A DNA stretch of 64,000 nucleotides from Acidobacteriota bacterium (GTDB lineage Bacteria; Acidobacteriota; Vicinamibacteria; Marinacidobacterales; Marinacidobacteraceae): contig JAJDUD010000024.1 in the NCBI GenBank assembly GCA_022826825.1, positions 62,001 through 126,000 on the forward strand, read 5' to 3'. Made by a program: the position numbers and the translations under genes. Positions 1-64,000 of this stretch are shown one piece after another. Under the pieces are notes generated by a model, which did no database searches, was not told where the DNA came from, and was given only the letters and a program-made list of their open reading frames with translations. Position 1 is the stretch's first letter. Each line of letters begins with the position of its first letter.

Positions 1-2
1 AG

Positions 3-179
3 ACGGCGGTCCGGGTGACCAACCGCGCGGTGCAGGTGCTCGGGGGCTACGGATACATCCGGGACTACCCGGCCGAGCGTTACCTCCGGGATGCGAAGCT
101 CATGACCATTGGCGAGGGGACCTCGGAGATACAGCGGCTGCTCATCGCCCGGCCCCTGCTCGGGCGGATCGGCAGCTGA
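3..179 (+). CDS. acyl-CoA dehydrogenase, C-terminal fragment (5' truncated by window edge)
   Basis: Frame 3 reads [58 protein letters not shown], the typical ACAD C-terminus (GGYGY...RDAK...EGTSEIQ). Confidence 0.93.
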
Positions 180-199
180 TCCCTGCCGGAGGATCTGCC

Positions 200-1435
200 T
201 TGGGCTCCCGAGCGGGCGGCGGCGCCGGAATGTTCCGCGAGGTCGCGACGGGTGACCGCCGCGCCCTGGGCCGCGCGATCACCCTGGTGGAAGGCGGGGC
301 GGCGGGAGCCCGCGAGGCCGCGCTGGCGCTCGATTGGCCGGCGCGGGCCCGGGTGATCGCCCTGACCGGTCCGCCGGGGGTGGGAAAGAGCGAACTGGCG
401 AATCGCCTGGCGGCGTCCCTTGCCGAAGCGGGCCGCCGCGTGGCCGTGCTGGCCGTGGACCCTTCGAGCCCCAGGACGGGAGGCGCCCTGCTCGGCGACC
501 GGGTGCGGTTCACCGGAGACCCGGGTGCGGTCTTCTTCCGGAGCATGGCCGCCCGCGCCGGGGAAGCGGGTCTGGCGCCCGAGGTCCCCGCGGTACTGCG
601 GCTCCTGGCGGTTGGCGGCGCGGAGCGCATCCTGCTCGAGACGGCCGGCGTGGGGCAGGGTGACGATGCGGTCCTGCGGCTCGCCGATCTCGGCATCGCG
701 GTCACCGCGGCCGGCCTCGGAGACGGGGTCCAGGCTGCGAAGGCGGGACTCTTCGAGGTGGCCGACTTCGTGGTGGTGAACCAGGCGGACCGGCCCGGCG
801 CGGAGGCGATGGCAGCGTCGTTCCGAGCCCTGCGGCCGGGTCCGGTGTTCCTGACCTCGGCGCTCGAGGGCACGGGAATGGAGGGTCTGAGGGCGGCGGC
901 AGAGAACGAACTCGAGGCGCGTCCTTCGCTGGATCGCTCGGTACCGGCGGGGCCGGACGCGCCGGACCCGGGAAGACCCGGTCCCGCGATCCGCCTGCAC
1001 CACGTCGGCATCGCCGTGAAGGACGGGGGAGATGCAGCGGAACTCTGGCGGGAGCTGCTGGGGCTTCGCGAAACCGGCCGCTACCGGGTGGACGAGTTCG
1101 GGGTCCTGGCGCTGTTCCTGGCCCCCGAGGGTGAGCGGGCGCCGGCCGGGGGTTTCCTCGAGCTGCTGGAACCCGTGACCGCGGACAGTCCGGTCGCCCG
1201 CTACCTGGATCGCCGGGGCGAGGGGCTTCATCACGTCTGTTTCGAAGTCGAAGACATCCGTGAAACGCTGGCGGCGCTCGCCGCGCGCGGCGTGCGCCTC
1301 GTGGACCGTGAGCCGCGGCGGGGGGCGGGCGGCCACCTGGTCGCCTTCATCCACCCGGCGAGCGCCGGCGGGGTCCTGCTCGAGCTGAAACAGGCGGACC
1401 ACGGATCTCCATCGGAACCAGTACGCACCGGGTAG
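200..1435 (+). CDS. MeaB-like G-protein domain fused to methylmalonyl-CoA epimerase (VOC) domain
   Basis: N-terminal half: GPPGVGKSEL, AVDPSSPRTGGALLGDRVRF, ETAGVGQGD, VVVNQAD (MeaB/ArgK motifs). C-terminal half: LHHVGIAVKD...LLEPV...SPVARYLDRRGEGLHHVCFEVEDI (methylmalonyl-CoA epimerase). Confidence 0.88.
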   Translation: MGSRAGGGAGMFREVATGDRRALGRAITLVEGGAAGAREAALALDWPARARVIALTGPPGVGKSELANRLAASLAEAGRRVAVLAVDPSSPRTGGALLGDRVRFTGDPGAVFFRSMAARAGEAGLAPEVPAVLRLLAVGGAERILLETAGVGQGDDAVLRLADLGIAVTAAGLGDGVQAAKAGLFEVADFVVVNQADRPGAEAMAASFRALRPGPVFLTSALEGTGMEGLRAAAENELEARPSLDRSVPAGPDAPDPGRPGPAIRLHHVGIAVKDGGDAAELWRELLGLRETGRYRVDEFGVLALFLAPEGERAPAGGFLELLEPVTADSPVARYLDRRGEGLHHVCFEVEDIRETLAALAARGVRLVDREPRRGAGGHLVAFIHPASAGGVLLELKQADHGSPSEPVRTG

Positions 1436-1440
1436 TCTTC

Positions 1441-2187
1441 GTGCCCATGAAACCCGCTCTCTCCTTCCGGCGCGACCTGCTGATGCTCGTGGGCGGCGTC
1501 CCGGCCGCCTATGCGCTCGGACTCTGGGTGGGGTCGATGGGTCTGGGGGCCGCCCGGTGGCTGCTGCCGCTGCTGCTCGCGGCGCCGGCGATTCACGGAC
1601 TCTGGCGGTATCTGGGAGAGGGGCGCCGGGCGGAGGCGGTCCGGCTGATGCTCGCCTGGGCGGCCGCACTGGCCGTCTTCGGGCCGATCGCGATGGCCGT
1701 GGCGCCCGGCGCTGCGGAGGCCGCGGTGTTCCGGGGCGCCGCCTACAGCGACGAGATGATGGCCTGGCTGGCCACCGGCGAGGGTGCGGAAGGGGACCTC
1801 CGGCTGTTCCTGCCGATCCATCTGCAGCGCCTGGCGATCTTCGTGCCGCTCTCCCTCGTGAGCGGCGGCGCGCTCGGACTCCTGATGGGCGCGGTGATGC
1901 TGAACTTCATGGACTTTTTCGTGGCTTCGTACGCCTTGGCCGCGAGCGGCGTTCCCTCGGCCCTCGCCTGGTTCCCCTGGGCGCTCTGCCGGGTGGCCGG
2001 GTTCGTGATCCTCGGGGTCGTCTGCGCCGAACCGCTGGTGCGGCGGCTCGGAAAGGTGAGCGCGCCGCTGGAGCCCGGAGGAGGCCGGCTCCTCTACCTG
2101 GCCGGCGGACTCCTGCTGGCTGACGTGGTGCTCAAGGCGGCGCTCGCCCCCCTGTGGGGTCGTTTCCTGGCCGGCTATCTCAACTGA
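1441..2187 (+). CDS. hypothetical multi-pass membrane protein
   Basis: 248 aa ORF rich in hydrophobic segments, directly downstream of the previous gene; no family recognised. Confidence 0.6.
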   Translation: MPMKPALSFRRDLLMLVGGVPAAYALGLWVGSMGLGAARWLLPLLLAAPAIHGLWRYLGEGRRAEAVRLMLAWAAALAVFGPIAMAVAPGAAEAAVFRGAAYSDEMMAWLATGEGAEGDLRLFLPIHLQRLAIFVPLSLVSGGALGLLMGAVMLNFMDFFVASYALAASGVPSALAWFPWALCRVAGFVILGVVCAEPLVRRLGKVSAPLEPGGGRLLYLAGGLLLADVVLKAALAPLWGRFLAGYLN

Positions 2188-2216
2188 CGCAGCGCCGGTG
2201 GGGGCGATACAGGAGG

Positions 2217-2261
2217 GGAACGCCGGCCTTCAGGCCGGCACAGCCCGCCGCAGGCGGGCGG
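2217..2261 (+). repeat. REP-like double-hairpin element R1
   Basis: GGAACGCCGGCCTTCAGGCCGGCACAGCCCGCCGCAGGCGGGCGG: two adjacent perfect hairpins. Confidence 0.8.
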
Positions 2262-2373
2262 ACGACACAATGTGATCGAGCGGGAAGCGCGTGCGGCAGC
2301 GACAGCGCGTTTTTCGACGGCCCCGGATGATACGAAGAAGGGTCACACCAGGCGGTGTTGGGCGATGCGGCTT

Positions 2374-2417
2374 GGAACGCCGGCCTCCGGCCGGCACAGC
2401 CCGCCGCAGGCGGGCGG
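2374..2417 (+). repeat. REP-like double-hairpin element R2
   Basis: GGAACGCCGGCCTCCGGCCGGCACAGCCCGCCGCAGGCGGGCGG; near-identical to R1, about 156 bp away. Confidence 0.8.
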
Positions 2418-2510
2418 ATGGGACAGAGCGATCGAGCGGGAAGCGCGTGCGGCAGCGACAGCGGGTTCTCGACGGCCCCGGATGACACGAAGAAGCGTCA
2501 CACCAGGCGG

Positions 2511-2585
2511 TGGTGGGCGATGCAGGATTTGAACCTGCGACTTCTACCGTGTGAAGGTAGCACTCTCCCGCTGAGTTAATCGCCC
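2511..2585 (-). tRNA. tRNA-Val(CAC), CCA encoded
   Basis: Reverse complement gggcgattaactcagcgggagagtgctaccttcacacggtagaagtcgcaggttcaaatcctgcatcgcccacca; cloverleaf pairs, anticodon loop TTCACAC. Confidence 0.95.
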
Positions 2586-2880
2586 GTTCCCGGGTCCCGC
2601 CGACACTGGCACGGCTTGGGGCCGCGCTCCGGCAGGAGGGCCGGGACGCTAGCAACCCGCCCGTTTCCCGTCAACCCGAGCGAGGAACGGTTGCTCCAGT
2701 CGAGACGACGGAGGAGATTCCCGACCCATGATGGCCGAATGGACTTTGACTTCGACGATCCGTTGCCGCCCGATGTCATGAAGTACCTCGAGTCGTGAGC
2801 GCCTGCTCGACACCCGCGCCTTCCCGTGGTGGATCGGACCCGAGGACCGTCCACGTTCCAGGTTGCGATTTCTCATGGTA

Positions 2881-2921
2881 GAGCGACAGTAGGACCTGTG
2901 GCAGGTCAAACTCTGTCGCTC
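2881..2921. repeat. long intergenic cruciform
   Basis: GAGCGACAG-TAG-GACCTG-TGG-CAGGTC-AAACT-CTGTCGCTC: nested perfect stems of 9 and 6 bp. Confidence 0.75.
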
Positions 2922-2988
2922 CCACAGCGTGTCAGCCGGGTTCCTGCACAGAAGTGTGCTTCGAGAGCGTTGAGAGTCACGACGTGCG

Positions 2989-3064
2989 CTGGCCGGCGGC
3001 CAGCGCGTGCTGGCCGGAGGCCGGCGTTCCAAGCCGGCATTGCTACACCGGAGGTCGGCGTTTC
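2989..3064 (-). repeat. REP-like element R3
   Basis: Minus strand carries gaaacgccgacctccggtg...ggcttggaacgccggcctccggccagcacgcgctggccgccggccagc. Confidence 0.7.
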
Positions 3065-3104
3065 ACTGAGGGCGAGCGTCTCCCCCGGTTGGTTGCGCCT
3101 CGCC

Positions 3105-4520
3105 CTAGAAGGACTCCACCTTCATCATGTTCGTGGCGCCGCTGAGCTGGTGGGTCCCGCAGACGATCACGACGCGGTCGCCGGAGGCGACGTGGCGTTC
3201 GGAGCGGAGTTGGTCGAGCGCCCGACTGAGCATCTGGTCGGTGTTGCGGAAACGCCGATTGCGCATGGGACGCACTCCCCAGCGCAGCGCCAGCCGCCGG
3301 AAGACATGGTCCGAGGTGGTGAAACCGAAAATGCCGCAGCGCGGCCGCATGCGGCTTACCTGGCGGACGGTGGCGCCCGAATCGGTGAAGGCGACGATGT
3401 AGGCGGCGTCGATCGTCGCGGCCGCCTCGCGGGCGGCGGCGGCGATTGCATGCTCGATCCGGCTGCGGTCGATGAGGGCCTGGTAGTGCGGTAACTCACC
3501 GAAGTCCGCGTGCTGTTCCGTATACGTGGCCAGCCGGTCGAGCGTCCGCACCGCTTCGACGGGGAACTCGCCTACCGAAGTCTCCCCGGAGAGCATCACC
3601 GCGTCGCTTCCGTCGAGGATCGCGTTGGCCACGTCGGAAGCCTCGGCCCGGGTCGGCATCGGATGGGAGATCATCGAATCCAGCATCTGGGTCGCCGTGA
3701 TGGCGATCTTCCCCCGGGAATTCGCCTGACGAATCACCCATTTCTGGACGATGGGAACGCGCTCGGAGGAGGTCTCCACGCCGAGATCGCCGCGGGCGAC
3801 CATCACTCCGTCGGAAACATGGAGGATTTCCTCCAGGTTCTCGAGCGCCTCCGGCCGCTCGATCTTCGCGATGAGGGGGATGTCCTCGCGATCCAGCCGC
3901 GCCAGCAGCCCTCGGACCGTCTCGACATCCCGCGCCCGCTGGACGAAGGACACCGCGAGGTAATCCACTCCGGCTTTCACCGCGGCCTGCAGGTCGGTGC
4001 GGTCCTTCACCGTGAGCGAGGGTCCGGACAGCGGGACGCCGGGAAGGTTGATGCCCTTCCGGGACAAGAGGACGCCCCCGACCACCACTTCGGTCTGCAC
4101 GTCGCGGTCGGCGCTCTTGAGGACCCGCAGCTTCAGCAACCCGTCGTCGATGAGGATGAAGTCCCCCGGACGGACATCCCGGGCGAGCTGGGGGTACGTC
4201 GTCGCAACGGCCTCCGCGCTCCCGACGACATTTCGGGAGGTGAGCACGAACGGGGCTCCGGGTTTCAGTTCGACGCCGTCCGGCGGGACCTCGCAGACCC
4301 GCATCTTCGGTCCCGCCAGGTCGGCGAGCGTGGCGACGGCGCGGCCCGCCTTGCGAGCCGCGCGCCGCACGGCGCGGACCCGGCTCTGCAGGCTGGTGGC
4401 GGTCTCGTGGGCGCAATTGAGCCGGGCCGCATCCATCCCCGCGTCGACCAGGGCCTCGACAGTCTGGGTGGGGCGCGTCGCGGGACCCAGCGTGGCGATG
4501 ATCTTGGTGCGGCGAAACAT
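3105..4520 (-). CDS. pyk: pyruvate kinase
   Basis: MFRRTKIIATLGPATRP...DGVMVARGDLGVE...MLDSMISHPMPTRAEASDVANAILDGSDAVMLSGETSVGEFPVEAV. Confidence 0.97.
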   Translation of the reverse strand: MFRRTKIIATLGPATRPTQTVEALVDAGMDAARLNCAHETATSLQSRVRAVRRAARKAGRAVATLADLAGPKMRVCEVPPDGVELKPGAPFVLTSRNVVGSAEAVATTYPQLARDVRPGDFILIDDGLLKLRVLKSADRDVQTEVVVGGVLLSRKGINLPGVPLSGPSLTVKDRTDLQAAVKAGVDYLAVSFVQRARDVETVRGLLARLDREDIPLIAKIERPEALENLEEILHVSDGVMVARGDLGVETSSERVPIVQKWVIRQANSRGKIAITATQMLDSMISHPMPTRAEASDVANAILDGSDAVMLSGETSVGEFPVEAVRTLDRLATYTEQHADFGELPHYQALIDRSRIEHAIAAAAREAAATIDAAYIVAFTDSGATVRQVSRMRPRCGIFGFTTSDHVFRRLALRWGVRPMRNRRFRNTDQMLSRALDQLRSERHVASGDRVVIVCGTHQLSGATNMMKVESF

Positions 4521-4524
4521 GGGG

Positions 4525-5247
4525 CTACCCGTTGCGCTCTTCGCTCCGCGTCGGGATGCCCCGGGACGCCGTACTCCTGGGCCGCAGAATGGTGAGCAGG
4601 ACCTTGAGACCCGCCGCGAAGAAGCCGGGGACGATGGCATCCCGGGCGTCTCCTGCGGTCGGCCGGCGGCTCGAAACCGGGACTTCCACCGATGGAATGC
4701 GCGCCCGGGCGGCGCTCACCTGCATCTCGGCGAGCCAGCCGTAGTCCGGATCCGAAAGGCCCAACTGCAACAGGGCCTGCCAGCGAATGGCCCGGAAGGG
4801 GCCGAGATCCGTGAAGCGATAGCCGTAGAGCAGGAGGATGAGCCGCGTCGCGATCCAGTGTCCGAGCCGGACCAGGCCCGGATAGGCCCCGGGGTCCGGG
4901 TTTCCCCGGCTCCGGGAACCCATGACGAAGTCCACTCCCGGAGCCAGAAGGGGTGACAGCACGGCGGGAAGTTCCTCGGCGTCGTCCGTTCCGTCACCGC
5001 GGAAGAACACCACGACATCGGGAGGTTCGGGCGCGAGGTGGACCATCCCGGTAAGGCAGGCGCGCCCGTATCCCGGGCGTGCTTCCTCGATGGCAGTGGC
5101 TCCGTAGCGCCGCGCGGTGTCGGGAATACCGGCGCCCGGGCGCCCGACGACCACGATTTCCCGCAGGTGGCCGTGGGGAAGCGACGCCAGCACCCGGGAA
5201 AGCTCGGGTTCGCCGCCGAGTGCGGGAATGATCGCCGCCGTTCGCAC
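4525..5247 (-). CDS. family 2 glycosyltransferase (DPM/GT2-like)
   Basis: VRTAAIIPALGGEPELSRVLASL...ARPGYGRACLTGM...VVFFRGDGTDDAEELPAVLSPL; GTG start proposed. Confidence 0.8.
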   Translation of the reverse strand: MRTAAIIPALGGEPELSRVLASLPHGHLREIVVVGRPGAGIPDTARRYGATAIEEARPGYGRACLTGMVHLAPEPPDVVVFFRGDGTDDAEELPAVLSPLLAPGVDFVMGSRSRGNPDPGAYPGLVRLGHWIATRLILLLYGYRFTDLGPFRAIRWQALLQLGLSDPDYGWLAEMQVSAARARIPSVEVPVSSRRPTAGDARDAIVPGFFAAGLKVLLTILRPRSTASRGIPTRSEERNG

Positions 5248-5489
5248 GTTTAGCAGCCGGTGGGCAAGGGTGCGTGAGCGCCGAGGCCGGTGAAGCGCCC
5301 GGCTGACCCGGTTCTCCCGGTGGGGGCGGCGCGCAAGGGAGGAATACCGAGTGTATTTCGACCGAAGCGCACCGATGAACAACGCGAAGCGGTGCAGGTC
5401 AGACGGGATGCGTCGCCGGCCGAACGCCGCGTTACCTTGTTCACAGGCTGCTGAATTTGCCGGCGAGTATATGGGTCGGTTCCCGTAGG

Positions 5490-7133
5490 ATGGACCCTGT
5501 GAACGATCCGCCGATCCCATTCCGAGTGCTTCTGCTGGCCGGGGTGACGCTCGGCCTCGCCTGCTCGACCGCTCCGCCGCCGGAGACCGAGGAGGGTGCG
5601 GCCGTCCTCTTCCGTGGTGGCCGGATCCTCGACGGGACCGGGAACCCCTGGGTTCGGGGCGACGTGCTGGTGGTGGGCGACCGCATCGCCCGTGCCGGTG
5701 TCATTCCCGCTGCCGAGGTCCCCGCAGGCGCGCGTGAGGTGGACGCGTCCGGGCTCACCGTCATGCCCGGTTTCATCGATCCGCATTCGCATGCCGGTCC
5801 CGGGCTCGCCACGCCCGAGCTCCGCGTGGGAGAACCGGTCATCCGGCAGGGGATCACGACCGTGATGGTGAACCCCGACGGGGGTGGTGACGTGGACCTG
5901 GCGGAGCAGCGACGCCGCTTCGAGGCGGGAGGGATCGGTGTCCACGTCGCCCTGATGATCGGCCACGGGGCGGTGCGGCGCGCCGTGCTCGGGATGGAGG
6001 ACCGTCCACCGACCGAGGAGGAATTCGAGCGGATGGCCGGGCTGGTGCGCGCCGGAATGGATGCCGGGGCCTTCGGCATGACCGGAGGCCTCTACTACGC
6101 CCCGGGAAGCTATGCGGAGAACGCCGAGGTCGTGCGCCTCGCGGCCGAAATCGCCCCGTTCGGCGCCTTCGTCAGTCACATTCGCGACGAGAGCGACTAC
6201 AACATCGGCCTGGTCGCGGCAGTAGAGGAAGTCATCGAGGTGGCGGAGGCGCAGGGCATTCGCGGGGTGGTGACCCATTTCAAGGCCCTCGGTCCTCCCG
6301 TGTGGGGGCTGAGCCGGCAGGCCACCGCCGCGATCGACGCCGCGCGCGCCCGGGGGGTGGAGGTGTTCGCGGACCAGTATCCCTACGAGGCGTCGGGGAC
6401 GAGCATCGTCGGGGCGCTCGTTCCGCGCTGGGCGCTCGCCGGTGAAACCATGCCGGGGTTGCCCTCGCCCCTCGAGACCCGGCTTGCGAATCCCCGGGAA
6501 CGGGCGCGCCTGCGCGCCGACATGCTGGTGGCGCTGGAGCGGCGGGGCGGCGCCGAGACGCTGCTTCTCTCCCGCCACCGGGCGGACACCGCCCTCGAGG
6601 GTCGGTATCTCAGCGACCTCGCGGAGGAGTGGGACGTGGAGCCCATCGACGCGGCGCTCCGCCTGCTCGACGCCGGTGGGGCCGGGCTCGTGTCCTTCAA
6701 CATGTCGGAGGAGGACATCGCTCACATCATGACCCGCGAGTGGACGATGGCGTCGTCGGACGGCGGCCTGGTTCCGGCAGGGGAGGGGCGCCCGCACCCA
6801 CGCTTCTACGGCGCGTTTCCGCGGCGCATCGCCCGCTACGTGAGGGAACGGGAGGTGCTGACCCTGGCGGAGGCGGTCCGGGGCATGACGAGCCTGCCGG
6901 CAACGGTGTTCCGGATGTACGACCGGGGGCAGATCGCACCGGGACGCATCGCCGACCTCCTCGTGGTGGACATCGAGGAGTTCGGCGATGCCGCCACCTA
7001 CGAGAACCCGCACGCGCTCGCCGAAGGGATCGTGCACGCGCTGGTGGCCGGCGTCTTCGCCATCGACAATGGCGAGACAACCGGGGCGCTGGCCGGCCAG
7101 GTGCTGACCCCGCACTGGATGGGTGGCGAGTGA
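5490..7133 (+). CDS. exported D-aminoacylase / N-acyl-D-amino-acid deacylase family amidohydrolase (lipoprotein)
   Basis: Signal with LGLACST lipobox; FRGGRILDGTGNPWVRGDVLVVGDRIA, VMPGFIDPHSHAGPGL, MTGGLYYAPGSYAENAEV, PGRIADLLVVD. Confidence 0.9.
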   Translation: MDPVNDPPIPFRVLLLAGVTLGLACSTAPPPETEEGAAVLFRGGRILDGTGNPWVRGDVLVVGDRIARAGVIPAAEVPAGAREVDASGLTVMPGFIDPHSHAGPGLATPELRVGEPVIRQGITTVMVNPDGGGDVDLAEQRRRFEAGGIGVHVALMIGHGAVRRAVLGMEDRPPTEEEFERMAGLVRAGMDAGAFGMTGGLYYAPGSYAENAEVVRLAAEIAPFGAFVSHIRDESDYNIGLVAAVEEVIEVAEAQGIRGVVTHFKALGPPVWGLSRQATAAIDAARARGVEVFADQYPYEASGTSIVGALVPRWALAGETMPGLPSPLETRLANPRERARLRADMLVALERRGGAETLLLSRHRADTALEGRYLSDLAEEWDVEPIDAALRLLDAGGAGLVSFNMSEEDIAHIMTREWTMASSDGGLVPAGEGRPHPRFYGAFPRRIARYVREREVLTLAEAVRGMTSLPATVFRMYDRGQIAPGRIADLLVVDIEEFGDAATYENPHALAEGIVHALVAGVFAIDNGETTGALAGQVLTPHWMGGE

Positions 7134-7202
7134 AGTGCGTTCCCGCCGGGCTGCGGTCGCCCGGCAACGCGCTACCGTTTTCACCTTGCGAAGGAGAACC
7201 GC

Positions 7203-8585
7203 GTGAGTTCTGAATCCGCCATCGCCGGGACGATCCTCGAAACGGTCGGGGGCACTCCCCTGGTGGGGCTCCGGCGGATCGGCCAGGGCCTTCCCGGCCG
7301 GATCGCGGTCAAGATGGAGTCCTTCAACCCGGGCGGCTCCGTGAAGGACCGGATCGCCATCACGATCGTCGAGGACGCCGAGCGCCGGGGAGACCTGAAA
7401 CCCGGGGGGACGATCATCGAAGGGACCTCGGGAAACACCGGGATGGGTCTCGCGCTGGTCGCCGCGGTGAAGGGCTATCGGTCCATCTTCGTGATGCCCG
7501 ACAAGATGAGCGACGAGAAGATCCGGGCCCTCCGGGCGCTCGGCGCCGAGGTCGTGGTGACCCCGACCGCGGTGGAACCGGAGGATCCGCGCAGCTACTA
7601 CAGCGTGGCGAAGCGTCTCGTCGAGGAAACGGAGGGAGCGCTCTACGCGAACCAGTACCACAACCCGGTGAATCCGGAGACCCACTACCGCACCACCGGT
7701 CCCGAACTCTGGGAGCAGGTCGGACCCGAGATCCATACCCTCGTGTGCGGGTTGGGGACCGGGGGCACCATCACCGGGACCGGGCGCTATCTCAAGGAGC
7801 GGAATCCGGAGATTCGGGTCGTCGGCGCCGATCCGGTGGGCTCGCTCTACGACGAGTACTTCCGGACCGGCAGGATCGGCGAGGCGCGCAGCTACAAGGT
7901 GGAAGGGATCGGGGAGGACTTCATCCCGTCCACGATCGATTTCGCCGTGGTGGACGAGGTGATCCAGGTGGGCGACCGGGACTCCTTCCTGATGACCCGG
8001 CGGCTCGCCCGCGAAGAGGGCCTTTTCGTGGGTGGCTCTACGGGTACGGCAATGGTCGCGGCGGTGGAAGCGGCCTCCCGCGTCCCTCGGGGCGCGCTGG
8101 TCGTGGTGCTCGCGCCCGATTCGGGCGCGCGCTACCTGTCCAAGATCTTCAGCGACGACTGGATGCGGCAGAACGGCTTCCTCGAGTCGCCGCGCGAAGG
8201 CGAGACGGTTGGCGACGTGCTGGCCGCGAAGGGCGGCCAGGAGATCGTGAGCGTTCCCCGGACCGCGGGGGTCCGCGAGGCCGTGGCGCTGATGCGGAAG
8301 CACGACGTCTCCCAGCTCCCGGTCCGGGACGAGAACGGCTTCATCGGGGTGGTCACCGAGGCCTCGCTGCTGGAGGGCCATTTCTCCGGAGGGGTGGGGC
8401 GGAGCGATCCGATCAGCGCCTTCGTGAAGACCGACAGGATCGCTTCCCTGGAAGCGGCAAGCCCGCTCGAGGAGCTGGCCCAGATCTTCGCCGGAGGCCG
8501 GATCACCGTGGTGACCGACGGCGGGCAGGCCGTGGGGCTGCTCACCCCCATCGACCTGCTCGACTACCTGTCGCGGGAAGGCTGA
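7203..8585 (+). CDS. cbs: cystathionine beta-synthase with C-terminal CBS domain pair
   Basis: VGGTPLVGLRRI, ESFNPGGSVKDRIA, EGTSGNTGMGLA, GLGTGGTITGTGRYLKE, then regulatory CBS repeats. Confidence 0.93.
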   Translation: MSSESAIAGTILETVGGTPLVGLRRIGQGLPGRIAVKMESFNPGGSVKDRIAITIVEDAERRGDLKPGGTIIEGTSGNTGMGLALVAAVKGYRSIFVMPDKMSDEKIRALRALGAEVVVTPTAVEPEDPRSYYSVAKRLVEETEGALYANQYHNPVNPETHYRTTGPELWEQVGPEIHTLVCGLGTGGTITGTGRYLKERNPEIRVVGADPVGSLYDEYFRTGRIGEARSYKVEGIGEDFIPSTIDFAVVDEVIQVGDRDSFLMTRRLAREEGLFVGGSTGTAMVAAVEAASRVPRGALVVVLAPDSGARYLSKIFSDDWMRQNGFLESPREGETVGDVLAAKGGQEIVSVPRTAGVREAVALMRKHDVSQLPVRDENGFIGVVTEASLLEGHFSGGVGRSDPISAFVKTDRIASLEAASPLEELAQIFAGGRITVVTDGGQAVGLLTPIDLLDYLSREG

Positions 8586-8612
8586 CCGGCGGGCCGGTTC
8601 CCCGGCGGCTCG

Positions 8613-10220
8613 CTACATCCGCCGCCAGCGGGGACCCACGCCGCCTTCGCGCGGCGTCCAGCGGGGGCCGAGGACGTCGGCGGCGCGGCAGTCCACGCAG
8701 TTGGAAGGGTTGACCGTCAGCCCGTCACCCCGGGACTCGTACACGCCGGCCGGGCAGATCCGTTCCCATAGGGCGGCGGTGTCGGGCGGGACCCCGTCGG
8801 GAACCACCAGATGGGATGGAATGTCGTCGCGCGTGTTGTTGCCGGACCGGAAGACCCCGTCGAGCTTCGAGAAAGGCGGGGAAGGCACGGGTTCGGGCGC
8901 TTCCCGCGGCCGGGCGACGTCGTCCTCCACCGGCAGGGCGCCCGAGGGAAGCGCCCCGGCGGTCAGGGTGGCGAGGACGGAGGTGAGCGCTCCGCGAACA
9001 AAGCCGCGCTGGAACGCGGGCCGCATGTTCCGGTTGCGCCGCAGGTCGGCGAGGATCTCGCTGTCCTCCAGCGAGGCGTCGTAGAGCGACAGCGGCACCC
9101 CCGCCCGCAGGTGCGCGACCGCCGCGTCGGCCGCGAGGATCCCGGAGAGCATCGCGTAGTGGATGCCCTTGAGCGACGGGACGTCCACGAAGCCTGCGGT
9201 GTCTCCGACGAGGAGCAGCCCGTCGCCCGACACCCGCTCGGGGAGCGAGCCGAGGCCGCCCTCCGGGATCAGCCGGGCTCCCCACTCGAGGCACTCGCCG
9301 CCCTCGAGGTGGGGCTGGATCCGGGGGTGGGCCTTCAGCAACTGGAGCGCCCGGTGGGCGTCGAGCGCTTCGGTCGGCGCGTCGAGCCCCACCACCATTC
9401 CTACCGCCGAGAGGCCTTCGCCCATCGGATACATGAAACCGCCGCCGAAAGCGGAACGCGGGAGCGGATATCCCATCGTGTGGACGACCCGGTCCGGCGG
9501 GTTCTCCGACTGCCAGAGTTCCTTCACTCCCAGCGCGAAGATCGGGGGACTCGGGGACGAGATGCCGAGACGGGCGCGCCAGGCCTGTCCGAGCGGACCG
9601 CGGGCGCCCTCGGCGAGGATCACGACCCGGGCCGCCACTTCGGTCGCCGGTTCGAATCCCGTTCCCGGCGAACCGTCCCGGCGCCGTCCCGCCGGGACGG
9701 TCTCGAGTCCCAGCACGCGGTTCTCCCGCATGAGCAGTGACCCGATCGCGAATCCCGGGAACACCTCGACCCCGAGCGTTTCGGCCTGTTCTCCCAGCCA
9801 CCGGGCCATTTCGGAAAGCGACGCCGTGAAGAAGCCGTGGTTCCGCATGGTGGGCGGGGTCGGCACCCGGACCCCCTGGCGCGCGGCGAGGAGATAGACG
9901 CTCTCGCGGGTGACCCGCGTCCGGAACGGAAACGCGTCGTCATCCATTTCCGGGAAGAGTTCACGGAACCCGACCGGGTTGACGACCGCCCCCGAAACGC
10001 AGTGGCCACCGAGTTCCGCGGCCTTTTCGAAGACGCAGATCGAGAACTCCTCGCCGGCTGTCTGGGCGGTCTGGGCCAGCCGGATCGCGGCCGCCAGGCC
10101 GGCGGGCCCACCCCCCACGACCGCCACGTCGAACGGCAGCGCTTCCGGGCCGGGCGCGCGGTCGGCGAGCAGGCGGTCCACCGGAAGCGGAGGCCGGGTC
10201 TCGCGGAGATGAATGCTCAT
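8613..10220 (-). CDS. electron transfer flavoprotein-ubiquinone oxidoreductase
   Basis: FDVAVVGGGPAGLAAAIRL, GGHCVSGAVVNPVGFRELFPE, SLKGIHYAMLSGILAADA, CPAGVYES...NPSNCVDCRAADVLGPRWTPREGGVGPRWRRM. Confidence 0.92.
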   Translation of the reverse strand: MSIHLRETRPPLPVDRLLADRAPGPEALPFDVAVVGGGPAGLAAAIRLAQTAQTAGEEFSICVFEKAAELGGHCVSGAVVNPVGFRELFPEMDDDAFPFRTRVTRESVYLLAARQGVRVPTPPTMRNHGFFTASLSEMARWLGEQAETLGVEVFPGFAIGSLLMRENRVLGLETVPAGRRRDGSPGTGFEPATEVAARVVILAEGARGPLGQAWRARLGISSPSPPIFALGVKELWQSENPPDRVVHTMGYPLPRSAFGGGFMYPMGEGLSAVGMVVGLDAPTEALDAHRALQLLKAHPRIQPHLEGGECLEWGARLIPEGGLGSLPERVSGDGLLLVGDTAGFVDVPSLKGIHYAMLSGILAADAAVAHLRAGVPLSLYDASLEDSEILADLRRNRNMRPAFQRGFVRGALTSVLATLTAGALPSGALPVEDDVARPREAPEPVPSPPFSKLDGVFRSGNNTRDDIPSHLVVPDGVPPDTAALWERICPAGVYESRGDGLTVNPSNCVDCRAADVLGPRWTPREGGVGPRWRRM

Positions 10221-10310
10221 CGGGATGGATGGTCGCCGGTCGCGTGCTCAGCCCGGTGCCGCGAATGTTACGCTCGGTGCCCGGTCCAGCTTGTCTCGAT
10301 CCTGAAGTCC

Positions 10311-10550
10311 ATGCGGATCACCCTGAATCTTGATCCTGAGGTCCTGGCGAGGGTGCGGCTCCTCGCGAAACAGCGTTCCCAGACGATGGGCGCCGTTGCT
10401 TCCGAGCTGATCGTCCAGGGGGCGAAGCTGGTGGAAGCGCCCGGTGTGCGCAACGGCGTGCCGCTTCTGGTCGTGGACCCGCGCTCTGAACCCGAGCGGC
10501 CGCGGCCGGGTCTTGAGTTGGTCAATCGGTTGCGCGACGACGAGCCGTGA
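10311..10550 (+). CDS. small VapB/CopG-like antitoxin, apparently orphan
   Basis: MRITLNLDPEVLARVRLLAKQRSQTMGAVASELIVQGAKL...; RHH-like N-terminus; no recognisable toxin adjacent. Confidence 0.6.
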   Translation: MRITLNLDPEVLARVRLLAKQRSQTMGAVASELIVQGAKLVEAPGVRNGVPLLVVDPRSEPERPRPGLELVNRLRDDEP

Positions 10551-10649
10551 GCCGCGCGGACCTGCCAGCGATAGTGGGTTCGGACGAGCGGCGAACGCGG
10601 TGGGGCGAGAGCCGGCTGGGTGAGTTGGAGCCTGGGGAAGGAAGCTCGA

Positions 10650-12665
10650 TCATCCGCCGAACCGTTCCGGGTCCCAGCGGAGCCCCAACTCGGACGGCGG
10701 CGCGATGTACCCGAGCAGCGCGGAAGCGGCCACCACCGCCGGGCTCGCCAGGTATCCCTCGCCGCCGCGGCCCATCCGGTTCTCCCAGTTCCGGTTGAAG
10801 GACGTGATCGCCCGCATTCCCGGACGGAGGGCATCCTCGCCCTGGCCGAAACAGGGACCGCACCACGACGCGCGGATCTCGCCTCCCACCGAGCGAAGGA
10901 CGGAAGCGACGGGTTCTCCGCCGAGGCGTGGCTCGGCCTCTTCGATCGCCCTGCGGACTCCTCCCGAGCCGGGAAAGATGACGAACTTCTCCCGCGTCCG
11001 GTCGTGTCCGCGCTCGCGCGCCGCGCGCACGACCTGGGCGGCGGCAAGGAGGTCGTCGTAGCTCCCGTTCGTGCAGGATCCGATGTAGGCGCGGTCGAAC
11101 CCGAGGCGGCCTTCGGCCACCTCGGTTGCGGGGTGCGCGTTCCCGGGCGCCGACGGAAGCGCCACCAGCGGTTCCACGCCGGCGAGGTCGAAGACCTCCT
11201 CGGCGCTGAAACGCGCGGCGGCGCCGCTCGCGAGCGGCGGGTAGGGGAGTTCCCCGGTCCCGCGGTCCACATAGAACCCCGCCGTCACCTCGTCGAACGG
11301 GAAGATCCCGTTCCAGGCTTCCGCCTCCGCCATCATGTTGCAGATCGTGTTGCGCCAGGTGATCGGCAGGGCGCCGCGTTCATCGACGAACTCCACCGAG
11401 GCGCCCGCGGCGGCGCCGTTCCACCGCGCGATGAGCGCGAGGACGACGTCCTTGCCCGAGGACCAGGGAGGGACTTCGCCGGTGAGCACCACCCGGCGGG
11501 CCGGCGGCGGGGTCAGGAGGACGCTGCCGGTCGCCCAGCCGAAGCCGAGCGCGCTCGATCCAATGCCGACGCCGAGCGCCCCGTAGGCGCCGTAGGCGCG
11601 GCTGTGGCTGTCGGCTCCCGGGATCACGGCGCCGGGCAGCACGAGCCCCTGCTCGGGAAAGTAGAAGTGGAAGATGCCGTCCCCGGGGGTCGCGAACCAG
11701 GGGGCCCTGAGACCCTCGGCTTCGGCGAACCTCCGGCTGATTTCCGTTTGCCGGTCGTCCGCGGCGCGCCCGGTGAAGACGAAGTGATCGTTGGCGATCG
11801 CGGCCTGCCGGGGATGGATGGCGCCCCCGGTGATCTCCCGGAACGTGTGAATCGCGAAAGGCGCGGTGCCGTCCGAAGCGGGCAGCAGGTCCGCCGTGAC
11901 CAGGATGCTCTCTCCCACCGAGACGGCGGCCCGGCGGTCCACCCGGTGCGCCCAGAGGATCTGCTCGGTCACGGTGAGGCGGTCGCGCTCCTCCGGCCCG
12001 GGCCACTCGATCACCGGCTGGGCCTCGACGGAGGCGAGGAACTCGCGGCGGCCCGCCGCCAGGATGCCGCCGGACCGCCTCAATTCCGCTTCCCGCGCGG
12101 TGAGGGGCTTCGGGTCGTAGGAGCGCCCGAGGGAATCGTTCACCAGTTGCCGCGTCGCCGGATCGAAGGTGAACCGGTGCCCGTCCCGGGCGTCCTCGGC
12201 CGCGGCGGGGCATTCGAGCACCTCGAGCCCGAGGTTGAGGGCGTTCCGGCGGAAGATGTCCCCGACGCCGGCTCCGAGCACGAGCACGAGCGTCGTCCCC
12301 GCGTCCCGGGCGATTCCGAGCAGCCCGGCCGGGCTCATTTCCCGCGAGGAGCCGATTCCGAACCGCTCGCCGGCGATCACGAAGTTCTGCCCGGCCTGCA
12401 CGCGGGCCGAGAAATCCGGCATCAGGTGGCGGAAGGCTCCCGCCTTCCACCGTGCGTCGAGCGCGTCCAGACTCTCGGAAACGCAGTCGGCGGAAGGGGT
12501 GATCTGGTCGGTGTCGATGGCGTCGCGCTTGTGGCCCGGACGCTTCGGGTCCCAGAAAATGAGCGCCTGTCCGGTCACCGAAGCCGCGGAACGCGCGGCC
12601 CCGTCGTCCGTCGGAGCGGACGGCAGGGGAACGCCGGGCTTTCTCCGTCCGGGCTGGATGCGCAC
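10650..12665 (-). CDS. aconitase-superfamily hydratase with swivel (LeuD-like) domain N-terminal to catalytic (LeuC-like) domain
   Basis: Swivel domain first (GQNFVIAGERFGIGSSREMSPAGLLGIA), then catalytic domain (PGADSHSRAYGAYGALGVGIGSS; YIGSCTNGSYDDL; SWCGPCFGQGED). Confidence 0.9.
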   Translation of the reverse strand: MRIQPGRRKPGVPLPSAPTDDGAARSAASVTGQALIFWDPKRPGHKRDAIDTDQITPSADCVSESLDALDARWKAGAFRHLMPDFSARVQAGQNFVIAGERFGIGSSREMSPAGLLGIARDAGTTLVLVLGAGVGDIFRRNALNLGLEVLECPAAAEDARDGHRFTFDPATRQLVNDSLGRSYDPKPLTAREAELRRSGGILAAGRREFLASVEAQPVIEWPGPEERDRLTVTEQILWAHRVDRRAAVSVGESILVTADLLPASDGTAPFAIHTFREITGGAIHPRQAAIANDHFVFTGRAADDRQTEISRRFAEAEGLRAPWFATPGDGIFHFYFPEQGLVLPGAVIPGADSHSRAYGAYGALGVGIGSSALGFGWATGSVLLTPPPARRVVLTGEVPPWSSGKDVVLALIARWNGAAAGASVEFVDERGALPITWRNTICNMMAEAEAWNGIFPFDEVTAGFYVDRGTGELPYPPLASGAAARFSAEEVFDLAGVEPLVALPSAPGNAHPATEVAEGRLGFDRAYIGSCTNGSYDDLLAAAQVVRAARERGHDRTREKFVIFPGSGGVRRAIEEAEPRLGGEPVASVLRSVGGEIRASWCGPCFGQGEDALRPGMRAITSFNRNWENRMGRGGEGYLASPAVVAASALLGYIAPPSELGLRWDPERFGG

Positions 12666-12722
12666 GGTTTTGAGTATAGAGAGGGTTAACGGCTCGCGCG
12701 GTCACTAGAATTCCCCTTCGTC

Positions 12723-13892
12723 TTGGCCCGTTTCTCTCTGCTGTTGCTGGCCGGGCTCGCCACTCTGCTACCGGGCGCGGTGGCCCACGGCCAGGATTCG
12801 GAGACTTCGCCCGAGACTCCGGACGACCCACCCATCTTCCTGTTGACGATGGGCCCCGACCAGTCGGTGATCTTCCGCAAGTGGGGGCACGCCGCGCTGT
12901 GCGTCGGAGACCAGTGCCTGAACTACGGAGTCACGGATTTCTCGCGTACGGCGGGACTTGTACAGGAGGTTCTCCAGGGCGAAGCCGTCTTCTGGATGGC
13001 GGTCTCGGGGTACGAAGACATGGTGCGGGTCTACTCCCGGGACGACCGGAGCGTGTTCCGGCAGGACCTCGACCTCTCGCCGGAGGCTCGCGATGCGCTT
13101 CTCGGCCGGATTGCGCAGGACCTGGTGCCCGGCCAGAGCGAGTACATCTACAACCACTTCGACGACAACTGCACGAGCCGCATTCGCGACTACCTCGATG
13201 AAGCGGCATCCGGAAAGCTACGTGAGCCGTTCTCGCTGCCGCTGCCCTTCGAGACACCGGAGCGCGACCCGACGTTTCGGGGGCACATCCGCCGCGGGCT
13301 GTACGAGGATCCCTTCCTGCTCTGGCTTTCGGACGTCGGCGTGGGGTCGGTGGCCGACGAGCCCATTTCCGCGTTCGACGCCATGTTCCTGCCGGGCGCC
13401 CTCCGCTACGGCGTCGAACAGGCGTTCGACGCGCCTCCCCGGCGGCTGCACACCGGGAGCTACGGCGACCTCTTGCCGCCCGACCCGGGAAGCCGTCCGT
13501 ATCTCCCCTGGCTCTTCGGGATCGCGGCGCTCCTGACGGTGCTCATCGCGCTGCCACGGGCGCCCGCGCTCCGGCGCACCGGGGCCGCCGGCGCCGCGGT
13601 GCTGATGGCGCTCGTGGGTACGGTGGGGGCCGCGGTGCTGATCCTGAGCCCGCTTCCCGAGTTCCGGACGAGTCTCATCGCCCTTGCGGTGCCGCCCACC
13701 GACTTCCTCCTCACGACCCGCCACGTCCGCTGGTACGGCCCGGCCCGGCTCGTCTGGGGAGCGGGTTTCCTGCTGGCGATCCTCGCCGGGATCCTCCGCC
13801 AGCCGCTCGGCTGGACCGTGCTGGCCGCCCTCCTCCCGGTGGCGGCGATCGTCTGGCGCCGCCGCCGATCCGCGGAGGTCCCGTGTCCGTGA
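12723..13892 (+). CDS. DUF4105 (Lnb N-terminal-like) membrane protein
   Basis: Signal peptide; WGHAALCVGDQCLNYGVTDF; YIYNHFDDNCTSRIRDYLD; C-terminal TM helices. Confidence 0.85.
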   Translation: MARFSLLLLAGLATLLPGAVAHGQDSETSPETPDDPPIFLLTMGPDQSVIFRKWGHAALCVGDQCLNYGVTDFSRTAGLVQEVLQGEAVFWMAVSGYEDMVRVYSRDDRSVFRQDLDLSPEARDALLGRIAQDLVPGQSEYIYNHFDDNCTSRIRDYLDEAASGKLREPFSLPLPFETPERDPTFRGHIRRGLYEDPFLLWLSDVGVGSVADEPISAFDAMFLPGALRYGVEQAFDAPPRRLHTGSYGDLLPPDPGSRPYLPWLFGIAALLTVLIALPRAPALRRTGAAGAAVLMALVGTVGAAVLILSPLPEFRTSLIALAVPPTDFLLTTRHVRWYGPARLVWGAGFLLAILAGILRQPLGWTVLAALLPVAAIVWRRRRSAEVPCP

Positions 13893-15229
13893 ACGCGGCG
13901 CCGGCCATCGAGGCGGCGCTTCGTCGCCGGGGCATGCCCCCCGCGTTTCGTCGCGGGTTCCTCGAGAGCGTTGCGGCGGCGGCCCGGGGGCCCTGCCACG
14001 TTCCGGAAACGACCCTCGGCCCCGTGACCGATCTGCCGGTGTTCCCCGGGTCTGCCGAAGCCGCTTCGGAGGACGAGCGGGCGCGCACCGTAGCGATCAC
14101 CCTGAACGGCGGACTCGGGACCACCATGGGGATGCGGGCCCCCAAGGCCCTTCTCTACGCCACGGAGGGCATGACCTTTCTCGACATTGCCCTGAAGCAG
14201 GCAGAGACGGCGGGGGTGCGCCCGGTTCTCATGAACAGCTTCGCGACGGACGCGGCGATTCGGGAGGCCCTGGGAGACAAGGACGTTCGGACCTTCCTGC
14301 AGCACGAGGCGCCCAAGCTGCGCCGCGCCGACTTCACTCCGGTTCGTGTTCCCGACCGGCCGGAACTGGAATGGTGCCCGCCGGGACACGGCGATCTCTA
14401 CACCGCCCTGGGCACCAGCGGCGTGCTCGCCGACCTCCTCGCAGAGGGTTTCCGCTACGCCTTCGTCTCGAACGTGGACAACGTGGGAGGGTGTCCCGAC
14501 CCGGCGCTGCTGGCGTACTTCATCCGCTCGGGCGCCCCGTTCCTCATGGAAGCCGTCCGGCGCACCGCCGAGGACTGGAAGGGCGGCCACCTGGCGCGCC
14601 GCCGCGGCGACGGACGGCTGGTGCTCCGGGAGACGGCGCAGTGCGCCCCCGGAGACCAGGACGCCTTCCGGGACCACGAGCGGTACTGCTGGTTCAACGC
14701 CAACAACCTCTGGCTGCGGCTCCCGGCGCTCGAGGAGGCGTTGCATCGGGGAGGGGGCTTCCTCCCGCTTCCGACGATCGCGAACCCGAAGACGGCGGAT
14801 CCGCGCGATCCCGGATCCGAGCTGGTGTTCCACCTCGAGCAGGCTGCCGGAACCGCGCTCGAGGTCTTCGAAGGGGCGCAGGCTGTCGAGGTCCCGAGGC
14901 GGCGGTTCGCGCCCGTCAAGACCACCGAGAACCTGCTGGTCCTGCGCTCGGACATCTACGCGATCGACGAGAACGGCCTGGTCGAACCCGCCCGCGAGCC
15001 GCCGCCGGTCGCGCTCGACCGGGAGCGCTACCGATTCATCAGCGACCTCGAGGCCCGCTTCCCCCATGGGCCCCCGTCACTGCTCGCCTGCGACCGCTTT
15101 CAGGTCAGCGGCGACGTCCGGTTCGGGCGGGAGGTCGCCTGCGAGGGGGAGGTGACCGTTGTGGGCCGCCGGGACCGGCCCGCGCGGATTCCGGACGGCG
15201 CCCGTCTGCGGGGCGTGGTGCGCGTCTAG
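13883..15229 (+). CDS. eukaryotic-type (UDPGP family) UTP--glucose-1-phosphate uridylyltransferase
   Basis: LNGGLGTTMGMRAPKALL, WCPPGHGDLYTAL, FVSNVDNVGG, FAPVKTTENLLVLRSD. Confidence 0.88.
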   Translation: MSVNAAPAIEAALRRRGMPPAFRRGFLESVAAAARGPCHVPETTLGPVTDLPVFPGSAEAASEDERARTVAITLNGGLGTTMGMRAPKALLYATEGMTFLDIALKQAETAGVRPVLMNSFATDAAIREALGDKDVRTFLQHEAPKLRRADFTPVRVPDRPELEWCPPGHGDLYTALGTSGVLADLLAEGFRYAFVSNVDNVGGCPDPALLAYFIRSGAPFLMEAVRRTAEDWKGGHLARRRGDGRLVLRETAQCAPGDQDAFRDHERYCWFNANNLWLRLPALEEALHRGGGFLPLPTIANPKTADPRDPGSELVFHLEQAAGTALEVFEGAQAVEVPRRRFAPVKTTENLLVLRSDIYAIDENGLVEPAREPPPVALDRERYRFISDLEARFPHGPPSLLACDRFQVSGDVRFGREVACEGEVTVVGRRDRPARIPDGARLRGVVRV

Positions 15230-15327
15230 GGCAACGCGGCCCAACCTTCAAGCCCGTTCGACGCACCGCTCTGTTCCCCGGAGCATCCGGCCGCGTTGGA
15301 CATCAGGGCAACTGCTGCAGGGAACGT

Positions 15328-17565
15328 TCATGGTGGTGTAGTGGGTCCCGGTTTCGGAGCGCCCTTCGGGGGTCGAGCCGCGGCTTCGGCCTCAAAGCGG
15401 GCGGCGAGCAGGTAGCGGTACAGGTCGAGCGCGAGCCGTTCCCGGTGCTCCTCCAGCCAGCGCCGGGCGTCCGGCGCCAGCACCAGCGCCTCGCAGGCCC
15501 CGTCCGCCAGCACCGTCGGCGCGCCATCGTCGGAAGAGGCCACCGGCCAGATCGCGTCGCCGGGACCGTACTGGAGCAGGCGCGCCCCTTCGGCTCCAAA
15601 GGCGGAAGCCCGGCCGGAGGTCAGCAATTGCAGGCCCTCGCTCGTCGTACCCGGCCCGGCAAGCGTTTCCCCGGCGGTGTAGCGGCGCGGATGCAACCAG
15701 CCCCGCAGTGCGTCCATCAGGTCCTCGAAACGGATCTGCCGCTCGAGATGACGCTCGAGGTCGTCGGCGGTGCGCTCGAACAGCGCCGCGCGCCGCTCGT
15801 CCACCGCACCCGCCTTCGCCCTCCACGCTTCGATGAGGATTTCCTCACAGCGTTCCAGCGCGTGGTCGGTGTTCGGCTCGATCCGGACCGCTGCAAGTTC
15901 CGGTGCGGGAAGGTTGCGCTGCAGGCCGCTTCGGAGTTGCTTCGACGGCGCGCCCAGCACCACCGTCACCCCGGCCGCGTTCGCCGCCCGCAGGAACCTC
16001 GCGAGGACGTTCACCGCCGAGAAGTCGGAGCCGGACACCTTGGTGAAGTCGAGCAGCAGACAGGCGGGACGCGGATCGCCGCTCAGGGATCTCCGGAGCT
16101 GGTCGGCCAGGGGGCTCACGCTGCCGAAGAAGAGATAGCCGCGAAGCCGGTACCCGAGGAAGCGCCCGCCCTCCTCCAGCAGGATGGCGCGATCCGGGAC
16201 CGAACGCGCCCTCGTGCTCCGGAGTTCGCGCGCGGTGAAGCGCGACTCGATGGGGTCCACGCGGCTCAGCCGCACGGCGAAGAACACGAGGGTAGCCAGG
16301 ATTCCGGTACCCACTCCCTCGAACAGCCCGAACGCGACGATGGCCGCCGCGATGAGCACGATGATGGCGTACTCCGAGCCGGGGAGCCGCTTCCGGCTCC
16401 TGACGAGCCCTTCGTCCAGCATGCTGAATCCGGCGAAGAAGAGGAGGCCGCCCACCAGCGCCACCGGGACCAGTTCGAGCATGGCGTCGCCCACGAACAG
16501 CGCGGACGCGATGACGAGCGCGGCGACGACGCCGGTCAGACGGGTGGCGGCCCCGAACAGCTTGCTGCGGAGCGATGCCGGGACGATCATGCTCGCCGCC
16601 GTGCCGCCGCCGAGACCGGCGACCACGCTGGCGAGTCCGGTGGCGCGGAACTCGCGGTCCCAGTCCAGGTCCTGGTTCGCGGCCATCTCGAGCCCGGCGA
16701 GATTCATGATCACGACGATGAGCGCGACCATTACCAGCATCAGCATGGTGGGTAGTTGCAGGACCATCGCCCCCCAATCCACGAGTCCCAGGTCCGCCGG
16801 TCCGAGGGTCGGCCACAGGTTGCCGTCCGAGGTGCTCGTCAGCAGGAAGCCCACGACCCTCGCCTCGTCGCCGGGGATCTCGAGGGCGGCGAGTCCGAGG
16901 TGGGTTGCGCCCACGGCAAGCGCGACGCTGACCGGCAGGATCCAGGAACGGCGCCACCGGTTCATGGCGAGGTACAGCGCCAGGCCGAACGCCGCGCCCG
17001 GAATCCACTTCGAGAGCGTCGCGGGTTGCAGGAGCGCCGGAATCGTGCGCCAGCCGGGCTCCGCCCCCATCAGGGACATGGCGGCGAGGCACACGGCGGC
17101 CCCGATGCCGGCGACGAAACCGCCGGCTACCGGGTAGGGGACGAAGCGCACCAGGTTCGCGAGCCGGTATCGCCCGATCAGCAGAAAGAACGCGCCCGTG
17201 GCGACGGCGCTCATCACGAGGGCCCCCGCGACCGTGACGAAGCGCGCGTGGCCCTCGGCGGCCGTGGTGGCGCCGATCAGCGCCATCACCACGATCAGCG
17301 CCGGGGACAGCCCCGAGATCGCCCCGCGAAAACCGCCGGCCAGGGCAATGACCAGGCAGGCGGCGAAGTTTCCGAACAGCACCAGCCCGACGCCCTGGGA
17401 CGCATACGGTGCGAGCGGCCCGGAAAAAATGGGAGTTCCGTAGGCGATCTGCGCAACGAGCAGGCCGACGCCCGTGGTGAAGCCCGTTACCAGCGCCGGA
17501 ACGGCCTTCGGCGATACGGCGTCCGCCCAGAGCTCCGATGCGAGATTGCGAAGCGGGGGCATCAT
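15328..17565 (-). CDS. SulP-family anion transporter with STAS and C-terminal cyclic-nucleotide-binding-like domain
   Basis: N-terminal multi-pass SulP core; ACLLLDFTKVSGSDFSAVNVLARF (STAS); YTAGETLAGPGTTSEGLQLLTSGRASAF (cNMP-binding fold). Confidence 0.88.
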   Translation of the reverse strand: MMPPLRNLASELWADAVSPKAVPALVTGFTTGVGLLVAQIAYGTPIFSGPLAPYASQGVGLVLFGNFAACLVIALAGGFRGAISGLSPALIVVMALIGATTAAEGHARFVTVAGALVMSAVATGAFFLLIGRYRLANLVRFVPYPVAGGFVAGIGAAVCLAAMSLMGAEPGWRTIPALLQPATLSKWIPGAAFGLALYLAMNRWRRSWILPVSVALAVGATHLGLAALEIPGDEARVVGFLLTSTSDGNLWPTLGPADLGLVDWGAMVLQLPTMLMLVMVALIVVIMNLAGLEMAANQDLDWDREFRATGLASVVAGLGGGTAASMIVPASLRSKLFGAATRLTGVVAALVIASALFVGDAMLELVPVALVGGLLFFAGFSMLDEGLVRSRKRLPGSEYAIIVLIAAAIVAFGLFEGVGTGILATLVFFAVRLSRVDPIESRFTARELRSTRARSVPDRAILLEEGGRFLGYRLRGYLFFGSVSPLADQLRRSLSGDPRPACLLLDFTKVSGSDFSAVNVLARFLRAANAAGVTVVLGAPSKQLRSGLQRNLPAPELAAVRIEPNTDHALERCEEILIEAWRAKAGAVDERRAALFERTADDLERHLERQIRFEDLMDALRGWLHPRRYTAGETLAGPGTTSEGLQLLTSGRASAFGAEGARLLQYGPGDAIWPVASSDDGAPTVLADGACEALVLAPDARRWLEEHRERLALDLYRYLLAARFEAEAAARPPKGAPKPGPTTPP

Positions 17566-17743
17566 CAGGGCCGCGGGCGAGTGAGCACCCCACCGCCCAT
17601 CCAGATCCTTCGCCCCCGGCTCCCCCCCTGCAAGCCTAACCGGCGGGCGGCGCGGCCGGGTCGCCTTCCGGGCCGCCGGGTACGGACGTGGACTCGCAGC
17701 CTTCTCCCCGGGCGGGCGCGGCTAGAATTCCGGCTTACGGCCC

Positions 17744-18430
17744 ATGCGCGGCGAAGAACGACACAAGCTCGAGACTGACGCCCTCATTCTGCGGGTCGAG
17801 CGGGCGGTCGACTGGGCCCAGGAGAACCGCCGTTCCCTGGTCACCATCATCGCGGCAACGGTGGGGATCGCGCTCCTGGCCGGCGGCTTCCTGGTGAACC
17901 GGGGAAACCGCAAGGAGGCGGCGCGCACCCGGCTCGGTGTGCTCACCACGGAGATCCAGCAGGTGACCGGGGGAGCGGAAGCCCGGCAGGGTCCCTGCGA
18001 GGCGTCGCTGTCCGAACTGGAACGACTCGCCGAGAGCGAAGGCAACTCGGTCGAGGGCAGGACCGCGCGCTATTACGCCGGGGTCTGCCAGCGGGCGCTG
18101 GGCAACTACGAAGCGGCAGCGGCGAGCTTCGAGCAGGTGCGGGGCCGGAACGATCTGCTCGCGGAGCTCGCCACTCTTGGTCTTGCCGGCGTCCAGCGAA
18201 CTTCCGGCAAGGGCGAGGAGGCGGCTCTCGCCTACCGAAGCCTGCTGGACGGGGGCGGCGACCTGCCGCTGGATTCGGTGTTGTTCGAGCTCGGGGTGCT
18301 CGAGGAGGAACAGGGGAGGCCGGAAGCGGCGATGGCCCACTATGAACGGATCGTCGAGGAATACCCCGCCTCCGCCTTTCGGGACCTTGCGGAGACCCGG
18401 AGGGAGCGGCTTCCTGACCCGTCGCGCTGA
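17744..18430 (+). CDS. TPR-repeat membrane protein (YfgM/TPR_21-like)
   Basis: Single TM near N-terminus followed by TPR-like repeats (ARYYAGVCQRALGNYEAAAASFEQV). Confidence 0.7.
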   Translation: MRGEERHKLETDALILRVERAVDWAQENRRSLVTIIAATVGIALLAGGFLVNRGNRKEAARTRLGVLTTEIQQVTGGAEARQGPCEASLSELERLAESEGNSVEGRTARYYAGVCQRALGNYEAAAASFEQVRGRNDLLAELATLGLAGVQRTSGKGEEAALAYRSLLDGGGDLPLDSVLFELGVLEEEQGRPEAAMAHYERIVEEYPASAFRDLAETRRERLPDPSR

Positions 18431-18484
18431 CCCCCTTCGACTCCGGGCAGCGCGTTCCGGGACTCCGCGCGGGAGCCTGAACCC

Positions 18485-20224
18485 ATGACCGAGCCGTTTG
18501 CCGGGCCCGTGGCGCCCCCGCCCCCGCCACCGGGAACTCCCCGCCGCGCGAGTTCCGGCTGTCTGCTCAGCGCCATGCTGGTGTTGGCCGTGTTCGTGGG
18601 GCTGGGTTTTCTGGGACTGGCGCTGGTCTTCTTCCTCGGCGGCGACCCGTCGGTTCCCGAGGACGGCATTCTGCTCGTCGGCACGGAGGGGGAGTATCCG
18701 GAGACGCTGCCCTACGCCCCGTTCCTGTTCGCCGACGCCGGACCCAGTTTCAGCGAGCTGATCCAGGGCCTGTCGCGGGCCGCGGAGGATCCCCGCATCG
18801 GGGCGCTGCACCTCCGCGTGGGAGACACCCGGATGGGATGGGCGCGGGCGCGGGAACTGCGGGATGCCGCGCTCCGTTTCCGGGAGGCGGGCAAACGGGT
18901 CACCGCCTCGCTCGAGTACGCCGGGCTCATGGACTACTACCTGGCGAGCGCCGCCGACCGGATCCACATGCACCCGCGGGGGCAGTTGGGCCTCTACGGG
19001 GTTTCGATGGAGGTCCTGTTCTTCGCCGGGCTCTTCGAGAAGCTGGGAATCGAGGCCCAGTTCGAGGCGATCGGCCCCTACAAGAACGCGCCGGACGCGT
19101 TCACCGCATCGGGGATGAGCCCCGAGCATCGGGAGCAGTTGGAATCCCTCAGCGAGGAGTTCCGGTCCGGGACGGTGGAGGCGGTGGCTGAGGCGCGGGG
19201 ACTGGCGCCGAGCGACGCGGACTGGCTGCTCGCGGACGGCCCCTACACCGCGCGCCGCGCGCTGGAGCACGGCCTGGTGGACGCTCTCAGCTACCTGGAC
19301 GAGATCAAGGAAGACGTCGAGGAGGCGAAGCTTGTATCCATCGCGGACTACGTGGCTTCGTCGCGGCGGGGCTCCCCGCGGGCTGAAGCGCGGGTCGCGG
19401 TCGTCCACGTGGACGGCTCGATCTTTCCCGGCAAGAGCCGCGAAGACCTGGCCATGGGACGGGTCGCCGGCGCCACGACGGTCGCGGAGGCGCTCGCCTG
19501 GGCGGAAGAGGAAGCGTCGGTGGACGCCGTGGTGTTGCGCGTTTCGAGTCCCGGCGGCAGCGACTCCGCCTCGGACACGATCTGGAGGGCCGCCGAACGG
19601 GTGCGGGCGGCCAAGCCTCTCGTCGCCTCGTTCGGCGACACCGCGGCTTCGGGGGGTTACTGGGTCTCGACGGCCGCGCGGCGGGTGGTCGCCCAGCCGC
19701 TCTCCATCACCGGCTCCATCGGCGTCTTCGTCGGCAAGTTCAGCATCGGGGAACTCCTGGAGAAGGTCGGGATCGCGGCGGACCTGGTGTCGGCCGGCGG
19801 CCGCCCGAACTGGCTCAGCCCCTCGCGGCCGCTGGACGAGCGGGACCTCGAGCGGCTGCGGGAGGACGCCGCCGAGATCTACGGGGCCTTCCTGGAGCGC
19901 GTGTCCGCCGCCCGCAACATGACCACGGCCGAAGTGGACGCCATCGGCCAGGGCCGGGTCTTCACCGGCGGGCAGGCGATGGCCGTGGGCCTCGTGGACC
20001 AGGTGGGGGGCATCGAAGACGCCGTGCGCCTGGCGGCCACGGAGGCCGGCTTTCCCGACGACGCGGCCATCGAATGGGTCTCGTTGCCGGAACCGCGGAG
20101 CCTCGCCGAGGCGATCGAGGCCGAACTCCGCGCCGGCGGCCTGCGGGAACGGCTTCCGGTTCTGGATGCAGCGCTCCGGGGGACGCGCCTGGCGCTGCTG
20201 CCGTTCGTTCCCGAGTTCCGCTAA
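18485..20224 (+). CDS. sppA: signal peptide peptidase SppA, 67K type
   Basis: Duplicated S49 domain; VAVVHVDGSIFPGKS, VVLRVSSPGGSDSASDTIWRA, FGDTAASGGYWVSTAA, GRVFTGGQAMAVGLVDQVGG. Confidence 0.93.
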   Translation: MTEPFAGPVAPPPPPPGTPRRASSGCLLSAMLVLAVFVGLGFLGLALVFFLGGDPSVPEDGILLVGTEGEYPETLPYAPFLFADAGPSFSELIQGLSRAAEDPRIGALHLRVGDTRMGWARARELRDAALRFREAGKRVTASLEYAGLMDYYLASAADRIHMHPRGQLGLYGVSMEVLFFAGLFEKLGIEAQFEAIGPYKNAPDAFTASGMSPEHREQLESLSEEFRSGTVEAVAEARGLAPSDADWLLADGPYTARRALEHGLVDALSYLDEIKEDVEEAKLVSIADYVASSRRGSPRAEARVAVVHVDGSIFPGKSREDLAMGRVAGATTVAEALAWAEEEASVDAVVLRVSSPGGSDSASDTIWRAAERVRAAKPLVASFGDTAASGGYWVSTAARRVVAQPLSITGSIGVFVGKFSIGELLEKVGIAADLVSAGGRPNWLSPSRPLDERDLERLREDAAEIYGAFLERVSAARNMTTAEVDAIGQGRVFTGGQAMAVGLVDQVGGIEDAVRLAATEAGFPDDAAIEWVSLPEPRSLAEAIEAELRAGGLRERLPVLDAALRGTRLALLPFVPEFR

Positions 20225-20366
20225 GGTCGGAGCCCGCTGGGCAGCCTTTCCGGCGCGGCCGTTTACACGGGATCGCCTGCCGACGAACGGGTGAAGCGGC
20301 GCGGCTGACCTTCGGCGGGACGAGCAGGACAGGCGCCCGGGACCTCGGCGCGTTACCGTGTTGCGT

Positions 20367-20615
20367 ATGAGCGACGTGCGAGAGCAACGCCATCGCCTCG
20401 TGGACCGCGTTCCCGAGGGGCGGACCGAGGCAGCGGCGCGAACTCTGCAATCCCTTGCCACCCCCCCGGAAGCGCCCGACCGCCGCCCCGTAACCTTCGT
20501 AGATGAACAGGAGCTGAGTGAAGAGGCCGTGCAGGCGTTTCACGAGGGAGTCGCGGATGGCGACGCCGGGCGGACGTACACGATCGGGGAAGCGGAGCAG
20601 GAACTCGGCCTCTGA
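20367..20615 (+). CDS. small antitoxin-like protein
   Basis: MSDVREQRHRLVDRVPEGRTEAAARTLQSL...AGRTYTIGEAEQELGL; stop overlaps the start of the relict toxin. Confidence 0.55.
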   Translation: MSDVREQRHRLVDRVPEGRTEAAARTLQSLATPPEAPDRRPVTFVDEQELSEEAVQAFHEGVADGDAGRTYTIGEAEQELGL

Positions 20616-20798
20616 GCGAGAAGGCCGTCCTGACGCGGCGCGCGCTCCGGGACTTGCGAAGGCTCGGTTTACCGACGCGCCGGCGGGTTTCTTGACGCCA
20701 TTCGCCGCTATGCGGAGCAGGATGTCGGTGATGTCAGGTGGCTGCGTATCGAGACCCGCGTTGATGCCGGGCGTTCCCTTCAGAGACCGCTGAGGTAG
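20612..20798 (+). pseudogene. frameshifted relict of a RelE/ParE-type toxin
   Basis: Frame A: LSEKAVLTRRALRDLRRLGLPTRRRVS*. After a 1-nt shift: GFLDAIRRYAEQDVGDVRWLRIETRVDAGRSLQRPLR*. Joined, this matches the RelE-type pattern ALRDLRRL...R..LDAIRRYA..GDVRWL. Start codon is CTG. Confidence 0.65.
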
Positions 20799-21472
20799 CC
20801 GGCGCCGCCGAGCTGCGCCACGGCCTCCTGGATCTCGCGGGCCCGGCGCATCACGTATTCCGACGGACGGGCGGCCGACATGCGCTTGGGGCTCGGCAAC
20901 ACCGCGACCAGGGTCGCGGCCTGGCGCGGCGTCAGGTCCCCCGGTTCCCGGAGGAAGGCGTGCCGGCTTGCCGCCAGGACGCCGAAGACGCCGGGTCCGA
21001 ACTCGGCGACGTTCAGGTACACCTCCAGGATCCGGCGCTTGGGCCACATCAATTCGATCGCGACCGTGAAGTACGCCTCGAGTCCCTTCCGGAGGAGGTT
21101 CTGGCCGGGCCACAGGTAGAGGTTCTTCGCGACCTGCTGGGAGATCGTGCTCGCTCCCCGGAGGCGTCCGCCGCGCCGCTTCTCTTCCATCGCGTCGGCG
21201 ATGGAATCGAAATCGAACCCGAAGTGTCCCGGGAACTTCTGGTCCTCGGCGGCGACCGCCGCGATGGGCAGGTGGGGCGAAATGTCCTCCCAGCGCACCC
21301 ATTGGTGGTGCACCGTTCCCCCACCGAAGACGCGCTCCTGGAGCATGAAGGCCGTGGTCGGCGGCGGGATCCAGCGCCACGGCAGCACCAGCAGGACCGT
21401 CAGGGCGACCCACGCGAGAACGGCCGCCACCACGAGGCGGCCCCAGCGGCCGAAGCGCTTCTCGCCGGTCAT
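20780..21472 (-). CDS. mtgA: monofunctional biosynthetic peptidoglycan transglycosylase
   Basis: AAVAAEDQKFPGHFGFDFDSI, GASTISQQVAKNLYLW, RKGLEAYFTVAIEL, EVYLNVAEFGPGVFGV. Confidence 0.95.
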   Translation of the reverse strand: MTGEKRFGRWGRLVVAAVLAWVALTVLLVLPWRWIPPPTTAFMLQERVFGGGTVHHQWVRWEDISPHLPIAAVAAEDQKFPGHFGFDFDSIADAMEEKRRGGRLRGASTISQQVAKNLYLWPGQNLLRKGLEAYFTVAIELMWPKRRILEVYLNVAEFGPGVFGVLAASRHAFLREPGDLTPRQAATLVAVLPSPKRMSAARPSEYVMRRAREIQEAVAQLGGAGYLSGL

Positions 21473-21493
21473 CGGAACCGGACGGTCCGGCCG

Positions 21494-23083
21494 TCAGCTA
21501 CCGGCCGGATCCGCGGGAAAGGAGTCCGCGCCGCCCGCGTCCTGTTCGAGGCTCAGCGTCCGGGTCGGGAAGGCGAAGTCCACTCCGATTTCCTTCGCGA
21601 GGCGGAGGATGGAGAGCAGGAAGTTGTGCCGCTCGCTCAGTTCCTCGTGCCAGTTGGGAACCTTGAAGAAACAGTAGACGAGGACGTCCACCGACGAGTC
21701 CGCGAACCGGTTCAGGTGGATCTCGAAGTAGTCGTGCCGCATCGCCGGGTTCTTCAGGATGAGCCCGCGCACCCCGTCCACGAAGGCCTGGATCCTGTCG
21801 GGATCGGTGTCGTAGCGGAGCGCCAGCATGTGTTTCATCCGCCGGAACTTGCGCTGGCCCATGTTGTCCACGATGGAGTTGACGACCTTGCTGTTCGGGA
21901 CGCTGACCACCGAGTCGTAAAACGTGCGGACCCGGGTCGAGCGGAGCCCGACGCGCTCCACGGTCCCCTCGTAGCCGTCCACGAGCACCCAGTCCCCCAC
22001 CTGGAACGGCCGGTCGCCGACGATGGCCAGGGAGCCCAGCACGTTCGCGAGCGTGTCCTGGGCCGCGAGGGCGATCGCGAGGCCCCCGAGCCCGAGTCCG
22101 GCGACGAGCGTGGTGATCGAGTAGCCCTGGCTCTGGGCGATGAGCAGGAAGGCCACGACGACCGAACCCACCCGGAGCACGGTGCGCGCGAGCGGCACCA
22201 GGTGATCGTCCACGTTGGTCTCGGTCTTGGCGGCGATCGCTTCCAGCTTCGAGCAGACCGCTTCGATGGCCCGGAACGCGAACCACACCGCGATGCCCGC
22301 CAGGGTCAGGTCCAGCAACACGTTCAGGACCTGGTTCACGAGCACGGGGAACCGCAGATCGGCCAGGAAGCGGCGGAAGATCCAGACCGTGGCGAGCCAG
22401 GAAGCGGGCAGGGCCGCCGCGCCCAGCTCCTCCGCGGCCCAGTTGGAGCCGCGGCTGGCCAGGCGGACCAGGAACCCATGGAAGAAGACCCTCAGGAGCC
22501 GCTGAGCGACCCAGGCCAGGACCGCGAGGATCGCGAGGCCGATGAGTTGCCAGAGCGTGAACCCCAGGAACGAGCGCTCGACGACCGGAGGGAGCAGGTC
22601 CAGCAGCCCGCGGGCGTACCAGGAGAAGGTCGCTTCGTAGAGGGTCCCGGCGGCGCGCACCGTGCTCCCCGAGATACGCCAGGCGAGGTCGCCGCCGCGC
22701 TGCAGGCGGAATTCCGGAAGCCGGATGGGGAACGGAGTGAAGGCGGGCTGCCGGCTCTCGGGATCGACGTACTCCGGATCGGCCGGAACGCTGTCCATCC
22801 GGACGAACAGGCCGCGTCCGTCGAGGACGGACTTGAGCTGGGCCGCCACGAGGCGACGTTCGTCCTCCGGGACGCTCGCGTCGAAGTCGAGCGTGGCGGT
22901 CACGGCGTCCCAGGCGATCTCGTCCTCCAACTGCCCGCCGAGGAACACGTCGAGCGCGGTGCGGGCGCTGCGGAGGTCCTCCGGAACCTGGGAAACGGAG
23001 CGCTCCTGAGCGCTCGCGGCGCCGGCGAGCAGGGGGAGCAGGACCGCCGCCCGGAGGAGTGTCTGCTGGATCAAGTGGCTCAT
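21494..23083 (-). CDS. MscS-family mechanosensitive ion channel
   Basis: TLVAGLGLGGLAIALAAQDTLANVLGSLAIVGDRPFQVGDWVLVDGYEGTVERVGLRSTRVRTFYDSVVSVPNSKV. Confidence 0.93.
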   Translation of the reverse strand: MSHLIQQTLLRAAVLLPLLAGAASAQERSVSQVPEDLRSARTALDVFLGGQLEDEIAWDAVTATLDFDASVPEDERRLVAAQLKSVLDGRGLFVRMDSVPADPEYVDPESRQPAFTPFPIRLPEFRLQRGGDLAWRISGSTVRAAGTLYEATFSWYARGLLDLLPPVVERSFLGFTLWQLIGLAILAVLAWVAQRLLRVFFHGFLVRLASRGSNWAAEELGAAALPASWLATVWIFRRFLADLRFPVLVNQVLNVLLDLTLAGIAVWFAFRAIEAVCSKLEAIAAKTETNVDDHLVPLARTVLRVGSVVVAFLLIAQSQGYSITTLVAGLGLGGLAIALAAQDTLANVLGSLAIVGDRPFQVGDWVLVDGYEGTVERVGLRSTRVRTFYDSVVSVPNSKVVNSIVDNMGQRKFRRMKHMLALRYDTDPDRIQAFVDGVRGLILKNPAMRHDYFEIHLNRFADSSVDVLVYCFFKVPNWHEELSERHNFLLSILRLAKEIGVDFAFPTRTLSLEQDAGGADSFPADPAGS

Positions 23084-23107
23084 GGGGAAGAAGGGACGCG
23101 CGCAGCG

Positions 23108-23181
23108 TACGCCTGGCAGGACTCGAACCTGCGACCTACGGATTAGGAATCCGTCGCTCTATCCACCTGAGCTACAGGCGC
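23108..23181 (-). tRNA. tRNA-Arg(CCT)
   Basis: Reverse complement gcgcctgtagctcaggtggatagagcgacggattcctaatccgtaggtcgcaggttcgagtcctgccaggcgta; anticodon loop TTCCTAA. Confidence 0.95.
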
Positions 23182-23258
23182 ATCGGACTGCCGGACGACG
23201 CCCGGGGGAATCGTACTCCGCGCGACGGCGGACGGACGCGGAGCCCGGAGCGCGATCC

Positions 23259-23816
23259 CTACGGGTACGCCACGACCGCGCGCACGGGAGGTCCGAGGCC
23301 TTCGAGCCGCGCCAGTCCGCCCAGCGGCGGCAACGCGACCAGGAAGGAGAACCCCACGACCTCCGCCCCGAGCCGGCGGCAGAGACGGAACGCCGCCGCC
23401 GCGGTGCCCCCGGTGGCGAGTACGTCGTCCGCGATGAGGACCCGCCGGCCGGCCGCCAGCGCGTCCGTGTGGACCTCGAGCGCGGCCTCCGCGTACTCCA
23501 GTTCGTACTCCTCGGCGAGCGTGGCCGCCGGGAGTTTCCCCGGCTTGCGGAGCGGCACGAAGCCCGTCCGCAAGCCGAGGGCGATCCCGGGCCCGAAGAG
23601 GAACCCCCGGCTCTCGATGCCGGCGACGGCGTCGATCCCCATCCCCTCGAACGGCGCCGCCATGGCGCCGGTCGCTTCCCGGAGCGCGGCGGGGTCGCGA
23701 AGCAGCGGTGTGATGTCGCGGAAGAGGACGCCCGGACTCGGGAAATCGGGGACGTTCCGGATCCGCGCCCTGAGGCGGGCGGCGAGCGCCGGGTCAGAAG
23801 ACGACCCGGAAGTCAC
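23259..23816 (-). CDS. apt: adenine phosphoribosyltransferase
   Basis: IRNVPDFPSPGVLFRDITPLLRDP, GIESRGFLFG, GFVPLRKPGKLPA, RVLIADDVLATGGTA; GTG start. Confidence 0.95.
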   Translation of the reverse strand: MTSGSSSDPALAARLRARIRNVPDFPSPGVLFRDITPLLRDPAALREATGAMAAPFEGMGIDAVAGIESRGFLFGPGIALGLRTGFVPLRKPGKLPAATLAEEYELEYAEAALEVHTDALAAGRRVLIADDVLATGGTAAAAFRLCRRLGAEVVGFSFLVALPPLGGLARLEGLGPPVRAVVAYP

Positions 23817-24087
23817 CGGGTCTCCCTCCTTGTGCAGGACTCCCGAGCGGATCCTCGAGAATCGCGTCCACCCGGCCGGGCATGCGCGTTCGAAGCGCTC
23901 CCCGCAGGTTCTCCAGGGCCTCCGGGCCGCCGTGGGCCTTGATCTCCACGGTCCCGTCCGGCAGGTTGCGCACCGTGCCCGTGATCCCCAGCGAGCGGGC
24001 AACGCGCTGTGCGGTCCAGCGGAAGCCGACTCCCTGCACGAGTCCGGAAACGACGTAGCGGCGAGCGATCCGGTCTCCGCCCGCCAC
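23794..24087 (-). CDS. acyP: acylphosphatase
   Basis: RRYVVSGLVQGVGFRWTAQRVARSLGITGTVRNLPDGTVEIKAHG. Confidence 0.95.
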   Translation of the reverse strand: MAGGDRIARRYVVSGLVQGVGFRWTAQRVARSLGITGTVRNLPDGTVEIKAHGGPEALENLRGALRTRMPGRVDAILEDPLGSPAQGGRPGDFRVVF

Positions 24088-25259
24088 TAGCCGAGCGTTC
24101 CCAGTGCGTCTTCCAGATCCGCGAGGAGATCCGCGATGTCCTCGACGCCCACCGACAGACGCACCAGCCCGTCCCCGATTCCCATGGCCCGCCGCATCGG
24201 CTCGGGAATCGAGGCGTGGGTCATGGTGGCCGGATGGTTTGCGAGGCTCTCCACGCCGCCGAGGCTCTCGGCGATGTGGAAGACGCGGAGCGCCTCCATG
24301 ACCCGGCGGGCGCGATCCATGGTCCCCACGTCGAACGAGAGCATTCCCCCGAACCCGCTCATCTGCCGGCGAGACAGTTCGTGGCCCGGATGGGCTGGAA
24401 GTCCCGGGTAGTGGACCGCCGCGACGTTCCGGTGCCCGTCGAGCATCCGGGCGACCTCCCGGGCGTTGTGGTCATGACGCTCCATGCGAAGCGCCAGCGT
24501 CTTCGAGCTGCGGAGCAGGAGCCAGGAGTCGAACGGCGAGAGGATCGCGCCGGCGGCGTTCTGGAGGTAGCGGAAGCGCTCCAGGTGCCCCGGGTCCCGC
24601 GCCACCAGGATGCCGCCCACGCCGTCGCTGTGGCCGTTCAGGTACTTGGTGGACGAATGGACGACGATGTCGGCGCCCATTTCCAGCGGGCGCTGGAAGT
24701 AGGGGGACATGAAGGTGTTGTCCACGACCACGAGGGCGCCGTGTGCGCGGGCGGCGTCCGCAAGGGTGCGGAGATCCGCGATCCGCAGCATGGGGTTCGT
24801 CGGCGTTTCGAGGAAGAGCATCGCCGCTCCCCGCTCGAGTTCCCGAATCGTGGCGGCGGTGTCGCTCGTGTCCACCCAGGTGAAGTCGAGTCCCCGGCGG
24901 CGGAGCACGTTCTCGCCGACCCGGTAGGTGCCGCCGTAGCTGTCGTTCGTGGCGACCACCCGTCCGCCGGTCTCGACCAGGTCGAACGCCATCACGATGG
25001 CCGCCATTCCGGAGGCGCAGGCCACTGCGCCCGCGCCGCCCTCGAGGGAGGCCATGTTCGCTTCCAGCGCGTCGCGCGTCGGATTCCCCGTGCGCGAGTA
25101 CTCGTAGTCCCCAGGCTGCCCGGGCGACTTCTGCATGAAGGTCGCCGCGGTGACCAGCGGGACGACGACGGCGCCGGTGCCGGGGTCGGGGTGTTGTCCG
25201 GCGTGGATGGCGCGGGTGGCGAAGCCCCGGGAGGGGCGTCCGGGAGCGCGGTCCGCCAT
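24087..25259 (-). CDS. trans-sulfuration PLP enzyme (cystathionine gamma-synthase/lyase or methionine gamma-lyase family)
   Basis: FATRAIHAGQHPDP, YEYSRTGNPTRDALE, VVDNTFMSPYFQRPLEMGADIVVHSSTKYLNGHSD, SLGGVESLANHPATMTHASIP. Confidence 0.93.
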   Translation of the reverse strand: MADRAPGRPSRGFATRAIHAGQHPDPGTGAVVVPLVTAATFMQKSPGQPGDYEYSRTGNPTRDALEANMASLEGGAGAVACASGMAAIVMAFDLVETGGRVVATNDSYGGTYRVGENVLRRRGLDFTWVDTSDTAATIRELERGAAMLFLETPTNPMLRIADLRTLADAARAHGALVVVDNTFMSPYFQRPLEMGADIVVHSSTKYLNGHSDGVGGILVARDPGHLERFRYLQNAAGAILSPFDSWLLLRSSKTLALRMERHDHNAREVARMLDGHRNVAAVHYPGLPAHPGHELSRRQMSGFGGMLSFDVGTMDRARRVMEALRVFHIAESLGGVESLANHPATMTHASIPEPMRRAMGIGDGLVRLSVGVEDIADLLADLEDALGTLG

Positions 25260-25387
25260 GGTCAGGGGCGCGGATTCTACCGGGGCGCCGGTGCCACGAC
25301 AGCCCGTGGCGAAAGCGCCCGCACGAGCCCGGGGATATCCCGCGCCCCCTCCGGCGGCTGGTGGGTATCGGGCGCTTCCCCACAGGT

Positions 25388-25425
25388 GGTGGCGCCAATC
25401 GCTACGCGATTCGCGCCACCGTTTT
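25388..25425 (+). terminator. hairpin followed by a T-run
   Basis: GGTGGCGC-c-AATCG-ctacg-CGATT-c-GCGCCACC then gttttt. Confidence 0.5.
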
Positions 25426-25545
25426 TCGCGGGGAGGGGACACCCCTCCCCGCACCCCACCCCCGCGGCGCTCGGCGCCGCGAAGGAGAGTCCTCAGCGTT
25501 TCACACGGGCTGATAATTTGGAGCCTCTCCGCTCTCCCGATCGAA

Positions 25546-25887
25546 GTGACCGAAAACACGGTGTACCGCGTGACGTTCCTGAACCAGGGGGAGGTGTACG
25601 AGGTGTATGCCCGTTCGGTCAGCCAGGGAGGCATCTTCGGCTTCGTGGAGATCGCGGACCTGATCTTTCGGGACGAGACCAAGAAGGTCATCGATCCCTC
25701 CCGCGAGCGGATCGCGAACGAGTTCAAGGGCGTGCCGCGGACCTTCGTGCCGCTCCACGCCGTGCTCCGGATCGATCAGGTCGAGCGGGAAGGCGAGGCG
25801 CGGATCACCCCCAGCGCCGCCGGAGCGAAGCGCGGGGAAGTCCGGCTGTTCCCCACGCCGATCCCGGCGCCGGCTTCGGACTCCTGA
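25546..25887 (+). CDS. DUF1820-like protein
   Basis: VTENTVYRVTFLNQGEVYEVYARSVSQGGIFGFVEIADLIF; GTG start. Confidence 0.75.
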   Translation: MTENTVYRVTFLNQGEVYEVYARSVSQGGIFGFVEIADLIFRDETKKVIDPSRERIANEFKGVPRTFVPLHAVLRIDQVEREGEARITPSAAGAKRGEVRLFPTPIPAPASDS

Positions 25888-25914
25888 TTCGGGTGGGGAT
25901 GGCGGCCAGGGAGC

Positions 25915-25972
25915 CCCGGTGTTCAGGCCGGCATCGCCAGCCGGAGGCTGGCCGAACTCCCTTCGCCAGCAG
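25915..25972 (+). repeat. REP-like element R4
   Basis: gttcaggccggcatcGCCAGCCggaGGCTGGCcgaactccc. Confidence 0.6.
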
Positions 25973-25982
25973 GTCCAGGGCG

Positions 25983-27641
25983 TTGCTTTTCGCTGGTCTT
26001 GTTGTCCTCTCGGCAGGAATCCCGGGCGTCGCCGCCGCCCAGCCGAGCGCGGACGCGCTCGACGCGGTCTTTTCCGAGTGGGACCGGGAAGACTCCCCCG
26101 GCTGCGCGGCCGGGGCGCTCCGGAACGGAGAGTTCGTGTTCCGCGGGGCCTATGGGATGGCGAACCTGGACTACGGGATTCCGCTCACCTCCGATTCCAT
26201 CTTCCGGATGGCGTCGGTGTCCAAACAGTTCACCGTGGCGGCGGTGCTGGTCGCCGAGGATCAGGGACTGCTGTCGCTCGAGGATCCGCTCCGGAAGCAC
26301 TTCCCCGACCTCCCGGACTGGGCGGACCCGGTACGGATCCGGCATCTCGTGCACCACACGAGCGGTATCCGCGATTACCTCGTGGTCATGTCGCTCCGGG
26401 GTTTCGGGGATGACGCCCATTTCACCGATGCGGACGTGCTCGCGGCGCTTCGCCGGCTCGAGCGGCTGAACTTCGATCCGGGCACCGAATACCTCTATTC
26501 CAACTCCGGCTACTGGCTCCTCGCGGAGTTGATACCCCGCGTCTCCGGGCTGACGCTGCGCCAGTTCGCCGGGGAGCATCTCCTTGGACCGGTGGGCATG
26601 ACGGGCAGCCACTTCCACGACCGGCACCGGGAAATCGTGCCGGGAAGGGCGACCGGGTACCGGCCTCGCCCGGAGGCGGAGGGAGGCGGATTCGAGGAGG
26701 ACATGACCACCCTCGAGATGGTGGGGGACGGCGGGCTCTACACGTCGGTGAACGAACTCCGGCACTGGGAACGCATGTTCCTCGATCCGGCGGCCCTCGG
26801 CCCGGATCTGCTGCTGCGGCTCACGGCTCCGGGGCGCTTCCATGACGGGTCGGCGCAGGACTACGCGGGCGGCCTCGGGCTCGGCGAGTACCGGGGGCTC
26901 GCCACGGTTTCCCACGGGGGCAGCTTCGTCGGCTTCCGTACCTACGCGCTCCGCTTTCCCGAAGCGGCGTTCGCGGTCTTCGTGCTCTGCAACTCCGCGA
27001 GCGCCGATCCGGGGACGCTCGCGCGGCGGGTGGCCGACCTGTTCCTTGCCGAGGCGATGGCCCCGGCTCGAGATCCCGCTCGCGCGGGGACGGGGGAGGA
27101 CCTCCCGATCCGTCCCGGACGGTTCTGGGAGGCCGCCTCGGCGTCGCTCGCCTCGATCGAGCGGAAGGACGAGGGTCCCGTGCTGGTCCGGGGCGGCGGT
27201 GACATCGCGCTGTCCTTCGTCGAGGGCGAACTCTCCGGATTCGCCGGAGAAACCCGGCTGCGGCTCGATCCGCGGCCGGAGGGGTTCGTCCTGCGCCAGC
27301 CGGGACAGCGGGATTTCCGCTACGTGCGGATCGAGCCTTACCGGCGCGACGAGGGGGAGCCTGCCTTCGCCGCCATGGTCGAGCTTGCCGGCGCCTACCG
27401 CTGCCGGGAACTGGACGTGAGCTACGAGGTGCGGTTGGACGCCCGTCCCGGGCTCACCCTGGTGGGCTCGGGCGGGGAGCGGGCCCTGGAGCCGGTGTTC
27501 GAGGATCCAGAGGGATCCTCGGCGGTCTACGCGTGGGACCGCGGGACGGTCCGTTTCCTGCCGGACCCGGGCGCAACCGGCGCCCGGGGATTCGAACTCT
27601 CGGCGGGACGGGCCCGGGGGTTCCTGTTCGTCCGTGAGTGA
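25983..27641 (+). CDS. exported class C beta-lactamase-family serine hydrolase
   Basis: SIFRMASVSKQFT (SxxK), YSNSGYWLLAELI (YxN), HGGSFVGF; signal peptide follows the proposed TTG start (start uncertain, R4 lies just upstream). Confidence 0.85.
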   Translation: MLFAGLVVLSAGIPGVAAAQPSADALDAVFSEWDREDSPGCAAGALRNGEFVFRGAYGMANLDYGIPLTSDSIFRMASVSKQFTVAAVLVAEDQGLLSLEDPLRKHFPDLPDWADPVRIRHLVHHTSGIRDYLVVMSLRGFGDDAHFTDADVLAALRRLERLNFDPGTEYLYSNSGYWLLAELIPRVSGLTLRQFAGEHLLGPVGMTGSHFHDRHREIVPGRATGYRPRPEAEGGGFEEDMTTLEMVGDGGLYTSVNELRHWERMFLDPAALGPDLLLRLTAPGRFHDGSAQDYAGGLGLGEYRGLATVSHGGSFVGFRTYALRFPEAAFAVFVLCNSASADPGTLARRVADLFLAEAMAPARDPARAGTGEDLPIRPGRFWEAASASLASIERKDEGPVLVRGGGDIALSFVEGELSGFAGETRLRLDPRPEGFVLRQPGQRDFRYVRIEPYRRDEGEPAFAAMVELAGAYRCRELDVSYEVRLDARPGLTLVGSGGERALEPVFEDPEGSSAVYAWDRGTVRFLPDPGATGARGFELSAGRARGFLFVRE

Positions 27642-27742
27642 AATGCACGGCTCGCGGCTGGTAGCATGAGTGCCATAAGCAGCAGGCGATCCGGCAGCCG
27701 TCGCCAGAGTGACGGGGCCGCGCATTGAAGGGGTAGAAAGTC

Positions 27743-28906
27743 ATGTCGCATCAGACGAGTCGTCGCGAAGTTCTCCAGGGCGGTGTCGCGCTGGCCGGGC
27801 TCGGGGTCTTCGGGTTGCCCGAATGGGCGTTCCCCGCCCTCGCGCAGGGTGAGGAACTGGTCGAGTTCACCGACCTGCCGGACAACATCGTGCTGGCGCG
27901 GACGCCGGACCGCCGCATCATCGACGTCCGGCATATCGACGGGCCCATCACGCCGGCCGACCAGTGGTTCACCACCCAGCACTACGGCCATCCGGACGTC
28001 GATCCGGACACCTATCGGTTGAAGGTGTCCGGGATGGTGAACGACGCCCTGAACCTGTCGCTGGCCGACCTCCGGGCGATGCCGAGCCGGGACCTGGAGT
28101 TCGGGTTCGAGTGCTCGGGCAACCGGGGACCCCTGAACGGGCTGTCGAGCAACGGCCAGTGGACCGGCGTCCCGCTACGCGCGGTCCTCGAGCGGGCGGG
28201 CCTCATGGACCGCGCCCGCGAGATCGTCTTCTTCGGGGCCGATCACGGCGAGGAAGAGGTGACGTTCCGGGGCCGGACCTTCACCGTCGACCAGCAGTAC
28301 GGCCGCAGCCTGCAACGGGACAAGGCGCTCTCGGACGAGCCGCTGCTGGCTTACGCCCTGAACGGCGAGCCGCTGACCGCGCACCAGGGCCGTCCGCTCC
28401 GGCTGCTGGTCCCCGGCTGGTACGGCGCGCCGAACGTCAAGTGGCTCTCCGAGATCCACGTGCAGGAAGACCCCTATCTCGGCAAGTACCAGGCGCGCTG
28501 GTATCGCACCCTGAGGGGGGAGATGATCAACGGCGAGATGAAGTGGGTGGAGACGGCGATCACGAAGATGCGGCTCAAGTCGTTCATCGCCCGGGTGACG
28601 AAGGTGGACGGCCACCACCGCGTCTTCGGGGTGATCATGCACGACGGCACTCCCATCGAGTCGGTCGAGGTGCAGGTGGACGACGGTCCGTGGGAGGCCG
28701 CGACCCTCGATCCCACCATGACCGCGAAGTACTCGTGGAAGTTCTTCACCTACGACTGGCACGGGGCGACGCCGGGAGAGCACACCGTCACCTCGCGGGC
28801 CACCGACGCCAGCGGCTACCGGCAACCGACGGCCGAAGAGCTCGAGGTCAAGCAGACGTTCCTCGAGCAGAACAACCAGCATCCGCGGACGCTGATCATC
28901 ACCTGA
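27743..28906 (+). CDS. sulfite oxidase-family molybdopterin oxidoreductase (Tat-exported)
   Basis: MSHQTSRREVLQGG Tat leader; FGFECSGNRGPLNGLSSNGQWTGVPLRAVL; GWYGAPNVKWLSEI. Confidence 0.92.
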   Translation: MSHQTSRREVLQGGVALAGLGVFGLPEWAFPALAQGEELVEFTDLPDNIVLARTPDRRIIDVRHIDGPITPADQWFTTQHYGHPDVDPDTYRLKVSGMVNDALNLSLADLRAMPSRDLEFGFECSGNRGPLNGLSSNGQWTGVPLRAVLERAGLMDRAREIVFFGADHGEEEVTFRGRTFTVDQQYGRSLQRDKALSDEPLLAYALNGEPLTAHQGRPLRLLVPGWYGAPNVKWLSEIHVQEDPYLGKYQARWYRTLRGEMINGEMKWVETAITKMRLKSFIARVTKVDGHHRVFGVIMHDGTPIESVEVQVDDGPWEAATLDPTMTAKYSWKFFTYDWHGATPGEHTVTSRATDASGYRQPTAEELEVKQTFLEQNNQHPRTLIIT

Positions 28907-28931
28907 CGGAGCGCGGCCGGTTCGTTCCCGG

Positions 28932-29378
28932 GTGAGGGCGCTGGTGCGCACGTCCGCGGACCCGCGGGCGCTGGCGGCGTTCGTGGCGCGGGCGATCCTC
29001 GGTCTGATCTTCTTCATGGCCGGATGGTGGAAGGTGTTCACCCTGGGGGCGGTACAGCACGCTCGCTCCGTTTTCGTGGAGCCGTACGGAGAGACCTGGC
29101 TGCCGGAGTGGGCGCTTTGGGCCACCGGAACGGCGGTGCCGTTCGTGGAACTCGTCGGCGGCGGGCTCATGCTCGTCGGCTGGATGCGCTGGCCGGCCGC
29201 GCTCGGGCTCGGTGGAGTACTGGTCCTCGTGACCTTCGGCCACCTGCTGGCCGAACCGCTTTTCGCCTTCAATGCCCACCTGGTGCCGCGGACGGTGCTG
29301 CTGATCGTGGTGCTGGCGCTCTTTGCCGAGGACCGCTGGAGTTTGGACGCGTGGCGGGAGCGCCGCCGGTTGTTGTGA
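28932..29378 (+). CDS. DoxX-family membrane protein
   Basis: ARAILGLIFFMAGWWKVF...FVELVGGGLMLVGWMRWPAALGLGGVLVLVTFGH. Confidence 0.8.
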   Translation: MRALVRTSADPRALAAFVARAILGLIFFMAGWWKVFTLGAVQHARSVFVEPYGETWLPEWALWATGTAVPFVELVGGGLMLVGWMRWPAALGLGGVLVLVTFGHLLAEPLFAFNAHLVPRTVLLIVVLALFAEDRWSLDAWRERRRLL

Positions 29379-29422
29379 ACGCGCAGTTCCGCGGGTCGGC
29401 CAACAGCCGTGATGGCGCCGCC

Positions 29423-29471
29423 GGCTTGGAGCGCCGACCTCCGGTCGGCATCGCACGGGAGCGCGAAACCC
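29423..29471 (+). repeat. REP-like element R5
   Basis: GGCTTGGAGCGCCGACCTCCGGTCGGCATCGCACGGGAGCGCGAAACCC. Confidence 0.8.
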
Positions 29472-29586
29472 GTGTCGATGGTGCTGCTCTCCGTCGGTCT
29501 GGGGGCCACGCCCGGCTCCTTTGGGGTCGCATTGCGCCGTTCCCGCTTGGAATCACGCCAGGTGAGTCGGCTCCGGCGTGCTTTTC

Positions 29587-29630
29587 GCGGCCTTCGGCCG
29601 CCTGCCGACCGGAGGTCGGCGTTCCAAGCC
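29587..29630 (-). repeat. REP-like element R6
   Basis: Reverse complement ggcttggaacgccgacctccggtcggcaggcggccgaaggccgc. Confidence 0.8.
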
Positions 29631-29680
29631 GACGGCGCCATCCGCGCGGGTGGCGATACGCGTGGCGCGCCGCGGTGCCG

Positions 29681-29706
29681 CTGCGGAGATCGGCGTTCCA
29701 AACCGT
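29681..29706 (-). repeat. partial REP-like element R7
   Basis: Reverse complement cggtttggaacgccgatctccgc. Confidence 0.5.
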
Positions 29707-29829
29707 TTCCGCCGCCTCCATGACGGGGCGGAGCCGGCAAGACCGCGCACCCCGCCGGTATTCTTGGCCTCCCGTGGAGCCCGCAGGTTCCGCTCTGCTC
29801 ATCCTGACCCGCTTCCGACCGTTTCCGCC

Positions 29830-32400
29830 ATGACTACCAGTTCCGCCCCCCGCATCCTTCGCGTCCTCGCCTTCGTCGGCGCCATCGTCCTTGGCGGCCT
29901 TTCTACCCAGGCCGCCGCCCAGATCCCCACCCCCGAGGAGTTCTTCGGCCACCGCATGGGCGCCGACCGCAAGCTCGCCAAGTGGGACCAACTCGTCGAG
30001 TACTACGAACTCATCGGCGCGGAGAGCGACCGGGTCCGGGTCGAGAACGTCGGCCCTTCGACGCTCGGCCGCCCGTTTCTCGTGCTGTATGTCTCCTCCC
30101 CGGAGAACCTCGCGCGGCTCGACGACTACCAGCGGATGAACGCGGTGCTCCAGGATCCGCGCGGGCATTCCCAGGATGAGATCGACGCCGCGATCGCCGG
30201 CGGCAAGGTGGTCTTCCTCCAGGGTTACGCACTCCACTCGAACGAGGTGGCGGCGAGCCAGACGGCGGCGGAAATCGTCTGGAGTTTCGCCACCCGTGAC
30301 GATCCCGGGATCCACGAGATTCTCGACAACACCATCTCGATCCTGGTCCCCTCGATGAATCCGGACGGAGTGGACCTGGTGAACGAGTGGTACGACCGCT
30401 GGGTGGGTACGGAATACGAAGCTGCGCAGCAGCCGGGGCTCTACCACCACTACATCGGGCACGACAACAACCGCGACGCCTTCATGCAGAACACGATCGA
30501 GTCGCGCTACGTAGCCACGCTGCTGTTCCGCGACTGGATCCCCCAGGGGTTCATCGACCACCACCAGATGGGGGCCTACACCGCCCGCATCTACCTGCCG
30601 CCCTACGCCGAGCCCATCCGCCCCGGGGCCGACCCGATCGTCTGGCGGGAGATGTCCTGGTACGGCGCCCACATGGCCTACCGGATGGAGGAAGAGGGCT
30701 TCGAGGGAACGGTGAACTCCGCGATCTACTCGGGCTGGGGACATTTCGGGTTCCACTGGATCACCCCCTTCCACAACATCGCCGGCATGCTCACCGAGTC
30801 CGCCAGCGCCCGCTTCGCCACCCCGCTCTACGTCCATCCGGACCAGTTGCGGGGCTCCCGGCAGCTCCCGGAATACGAAGCGCAGACCACCTTCCCAAAC
30901 CCCTGGCCGGGCGGCTGGTGGCACGTCCGCGACATCGTGGACCGGCAGATCTCGGCCACCTTCTCACCGCTCGAGATCGCGGCCCGGAACCGCGAGATCG
31001 TCCTGCGGAACGCCTGGCTCAAGGCCAGCCGCCAGACCGAGCGCGGCGCCGAGGGCGAGGTGAAGGCCTACATCGTGCCGGCGCACCAGCACGACCCGCT
31101 GACCATGGGCAAGATGGTGGACAAGCTGCTCCTCCAGGGGATCACCGTGGAGCATTCGGCCACCGGTTTCACGCACGAGGGCCGCGTGTACGGGCCGGGA
31201 AGCTGGGTGGTTTCCATGGCCCAGCCGAAGCAGGGCGTCATCCGCTGGCTCCTGGGACGGACCTTCTACCCGGACAACAGCTACACCCGCACCGCCGACG
31301 GCGATCCGATCCGCCCCTACGACATGTCCGGTGACGTGATCGCGGAGTTCATGGGCGTGCGCGTGGACGAGGCCCGGACGCCGGTGGAGGCGGACCTCGA
31401 GGTGGTCACCGAACGGCCGCTGCCGGCAGGCAGTGTCGCGTCTTCGGCGCCGAACGGCTACCGGATCGACGGCGCCCTGAACGACGCGTTCCGGGCGGTC
31501 AACATGCTCTTCGCGGCGGGTGCATCGGTCAGCCGCGTGACCGGGGACGGCGGCGGGGCGCAGCGCGGCGACTTCGTCGTCGCTCCGGGGGTGTCCGCCG
31601 CGACCCTGGGCGAGGTGGCGGAGGCCACGGGGGTCAGTTTCGCCGCCCTCGACGCGGGCGCCGCCGCAGAGCCGCTCTCCCAGCAGCGCATCGGGATGTA
31701 CCAGCGCTACTACGGCGGGAACATGGACGAGGGCTGGACCCGCTTGCTGATCGAGGACTTCGGCTTCGAGTACACGAGCCTCTTCGACCCGGAGATCCTC
31801 GCCGGCGACCTGCACGAGCGCTGGGACGTCATCGTCCTGCCCGCCGACTCGAAGGAAGGGATGCTCGGCCGGGAGGACCCCGGCCAGACGCCGCCCGACT
31901 ACCAGAGCGGTTTCGGGGAGGAGGGCGTCAAGGCTCTCAACGCCTTCGTCGAGAACGGCGGCACCCTGGTGACCTTCGCCCAGGCGGGACAGCTCGTCCT
32001 CGACGAGTTCGACGTTCCGGTGCGCGACGCGGTGGCCGGCAAGTGGGGCAATGAGTTCTGGGCGCCGGGCTCGACGCTCAAGGTGAAGGTGGACACGTCG
32101 AGTCCGTTCGCTTACGGGATGCCGGAGGACGCGCTCATCGCCTACCTCGCCGGCGGACAGGTGTACGAGACGGTCGCGGGCGCGCGCAGCGACGACGTGC
32201 GGCGCGTGGCGGTCTATCCGGGCCGGGACATCCTCCAGAGCGGGTGGCTGCTCGGCGAGGAAGCCATCGCGGACAAGGCCGCCATGGTGTCTGTGGACCA
32301 CGGGGAGGGCACCATCGTGATGATCGGCTTCCGCGCCCAGCACCGCGCCCAGACCCACGGCACCTTCAAGTTCTTCTTCAACGCGCTGGTGGGCGAGTAA
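29830..32400 (+). CDS. exported M14-family zinc carboxypeptidase
   Basis: Signal peptide; ALHSNEVAASQTA (HxxE), NPDGVDLVNEWYDR, YHHYIGHDNNRDAFMQN, FIDHHQMGAYTARIYLPPYAEP. Confidence 0.9.
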   Translation: MTTSSAPRILRVLAFVGAIVLGGLSTQAAAQIPTPEEFFGHRMGADRKLAKWDQLVEYYELIGAESDRVRVENVGPSTLGRPFLVLYVSSPENLARLDDYQRMNAVLQDPRGHSQDEIDAAIAGGKVVFLQGYALHSNEVAASQTAAEIVWSFATRDDPGIHEILDNTISILVPSMNPDGVDLVNEWYDRWVGTEYEAAQQPGLYHHYIGHDNNRDAFMQNTIESRYVATLLFRDWIPQGFIDHHQMGAYTARIYLPPYAEPIRPGADPIVWREMSWYGAHMAYRMEEEGFEGTVNSAIYSGWGHFGFHWITPFHNIAGMLTESASARFATPLYVHPDQLRGSRQLPEYEAQTTFPNPWPGGWWHVRDIVDRQISATFSPLEIAARNREIVLRNAWLKASRQTERGAEGEVKAYIVPAHQHDPLTMGKMVDKLLLQGITVEHSATGFTHEGRVYGPGSWVVSMAQPKQGVIRWLLGRTFYPDNSYTRTADGDPIRPYDMSGDVIAEFMGVRVDEARTPVEADLEVVTERPLPAGSVASSAPNGYRIDGALNDAFRAVNMLFAAGASVSRVTGDGGGAQRGDFVVAPGVSAATLGEVAEATGVSFAALDAGAAAEPLSQQRIGMYQRYYGGNMDEGWTRLLIEDFGFEYTSLFDPEILAGDLHERWDVIVLPADSKEGMLGREDPGQTPPDYQSGFGEEGVKALNAFVENGGTLVTFAQAGQLVLDEFDVPVRDAVAGKWGNEFWAPGSTLKVKVDTSSPFAYGMPEDALIAYLAGGQVYETVAGARSDDVRRVAVYPGRDILQSGWLLGEEAIADKAAMVSVDHGEGTIVMIGFRAQHRAQTHGTFKFFFNALVGE

Positions 32401-32402
32401 GG

Positions 32403-32450
32403 CCTCGGAGCGCCGGCCTCCGGCCGGCATCGCGCATTAGCGCGAAACCC
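32403..32450 (+). repeat. REP-like element R8
   Basis: CTCGGAGCGCCGGCCTCCGGCCGGCATCGCGCATTAGCGCGAAACCC. Confidence 0.8.
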
Positions 32451-32500
32451 GCGCCGTGGAGGTGCGTGGAAGGTCCGGGCGGTGCGCTCGCGTCTCGGAA

Positions 32501-32536
32501 TGCGGCAGATCCGTAGCAAACTCCCGATCTGCCGCA
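32501..32536. repeat. perfect 11-bp inverted repeat upstream of S9 peptidase
   Basis: TGCGGCAGATC-cgtagcaaactccc-GATCTGCCGCA, extended by CGGA/TCCG with one mismatch. Confidence 0.75.
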
Positions 32537-32618
32537 CTCCGGGATTGCGTTCCCGTCCCCGAACGGGGTTGGCGGCAGGCGTCCCACACCGCCCGGGCCG
32601 TTTGGATAGGGTTTTCCG

Positions 32619-34703
32619 ATGACCTACCTACTCTCCCGTCGTTTCTTCCCGACCGGCCGGTGGGCCGCCGTCCTCGCCGCCGCCTCGATGGCTCTTGCGC
32701 CCGCGTACGCCCTGGCCCAGGACGAAGCCCGGCCCATCCTCCAGCTCGAGGACGTGTTCGGCCTCGAACTCGCCACCGATCCCCAGATCGCTCCCGACGG
32801 TTCGCGAGTCGTGTACGTCCGCAACTCCATGGACATCCTGGTGGACCGCCAGCGGTCCCGGCTGTGGATCGTGGGGGCGGACGGCTCCGACCACCGGGCC
32901 CTGACTTCGGGAGAGAGCGGGGGCGACGAGCGCTCCCCGCGGTGGTCCCCGGACGGCCGCCGGATCGCCTACGTGTCTTCCGGGACGCTGCCCGACGACC
33001 GCTCGGCGCAGATCCACGTCCGCTGGATGGACAGCGGGCAGACGGCGCGGCTGACCCAGCTTCCCCGTCCCCCGGCAAACCTCAGTTGGTCGCCCGACGG
33101 CCGCTGGCTGGCGTTCTCGATGTTGGCGCCCGAACCGTCACCGCCCTACGTGCAGCTTCCCGACAAGCCGGCGAACGCGGAGTGGGCCCCGGCCGCGAAG
33201 GTCATCCGCAAGATGATCTACCGCGCCGACGGCGTCGGGTATCTCGAGGATGGCTACAGCCAGATCTTCGTGGTGCCCGCCGAGGGCGGCTCGCCGCGGC
33301 AACTCACCACCGGCCCCTTCCACCACCGGAGCCGGCTCTCCTGGACTCCCGACGGGGAACACATCGTGTTCTCGGCGAACCGGCGACCCGACGCGCTGAG
33401 GGAACCGGCGGACAGCGAGATCCACCAGGTGGCGGTCGCCGACGGGGAGATCCGCACCCTGACCTCGCGGCTCGGCCCCGACGACAGCCCGGCGGTCTCG
33501 CCCGACGGGGAGCGCATCGCCTATCTGGGCTACGACGACCGCTACCAGGGGTACCAGGTCACCAAGCTCTACGTCATGAACCGCGACGGGTCGTCCCCGA
33601 CGGTGGTGACCGGTTCGCTCGATCGGGACGCCGCCCTCCCGCAGTGGAGCGCCGCGAGCGACGGCCTCTTCTTCCAGTACGACGACGAGGGCGACACCAA
33701 GGTGGCGTTCGTGCCCCTCGACGGTGACGTGGAGGTGCGGGCCTCAGGTCTGGGGGGCACCTCCCTCGGCCGTCCGTATGCGGGCGGTTCCTTTTCGGTC
33801 GCCGACGACGGGTCGTTCGCGTTCACCTCAGGGACAACCCTCCGTCCCGCCGACGTCTCGGTCGGGCCGGCGGGTGGAGCGGTCACCGCGCTGAACGAAG
33901 ACCTGCTCGGGCACCGGGAGATCGGCGAGACGAAGGAGATCTGGCTCGAGTCCTCGTTCGACGGGCGCCCGATCCAGGCCTGGGTGGTGACCCCGCCCGG
34001 TTTCGACCCCGCCCGGAAGTACCCGCTGATCCTCGAGATCCACGGCGGTCCGTTCACGAACTACGGGTCCCGGTTCACCGCCGAGGTCCAGCTCTTCGCC
34101 GCGGCGGGATACGTGGTGCTCTACGTGAACCCGCGCGGCAGCACCTCCTACGGCGAGGAGTTCGGGAACCTGATCCACCACGCCTATCCGAGCCAGGACT
34201 TCGACGACCTGATGAGCGCGGTGGACGCGGTCATCGCCGAGGGCTACGTGGACGAGAACAACCTCTTCGTCACCGGCGGCAGCGGCGGTGGCGTGCTGAC
34301 GAGCTGGATCGTGGGGCACACCGACCGGTTCGCGGCCGCGGTGGCCGCCAAGCCGGTCATCAACTGGTACAGCTTCGTGCTGACCGCCGACGCCTACGGG
34401 TTCTTCTACCGCTACTGGTTCCCCGGGTTCCCCTGGGACCACCCCGAGCACTACCTCGAGCGCTCGCCGCTCCACCACGTGGGCAACGTGACCACCCCGA
34501 CCATGCTGCTCACCGGCGAGGAGGACTACCGCACCCCGATGTCGGAGTCGGAACAGTTCTTCCAGGCGCTCCAGTTGCGCGGGATCGACTCGGCGCTGGT
34601 GCGTATTCCCGGAGCCTCCCACAGCATTGCCGCACGGCCGAGCCACCTGATCGCGAAGGTCGCGCACATTCTCCGCTGGTTCGAGGACTACCGCCGCGAC
34701 TAG
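32619..34703 (+). CDS. exported S9-family prolyl oligopeptidase-like peptidase with PD40/WD40 propeller
   Basis: RWSPDGRRIAYVSSG propeller repeats; LILEIHGGPFTNYGS; FVTGGSGGGVLTSWIVGHTDRF (GxSxGG). Confidence 0.92.
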   Translation: MTYLLSRRFFPTGRWAAVLAAASMALAPAYALAQDEARPILQLEDVFGLELATDPQIAPDGSRVVYVRNSMDILVDRQRSRLWIVGADGSDHRALTSGESGGDERSPRWSPDGRRIAYVSSGTLPDDRSAQIHVRWMDSGQTARLTQLPRPPANLSWSPDGRWLAFSMLAPEPSPPYVQLPDKPANAEWAPAAKVIRKMIYRADGVGYLEDGYSQIFVVPAEGGSPRQLTTGPFHHRSRLSWTPDGEHIVFSANRRPDALREPADSEIHQVAVADGEIRTLTSRLGPDDSPAVSPDGERIAYLGYDDRYQGYQVTKLYVMNRDGSSPTVVTGSLDRDAALPQWSAASDGLFFQYDDEGDTKVAFVPLDGDVEVRASGLGGTSLGRPYAGGSFSVADDGSFAFTSGTTLRPADVSVGPAGGAVTALNEDLLGHREIGETKEIWLESSFDGRPIQAWVVTPPGFDPARKYPLILEIHGGPFTNYGSRFTAEVQLFAAAGYVVLYVNPRGSTSYGEEFGNLIHHAYPSQDFDDLMSAVDAVIAEGYVDENNLFVTGGSGGGVLTSWIVGHTDRFAAAVAAKPVINWYSFVLTADAYGFFYRYWFPGFPWDHPEHYLERSPLHHVGNVTTPTMLLTGEEDYRTPMSESEQFFQALQLRGIDSALVRIPGASHSIAARPSHLIAKVAHILRWFEDYRRD

Positions 34704-34733
34704 CGCCGGAGCGCCGTCCGGAGTTCCCGACAA

Positions 34734-35933
34734 CTATCCCACCCGGATCGGGTGGGGTAGCGGCTGGTTGAAGAGGTAGCCCTTCCGGTTCCAGGGAACC
34801 GACTCCGGCTGCGTGCCGCCGGTACGGTCGGTGGCCCTGGTCATGACCGTGTGGCTGCCGGTCATTGGCTCCCAGTCGAACTCGAAGCGGCGCCAGCTCA
34901 GCTCGGTCGGGATGCCGGTCAGCCGCGCTGCGTTCCAGGTCGCGCCGCCGTCGTCGCTCCATTCGACCCGGTCGATCCGTCCCTCGGGGGACTGGGCGAA
35001 ACCGTGCAGGGTGTGAGGCCCGGGGCCGAGTTCCGCCGGCCAGGGCAGGGCGAGGGCGCTCTTGATCGTCTGGACCGTGGCGATCCGGCCCATCGCGCGG
35101 CCCTCGGCCGGATAGCTGTCTCCGATCAGGACGTAGGAGCTCGTGTTGTTCCGGGTCCAGTGCGGTTCGCTTGAGACTTCGATCCGCCCGAGCCACTTGA
35201 TGCTGGAACTCCCCACCCAGCCGGGCACCAGGGCCCGCACCGGAAACCCGTGGTCCCGCGGCAGCGGCTCGCCGTTCAGTTCGTAGCCGAGGAGGACGTC
35301 GGCGAGGGCCTTCTCCGCCGGTAGCGCCCGCCGGAAACCCTCTTCCGGCGCCTCCGAATCGAGCCCGACCAGCAGGACCGACGCCGCGGCCGGAGTGATC
35401 CCCGCCAGTTCCAGCGCGTCGGCGAGGCGGGCGCCGCGCCAGACCCCGTTCCCGATGCCGCCCGTACCCCACTGGGTGCCCTCGGCGGGCCGCCCCTGCA
35501 CCCGGTCGAACATCGCGCGGTGGTTCCCGGCGCATTCGAGATAGGCGGTCAGCGAGTGCGACGGCAGGCTCCGGAGGCCGTCGTAGGAAATCGCGATCCC
35601 CTTTTCCACCGCGTCTCCCTCGATGACCAGTCTCCAGTCTTCCTCCCGAATCCCCAGGCTGCCGCCGTTGTTGCGGACGAAGAACAGGTCGTTCGGGGTG
35701 ATCACCCCCGGCATGTCTTCGAGGCGCGCTTCGAGGCTGCCGCCGTGCTCGATGAACGGCGCGGTGTCCTTGAAGAAGGGCGCGACCTCCGGGGGCTCCG
35801 CCGCGGGAGGAGGAAGCGGCGCCGGTTCGGCCGGTGGCGGTGGCGCCGTGGGGGCTTCGGCGTCGCGGCAAGCGGCGAGGACGGCCGGAGGGCCACCGGC
35901 CAGGAGCAGTTGGAGGACGCGGCGCCGTTTCAC
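34734..35933 (-). CDS. sulfite oxidase-family molybdopterin oxidoreductase (Tat leader with lipobox)
   Basis: VKRRRVLQLLLAGGPPAVLAACRD; TAYLECAGNHRAMF; PVRALVPGWVGSSSIKWLGRI. Confidence 0.9.
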   Translation of the reverse strand: MKRRRVLQLLLAGGPPAVLAACRDAEAPTAPPPPAEPAPLPPPAAEPPEVAPFFKDTAPFIEHGGSLEARLEDMPGVITPNDLFFVRNNGGSLGIREEDWRLVIEGDAVEKGIAISYDGLRSLPSHSLTAYLECAGNHRAMFDRVQGRPAEGTQWGTGGIGNGVWRGARLADALELAGITPAAASVLLVGLDSEAPEEGFRRALPAEKALADVLLGYELNGEPLPRDHGFPVRALVPGWVGSSSIKWLGRIEVSSEPHWTRNNTSSYVLIGDSYPAEGRAMGRIATVQTIKSALALPWPAELGPGPHTLHGFAQSPEGRIDRVEWSDDGGATWNAARLTGIPTELSWRRFEFDWEPMTGSHTVMTRATDRTGGTQPESVPWNRKGYLFNQPLPHPIRVG

Positions 35934-35970
35934 GCCGGTGATGCTGTGCGGCGGGCCAGCGAACGGGTCT

Positions 35971-36020
35971 TGCGGGCCTGCGGCCCGCGTGCCGGTCAGA
36001 GACCGGCGTTCCAGGCCGGC
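35971..36020 (-). repeat. REP-like element R9
   Basis: Reverse complement ggcctggaacgccggtctctgaccggcacgcgggccgcaggcccgc. Confidence 0.8.
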
Positions 36021-36047
36021 GGCGCCAACGGACCGATCCACGGGCCG

Positions 36048-37055
36048 TCAGGCGGGGACGGGCGTGGTGGCGGCGACCTGGGCCTGGTGCTCCACGATCC
36101 AGTCGCAGGTCAGCGCGAGGCCTTCCTCGAGTGGGGTCTCGGGGGTCCAGCCGAGCCGGCGGATGCGGCCGGTTTCCAGGCTGTAGCGCCGGTCGTGTCC
36201 GGGACGGTCCGCCACGTGGGCGATCCGTCCCCGGCGGCCGGCGACCCGTTCCGCGATGTCGAGAATGCGGTTCGCCATCTCCAGGTTGGTTCGCCGGTCC
36301 GCGCCGCCGACGTTATAGACCGTCCCCGGCGTGCCGGAGCGCAGGAGAAGGTCCAGCGCGGCGCAATGGTCGGCGACGAAGAACCAGTCGCGGACCTGGG
36401 CGCCGTCGCCGTACACCGGCAGTTCCTCGCCGGCCAGCGCCTTGGCGAAGAAGGTCGGCACCATCTTCTCGGGGTGCTGGCGCGGGCCGTAGGTGTTGGC
36501 GCCGCGGCTGATGACGACCGGCAGGCCGTGGGTCGTGCGATAGGCGAGGGCGAGGAGGTCCGCGCCGGCCTTGCTGGCGGCGTAGGGGTTTCGGGGTACC
36601 AGCGGCGCCTCTTCGTCGGCGTCGCCCTCGAGGATTTCCCCGTATACCTCGTCGGTGGACACCTGGAGGAACAGCCGTCCGCGGGTGGACTGGCGGAAGG
36701 CTTCCAGCAGGACCGCGGTCCCCAGCGTGTCGGTGCGGGTGAAGACCTCGCCGTCGAGGATGGCGCGGTCCACGTGCGTTTCCGCGGCGAAGTTGATGAC
36801 GTAGTCGGCCCGGGCCGCGAGCGGCCTGACGGTGCCCTGGTCGCAGATGTCGCCGTGAATGAACTCGTGTCGGGGGTCGGCGAGCGCCGGGCCGAGGTTG
36901 TCCAGGGATCCCGCGTAGGTCAGCTTGTCCAGCGTGATCACCCGGCAGTCGGGGTAGCGCGCCAGCAGGAGGTCCACGAAGTGGCTGCCGATGAAGCCCG
37001 CGCCGCCGGGCACCAGGAAGGTCGGGTTCGGGAGCATGGGGGATGGAACGGACAA
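36048..37055 (-). CDS. rfbB: dTDP-glucose 4,6-dehydratase
   Basis: FLVPGGAGFIGSHFVDLLL, INFAAETHVDRAI, VSTDEVYGEI, NPYAASKAGADLLALAY, SRGANTYGPRQHPEKMVPTF. Confidence 0.93.
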   Translation of the reverse strand: MSVPSPMLPNPTFLVPGGAGFIGSHFVDLLLARYPDCRVITLDKLTYAGSLDNLGPALADPRHEFIHGDICDQGTVRPLAARADYVINFAAETHVDRAILDGEVFTRTDTLGTAVLLEAFRQSTRGRLFLQVSTDEVYGEILEGDADEEAPLVPRNPYAASKAGADLLALAYRTTHGLPVVISRGANTYGPRQHPEKMVPTFFAKALAGEELPVYGDGAQVRDWFFVADHCAALDLLLRSGTPGTVYNVGGADRRTNLEMANRILDIAERVAGRRGRIAHVADRPGHDRRYSLETGRIRRLGWTPETPLEEGLALTCDWIVEHQAQVAATTPVPA

Positions 37056-37067
37056 TTCTGGCGGCGA

Positions 37068-38078
37068 TCAGGCGATCCGGATGATGATTTTGCCGAAATG
37101 CGCTCCCCGTTCCATGCGGTCGAGCGCCGCGGGGAGTTCGGCCAGGGAAAAATGAGTGTCGAGGACGGGCCGGAGGTCCCTCTCTTCGAGGAAGTCCACC
37201 ACGTCCCGGAGCGCGCGCCGGCAGTCGGTCATGATCCCCGCGATCCGGATCCGGCGCATCACGACCGGCGCGAACTGGACCGGGGCCTCGAGTCCCGTGA
37301 GGGCGCCGAGCATCGCCACGGTGCCGCCGGCGGCGGTGGCCCGAATCGACTGGTTGAGCGTGCCGGCGCCGCCGTTCTCGACGACCAGGTCGGACCCCTC
37401 GCCCCCGGTGGCCTCCCGCACCGCCTTGTCCCAGGCGGGGGTCTCCAGCCGATGGATCCCGACATCCGCGCCCAGGGCCCGCGCCCGGTCCAGCTTCTCG
37501 TGCGAGGAGGAGGTGATGATCACGCGGGCTCCGAGCGCCTTCGCGATCTGGAGCGCGAAGATGGAGACGCCGCCGGTCCCGAGGGTGAGCACGGTCTGGC
37601 CGGGCCGCACCGCGCCCTCCGTGACGAGCGCGCTCCAGGCGGTGACGGCGGCGATCGGCAGCGCGGCGGCTTCTTCGTGGCTCCAGCCGGCGGGGGCGCG
37701 GCAGAGCGCCGCTTCGGGCAGGACGACCTGCTCCTGACCCATGCCCGGGCCGGGCCCGCCCAGCGTGGCCCTCGAGTACTCGCGCCGGAAGCGGCCGTCC
37801 TCCCAGCCGACCACCGGATGCGTGATCACCCGGTCTCCCGGCGAAAACTCCGTGACCCCTTCGCCGACTTCGGCAACCACGCCGGCCCCGTCGCTGATGG
37901 GAACCTGGGGCAGGGGCAGCCGCGGGTTGTAGAGGCCCTTCAGGATCAGCAGGTCCCGGTAGTTCAGGGACGCCGCCCCGAGGGCGACGAGTATTCGGCC
38001 CGGTCCGGGGGTCTCCGGCGCGGACTCTTCGAAGCGGAGGTTTTCGCTCCCAAACTGATGGAATACCCAGCGCTTCAC
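37068..38078 (-). CDS. NAD(P)-dependent zinc-less alcohol dehydrogenase / quinone oxidoreductase family
   Basis: LNYRDLLILKGLY, PISDGAGVVAEVGEGVTEFSPGDRV, GQTVLTLGTGGVSIFALQIAKALGA. Confidence 0.9.
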   Translation of the reverse strand: MKRWVFHQFGSENLRFEESAPETPGPGRILVALGAASLNYRDLLILKGLYNPRLPLPQVPISDGAGVVAEVGEGVTEFSPGDRVITHPVVGWEDGRFRREYSRATLGGPGPGMGQEQVVLPEAALCRAPAGWSHEEAAALPIAAVTAWSALVTEGAVRPGQTVLTLGTGGVSIFALQIAKALGARVIITSSSHEKLDRARALGADVGIHRLETPAWDKAVREATGGEGSDLVVENGGAGTLNQSIRATAAGGTVAMLGALTGLEAPVQFAPVVMRRIRIAGIMTDCRRALRDVVDFLEERDLRPVLDTHFSLAELPAALDRMERGAHFGKIIIRIA

Positions 38079-38198
38079 GGCCGGCAGTGTACCGGCGCAA
38101 AAGGGGAATCCGGCGCATCATTTGGCGCGTGAGACGCGCATCCTTCCTCCCTTTCCGCCTTTTCCGCAGGCCGTTTCGGACTGCTAGTGTTCGCGGCC

Positions 38199-38654
38199 AT
38201 GGCCACCGGCACCCTCTTTGACCGCATCATCCACGGGGAGCTCCCGAGTCATCGGGTGTACGAAGACGAGCAGGTCTTCGCCTTCCTGGACATCGGCCCC
38301 CAGAGCGCCGGACACCTGCTGGTGGTCCCCAAGGAGAGCAAGGAGACCGTTGGTGAACTCTCGGACGATGCCGCCGCGGCCGTCGGGAGGGTGCTGCCCC
38401 GAATCTGCCGGGCGGTCGCGAAAGCGACGGGTACGCCCCACTACAACATCCTGCTGAACAACGGTCGGCCTGCCGGCCAGGCGATTCCCCACGTACACTT
38501 CCATGTCATTCCTGCCTACGGCCGCCGGGGCGAGCCGGGGCAGGGGCTTCACACCGACTGGCGCCCGGGATCCCTCGGCGCCGGCGAAGGAGAACGGATC
38601 TCGGCAGGAATCCGCGAGGCCCTCGCGAACGAGGCAGGGCCTGGCGGTCCCTGA
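38199..38654 (+). CDS. HIT-family hydrolase
   Basis: TLFDRIIHGELPSHRVYEDEQVFAFLDIGPQSAGHLLVVPKE; GQAIPHVHFHVIP. Confidence 0.93.
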   Translation: MATGTLFDRIIHGELPSHRVYEDEQVFAFLDIGPQSAGHLLVVPKESKETVGELSDDAAAAVGRVLPRICRAVAKATGTPHYNILLNNGRPAGQAIPHVHFHVIPAYGRRGEPGQGLHTDWRPGSLGAGEGERISAGIREALANEAGPGGP

Positions 38655-38711
38655 TCCGCACTGGCGCCGCCGCCCGGACCTGATGCCGGGAGACGGCCCG
38701 GAGAGAGCACG

Positions 38712-40472
38712 ATGACGAAACGCTGGCGGCGAACCGGAGCGCAACTCATCTGGGAGACCCTTCTCGGGGAAGGGGTGCACACCGTGTTCGGGTATCCGGG
38801 GGGCGCCATCCTGCCGGCGTACGACGCCATGCTCGACTACCCCATCCGGCACATCCTGGTGCGCCACGAGCAGGGCGCCACGCACATGGCGGACGGTTAC
38901 TCCCGCGCGAGCGGCGAGGTGGGGGTGGCCGTGGCGACCTCCGGGCCCGGCGCGACGAACATGGTGACCGGGATCGCCACCGCGATGCTCGACTCGTCGC
39001 CCATCGTGTGCGTGACCGGTCAGGTTGGCAGCGCCCTGATCGGAACCGACGCCTTCCAGGAGACCGACGTCACCGGGGTCACCCTGCCGATCACCAAGCA
39101 CAACTACCTGGTGACGGAGGTGGACGAGATCGCGCCGGCGCTCCACGAGGCCTTCTACGTCGCCCGGTCGGGCCGTCCGGGACCGGTGCTCGTGGACATC
39201 ACCAAGGACGCCCAACAAGCCTTCACCAACCGGCGGCCGCGTCTCGGCAAGGTGGACCTTCCCGGCTACCGGCCCGAACCAAGGCCCCCGGAGACCGCGC
39301 TCAAGAGCGCGGCGGAACTCATCAACCGGGCGGAGCGCCCGGTCATCCTCGCGGGGCACGGGATCCTGATCTCGGGAGCGATGGGGCAGGTCCGGGAGCT
39401 CGCCGAGCGCGCCCGGATCCCCATCGCCATGACCCTGCTGGGAATCGGCGCCATTCCGGCGAACCACTCCCTCAACATGGGGATGATGGGCATGCACGGG
39501 GAATCGTGGGTCAACCAGGCCATCCAGGAGGCCGACCTGCTGCTGGCGCTCGGCATGCGGTTCGACGATCGGGTGACCGGAAGCCTCAAGACCTACGCTC
39601 CGAACGCGGCCAAGATCCACATCGACATCGACCCGGCGGAGTTCCACAAGAACGTCCGGGTGGACGTGGCGCTCGCCGGGGACCTCTCCGCCGTGCTGGC
39701 CCACCTGCTGCCGGTGATCGAGGCCCGGGACCGCTCGGAGTGGCTCGGGACCATCCGGGGTTTCAAGGGGGACACGGCGGTCCGCGACATCCAGAACCTT
39801 CCCGACATGGGAAAGCTCTACGCGGCGCACGTCATCCACGACATCTGGCGCATGACCGGCGGGAAAGCGATCGTGACCACCGACGTCGGCCAGCACCAGA
39901 TGTGGGAGGCGCAGTACTACCGCCACAACGAGCCCCGCTCCCTGATCACCTCCGGAGGGCTGGGGACGATGGGTTTCGCGCTCCCGGCGGCCGTGGGGGC
40001 CAAGGTCGCGCGCCCCGACGACGAGGTGTGGGTGATCGCGGGGGACGGCGGGTTCCAGATGACCATGTGCGAGCTCGCGACCATCGCGCAGGAACGGCTG
40101 AAGCTGAACGTCGCGATCATCAACAACGGCTACCTGGGCATGGTGCGGCAGTGGCAGGAGTTCTTCTACGACCGCCGCTACGCCGGGACTCCCATCCTGA
40201 GCCCGGACTTCGCCGCCCTCGCCCGGTCGTTCGGCCTCGGCGGCGAAGTGGTGAAGACCCGGCAGGAGGTCGAGGGCGCGGTCGAGCGCGCCCGGGCCGA
40301 CGAGCGCACGGTGGTGCTCGACTTCCAGGTCGAGAAGGAGGACACCGTGTACCCCATGGTCCCGACGGGCGCCCGCCTGCAGGACATGATCCGGCGGCCC
40401 GGGCAGGAGGCTGAGGGCGACCCGGAGTCCGAGGGGGAGCCGGTGGGCGCCGGCCGGACGGTGGAGTGGTGA
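38712..40472 (+). CDS. ilvB: acetolactate synthase large subunit
   Basis: VFGYPGGAILPAYDA, HEQGATHMADGY, GQVGSALIGTDAFQE, IAGDGGFQMTMCELAT. Confidence 0.96.
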   Translation: MTKRWRRTGAQLIWETLLGEGVHTVFGYPGGAILPAYDAMLDYPIRHILVRHEQGATHMADGYSRASGEVGVAVATSGPGATNMVTGIATAMLDSSPIVCVTGQVGSALIGTDAFQETDVTGVTLPITKHNYLVTEVDEIAPALHEAFYVARSGRPGPVLVDITKDAQQAFTNRRPRLGKVDLPGYRPEPRPPETALKSAAELINRAERPVILAGHGILISGAMGQVRELAERARIPIAMTLLGIGAIPANHSLNMGMMGMHGESWVNQAIQEADLLLALGMRFDDRVTGSLKTYAPNAAKIHIDIDPAEFHKNVRVDVALAGDLSAVLAHLLPVIEARDRSEWLGTIRGFKGDTAVRDIQNLPDMGKLYAAHVIHDIWRMTGGKAIVTTDVGQHQMWEAQYYRHNEPRSLITSGGLGTMGFALPAAVGAKVARPDDEVWVIAGDGGFQMTMCELATIAQERLKLNVAIINNGYLGMVRQWQEFFYDRRYAGTPILSPDFAALARSFGLGGEVVKTRQEVEGAVERARADERTVVLDFQVEKEDTVYPMVPTGARLQDMIRRPGQEAEGDPESEGEPVGAGRTVEW

Positions 40473-40476
40473 GGAC

Positions 40477-41067
40477 GTGACTCCCGGCGCTGGTGAGCGG
40501 GTCCGGCCGCACGTGTTCGCGGTCTGGGTGGAAGATCTGCCCGGCGTCCTGAACCGCGTCACCTCGCTCTTCCGGCGCCGCGGGTTCAACATCGAGTCGC
40601 TCAGCGTCGGGCCGGCGCGGGCCGCCGGGGTGTCCCGGATGACCATCGTGGTGCGCGCCGACGACACGACCGCGCGCCGGATGCTGGTCCAGCTCTCCCG
40701 CCTCGTGAACGTGCTGCGCGCCGACGACATCATCGACGAGCCCGCGATCCACCACGAGCTGGCCATGTTCAAGATCTCCGCGGCGCCCGAGGAGCGTTCC
40801 CAGGTGATCCAGTTGGCGGGCGCGACGGGTGCGCGCCTCGTGGACATCGCGCCGGGATCGGTCGTGATCGAGGCCACGGCGTCGCCGCAGAAAATCGACG
40901 GACTCGCCGAGGTGCTCCGTCCCTACGGGATCCTCGAGCAGGTGCGGACCGGGCTCGTGGGGATGGCGCGCGGGGCCGCGAGCGTGATGACCGACCCGGA
41001 CGCCCGCAAACCGCCCAAGCGCCGGCGGCCCGGCTCCGACACGGGCGGCGGGTCCCATTCCGTATAG
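40477..41067 (+). CDS. ilvN: acetolactate synthase small subunit
   Basis: HVFAVWVEDLPGVLNRVTSLFRRRGFNIESLSVG (ACT domain); follows ilvB. Confidence 0.95.
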   Translation: MTPGAGERVRPHVFAVWVEDLPGVLNRVTSLFRRRGFNIESLSVGPARAAGVSRMTIVVRADDTTARRMLVQLSRLVNVLRADDIIDEPAIHHELAMFKISAAPEERSQVIQLAGATGARLVDIAPGSVVIEATASPQKIDGLAEVLRPYGILEQVRTGLVGMARGAASVMTDPDARKPPKRRRPGSDTGGGSHSV

Positions 41068-41170
41068 GAACCCCTGAGACCGAAAGGCTGAACCCCGCAA
41101 CCCGCGGAACACCTGAAGCGACGTTTTTTCCGGCGAACGAGGACTTCGCCGTCACCGGAGGATTCCTTCC

Positions 41171-42184
41171 ATGGCCAACATCTACTACGACGACTCCGCG
41201 GATCTCGAGCTGATCCGGAGCCGGAAGGTCGCCGTCTTCGGCTACGGGTCGCAGGGCCACGCCCACGCGCTGAACCTCCGGGACAGCGGGGTCGAGGTGC
41301 GGATCGCCCTTCATGCCGGGAGCCGCTCCCGAGCCCGCGCCGAAGCCGAGGGCCTCAAGGTGGTCGCCGGCCCCGAAGCCGCCGCCTGGGCGGACGTCAT
41401 CACCATCCTGACGCCGGACACCACGCAGGCGGCGATCTACGGGGAGCAGATCGCACCCCACCTCGGTGCCGGCAAGACGCTGATGTTCGCGCACGGCTTC
41501 AACATCCGCTTCGGCACCATCGAGCCCCCCGCGGACGTGGATGTCTCACTCATCGCGCCCAAGGCGCCGGGACATCGCGTCCGTGAGCTGTTCATCGAGG
41601 GGGGCGGGACACCGGCCCTGGTCGCCGTCGAACAGGACGCCTCGGGGCAGGCGCTGGCGCTGGCGCTGTCCTACGCCCGCGGCGTCGGGCTCACCCGGGC
41701 GGGCGTGATCGAGACCACCTTCGCCGAGGAGACCGAGACCGATCTCTTCGGGGAGCAGAGCGTCCTCTGCGGCGGGGTGAGCGAGTTGATCAAGGCGGGC
41801 TTCGAGACGCTCGTCGAGGCGGGCTACCAGCCGGAGATCGCCTACTTCGAGTGCCTCCACGAACTGAAGCTGATCGTGGACCTGATGTACCGCGGCGGCC
41901 TCAACTACATGCGGTACTCGGTGAGCGACACCGCCGAGCACGGCGATTACCACGGCGGCCGGCAGATCGTCACCGAGGAGACCCGCGCGGCGATGCAGAA
42001 GATCCTCGCCGACGTCCGGAGCGGGGCCTACGCGCGGGGCTGGATCGAGGAGGACCGGGCCGGGCGGCCCAACTTCATGGCGCGCCGCCGCGAGGAGCAA
42101 GACCACCAGATCGAAACCGTCGGCGCCGAGTTGAGGAAGATGATGCCGTTCCTCGACGCCGTCACGCTCAAGGAGTCCGTCTGA
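41171..42184 (+). CDS. ilvC: ketol-acid reductoisomerase
   Basis: [86 protein letters not shown]. Confidence 0.97.
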
Positions 42185-42238
42185 GTCCGGCGTCCCGCCA
42201 AGCCGTAACATTCGCGGCTTCGTTTCGGGGGGCGCCGC

Positions 42239-44863
42239 ATGCTTCGAGTCACCGTTTCTTTCCTGCTGGCCGTCGGCCTGCCGTTCGGCAGCGTTGCGAA
42301 GGCGCAGGTTCCGGCGCCGGCGGAAGTCCTGGGCTTCGAGCCGGGCGACGACTACCAGCTCGCGCTCTGGGGCGAGCTGATCCCGTACTACGAAGCGCTG
42401 GCAGCGGCGAGCGATCGGGTGGAACTCCGCGAGATCGGCGAGACCGTCCTGGGAGAGCCGCTCCTCGTCCTCTTCATCTCCTCGCCGGAGAACCTCGCCG
42501 CGCTGGACCGGCACCGCGAGAACGCGCGGGCGCTGGCTCACGCGGAGATCCCGGAGGACGAGGCGATCCGGATTTCCCGCGAGGGAAAGGCGGTGGTCTG
42601 GATCGACGCCGGCCTTCACGCCACCGAGGTCGCGCCGGCGCAGATGGCCCCGCTTCTCGCCCACCGGATCGCAACCGAGGAATCCGAGGAGGTGCGGAAG
42701 ATCCGGGACCAGGTAATCCTGATCCTCATGCCCTGCATGAACCCCGACGGGCTGGACATCGTGGCGTCCTGGTACCGCCGGAACCTCAAGACCCCCTTCG
42801 AGACGACCCGCCCGCCCGAGCTGTACCACCACTACGTCGGGCACGACAACAACCGCGACTGGTTCATGAACAACATGCCGGAGACGGCGGCGGTGAGCCG
42901 GATGCTCTACCACGAGTGGTTCCCGCAGATCGTCTACAACCACCACCAGAGCGGTCCGGCCTGGGCGCGGATCTTCCTGCCGCCGTTTGCCGACCCGGTG
43001 AATCCCAGGATCCATCCCGGGGTCACCACCTCGGTGAACCTGATCGGTTCGGCGATGGCGAACCGTTTCGCCATGAAGAAGATGCCGGGCGTGGTGTCCG
43101 ACATGATCTATTCGATGTGGTGGAACGGGGGCATGCGGACGGTGCCCTATTTCCACAACATGATCGGCCTCTTGACCGAGACGTCGCACGCTTCGGCGAG
43201 TCCGCGGATGTACGACCCGGAGGACCGTCCGGAGTTCGTCGGCAATCCCCGCCGCGGCCAGGCGGCGCCGACCAACGGAACCGACGTCTTCTATCCCTAT
43301 CCCTGGCCGGGCGGAGAGTCACCCTTCTCCGATCCGGTCCGCTACTCGCTGACCGCGTCCATGGCGGTTCTCGACGTGGCGGCCGACCTCCGGGAAAAGT
43401 GGCTCTTCGACATCTGGAGGATGGGCCGTGACGCGATCGAGGGGAGCGAGACGAGCTGGATCGTCCCGGCCGACCAGTGGGACCCGGGCGAAGCGGCCGC
43501 GCTCCTGAACGTCCTCTACGAAGGGGGAATCGTGATCGAACGGGCGGAGGAGGCGTTCGAAGTCGAGGGGGAGACCTACGGAGAGGGCTCCTACATCATC
43601 CCTGGAGCGCAAGCCTTCCGCGCCTATGCCGAGGACCTGCTGGAGGCTCAGGACTATCCCGACCGCCGGCGCGCGCCGGACGGGCCGCCGGATCCGCCCT
43701 ACGACCTCGCGGGCTGGACGTTGCCCATGCAGATGGGAGTACGGGTGGATCGGGTCGTGGAGGTTCCCGACGTCGCCTCCGAATCGGTCGCTGGTCCGGT
43801 CCGGGCCCCGGCCGGTGAGGTCTCCGGCGGGGCTACCTTCGGCTACGCGATCTCGCACCGCCCGAACGCCGCGGTGATCGCCCAGAACCGGCTGCTCGCC
43901 GCGGGTGCCGAGGTGGCCTGGGCGGCGGAGAGCTTCAGCGACGGCGGGACGGAGTACCCCGCGGGGACCCTCGTCGTCCGCAGGTCGGATCCGGCCGATG
44001 CGGCCATGGAAGGGATCGCTTCGGAACTCGGGCTCGACGTCGGCGGGCTCTCCCGGGCGCCGGACGGGGAACTACTGCCGCTGGAGCCGGTGCGGGTCGG
44101 GCTCTACAAGTCGTACGTCGCGAGCATGGACGAGGGATGGACCCGCTGGTTGCTCGAAGACTACGAATACGACCTCACCAGCCTTTCCGACGACGACGTG
44201 CGGACGGGCGATCTGTCGCGGCTGGACGTGATCGTCCTCCCGCACCAGTCCATCCGGGAGATTCTCCAGGGACACGCCCCCGGCACCATGCCCGACGAGT
44301 TCACCGGCGGCGTCGGCCTTGAAGGGTCGCTGGCGCTCAGCCGCTTCGTCGAAGAGGGCGGCATGCTGGTGACGCTGGACGGCGCGAGCGACTTCGCAAT
44401 CGCCCAGTTCGGCCTGCCGCTACGCAACGTGACCGCCGGATTGGCGGACCGCCGCTTCTTCATACCGGGCTCCCTGATCCGGGCCACCGTGGATACGGCG
44501 CATCCGCTGGCCTTCGGCATGCGGGACGAAGTGGCGACCCAGTTCGTCCGGAGCCGCGCGTTCGAGACCGTGGGGCTGCCGCGGACCCGGGAGGGCGGCC
44601 AGGAGACGACCATGGAGCCGCCGCCCGCCAACGTGGAGGTCATCGCGCGCTACGCCGAGGAGGAGATTCTCATGAGCGGCTGGGCGCTCGGTGAGGAAGA
44701 CGCGATCGGCGGCAAGATCGCCATGGCCCGGGTGCCGATGGGCGCGGGCGAGGTCGTGCTCTTCGGTTTCCGTCCCCAGTTCCGGGGTCAGCCGCGCGGT
44801 ACCTACAAGCTCTTCCTGAACGCCCTGAACGGCGCCGCCGTGGAGGATCTGGGAGCCAGGTAG
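42239..44863 (+). CDS. exported M14-family zinc carboxypeptidase (paralogue of 29830..32400)
   Basis: GLHATEVAPAQMAPL (HxxE), MNPDGLDIVASWYRR, YHHYVGHDNNRDWFMNN, YNHHQSGPAWARIFLPPFADP. Confidence 0.9.
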   Translation: MLRVTVSFLLAVGLPFGSVAKAQVPAPAEVLGFEPGDDYQLALWGELIPYYEALAAASDRVELREIGETVLGEPLLVLFISSPENLAALDRHRENARALAHAEIPEDEAIRISREGKAVVWIDAGLHATEVAPAQMAPLLAHRIATEESEEVRKIRDQVILILMPCMNPDGLDIVASWYRRNLKTPFETTRPPELYHHYVGHDNNRDWFMNNMPETAAVSRMLYHEWFPQIVYNHHQSGPAWARIFLPPFADPVNPRIHPGVTTSVNLIGSAMANRFAMKKMPGVVSDMIYSMWWNGGMRTVPYFHNMIGLLTETSHASASPRMYDPEDRPEFVGNPRRGQAAPTNGTDVFYPYPWPGGESPFSDPVRYSLTASMAVLDVAADLREKWLFDIWRMGRDAIEGSETSWIVPADQWDPGEAAALLNVLYEGGIVIERAEEAFEVEGETYGEGSYIIPGAQAFRAYAEDLLEAQDYPDRRRAPDGPPDPPYDLAGWTLPMQMGVRVDRVVEVPDVASESVAGPVRAPAGEVSGGATFGYAISHRPNAAVIAQNRLLAAGAEVAWAAESFSDGGTEYPAGTLVVRRSDPADAAMEGIASELGLDVGGLSRAPDGELLPLEPVRVGLYKSYVASMDEGWTRWLLEDYEYDLTSLSDDDVRTGDLSRLDVIVLPHQSIREILQGHAPGTMPDEFTGGVGLEGSLALSRFVEEGGMLVTLDGASDFAIAQFGLPLRNVTAGLADRRFFIPGSLIRATVDTAHPLAFGMRDEVATQFVRSRAFETVGLPRTREGGQETTMEPPPANVEVIARYAEEEILMSGWALGEEDAIGGKIAMARVPMGAGEVVLFGFRPQFRGQPRGTYKLFLNALNGAAVEDLGAR

Positions 44864-44902
44864 GTCCGTTCGCCCCGTTTACGGCTAGACTTCGCGCCTC
44901 TC

Positions 44903-45169
44903 ATGGCCAGGACCTGCAAGCTGACCGGCAAGCGTCCCCTCACCGGGAACGCCATCAGCCACGCCCACAACAAGACGAAGCGGCGGCAGCTTCCCAACCT
45001 GCAGTGGAAGACCGTGTGGGTGCCCGAACTGGAGCGGTCCGTGAGGCTGCGGCTCAGCGCCCGCGCCCTGCGCACGATCGACAAGAAGGGTCTGGTGACC
45101 TACCTGAAGGACGAGGGGCTCCGCCTCCGCGACGTCCTCCCGGCCCGCGCCCACGCCCGCAACCTCTAG
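44903..45169 (+). CDS. rpmB: 50S ribosomal protein L28
   Basis: MARTCKLTGKRPLTGNAISHAHNKTKRRQLPNLQWKTVWVPEL. Confidence 0.97.
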   Translation: MARTCKLTGKRPLTGNAISHAHNKTKRRQLPNLQWKTVWVPELERSVRLRLSARALRTIDKKGLVTYLKDEGLRLRDVLPARAHARNL

Positions 45170-45177
45170 GACGCGCC

Positions 45178-45224
45178 GGCTTGGAACGCCGGCCTCCGGC
45201 CGGCACGCGGGCCGAAGGCCCGCA
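45178..45224 (+). repeat. REP-like element R10
   Basis: GGCTTGGAACGCCGGCCTCCGGCCGGCACGCGGGCCGAAGGCCCGC. Confidence 0.8.
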
Positions 45225-45281
45225 GGCGGTTCCACCCGAATCCGCATCGAGCGCGCCGGCAGGAAGCGCTAGGAGCGCAAG

Positions 45282-45332
45282 TAGCGCCGGTCGCCAGACC
45301 GGCGTCGCTGCGCGCAGCGCAGCGAAACTCCC
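45282..45332 (+). repeat. REP-like element R11
   Basis: gtagcGCCGGTcgccagACCGGCgTCGCTGCGCgcaGCGCAGCGAaactccc. Confidence 0.7.
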
Positions 45333-45383
45333 GCGGCTTCCCCGTGGCGCGGCCTGACTCCCGGCGGAGACGGTGCCCCGCCC

Positions 45384-45797
45384 TCACGGCACGGGCAGGA
45401 ATCCCTGCTCCTCGAAGTCCCCGTCGTACGTGAAGGCATACCGGATCCGGCGGTCGCGCATCACCTCGAAGGAGAGCCAGTCCACGAGAGAGACATGGCG
45501 CCGGCCGGCGGCGAACATGGCCGCCGTCGCGCGGCCGTGGAGTTTCTCGTTGATCCAGACGACCTCAGCGACCGGCAGCAACCCGTCGTGGAGTTCCCGG
45601 ACCGCCTGCATGCCCAGTCGTCGGGCGATGAGCGCGGTGGATTCCACGACGACGGCGTGATGGGTAACGAGAACCGTTCGTACCTGGCGAGCGCCGGAAA
45701 GCAGGCGGTCCCAGGTTTGTCTGGCGTCGTCGTGGAACCGCTGCTCGGCGTCGAGGAGCGCGTAGAAGGCCGATGTATCGACGAAGACGGGGGTCAT
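45384..45797 (-). CDS. PIN-domain VapC-type toxin
   Basis: MTPVFVDTSAFYALLDAEQRFHDDA...VVVESTALIARRLG...HVSLVDWLSFEVMRDRRIRYAFTYDGDF. Confidence 0.9.
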   Translation of the reverse strand: MTPVFVDTSAFYALLDAEQRFHDDARQTWDRLLSGARQVRTVLVTHHAVVVESTALIARRLGMQAVRELHDGLLPVAEVVWINEKLHGRATAAMFAAGRRHVSLVDWLSFEVMRDRRIRYAFTYDGDFEEQGFLPVP

Positions 45798-46273
45798 CGC
45801 TTCGGCAACCGCCACCTCGCCATCTCCTCTTCCAGGATCTCCCCGTATGCCTCGTCGTGTTTCTCGGCGAGGTCGCTGCGCCCGGAGCGGAACGCCCCGA
45901 CGGGCCGCCTGGCGCGTTCGATGAGTTCGTCCAGCGCGCTGCCTCCGCGGTACGCGGTGAGCGCCTGGTGGAGCAGACCGTCCGGCGACACGCCGAGCTC
46001 TCCCGCAAGCCGGTGCAGCCGCTCGGTCGCGTCTTCGGTGAGATTTCGGGGGGTCAGATTTCCGGTTGCGTCCGAACCGTAGGGCCGGGCTCCCTCCTCG
46101 ACAGCGGTAGCGCCCCGTTCCGCGGACGCCTCCGCTTGATGCGGAGCGACCGGCAACAGGCGCGCGACGGGACGGCCCCACTTGGTGATGACGACGGGAG
46201 TGCGGCTGGCGGCAACCTCGTCGAGGATCCGGAGGCAGGTGTCCTTGAATTTGCCGGCGGAAATGGAACGCAT
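45794..46273 (-). CDS. Phd/YefM-type antitoxin with C-terminal extension
   Basis: MRSISAGKFKDTCLRILDEVAASRTPVVITKWGRPVARLLP; overlaps the toxin start by 4 nt. Confidence 0.85.
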   Translation of the reverse strand: MRSISAGKFKDTCLRILDEVAASRTPVVITKWGRPVARLLPVAPHQAEASAERGATAVEEGARPYGSDATGNLTPRNLTEDATERLHRLAGELGVSPDGLLHQALTAYRGGSALDELIERARRPVGAFRSGRSDLAEKHDEAYGEILEEEMARWRLPKR

Positions 46274-46387
46274 GCGGAAAAATATAGCCATAGCCACATT
46301 TCATCGCAAATCCCGCTGCCGTCCGGGGACGACCGGTCCACGTGCGCCCCTGGTTCCGTAGAATCGGCGCCCCCGAGAGGAACGTCC

Positions 46388-48982
46388 ATGAACCTGCGTC
46401 TCAGCTTCGCCCTCCTCCTGCTCGCGGCGACCCCGCTCTTCGCCCAGCCCCAGCGCTGGCCGCCGCCACCCATCATCCAGGGAGTCGCCGAGGCCTATCC
46501 GCCCGCGCGTCACGGCGGAAACTACATGCACAACTACTACTTCCCGCCCGCGCCCAGCAGCACGCCCTGGGCGCCGGCCTGGTCCCCGGACGGGAAGAGC
46601 ATCGCGGTGGCGATGTCCGGCTCGATCTGGCGCGTGGACCCCGAGACCGGGAGCGCCGACGAACTGACCTCGGGTCCCGGCTATCACTCGCTGCCGGCCT
46701 GGTCTCCGGACGGACGCTTCATCGTCTTCACGGTGGACCGGAACGGCCAGAACATCGGTCTCGCGATCACGGAGGTGGCCACCGGAGAAACGCGCACGCT
46801 CCTGAGCGACGAGTTCCTCCATACCGACCCGGCGTTCTCGCCGGACGGGACCCGGCTGGCCTACGTGTCCACGAAGCCCTCGGGCTACTTCAACGTCTAC
46901 GTCCGGGAGTTTGCGGCTGGCGAACTCGGATCCGAGGAGATCGCGCTCACCCGGGACGAGAACTACGGCAAGGAGCGGCTCTACTTCGGTTCCTGGGACA
47001 TGCACATCACGCCGGCCTGGATGCCGGATTCCCGGGAGCTGCTGATGGTCTCGAACCACGAGGTGCCGCTCGGCTCCGGGAACGTGGTCCGCACCCCGAT
47101 GGCCGTGGACGGGTTCGAGGAGGGAGTCACGGTGCTCGCGGAGCAGTCGCTCTACCGGACCCGTCCGGACGTCTCGATCGACGGGAAGCGGTTCATCTAT
47201 TCCTCGACGGCCGGGGCCGCCGATCAGTTCTCGAACCTCTACGTGCAGCCGACCGACGGCGGCTCACCCTACAAGTTGACCTTCTTCCAGCACGACGCCT
47301 TCCACCCGCGCTGGTCGCCGGACGGCGAGTGGATCGCCTACATCGACAACGCGGGGGGGCTGCCGCAGCTCGCGCTCCTCGAGACCTACGGCGGGAAGCG
47401 GCGGACCGTCGAGATCACCCGGCGGAACTGGAGCCGGCCGATGGGCGTGCTCTCGGTGCGCACCGTGGACGATGCGACCGGCGAGGAGGTGGCCTCGCGG
47501 ATCCATCTCACCGCCGCCGACGGCCGCTTCTACGCTCCGCCGGACGCCTACGCCCGGATCGGCGGGGCCGGGGAGCACTCCTTCCACCAGGCGGGGAGCT
47601 TCCGGATGGAGCTCCCCGTCGGATCGCTCGAGATCGAGGCCGTCCGGGGATTCGAGTACGAGCCGGTCAGCACGAATGTGGACATTGCCGCGGGCGACGT
47701 GACCGAGCTGACGCTGCGGCTGCCCCGGATCACCGACATGGCCGCCAAGGGGTGGTGGAGCGGCTCCACCCACATCCACATGAACTACGCCGGCAACCTC
47801 CACAACACCCTCGAGAACCTGATGTTCATGTCCGACGCCGAGGACCAGGACGTGGTCCTCGAGCAGATCGCCAACAAGGACAACCGCATCCTCGACTACC
47901 AGCACTTCGTTCCCGGCGGCGGCGCGCACCCGCTCTCCACCGAAGACATGGTGCTGGTCGTGGGGCAGGAGTACCGGCCGCCGTTCTACGGCCACGTCTT
48001 CTACTTCGGCCTGGAGGAGCACCTGATCTCCCCCTACACGACCGGCTACGAGGGCACCGGGATCGAGAGCCTCTACCCGTCCAACACCGACATGTTCCGG
48101 AAGGCGAAGGCCCAGGGTGCGACGGTCGGCTACGTGCACGCCTACTTCGGGGAGAACGATCCGCTGTTCGCCCCTGACGGGAGCCCGGGGAGTCTCGGGG
48201 GCGCGAAGGGCTACATGGTGGATGCGGCGCTCGGGATGACGGACGCGGTCGAGTGGTCCTCGGCGTCGCGCGCGGGTTTCTTCCCCTGGTACGCCACCCT
48301 GAACAACGGTCTGCGGGTCACCGCGGTGGGCGGGGAGGACTCGATCAGCAACATGCAGCGGTCCAAGCTGGTGGGATCGGTCCGCACCTACGTCCACACC
48401 GGGGAACGAGGCCTGGATCTCGACGCCTTCCTCGAAGGGATCCGGAAGGGGCGCGCGTTCGTGAGCTGCGGGCCGCTGCTCGACTTTCGGGTGAACGGAC
48501 GCATTCCCGGGGACGACGTCCAGCTTCCGGACGCGGGGGGCGAGGTGGAGTGGAGCGCCTGGGTCCGCTCCCCGACGCCGCTCGAACGCGCCTGGGTGGT
48601 CTCCGGAGGTGAGGATGTGGCGGACATCGCACTGTCCGAGGACCGGCGATCCGCGACGGCGACGGGCCGGCTCGCGATGGATCGGAGCGGTTGGCTGATC
48701 CTGCGGGCGGAGGGCTCACCGGACGAAGCGCGCCCGCTGGACTGCGGCTACGCCCAGGCGTTCACAAACCCGGTCTGGGTCAGGGCAGGGGACGAGCCGG
48801 TCCGGAGCGCCGCCGCCGCCGAGTACTCGATCCGCTGGATCGACCGGCTGCGCGAGATGGCCGAAGCCTGGGAGTACTGGCGTTCCGAGGCCGAACAGGC
48901 CCACGTCTACGCCCAGTTCGACGAGGCCCGGGCGGTCTACGAGGGCTTTCTCGCCGAGGCCCGCGCGATGGGGCGGGAGTGA
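46388..48982 (+). CDS. exported CehA/McbA-like PHP metallohydrolase with N-terminal TolB/PD40 propeller
   Basis: Signal peptide; WSPDGKSIAVAMSG / WSPDGRFIVFTV repeats; KGWWSGSTHIHMNYAGNLHNTLENLMFMSDAEDQDVV. Confidence 0.88.
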   Translation: MNLRLSFALLLLAATPLFAQPQRWPPPPIIQGVAEAYPPARHGGNYMHNYYFPPAPSSTPWAPAWSPDGKSIAVAMSGSIWRVDPETGSADELTSGPGYHSLPAWSPDGRFIVFTVDRNGQNIGLAITEVATGETRTLLSDEFLHTDPAFSPDGTRLAYVSTKPSGYFNVYVREFAAGELGSEEIALTRDENYGKERLYFGSWDMHITPAWMPDSRELLMVSNHEVPLGSGNVVRTPMAVDGFEEGVTVLAEQSLYRTRPDVSIDGKRFIYSSTAGAADQFSNLYVQPTDGGSPYKLTFFQHDAFHPRWSPDGEWIAYIDNAGGLPQLALLETYGGKRRTVEITRRNWSRPMGVLSVRTVDDATGEEVASRIHLTAADGRFYAPPDAYARIGGAGEHSFHQAGSFRMELPVGSLEIEAVRGFEYEPVSTNVDIAAGDVTELTLRLPRITDMAAKGWWSGSTHIHMNYAGNLHNTLENLMFMSDAEDQDVVLEQIANKDNRILDYQHFVPGGGAHPLSTEDMVLVVGQEYRPPFYGHVFYFGLEEHLISPYTTGYEGTGIESLYPSNTDMFRKAKAQGATVGYVHAYFGENDPLFAPDGSPGSLGGAKGYMVDAALGMTDAVEWSSASRAGFFPWYATLNNGLRVTAVGGEDSISNMQRSKLVGSVRTYVHTGERGLDLDAFLEGIRKGRAFVSCGPLLDFRVNGRIPGDDVQLPDAGGEVEWSAWVRSPTPLERAWVVSGGEDVADIALSEDRRSATATGRLAMDRSGWLILRAEGSPDEARPLDCGYAQAFTNPVWVRAGDEPVRSAAAAEYSIRWIDRLREMAEAWEYWRSEAEQAHVYAQFDEARAVYEGFLAEARAMGRE

Positions 48983-49026
48983 TCGATGAGGATCCGGTTC
49001 CCCGTCGCGACTGATAGGCTGCGCTC

Positions 49027-49368
49027 ATGAGCCTGATGGGGCGCGCGCTGGGGACGCGGGCGCCGTTCGTGGCCGCGGGCCAGATCGACGAGGTGCTGAG
49101 CGACGAGCAGGTCCTGCTGCTCGATGTACGCACGGCCCTCGAACTGGCCGAATCCGGGACCATCCCGGGAGCGGTCCATGTCCATCTGGGAGAGTTGGCG
49201 GATCGGCTGGACGAACTGCCCCGGGACCGTCCGATCCTCACCACCTGAATGGTGGGACCACGGGCCGCGCGGGCCGCGGCCATCCTGGAGACCGCCGGTT
49301 TCGAGGTTGTGGGTTTTTCCGGCCTCAAGCAATATACGGGCGCGCGGGAGTACCGCCCGCTCGACTGA
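49027..49368 (+). CDS. rhodanese-domain protein with in-frame UGA (predicted selenocysteine 74) at the catalytic Cys
   Basis: MSLMGRALGTRAPFVAAGQIDEVLSDEQVLLLDVRTALELAESGTIPGAVHVHLGELADRLDELPRDRPILTT-[TGA 49246-49248]-MVGPRAARAAAILETAGFEVVGFSGLKQYTGAREYRPLD*. The TGA sits where the rhodanese CxxGxR Cys belongs; frame open to 49368. Confidence 0.88.
49263..49281 (+). promoter_or_regulatory. candidate bacterial SECIS stem-loop 1
   Basis: GGCCGCG-cgggc-CGCGGCC: perfect 7-bp stem, 5-nt loop with G at position 2; loop begins 21 nt after the UGA. Confidence 0.6.
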
Positions 49369-49397
49369 TTTCCCATGGTTCCCATAGGAGGTCCACG

Positions 49398-49829
49398 ATG
49401 AAGAGGACTCTTTTCTTCGCCGGGCCCGCCCTCGCCGCGCTGGCGCTCGGTTGCGGCGGTGGCGGCGAACCGGCCGCCGAGGAAGCGGCTGCCCCTGAAG
49501 CGGCGGCGCCCGAGCCGGCTCCCCGCGTCGAGGCGGCGGACATTGACGGCGCGCTCGCGAACGGCGCCGTGCTGCTCGACGTCCGCACCGACGAGGAACT
49601 CGCCGAGCACGGCACGATCGAGGGCTTCGTCCACATCCCGATCGACGAACTGGAGGCGAGGATGGCTGAACTCCCGGCTGGAGTTCCCGTCCTCACCGCT
49701 TGACAGGGTGGCGGAAGAGCCGCGCGTGCCGCGGAGCTGCTACAAGCGAACGGATACGAAGTCGTCGGGTTCTGTGGTCTGAGGGACTACGAGGGCGAGC
49801 GGGTGTACCCGGGCGCCGCTGACGAGTAA
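49398..49829 (+). CDS. rhodanese-domain lipoprotein with in-frame UGA (predicted selenocysteine 102) at the catalytic Cys
   Basis: MKRTLFFAGPALAALALGCGGGGEP...(lipobox LALGC)...VLLDVRTDEELAEHGTIEGFVHIPIDELEARMAELPAGVPVLTA-[TGA 49701-49703]-QGGGRAARAAELLQANGYEVVGFCGLRDYEGERVYPGAADE*. Confidence 0.88.
49720..49734 (+). promoter_or_regulatory. candidate bacterial SECIS stem-loop 2
   Basis: CCGCG-cgtgc-CGCGG; loop begins 21 nt after the UGA, same spacing and near-same loop as copy 1. Confidence 0.5.
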
Positions 49830-49839
49830 GCCCGAAGCG

Positions 49840-51135
49840 CTACAAACCCGCGGTCCGGAACCCCGCCATGATGTCGCGGCGGTCCGGACTGAAGAAGTTG
49901 CGATAGCGGCCGGTCAGCATCCGGCTGCGCGTCGCCCAGGCGCCGCCGCGCAGGACCTTGGTCTGCTGGAACTGGCTCTCCGAGTATTCCCGGTACGCAT
50001 CGGGGCGGAATTCGGGAAACGGCTCGAACGTGTCCGCTGTCCACTCCCAGACGTTGCCGAGCATCTGCCGGCAACCGAAGGCGCTGTCGCCGTCCGGCAG
50101 CGCCCCGACCTCGACGCAGCCGAGCGTCCACCCGTCCAGATTCGCGTGCCGGGATTCGGGCAGCGCCTCGCCCCAGGGATAGGTCCGTTTCCGGGACGCC
50201 AGGCGGTTTCCGTCGGGTTCGCCGAGCGCCGCCGTCTCCCATTCGGCCTCGGTGGGAAGCCGCCGTCCCGCCCAGGCGCACCAGGCGTTCGCCTCGAACC
50301 AGTTGACGTGGATGACCGGCTCGTTCAGCGGCAGCGGCGCGGTCTCGTCGAAGCATCGCAACCGGAACGCGTCCGCTCCGTCGGAGAGCCAGTAGACGGG
50401 CCGGGGTGCCCCGGCCCGTTCCCGCCAGGCCCAGCCCGCGTCGCTCCAGAACTCCCGCTTCCGGTAACCCCCGGCATTGACGAATTCGGCGAACTCCGCG
50501 TTCGTGACCGGCGCCTTCGCGATCGAAAACGGCCGCACGTCCACCGGATGCGCCCACTTCTCGTTGTCGTAGCAAAACGGCGCGTCCCGCTCCGCTCCCA
50601 GGCGGAAGGTCCCGCCCGGAACCCGGGCGTCGCCGGGACAACCGCCGGACGGTTCCCGGGAAAGACTCCGGCCCAGCCGCGGCGCCGGGTAGCCGAGAGT
50701 CTGCCGGGAATAGACGTATGCCTCGGTGTGCATGTCCTCGTGGAACGTGGCGAACTGGTACATGAAGCTGTCCCGCTCGCTCGCCGTGCCCGGACCGAGC
50801 CGTTCCAGGCAGCGGTCCTTGACGGTTTCGGCGTAGCGGATCGTTTCCTCCATGCCGAGCAGCGGGAGGTCCCAGCGCGTGTCCTGGAGGACGGCCGCCG
50901 AGTCGTACAGTTCGTCGGCTTGCCGCAGGATCGGGGCGTGGCCGTAGAGGTCGCGCAGAATGAAGTTCTCGTAGAACCACGCAACGTGCCCGATCTCCCA
51001 CCGCAACGGATTGACGATGGGCATCTGGGGCCCCATCAACTGGTTGTCGTCGAGGCCGACGGTCAGTGCGATGCTGCGCCGGTGAGCGTCTTCCATGATG
51101 GCGGCGAGATGATCGGCCGGAACACGCTGGGTCAT
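49840..51135 (-). CDS. senA: EgtB/SenA-type nonheme iron C-S/C-Se bond-forming synthase (DinB_2 + FGE-sulfatase), probable selenoneine synthase
   Basis: NPLRWEIGHVAWFYENFIL; FHEDMHTEAY (HX3HXE iron motif); HVNWFEANAWCAWAGRRLPTEAEWE; GNVWEWTADTFEPFPEFRPD. SenA rather than EgtB is inferred largely from the adjacent SenB-like gene. Confidence 0.75.
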   Translation of the reverse strand: MTQRVPADHLAAIMEDAHRRSIALTVGLDDNQLMGPQMPIVNPLRWEIGHVAWFYENFILRDLYGHAPILRQADELYDSAAVLQDTRWDLPLLGMEETIRYAETVKDRCLERLGPGTASERDSFMYQFATFHEDMHTEAYVYSRQTLGYPAPRLGRSLSREPSGGCPGDARVPGGTFRLGAERDAPFCYDNEKWAHPVDVRPFSIAKAPVTNAEFAEFVNAGGYRKREFWSDAGWAWRERAGAPRPVYWLSDGADAFRLRCFDETAPLPLNEPVIHVNWFEANAWCAWAGRRLPTEAEWETAALGEPDGNRLASRKRTYPWGEALPESRHANLDGWTLGCVEVGALPDGDSAFGCRQMLGNVWEWTADTFEPFPEFRPDAYREYSESQFQQTKVLRGGAWATRSRMLTGRYRNFFSPDRRDIMAGFRTAGL

Positions 51136-51155
51136 GTTGGTGGCGGGGTTCGCCC

Positions 51156-52109
51156 GTGCGAATCATTCTAGTAACCCCCGCGGGCGCGAGGTCCCGCTTC
51201 GGCAACCGGATCACCGCGCGGCGCTGGGCGGCGGTGCTGCGGTCGCTCGGCCACCGGGTGGCCATCCAGACCGCGTGGAACGGCGCGTCCGCGGAGGTGC
51301 TGATCGCCCTCCACGCGTGGCGGAGCGCCGCTTCGATCCGCGGCTTCCGGGCGCGTTTTCCGACCCGTCCGCTGATCGTGGCGCTGACCGGGACGGACAT
51401 CTACGGGTTCCTGCTCAGCGAGCCGGAGACCACCCGGAGGTCGCTCGAATGCGCCGACGTGCTGGTCGGGTTGCACGACCTGGCCGGGGAAGCGGTGCCG
51501 CCGGAATTCCGCGCCCGGGTTCGGGTGGTGCACCAGTCGGTTCCAGCCAGGAGCGTGACGCGCTGTCCCGTGAAACGGTCCTTCGACGTGTGCGTCGTGG
51601 GGCACCTCCGCCGGGAGAAGGATCCGCTGCGGGCGGCCGCGGCGGCGCGGGAGATGCCGGCGGACTCGCGCCTGCGGATTCTCCACGCCGGTGGGGCGCG
51701 GGATCCCGAGTGGGCCGAAGCGGCGCGCCACGAAATGGCTCGCAACCCGCGTTACCGGTGGCTGGGCGAAGTGCCGCCGTGGCGCGTGCGGCGGCTCTAC
51801 GAACGGACGCACGCCATGGTGATCCCGTCGCTGGCGGAGGGCGGCGCCAACGTCGTGTCGGAAGCGGTGGTCGCCGGGCTGCCGGTGATCGCGTCCCGGA
51901 TCCCCGGAAACGTCGGCCTGCTCGGTTCGGACCACCCGGCCTACTTCCCGCCCGGAGATACGGGGGCGCTCCGGGCTCTCCTGCGGCGGGGGGAGAGCGA
52001 TCCCGAATTCCTCGCGGAGCTCACCCGGCACGGCGCCCGGCGGGCGCCGCTCTTCGCTCCCGAGCGTGAGCGCGAGGGCTGGCGCCGGTTACTCGATGAG
52101 CTTCGGTGA
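51156..52109 (+). CDS. senB: SenB-type selenosugar synthase-like glycosyltransferase
   Basis: MRIILVTPAGARSRFGNRITARRWAAVLRSLGHRV...VLIALHAWRSAASI..F....PTRPLIVALTGTDIY...VIPSLAEGGANVVSEAVVAGLPVIASRIPGNVGLLGSDHPAYFPPGDT; resembles the family formerly called TIGR04348. Confidence 0.8.
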   Translation: MRIILVTPAGARSRFGNRITARRWAAVLRSLGHRVAIQTAWNGASAEVLIALHAWRSAASIRGFRARFPTRPLIVALTGTDIYGFLLSEPETTRRSLECADVLVGLHDLAGEAVPPEFRARVRVVHQSVPARSVTRCPVKRSFDVCVVGHLRREKDPLRAAAAAREMPADSRLRILHAGGARDPEWAEAARHEMARNPRYRWLGEVPPWRVRRLYERTHAMVIPSLAEGGANVVSEAVVAGLPVIASRIPGNVGLLGSDHPAYFPPGDTGALRALLRRGESDPEFLAELTRHGARRAPLFAPEREREGWRRLLDELR

Positions 52110-52120
52110 CCCGGTCGTGA

Positions 52121-53590
52121 TCAGTTGATGAGGTAGATCTTCTCGTTCGGCGGCTGGAGCCACTCGATGCCCTTGCTGGTCACGACGTGCGGGTTCGAGA
52201 TGTTGATCGCCAGGGGGAACCCGGGCCGTTCCGGGATGTTCATGTGCACCATGTACTCGTACGCGAAGAGGTGGTTCTCCTGGATCACCAGGTGGTGCCG
52301 GTCGGCGCGGAAGTTGGTCACCGAGGGACCGACGGTGCCGGTGCCCACGGTGCCGTAGGCGTGGTGGTCGATGGCGAAACCCGGCTGGTCGCCGTCGCCG
52401 AGCCCCTCCTGGATGATCACGTAGTCGAGGTTCCTTTCGCCGTCGGGGGTCCGGCCGATCCCCTGGATTCCGGAGTTGACGAACGGCGTGTAGATGTAGC
52501 CGGCCTCCTCCATGGCCGCGACCATGGCGTCGAGCGACTCCTTGGCCGTCATGCCCACCCGCATGTGGGGCCGCATGATCCACTGGCCGGCGATCGCGAG
52601 GTCGAACAGCTTCTGGATGCTCTCCGGAGGGGCGGTCTCGCCCTCGCGCAGGATGTAGGCGTGGGTCTTGGTGTCGGTGCCGAAGCCCATGTAGTTGACC
52701 CCGACGTTGAAGGCGAAGAAATCGCCGCGCTGAAAGACGTAGTCCTCGTGCCAGATCCAGTAGCGGGCGTCCGGCGGATAGGGCGGGTCTTCGGATACCG
52801 CGGTGTAGTAGAGGCGGATGCCGCCCCGTCCCCCGGTGCTGAATCCGGCCAGGTGGCGGTCGTAGGCCCACTCCCGGGCCCAGGTGGTGATCTCCCGGAT
52901 CGTGGTGCGCCCCGGCTCGATCCGGGCCAGGGCCTCCTGGGTGAGTTGGCGGGCGGCCTCGAGGTTGTTGATCTGCTCGGCCACCTCGCGGACCGTTCGC
53001 CGCACCAGGAAGTCGTTGACGACGTTCTCCGCGGAGACGATCCGCTCGACGTAGGTGGGCCCGAGGATCTTCACCAGCTTCAACCAGGAGGTGTGCGACA
53101 ACCCGTCGGCCTCGGCGAGCCACTCGGAGGTGTTCACGGCGATGGTCTGCGGGTCGCGCTCGGCGACGAACTCGGTGAACTCGTCGTAGACCTCGTCGCC
53201 GTAGTTGAACGCCATCTGGTAGCCGCGGCCGTAGCTGGAGATGGTCCGGGCGAAATCGTCGGAACCCCGGACGTCGATGTCCTCGACCGCGCCGGCGCTC
53301 CCGAAGGCGGCCCGCTCGATCCGGTCGCCGAGGTCGGTGAAGACGAGGTAGCCGTAGGTGTTGCCGAACCAGTAGGCCATCGGGTCCGGGTCGCCGTGGC
53401 GGGTGACGTGGATCCACATGTCCACGCCGTTGTCGCGCATGGCGCCCGGCAGGATCAGATCGAGCTTGTCTTGCCGAAGGAGGCGCATGACCTCGCCCCC
53501 GCTGCGGGAGGAGTGGACGCCGGGCTGGGCGGTTGCGAAGGTGGCCGCGAGCAGCAGCGCGATCAGGATGGATGGGGTTCGAACGGGCAT
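52121..53590 (-). CDS. exported M24 (aminopeptidase P/creatinase-fold) family protein, metal site possibly degenerate
   Basis: Signal peptide; FFAFNVGVNYMGFGTDTKTHAYIL; FAIDHHAYGTVGTG; M24-like fold pattern. Confidence 0.75.
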   Translation of the reverse strand: MPVRTPSILIALLLAATFATAQPGVHSSRSGGEVMRLLRQDKLDLILPGAMRDNGVDMWIHVTRHGDPDPMAYWFGNTYGYLVFTDLGDRIERAAFGSAGAVEDIDVRGSDDFARTISSYGRGYQMAFNYGDEVYDEFTEFVAERDPQTIAVNTSEWLAEADGLSHTSWLKLVKILGPTYVERIVSAENVVNDFLVRRTVREVAEQINNLEAARQLTQEALARIEPGRTTIREITTWAREWAYDRHLAGFSTGGRGGIRLYYTAVSEDPPYPPDARYWIWHEDYVFQRGDFFAFNVGVNYMGFGTDTKTHAYILREGETAPPESIQKLFDLAIAGQWIMRPHMRVGMTAKESLDAMVAAMEEAGYIYTPFVNSGIQGIGRTPDGERNLDYVIIQEGLGDGDQPGFAIDHHAYGTVGTGTVGPSVTNFRADRHHLVIQENHLFAYEYMVHMNIPERPGFPLAINISNPHVVTSKGIEWLQPPNEKIYLIN

Positions 53591-53644
53591 GGTCGCCTCC
53601 TACCCGGTCAGGGTATGGGAGGGACCGTCAAATCCGCCAATTGC

Positions 53645-53698
53645 AGGAGCGCCGGCGTTCACGCCGGCATCGTCCCCCGCAGGGGGGCGAAACTCCCG
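53645..53698 (+). repeat. REP-like element R12
   Basis: AGGAGCGCCGGCGTTCACGCCGGCATCGTCCCCCGCAGGGGGGCGAAACTCCC. Confidence 0.8.
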
Positions 53699-53753
53699 TC
53701 GCCATTTCGCCGTGCGGCGATGTGCCCCCGCTCCCGAACCCCTTGACGGGGTG

Positions 53754-54929
53754 CTACGCCGCCATCTTCTGGGCGGCGTCGAGGACCGTCGCCATCTTCG
53801 CGGCGCCGCGCTGCATCTCGTCCATGGTGCCGATGGAGATGCGGCAGCGGGTCCATAGCGGCGGGAACGGCCGCCCGACCCGGACGCCCTCCGCGGCGCA
53901 GGCCGCCTGGAACTGCTCGATCGGCATGCCGACGTCCACGAAGATGAAGTTCGTCTGGGCGTCGGTGGCGCTCAGCCCGCGGTCGGCGAAGAACTTGATG
54001 ATGAAGTCCCGCCCCTCGGCGTTCCGCTTCTTCTCGTTCGGGAGGTAGTCGGGGTCCGCCTTGTCGCGCTCGAGCGCGGCGTTCGCGGCGACCAGCGCCG
54101 GAGTGCTGACCGAGTTGCCGAGGTGGAACTCATCGAGTTCCGCGATGGTGTCCTCGTGCGCGATCGCGTAGCCGACCCGAAGCCCCGCCATTCCGTAGGC
54201 CTTCGAGAAGGTGCGCGCCACGATGATGCGCGGGTTCTCGATCGCCGTCGGGATCATGGTCTCGTGGCCGGGCGTCGTCACGTAGTCGATGTAAGCCTCG
54301 TCCACCAGGATGCGGAGGTTCTTCTCGACGTCGAGCGCCCGCATCAGGAAGTCCTTGCTCTGGGCGGGATCCACGAGCGTCGCCACCGGGTTGTTCGGGT
54401 TGCAGTAGAAGAGCATCCCGCTGCCCTTGCAGGCGTGGAGCGTCTGGTCGAGATCCATCGTGAAGTCGGCGGTCAGCGGCACCGCCTTGGTCCGGTAACC
54501 CATGAGGTTGGCGTAGCCGAAGCACTCCTCGTAGGTCGGAAGCGATCCGACGAGGGCTTTCTCCTTGCTCGCATACTGGTGCGTGCAGTCCACCAGGATC
54601 TGGGTGGAACCGGCGCCGACAAGGACATTCTCCGGCTTCACGCCCCATTTCTCGGCGATCGCCTCGCGCACCGGGCCGCTGAACCGGAACGGATAGCGTC
54701 CGGCGATCACCCCCTCGGGTCCGATGACCGAGTCGAGAGCGTCCATGACGAACTCGCCGGGACCGAGCGAGTTCTCGTTGTTGGCCAAATTGATCGCCTC
54801 TTCGGGGGCGATGCCCATCTGGGCGGCGAACGCGTACTGCTCGCGCAGCCGTGACCGGACGAAGGTCGCGGCGTAGAGGCCGGCGGCGCCGGCGGAGGCG
54901 TGACTCAGGAAACTGCGGCGGGAGAGCAT
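53754..54929 (-). CDS. class I/II PLP aminotransferase (HisC-like) with Tat leader
   Basis: MLSRRSFLSHASAGAAGLYA; NENSLGP; FYCNPNNPVATL; ILVDEAYIDY; ARTFSKAYGMAGLRVGYAI. Confidence 0.9.
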   Translation of the reverse strand: MLSRRSFLSHASAGAAGLYAATFVRSRLREQYAFAAQMGIAPEEAINLANNENSLGPGEFVMDALDSVIGPEGVIAGRYPFRFSGPVREAIAEKWGVKPENVLVGAGSTQILVDCTHQYASKEKALVGSLPTYEECFGYANLMGYRTKAVPLTADFTMDLDQTLHACKGSGMLFYCNPNNPVATLVDPAQSKDFLMRALDVEKNLRILVDEAYIDYVTTPGHETMIPTAIENPRIIVARTFSKAYGMAGLRVGYAIAHEDTIAELDEFHLGNSVSTPALVAANAALERDKADPDYLPNEKKRNAEGRDFIIKFFADRGLSATDAQTNFIFVDVGMPIEQFQAACAAEGVRVGRPFPPLWTRCRISIGTMDEMQRGAAKMATVLDAAQKMAA

Positions 54930-54995
54930 GGGGTGGCTACCTCCTCGTAGCGGGGGGTCCTTGGTGCGAGATGGGAGCTGCGATCCCTCGGGATA

Positions 54996-56189
54996 TCACT
55001 GCTGCTGGTTGTCGGCGGTGGCGAGGCCGAGCACTTCGGCGAAGACCGCGGTCGCGCGCTGCATCTCCTCGAGGGTGCCGATCGAGATGCGGGCGTGGGT
55101 GTCCTCGTAGGGAGGGAAGTCCCGCCCCACCATGATGCCCCGCTCGGCGCAGGCCTCGCGGAACTCCTTCGCCGGCCGGCCGATGTTCACGAAGATGAAG
55201 TTCGTGTTGCTGGGGACCGGATCGAGGCCGTGCCCCGAGAAGAAGTCATGGGTGAGCTTGCGGGCCGCTTCGTTCCGCTGGATTTCCTTCTTGATGTAGT
55301 CCGGGTCCTCCAGCGATCCCATCGCCGCGGCGATGGAGAGGACGGAGGTTCCGAACGTGAGCTGCAGCGGCGCGAGCTTCGCGATGGTGCCGGCCTGGCC
55401 GAAGCCGTAGCCGACCCTGAGGCCGGCCATCCCGAAAGCCTTCGAGAACGTCCGCGCCACGAACACGTCGCGGTGTTCCATCGCGAGTCCGGCGCCGGTG
55501 TCGAAGCCGGGATGCGAGGCGTAGTCGTAGTAGGCCTCGTCGAGCAGGATGGCGGTGTACGGCGATTCCTTCTTGACGAAGTTCACGAAGTCCGTCACGT
55601 CGGCGAGCGAATGGACGGTGCCGGTGGGGTTGTTCGGGTTGCACAGGAAGACGAGCCCGGCGCCGATCGCCGCTCCCGCCATCTTGTCGAGGTCGAGTCC
55701 CAGACCGCCGGTCAGGGGGAGGGCCTTGACCTGGGCGCCGAAGTAGCGGGCCGCCCGTACCGGGCTCTCGTAGGAGCACTCCGCGGTGACCAGCGGCCGG
55801 TCGGGGCCGGTGTAGGTACGGACGGCGGTCCGCAGAATCTCTCCGGACCCTGCCGACAGCACCACATTGTCGGCCTTGCCCCCGAACATTCCCCCGATCT
55901 TGTTGCGGAGGTCGGTCCCGCTGACCTGCGCGTTCATCGGGTAGCGCATGATGGAACCGTACGCTTCCCGGAGCGCCGCCACCGCGGAAGGTCCCGGTCC
56001 GAGCGGGTTCTCGTTGCTGCTGATCCGGATTTCGTCGTCCTCGGGGGGAGGGACGAAAACCGGCCCGCCCCGGAAACCGTTCTCGGCTTCCCAGGCCTCC
56101 CGGCCCCGGGCGCTGATCGCATGGAGGGAGGCGGCGCTGCCCGCCCCGGCGGGCGCCAGACTGAGGAAACTGCGACGCGTGGTCTTCAT
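54996..56189 (-). CDS. class I/II PLP aminotransferase (HisC-like) with Tat leader, tandem paralogue
   Basis: MKTTRRSFLSLAPAGAGSAASL; SSNENPLGPGPSAV; FLCNPNNPTGTV; ILLDEAYYDYASHPGF; ARTFSKAFGMAGLRVGYGF. Confidence 0.9.
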   Translation of the reverse strand: MKTTRRSFLSLAPAGAGSAASLHAISARGREAWEAENGFRGGPVFVPPPEDDEIRISSNENPLGPGPSAVAALREAYGSIMRYPMNAQVSGTDLRNKIGGMFGGKADNVVLSAGSGEILRTAVRTYTGPDRPLVTAECSYESPVRAARYFGAQVKALPLTGGLGLDLDKMAGAAIGAGLVFLCNPNNPTGTVHSLADVTDFVNFVKKESPYTAILLDEAYYDYASHPGFDTGAGLAMEHRDVFVARTFSKAFGMAGLRVGYGFGQAGTIAKLAPLQLTFGTSVLSIAAAMGSLEDPDYIKKEIQRNEAARKLTHDFFSGHGLDPVPSNTNFIFVNIGRPAKEFREACAERGIMVGRDFPPYEDTHARISIGTLEEMQRATAVFAEVLGLATADNQQQ

Positions 56190-56344
56190 CGGGGTTCTCC
56201 CTGATCGTGTGGGTGCTCGGGTTTCGCGAGCGTCTGCGGAGTGACGGTCGGCGCGTTCGCCAGTACCTTTCCTGCCATCAAATGTGTTCGCGGGGAGCGT
56301 ATCCGCTGGATGAGATACGCCGCAACCCCTCGCGGTGTTCCGGA

Positions 56345-56860
56345 TCAGTGGATCATCAGGTCGGTGACGAGCGCGGTGTTCCCCCACTGCATCTTGAGGG
56401 TGCCGTTCATCCCGTCCGCCATCAGGCTGATCGTGAACATCTCCGCGGAGTCGTCCGTCGTTTCGACCTTCAGCGGCGCGCTGAAGAGGTCCTTCTCCGG
56501 ATCGTGCGCGAGGCCGGGCTGTCCGGTCTCGCTGTTGACGAGCAGGTCCCAGCCGTCGTCGGTCTTCTTGGCGAACAGGCTGTAGGCGCCGGCAGCCGCC
56601 ATGTTGGCGCCGATCATCAGGTCGCCCTCGCTGGTGATGGTGGTGGCGTTCTCCGAACCGAGCCGCCACACCATCCCGGGAGTGACCTGCGCGAGCATGT
56701 CCCGCCCGTTCAGGCTCGGCCGGCCGTACTCCACGGTCACCGCCTTGCCGTTGAAGGTCGCCTCGGCCTTGCCGCGCGGGTTGTGCGCGAACGCGATCGC
56801 GGCGACCGCCAGGGCGGCGGTGAGTACGGGAACCAGTCGGTGCTTGGGGAATTGGGTCAT
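56345..56860 (-). CDS. DUF2911 exported protein
   Basis: Signal peptide; ATFNGKAVTVEYGRPSLNGRDMLAQVTPGMVWRLGSENATTITSEGDLMIG. Confidence 0.85.
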   Translation of the reverse strand: MTQFPKHRLVPVLTAALAVAAIAFAHNPRGKAEATFNGKAVTVEYGRPSLNGRDMLAQVTPGMVWRLGSENATTITSEGDLMIGANMAAAGAYSLFAKKTDDGWDLLVNSETGQPGLAHDPEKDLFSAPLKVETTDDSAEMFTISLMADGMNGTLKMQWGNTALVTDLMIH

Positions 56861-56997
56861 GGGACGCGTCCTCCGGCGGCGATTCTAGCGACGGTTCGCG
56901 GACGTTCCGTTGCGGCGTTCGCGGACGGCGCGGTAGGCTCACTCGTGAGGGGAGCCGGTTCGTGTTCGCGCGCACTCCGGAACCCCCGCCGCTGCCC

Positions 56998-59148
56998 ATG
57001 AAATCCCGTTGCCGCCGCCTGCCGTTCACGTTGCCGGCCGCCGGGCTCGCCCTGCTTGCCTGCTCCCTCGCCGGAGCCGACGAGCGCGTGGACCGCCTGC
57101 CCGAGGAGCATCGCGTCTGGCTCGAAGAGGAGGTGGTCTACATCATCACCGAGGCCGAACGGGAGGTGTTCCTCGGGGTGGAGGGATTCGAGGAACGCGA
57201 ACACTTCATCGAGGCGTTCTGGCAGCGGCGGGATCCCGTGCCGGCGACGAAGGAGAACGAGTTCAGGACCGAGCACTACGAGCGGCTCGATTACGCGAAC
57301 CGGTTCCTGGGGCGGGATGCCCCCCGGCCGGGTTGGCAGACGGACCGGGGCCGGTTCTGGATCATCCTCGGCAAGCCGCGTACGCGGGAGCAGTTCGACG
57401 GCCGGAACGAGATCGTGAGCGCGGATCTGTGGATCTACCAGGGGGACACCAGGCTCGGCCTGCCCCCCCGGTTCAACCTCCTCTTCTTCAAGAAGGAGGA
57501 CATCGGCGAATACGAGCTCTATCACCCCATGTCGGACGGGCCGGACCGGCTCGTGCGCCGCGGCGAGCTGCTCCGCAACCGGCAGCACCACGCGGTGGAC
57601 ATCCTGGAGATCGTCTCCATGGATCTCGCCCGCGCCAGCCTGGTGGTGGACCTCACGGATCCGCAGGCCGACTTCCTCTCCGCGACCAACACGATCGCAC
57701 CGCGGCTCGACACCGTTCGGCCCTCCATGAGCGTGGACAAGAACTTCATCGACATCGAGGAGTCCCCGTACAAGCTCGTGGATCTGGAGGAGATCGAGGG
57801 GTATCTCCGCTACGGAGACCGGGTCACCGCGGAGTACTCGTTCCGGTACGTGAAGAGCGAGGCGGACTTCCGGGTGCTCCTGGGACCTCGGAACACCCCC
57901 TTCATTCACTACAGCGTGAAGCTTGCTCCGGAAGACTTCGCCCTCGAGTTCGACGACCGGGAGAACCTCTACCAGACGACGCTCGACATCGACCTCGAAT
58001 TGCGGACGCTCGAGGGGCGACTGATCGCGATGCAGCGGAACGAACCCCAGATCCGCCTCACCGAGAGCCAGCACCTGGACGCGGGCCGCAGCCCGTTCGC
58101 CTATCGCGACAACCTCCCGGTGATCCCCGGGGAGTACGAGGTGAGCGTGGTCGTCCGGAACCGCGCCACCCAGCAGTACACGGTAGCGAGCGCCGAGGTC
58201 CGGGTGCCCGCGACCGGAGCGGGTTCCGTCGGGCTGGCGGACCTCGTGCTGGCCTACCGGGTGGATCTGGAGCCCGACCTCACCACCGGGCTTCGCTTCG
58301 GAACCTTCCAGTTCGGTTCGTCGGTCATGGAACCCTCGATCGGGGGTGTGTTTTCGACCAGCGACACGCTGAGCGTCGCGGCACAGCCGGTGAACGCGGC
58401 GAATGGGCACCAGGTACGGCTCTGGATCGTGCCGGACACGGCCGTGACCGGGGAGACGGCGGCCCCGGCCGCGCCGCTCGTGGAACGGACCGTCCCGGCG
58501 GGAACCGCCGCCGACCCACCCATCGTGGACATTCCGCTGGCGGGTGTCGGGTCGGGCAGGTACCGGCTGGTGGCCGACCTGCTGGACAGCGCCGGCAAGG
58601 TCGTGGCCTCCCGGGAGGCGCCTGTGCTGGTCTCACCGCGCGCCGCCGTGGACCGACCCGGCTTCATCGTCAGGCGCTCTTTTGCCAGCCACGTTCCCGG
58701 ATTGCTCGCGTTCGCGCTCGGCGACCAGTTCATGGCCCACGGACGGATTCCGGAAGCCACCGTCGCGTTCCGCGAGGCGACCGCGAACCCGGATCTGCCG
58801 ATGGCGCGCTGGAAGCTCGCCAGCGCGCTGCTCTTCACCGGGCAGGCGAACGAGGCGCTCGATCTGCTGCTCCCGATCGAGACGGACTACCCGAACGAGA
58901 TCGAGGTGGCCGAGGGAGTGGGCTTCGCCTACTACATTCGGGGTGAGTGTGACGAGGCGCTGCCGCGGCTCGAGCATGCCCTCAGCCTGCGGGCGGCGGA
59001 CCCGTCGCTCCTGAACGCGCTGGGCGACTGCCACGAACAAGTCGGCGACGGCGAGCGGGCGCGGGAGATGTTCGAGCGTTCGCTGGAACTGAATCCCGGC
59101 CAGCAAGGCGTTCGGGACCGCCTCGCGGGGCTCGGCGATCCGCGCTGA
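56998..59148 (+). CDS. GWxTD-domain protein with C-terminal TPR
   Basis: FIEAFWQRRDPVPATKENEFRTEHYERLDYANRFLG...PGWQTDRGRFWIILGKP; C-terminal TPR-like repeats. Confidence 0.88.
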   Translation: MKSRCRRLPFTLPAAGLALLACSLAGADERVDRLPEEHRVWLEEEVVYIITEAEREVFLGVEGFEEREHFIEAFWQRRDPVPATKENEFRTEHYERLDYANRFLGRDAPRPGWQTDRGRFWIILGKPRTREQFDGRNEIVSADLWIYQGDTRLGLPPRFNLLFFKKEDIGEYELYHPMSDGPDRLVRRGELLRNRQHHAVDILEIVSMDLARASLVVDLTDPQADFLSATNTIAPRLDTVRPSMSVDKNFIDIEESPYKLVDLEEIEGYLRYGDRVTAEYSFRYVKSEADFRVLLGPRNTPFIHYSVKLAPEDFALEFDDRENLYQTTLDIDLELRTLEGRLIAMQRNEPQIRLTESQHLDAGRSPFAYRDNLPVIPGEYEVSVVVRNRATQQYTVASAEVRVPATGAGSVGLADLVLAYRVDLEPDLTTGLRFGTFQFGSSVMEPSIGGVFSTSDTLSVAAQPVNAANGHQVRLWIVPDTAVTGETAAPAAPLVERTVPAGTAADPPIVDIPLAGVGSGRYRLVADLLDSAGKVVASREAPVLVSPRAAVDRPGFIVRRSFASHVPGLLAFALGDQFMAHGRIPEATVAFREATANPDLPMARWKLASALLFTGQANEALDLLLPIETDYPNEIEVAEGVGFAYYIRGECDEALPRLEHALSLRAADPSLLNALGDCHEQVGDGERAREMFERSLELNPGQQGVRDRLAGLGDPR

Positions 59149-59184
59149 TCTCCCGGCCCCCACGGACGGGATGGCCATCCCCTG

Positions 59185-60117
59185 ATGGGCCCGGAACCTG
59201 ATCCGCTGCCCGAGGAAAAACCCTTTCGCAAGGACGTTCTCCTCGCGCCGCTGACGACGCTCGGGCTGGGTGGACCGGCCGACTGGTTCGTCGAGGCCCG
59301 GAGCGAAGCGGAACTCCGGGGGGCCCTCGCCGCGGCGCGGGAGAGTGGGTTGCCGGTCACCCTGCTCGGGGGCGGGTCCAACGTGCTGGTGTCCGATGGA
59401 GGAGTCCGCGGCCTGGTGGTCCGGGTGAGGGGAGGCAGCGCCCGGCAGGTGGACAGCGGGACCGTCCGGGCCTTCGCCGGCATGACCGTGAACGGGCTGG
59501 TTCGCTGGTGCATCCAGCGAGGGCTTGCCGGTCTCGAGACCTGGGCGGGCACGCCGGGAACCGTCGGGGGCGCGATCCACGGGAACGCTCATTTCGGCGG
59601 CCGGGAGATGGGCGAGCTGGTGATGGGTCTTCGCGTCGCGGACGACGCGGGAAGAGTTGAGAACGTCCGCGCGGAAGCGGTGCAGTTCGGTCCCGGGGGC
59701 ATCGCCCTCGCCGGGCGGGGACGCGTCCTGCTCTCGGCCGACTTCGGGGTGCAGCCGCAAGACCCGGCTGTCCTGCGCCGGCGGGCCCGGGCGTCCCTCG
59801 CGTTCAGGAAACGGACCCAGCCGCTCGCCTTGCCCAGCGCCGGCTGCGCCTTCAGGAACCCCGATCCCGAGGGAGCCTCCCTGCCGTCCGGCGTTCCCTG
59901 CGCCGCCGGCGCCCTGCTCGACCGGGCCGGGATGAAGGGCGTCGCGGTCGGCGGCGCCCGGGTGTCGGAGGTCCATGCGAACTTCCTGACCGCCGGGCCG
60001 GGCGCCACCGCGGCCGACGTGCATCGGCTGCTCGGAATCTGCCAGGCGGCCGTGAAGGCGGCCTTCGGGGTGAAGCTCGTGCCCGAACTGGTCCTGCTGG
60101 GAGACTTCCCGTCTTGA
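59185..60117 (+). CDS. murB: UDP-N-acetylenolpyruvoylglucosamine reductase
   Basis: APLTTLGLGGPADWFVEARSEAEL, LLGGGSNVLVSDGGVRGLVV, GLETWAGTPGTVGGAIHGNAHFGG, PSAGCAFRNP. Confidence 0.95.
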   Translation: MGPEPDPLPEEKPFRKDVLLAPLTTLGLGGPADWFVEARSEAELRGALAAARESGLPVTLLGGGSNVLVSDGGVRGLVVRVRGGSARQVDSGTVRAFAGMTVNGLVRWCIQRGLAGLETWAGTPGTVGGAIHGNAHFGGREMGELVMGLRVADDAGRVENVRAEAVQFGPGGIALAGRGRVLLSADFGVQPQDPAVLRRRARASLAFRKRTQPLALPSAGCAFRNPDPEGASLPSGVPCAAGALLDRAGMKGVAVGGARVSEVHANFLTAGPGATAADVHRLLGICQAAVKAAFGVKLVPELVLLGDFPS

Positions 60118-61400
60118 TCCGGGAAGCGCCGCCGCCGACCACCCTGATCGTCGAAGGCGGCGCCCGGTTGGAGGGCAGGGTGACGGTGGAGGGAAACAAG
60201 AACGCGGCGCTGCCGCTCCTTGCCGCCTGCCTCCTGACCGACGAGTGGTGCGAACTCCGAAACATGCCCGACATTCGGGACGCCGTCACCATGGCCGGGG
60301 TCCTCGAGGGCCTGGGGGCCGAAGTCGAAGGGGTCGGGACGGATCGGGTGCGGGTCCGCGCGGCGGACATCCGGAATGAGGAACCCGACCCCACGGGCGT
60401 GGGGCGGCTCCGTGGCTCGGTGCTCCTCGCGGCGCCCATCCTGGCGCGCCGGGGCCGGGTGCAGATGGGAGAGCCGGGAGGAGACTTCGCGGGACGCCGG
60501 GGCTTCGAGGTGCACCTTGCCGCGCTCCGCGCGCTGGGAGTGCGGGAGGTGGAAGGACCGGGTCGCCAGCTCGAGGCGCCCGAGGGACTGCGGGGAGCCT
60601 CGTTCTATCTTGAAGAGGCCTCCGTGACGGGGACGGAAACGGCCCTCCTGGCCGCGGCCGGTGCGGAAGGAGTCTCGGAGATTCGCCATGCGGCCTGCGA
60701 GCCGCACGTCGTCGAGCTCTGTGGGTTCCTGCAAGAGATGGGGGTGCACATCGAGGGAGCCGGCACCCCGACCCTCCGGGTCGCGGGGACGCGGCGGCGA
60801 AGAGGCGCGTCCTGGACCCTTTCGGGAGACTTCGTGGAGGCCGGGAGCTGGGCGGCGGTGGCCGCGCTGACCGGGGGAACGGTGGAGATTCAGGGGGCCC
60901 GGACGGTGGACCTGGAGCCGATCACCGCGGTCCTCGGCCGGCTCGGTGTCGTTCTTCGGCAAGGCGACGATCGCCTGCTGGTCGAGCCTTCGCGGCTGCA
61001 CGCGGCGCGCCGCATCACCACCGCCCCGTGGCCGGGCTTCCCGAGCGACATGGTGAGCCTCACGACGGTGCTGGCGACGGCCGCCGAAGGCGCGACCCTC
61101 GTCCACGACTGGATGTACGAACTGCGCCTGTTCTCCCTCGAACAGTTGATCGGGATGGGAGCGGACATGTTTCTCTGCGATCCACACCGCGTCATCGTCA
61201 CGGGTCCCAGCCGGCTTCGGGGCAGGGACCTCGACGCCCGCGACATCCGCTCGGGAATGGCGCTCATCGCGGCGGCCCTCGCCGCTTCCGGCGAGAGCCG
61301 CATCACGCCGCTCGAGACGGTGCAGCGGGGCTATTCGGACCTGCCGGCGAAACTGCGTTCGCTGGGCGCCACGGTGGATGTCCGCAGCGCGTCAGCCTGA
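60114..61400 (+). CDS. murA: UDP-N-acetylglucosamine 1-carboxyvinyltransferase with Asp at the fosfomycin-target Cys position
   Basis: VEGNKNAALPLLAACLLTDE, LRGSVLLAAPILARRGRVQMGEPGGDFAGRRGFEVHL, PGFPSDMVSLTTVLA, DIRSGMALIAAALAASGES; overlaps murB end. Confidence 0.9.
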   Translation: MIREAPPPTTLIVEGGARLEGRVTVEGNKNAALPLLAACLLTDEWCELRNMPDIRDAVTMAGVLEGLGAEVEGVGTDRVRVRAADIRNEEPDPTGVGRLRGSVLLAAPILARRGRVQMGEPGGDFAGRRGFEVHLAALRALGVREVEGPGRQLEAPEGLRGASFYLEEASVTGTETALLAAAGAEGVSEIRHAACEPHVVELCGFLQEMGVHIEGAGTPTLRVAGTRRRRGASWTLSGDFVEAGSWAAVAALTGGTVEIQGARTVDLEPITAVLGRLGVVLRQGDDRLLVEPSRLHAARRITTAPWPGFPSDMVSLTTVLATAAEGATLVHDWMYELRLFSLEQLIGMGADMFLCDPHRVIVTGPSRLRGRDLDARDIRSGMALIAAALAASGESRITPLETVQRGYSDLPAKLRSLGATVDVRSASA

Positions 61401-63515
61401 CCCCGTCAGGTAGCGCTCCTGAAACTTCCGGATCGCCGGGAGGAGCGGCTGGCGGTCGTGGAGGGTGCCCGCGAACAGGTCGCCGAGCCGGTCGAGGCGC
61501 TCGGGCAGGCTGACGATCGTGAAGCGCCCGGGATGAAGGTCCCCATCGAGTTCGTCCCAGTCCAGCGGCGTCGAGACCGACGCCGCGGGTACGGGACGGA
61601 CGGCGTAGGGAGGGACCACGGTCTGTCCGCGCCGGTTCTGCAGGAAGTCGAGGTAAACCCGCCCCCGCCGCCGGGAGGTGGTTCGTTCCACGGTCGCGAT
61701 CTCCCGGTGTTCCCCGGCGACATGGGTGGAAACGGCCTCCGCGAACTGCCGGACCACGTCGTAGGGATACACCGGTTCCAGGGGAACGTAGATGTGGAGC
61801 CCGGTAGCGCCCGACGTCTTCAGGTAGGGACGGAGCCCGATCCCGCGGAGCACCTTGCCGAACGCGCGGGCGAGGCGCACCACGTCGCTGAACGGCCCGC
61901 CGCCGGGGTCGAGGTCGAAGACCGCCCAGTCGGGGGTGTCCCGCCGGGTCCGCCGCGAAAGCCAGGGATGGATGTCGATGCTCCCCAGGTTGGCGGCGTA
62001 GAGGAGCGCCGCCGCGTCGTTGACGACGAGGTAGCGGATGGTCTCGCCCCGGTGTCCCGAAGGGATCTCCTCGCTGACGATCCAGTCCGGCGTGTGGTCC
62101 GGCAGGTCCTTCTGGTAGAAGGCCTTGCCCCCCACGCCGTCGGGGTAGCGGAGCAGGTGCGAGGGCCGCTCGTGCAGGTACGGCAGGAGGTGTTCGGCGA
62201 CCCGGTCGTAGTAGCGGATCAGGTCTCCCTTGGTGTATCCGTGATCGGGCCAGAACACCTTGTCGAGGTTCGTGAAGTGGAGCGGCTGCGCGGACTCCCG
62301 CACCGCCCGCTGACGCGAGAGGCCCGCCAGCAGGTGCTCGGAGGGGTCCGGGGTCTCGGTACCGCGTGAGGGGATGCGCAGGCAGTCCGGACCGGGCGCC
62401 CGCTCGCCGGCGAGAGTCCCGGCGGCGGGATAGGCGGCGCCGCCGCGGCGGGCGATGGTTCCCGGCAGCCCCGCCGCTTCGCAGGCCGCGTGGAACTCCT
62501 CCCCCCGGACCGCCACGTGCTCCCCGAAGAGGAGGGTCCTGCCGGACGGCAACAGGGTGGAGAGCAGCTCCTTGCGTTCGAGCAGCGGGACGTTGCGCAC
62601 GTCCCATTCCTCATAGCGGAGCAGGTCGTTCAGATAGAGCGAGACCGGAATCGACGGATCTCCGCCGAGCCGCACCGCGAGGCGCTCAGGTGAGGGCCTT
62701 TCGGCCTCGTCCGTGCTCACGAGGGTCCCGCTCAGGAGGAACTCCTCGGCGCGAACCGCCTCGGCCTCGGCCAGGAGCTCCGGCAGGTCGAGCCCGGCCC
62801 CGTCATCCGCCCGGGTCAGCCGAAGCTCCGCCCCGGAGCGTTCGAGGAAGACGGGAATGCCCCGGAGTTCCGGTTCGAAGATCCAGCCCTGGTCGGTGAA
62901 GGGCTCCCGCTCGCCCTCCGGCAGAACCGGAACCGGATCCGGTTCCCCGGTCCAGGGCGCGGCGCCCTTCAGGTCGAAGAAGGGTTGGCGCTCCGCGTCG
63001 GCGCGCGCGTAGCGGTCCCGCCCCTTGAACAGCAGCCATTCGTCCGGGCCCCGTTTCGTCTTCACCATGTGCCAGGCCCCGCGGAGCTTGCGGCCGGACA
63101 ACCGGAGCACGAGCTTCCCGGCTTCCACGCCGGCAGCCCCCTGGTCCTCGCCCCCTTCCGTGACCTGGTAGGTGCCCCGGTCCCAGATGCCCATGGTGCC
63201 GCCGCCGTACTCACCCTCGGGAATCACCCCTTCGAAGTGCGTGTAGGCCAGCGGGTGGTCTTCGGTCCGGACGGCGAGCTTTTTCACCTCGGGGTCGTAG
63301 GAAAAGCCCCGCGGGACCGCCCACGAGCGGAGTACGCCGTGCATTTCCAGCCTCAGGTCGTAGTGGAGGCGGCGGGCCTCGTGGCGGTGGACCACGAAGC
63401 GCCGACCCCCGGGCGGCCCGGCGTCCGCGGCGCCTCCCGCCGGGGGTTCGGGTGTCCGGCCGAAGTCCCGCTTCTCCTCGTACGCGGTGATCGTCCGGGA
63501 TCGCTTGTCGGGCAT
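61392..63515 (-). CDS. ligD: LigD-type NHEJ protein: phosphoesterase - degenerate ligase - polymerase/primase
   Basis: PE domain: FVVHRHEARRLHYDLRLEMHGVLRSWAVPRG, EGVIPEGEYGGGTMGIWD. POL domain: LTNLDKVFWPDHGYTKGDLIRYY-like, WAVFDLDPG, LKTSGATGLHIYVPL, ERTTSRRRGRVYLDFLQNRRGQTVVPPYAVRP. Confidence 0.9.
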   Translation of the reverse strand: MPDKRSRTITAYEEKRDFGRTPEPPAGGAADAGPPGGRRFVVHRHEARRLHYDLRLEMHGVLRSWAVPRGFSYDPEVKKLAVRTEDHPLAYTHFEGVIPEGEYGGGTMGIWDRGTYQVTEGGEDQGAAGVEAGKLVLRLSGRKLRGAWHMVKTKRGPDEWLLFKGRDRYARADAERQPFFDLKGAAPWTGEPDPVPVLPEGEREPFTDQGWIFEPELRGIPVFLERSGAELRLTRADDGAGLDLPELLAEAEAVRAEEFLLSGTLVSTDEAERPSPERLAVRLGGDPSIPVSLYLNDLLRYEEWDVRNVPLLERKELLSTLLPSGRTLLFGEHVAVRGEEFHAACEAAGLPGTIARRGGAAYPAAGTLAGERAPGPDCLRIPSRGTETPDPSEHLLAGLSRQRAVRESAQPLHFTNLDKVFWPDHGYTKGDLIRYYDRVAEHLLPYLHERPSHLLRYPDGVGGKAFYQKDLPDHTPDWIVSEEIPSGHRGETIRYLVVNDAAALLYAANLGSIDIHPWLSRRTRRDTPDWAVFDLDPGGGPFSDVVRLARAFGKVLRGIGLRPYLKTSGATGLHIYVPLEPVYPYDVVRQFAEAVSTHVAGEHREIATVERTTSRRRGRVYLDFLQNRRGQTVVPPYAVRPVPAASVSTPLDWDELDGDLHPGRFTIVSLPERLDRLGDLFAGTLHDRQPLLPAIRKFQERYLTGSG

Positions 63516-63830
63516 TGGGGGGCGCGTGGAGATCGCGTGGAGATCGCGTTCTGGCGGCTCTATTCTGGCGTCTCCGGGGTCAATTCCGGAGGCTCGCTGC
63601 CGTCCCGGATTTCGCGGCGGTATCCATCCTTGACAGCCGAACGAGGCGCGCTAATCTGCCGGTGCCCTGCCGGTTTCCCGCAATCGGCGTTTCGGGTGCG
63701 CTCGTCCCGTGCGCGGCTCCAGGGTCCGGGTTTCCGGGCCCACCTCCATCCGTCTCCTTCCTTCCTCACGGAGCCAGAACGGGACACCTTTCACGGCAGT
63801 TCCGGGAGTTGTGTCAGGGGGCCAACTGTT

Positions 63831-63895
63831 CGGGAACGCCGGCCGGTTCTCGCGGTAGCGGCCTCCCGACCGGCACAGCGGCGCGCCGCGCCGGA
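63831..63895 (+). repeat. diverged REP-like element R13
   Basis: cgggaacgccggccggttctcgcggtagcggcctcccgaccggcacagcggcgcgccgcgcc. Confidence 0.45.
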
Positions 63896-64000
63896 CGTGT
63901 CGCTGACGCGCGTGAAACGCACCCGGCAGACACCCGCGTTGCGCACCACGGGCGAAGTTGCCGTCTCCGGCGCGGGGGCGCCTCCCGCTCCGTCCCGGCG

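What the first reader, a model, noticed from the sequence alone, without database searches (positions are those of the whole stretch)
49249..49734. Matched bSECIS-like hairpins at identical spacing downstream of both UGA codons
Copy 1: GGCCGCG-CGGGC-CGCGGCC. Copy 2: CCGCG-CGTGC-CGCGG. In both, the apical loop begins 21 nt after the UGA and has G as its second nucleotide, fitting the general bacterial SECIS description (short stem-loop, G in the first loop positions, about 16-37 nt from UGA). The region also encodes the conserved RAARAA, so protein-level conservation could partly explain the similarity.
Basis: partly seen in the sequence, partly recalled or inferred. Interest (0 to 1): 0.75.

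Follow-up and report, generated by a model that had tools for sequence, protein, structure and literature searches.

The report
Selenocysteine signals in twin rhodanese genes
Two neighbouring genes of an acidobacterium very probably read a UGA "stop" as selenocysteine, and the RNA hairpins after each UGA are selenocysteine-insertion signals of the known bacterial kind, which relatives have kept by matched silent mutations.

Summary
In this genome alone they are not persuasive. The encoded AARAA peptide forces the loop G and two middle base pairs, and codon-shuffled versions score as well in 7% (copy 1) and 45% (copy 2) of trials. The matched spacing reflects common descent: the genes are paralogues. 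Comparison settles it. 53 acidobacterial relatives carry TGA at the rhodanese catalytic cysteine. Across 30 distinct sequences of the same register, wobble-wobble pairs 21-27 and 18-30 always pair, through about 4 and 6 changes on the tree; these silent sites change less than the gene's other silent sites; the loop arginine codon is CGU or CGG in 36 of 36. Two sub-clades carry the hairpin in another register. The genome has tRNA-Sec, SelA, SelB and SelD. Best reading: two tandem selenocysteine rhodaneses with real bSECIS elements, a new member of a known kind (UxxG rhodanese selenoproteins are listed). Selenoneine genes senA and senB lie next door in this genus. Sec insertion and enzyme function remain inferred.

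The parts
49027..49368 (+). Copy 1: selenocysteine rhodanese (113 aa, Sec74), no obvious signal peptide; ends at TGA 49366-49368
   Evidence: Read-through translation; Pfam Rhodanese PF00581 46.6 bits, cut-off 22.2; copy-1 orthologue with TGA in all 8 relatives of the same family that carry copy 2
49246..49248 (+). Sec codon UGA of copy 1, at the rhodanese catalytic Cys position (U-M-V-G-P-R)
   Evidence: Alignment A1/A5: TGA column invariant
49263..49281 (+). bSECIS hairpin of copy 1: 7-bp stem, loop CGGGC at 49270-49274
49398..49829 (+). Copy 2: selenocysteine rhodanese (143 aa, Sec102) with a probable lipoprotein signal peptide (LALGC) and conserved Cys126; ends TAA
   Evidence: 43-sequence alignment; AlphaFold2 model pLDDT 74.8, rhodanese fold
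49701..49703 (+). Sec codon UGA of copy 2 (U-Q-G-G-G-R)
49720..49734 (+). bSECIS upper hairpin of copy 2: 5-bp stem, loop CGTGC at 49725-49729
49708..49743 (+). Possible lower stem of the copy 2 bSECIS: 49708-49714 with 49737-49743, internal loop between
   Evidence: RNAfold MFE fold in window and f1 relatives; not tested for covariation
49840..51135 (-). Neighbour: selenoneine synthase SenA, convergent with copy 2
   Evidence: NCBIfam NF041186 482 bits, cut-off 420; adjacency kept in 7 of 7 genus genomes that carry the pair
51156..52109 (+). Neighbour: selenosugar synthase SenB
   Evidence: NCBIfam TIGR04348 411 bits, cut-off 300

Best explanation
Both hairpins are bacterial SECIS elements. 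In each mRNA the UGA that replaces the catalytic cysteine codon of a rhodanese is decoded as selenocysteine, because SelB carrying Sec-tRNA-Sec binds the stem-loop whose apical G-U/G (nt 23-24 after UGA) lies just beyond a 21-nt spacer. The stem is written inside the AARAA codons: amino-acid identity supplies the loop G and pairs 19-29 and 20-28; codon choice supplies pairs 21-27 and 18-30 and the U/G after the loop G. The products are two paralogous Sec rhodaneses, one probably cytosolic and one probably a lipoprotein, presumably acting in persulfide or selenium/sulfur-transfer chemistry. Shown here: sequence, machinery genes, family-wide UGA, wobble-pair covariation and silent-site conservation. 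Inferred: SelB binding, Sec insertion, localisation and enzymatic role.
For: (1) Own genome has tRNA-Sec with anticodon UCA (69.7 bits, cut-off 47), SelB (323 bits with its C-terminal part, cut-off 242; 639 aa ORF), SelA (485, cut-off 268) and SelD (246, cut-off 125). (2) Homologues: all 45 matches in 35 of 193 class genomes at E<=1e-13 contain in-frame TGA, none lacks it; in the phylum sample the 12 best matches each have one TGA and ordinary rhodaneses follow at E=5.7e-15 and weaker. (3) 30 distinct sequences of the window's register: pair 21-27 is G-C 23, C-G 7; pair 18-30 is C-G 21, U-A 5, U-G 3, G-C 1; none unpaired; covariation score 0.268 against 0.092 in shuffles (0 of 500) and at most 0.076 in slid controls. 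(4) On a protein tree built without the SECIS-coded residues, 21-27 changes state 4 times and 18-30 6 times, always ending paired. (5) Silent sites of codons 6-10 change 5,4,2,4,5 times against 6-14 at the 12 other four-fold sites (exact rank test p=0.0003). (6) Loop Arg codon is CGU 34, CGG 2 of 36 where CGU is 11% of CGN codons in the genome sample. (7) Codon-matched control sites: inner pair 11 of 43, CG[U/G] 15 of 43. (8) Two sub-clades keep a stem in other registers.
Against: The two window copies alone are close to the synonymous-codon null. Independent changes are few: 3-4 independent contrasts per pair, so the sign test alone cannot reach p<0.05. No expression, Se labelling or SelB-binding data exist. 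SelA is common in this class (148 of 193 genomes), so its presence is weak evidence; 34 of 35 carriers have it, p=0.0007 without phylogenetic correction, and one carrier (G430, 85% complete) lacks a match.
Confidence: 0.93

Rival explanations
1. The hairpin is a by-product of protein conservation: Ala GCN and Arg CGN codons are reverse complements, so any G+C-rich AARAA gives a hairpin with a G in the loop; UGA may still be Sec, but the signal lies elsewhere or is not needed.
For: Pairs 19-29 and 20-28 and G23 are forced by codons; 80-89% of synonymous redraws hold a 4-bp G-loop hairpin.
Against: Wobble-wobble pairs 21-27 and 18-30 are 100% paired and covary, these silent sites are the slowest of the gene, CGU/CGG in 36 of 36, and codon-matched sites have the inner pair only 26% of the time.
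Confidence: 0.05
2. The UGAs are true stops or mutations and the genes are truncated or decaying rhodaneses.
For: Standard ORF calling ends both genes at the UGA.
Against: The same UGA at the catalytic residue in 53 homologues, with the downstream half (R-x-x-R-A-A, FCGL) conserved after it; all Sec genes present.
Confidence: 0.01
3. UGA is read as another amino acid (reassigned code) rather than by SECIS-directed Sec insertion.
For: None found.
Against: Copy 1 itself ends at a UGA (49366-49368) and several relatives end at UGA; UGA sits at the catalytic Cys position; tRNA-Sec, SelA, SelB and SelD are present.
Confidence: 0.01

Closest known systems
Bacterial SECIS (bSECIS) consensus, as described in PMC13188914 Fig. 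2A
   Same: Loop 3-9 nt, upper stem 4-16 bp, G in first two loop positions followed by G or U, 16-37 nt from UGA; met by both window copies
   Different: Here much of the element is also dictated by the encoded AARAA peptide, and the register differs between sub-clades of one protein family
Rhodanese-like selenoproteins forms 2 and 4 (PF00581, UxxG; examples MBM9537886.1 and MCY3690685.1 in PMC13188914)
   Same: Rhodanese domain with Sec in a UxxG motif (both copies are UxxGxR)
   Different: Not compared by sequence (accessions not held); tandem duplication, lipoprotein form and selenoneine neighbourhood are not mentioned in the passages found
NCBIfam NF041203 rhodanese-related (seleno)protein (rhodanese form 3, CxU)
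   Same: Rhodanese-like, may be a selenoprotein
   Different: Scores 25.6 and 15.5 against a cut-off of 115, and the CxU motif is absent
Rhodanese domain of CoA-disulfide/persulfide reductases (CoADR-RHD, PDB 3icr, 3nt6)
   Same: Best solved structural and sequence match of the domain
   Different: Those use Cys and are fused to a flavin reductase; here a stand-alone Sec domain

Membership tests
bSECIS | In-frame UGA upstream, spacing UGA to loop 16-37 nt | tested here: met
   21 nt in both copies; 17-22 nt across the family's registers
bSECIS | Apical loop of 3-9 nt with G in first two positions, usually followed by G or U | tested here: met
   CGGGC and CGUGC; family loops CG[U/G]GC, G[U/G]GCN, G[G/U]N
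bSECIS | Upper stem 4-16 bp, MFE at or below -7.5 kcal/mol | tested here: met
   7 and 5 bp; nt 11-36 fold at -14.6 and -10.5 kcal/mol
bSECIS | Stem conserved beyond amino-acid constraint | tested here: met
bSECIS | Binds SelB and directs Sec insertion | not testable with these tools
   Needs binding or reporter assay; SelB gene present
Selenoprotein | Host encodes SelA, SelB, SelD and tRNA-Sec | tested here: met
Rhodanese-like selenoprotein, UxxG form | PF00581 with Sec at catalytic Cys in UxxG | tested here: met
Rhodanese-like selenoprotein, UxxG form | Sequence clusters with the published form 2 or form 4 example | not tested
   Example accessions could not be retrieved
NCBIfam NF041203 | Score at or above the curated cut-off of 115 bits | tested here: not met
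   25.6 and 15.5 bits

The most novel reading that the evidence does not exclude
Within one orthologous selenoprotein family the bSECIS has moved register at least twice. Clades A and B keep the apical G-U/G fixed at nt 23-24 but use different stem arms, while clade C places G[G/U] at nt 18-19, so the element can be re-founded inside a nearly fixed peptide by codon choice. In the window's genus the duplicated Sec rhodaneses may additionally serve the neighbouring selenoneine pathway as selenium or persulfide carriers.
Probability: 0.3. Interest if true: 0.6.

Novelty: new member of a known kind. Interest (0 to 1): 0.45.

Why it matters
It is a clean natural case where protein-coding and RNA-signal constraints can be separated base by base. 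Three of the seven stem pairs fall on wobble-wobble positions and two of those covary without ever breaking, while the loop G is amino-acid-forced. That makes SECIS requirements directly testable with purely synonymous mutants. It also shows how weak the generic bSECIS pattern is in G+C-rich genomes (80-89% of codon-shuffled controls hold such a hairpin), a warning for single-genome calls. The genes add a tandem, partly lipoprotein Sec-rhodanese pair beside selenoneine genes in Acidobacteriota.

Tried and rejected
A single-genome folding test was tried and found uninformative (MFE of the 45 nt not lower than synonymous controls, P 0.45 and 0.87). A search for AARAA control sites in ordinary ORFs of the fetched loci gave only 2. 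A codon-pattern control gave 43 sites; of the loci fetched for it none was recognised as a genuine Cys rhodanese, so it controls for codon composition only; one Cys relative with RAARAA (L093) has none of the three wobble pairs. The idea that Sec rhodanese and SenA form a family-wide functional pair was rejected: adjacency is seen only in the window's genus, and SenA is over its cut-off in 17 of 193 class genomes. The idea that the two matched hairpins are independent evidence was rejected: the copies are sister clades from a duplication within the family. The group B stem is invariant, so covariation cannot test it.

Full report
What is there. The window carries two adjacent rhodanese genes, 49027-49368 and 49398-49829, each interrupted by one in-frame TGA exactly where the catalytic cysteine of rhodanese belongs.

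Frame geometry. Counting from the first base after UGA, the stem pairs satisfy i+j=48. Positions 15, 18, 21, 24, 27, 30 and 33 are third codon positions, so pairs 21-27, 18-30 and 15-33 are wobble with wobble. Pairs 19-29 and 20-28 are fixed by Ala codons GCN, 17-31 by Ala plus a G-starting codon, and loop G23 by Arg CGN. Any G+C-rich gene for AARAA therefore has part of the hairpin and the loop G for free. With synonymous codons redrawn from the window's usage, a hairpin as good as the observed one arises in 7.0% (copy 1) and 44.5% (copy 2) of draws, both in this register in 1.8%, and 80-89% of draws hold some 4-bp G-loop hairpin. The two-copy argument is thus weak, and weaker still because the copies are paralogues: on the protein tree they form two sister clades inside one family (97/89 support).

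Relatives. Searching the class gave 45 matches at E<=1e-13 in 35 of 193 genomes, every one with TGA inside the match. In a phylum-wide sample the 12 best hits have one TGA each, and rhodaneses without it follow at E=5.7e-15 and weaker. Named records are Acidobacteriota, including Luteitalea and Bryobacteraceae. I extracted 53 distinct TGA genes. The tandem pair is present in all members of the window's family that have the gene.

RNA evidence. Group A (36 genes, 30 distinct sequences after UGA) shares the window's register. Pair 21-27 is G-C in 23 and C-G in 7; pair 18-30 is C-G, U-A, U-G or G-C; neither is ever broken, and the covariation score is 0.268 against 0.092 in shuffles (0 of 500) and at most 0.076 when the partner is slid. 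Pair 15-33 is broken in 13 of 30, so the basal pair is not conserved. On a tree built without the SECIS-coded residues, 21-27 switches 4 times with both sides changing and 18-30 changes 6 times, always paired; independent contrasts never go the other way but are too few for a sign test. The third positions of codons 6-10 change 5, 4, 2, 4 and 5 times, against 6 to 14 at the 12 other four-fold sites of the same gene (exact rank test p=0.0003). The loop arginine codon is CGU in 34 and CGG in 2 of 36, matching the published G[G/U] rule (PMC13188914), whereas CGU is 11% and CGG plus CGU 45% of CGN codons in this genome sample. Codon-matched sites elsewhere in the phylum have the inner pair in 11 of 43 and CG[U/G] in 15 of 43.

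Other registers. Group B (12 sequences, family f7 and one f6) encodes ASRAA or SSRAA, which breaks 21-27. There nt 18-21 pair with 30-33 and 22 with 28, leaving G23-U/G24 in the loop; the paired wobble positions 18, 21, 30 and 33 are invariant while wobble 27 in the loop takes all four bases. Group C (5 sequences, f63/f53) uses 11-17 with 21-27 and a loop GGN or GUC at nt 18-20. These fit the same consensus at spacings of 17-22 nt. The group B and C structures rest on fit and conservation, not on covariation.

Machinery. The same genome encodes tRNA-Sec (UCA), SelA, SelB and SelD, all over curated cut-offs.

Protein. Both are rhodanese domains. The model of copy 2 (pLDDT 74.8, signal region poor) matches CoADR-RHD and persulfide reductase rhodanese domains best (sequence). 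Copy 2 starts with a probable lipoprotein signal (inference from LALGC). A second cysteine (FCGL, Cys126 at the end of the next strand) is conserved in most of the family but is Ser in most copy-1 genes, so a Sec-Cys pair is possible in copy 2 and unlikely in copy 1; this is inference.

Neighbourhood. SenA and SenB, the selenoneine enzymes, lie directly downstream, and this order is kept in all seven genomes of the genus that carry the pair, but not in the other genus of the family that could be checked with enough flank, nor in other families. A link to selenoneine is therefore a genus-level suggestion, not a family property.

Known or new. Rhodanese selenoproteins with a UxxG motif are already listed (forms 2 and 4, PMC13188914), and bSECIS elements are known, so this is a new member of a known kind. 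What stands out is the separability of RNA and protein constraints, the register shifts, and the tandem arrangement.

Noticed in passing
window 49840-52109: Selenoneine biosynthesis genes senA (-) and senB (+) lie directly beside the two selenoprotein genes; the arrangement is conserved in seven genomes of the genus.
   Followed up: yes
window 49366-49368: Copy 1 terminates at an ordinary UGA stop 40 codons after its Sec UGA, so the same mRNA should contain one recoded and one terminating UGA.
   Followed up: no
window 49716-49718: Arg codon 5 after UGA in copy 2 is AGA, a rare codon here (1.6% of Arg codons), yet invariant in all family f1 copy-2 relatives; it lies in the internal loop between lower and upper stem.
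   Followed up: partly
G320 (same genus, 89% complete): This genome lacks both the Sec-rhodanese pair and a SenA over cut-off, consistent with joint loss of the region or an assembly gap.
   Followed up: no
window 45773-48982: Upstream gene encodes a TolB-like propeller joined to a CehA/McbA metallohydrolase domain; conserved upstream of the pair in the genus.
   Followed up: partly
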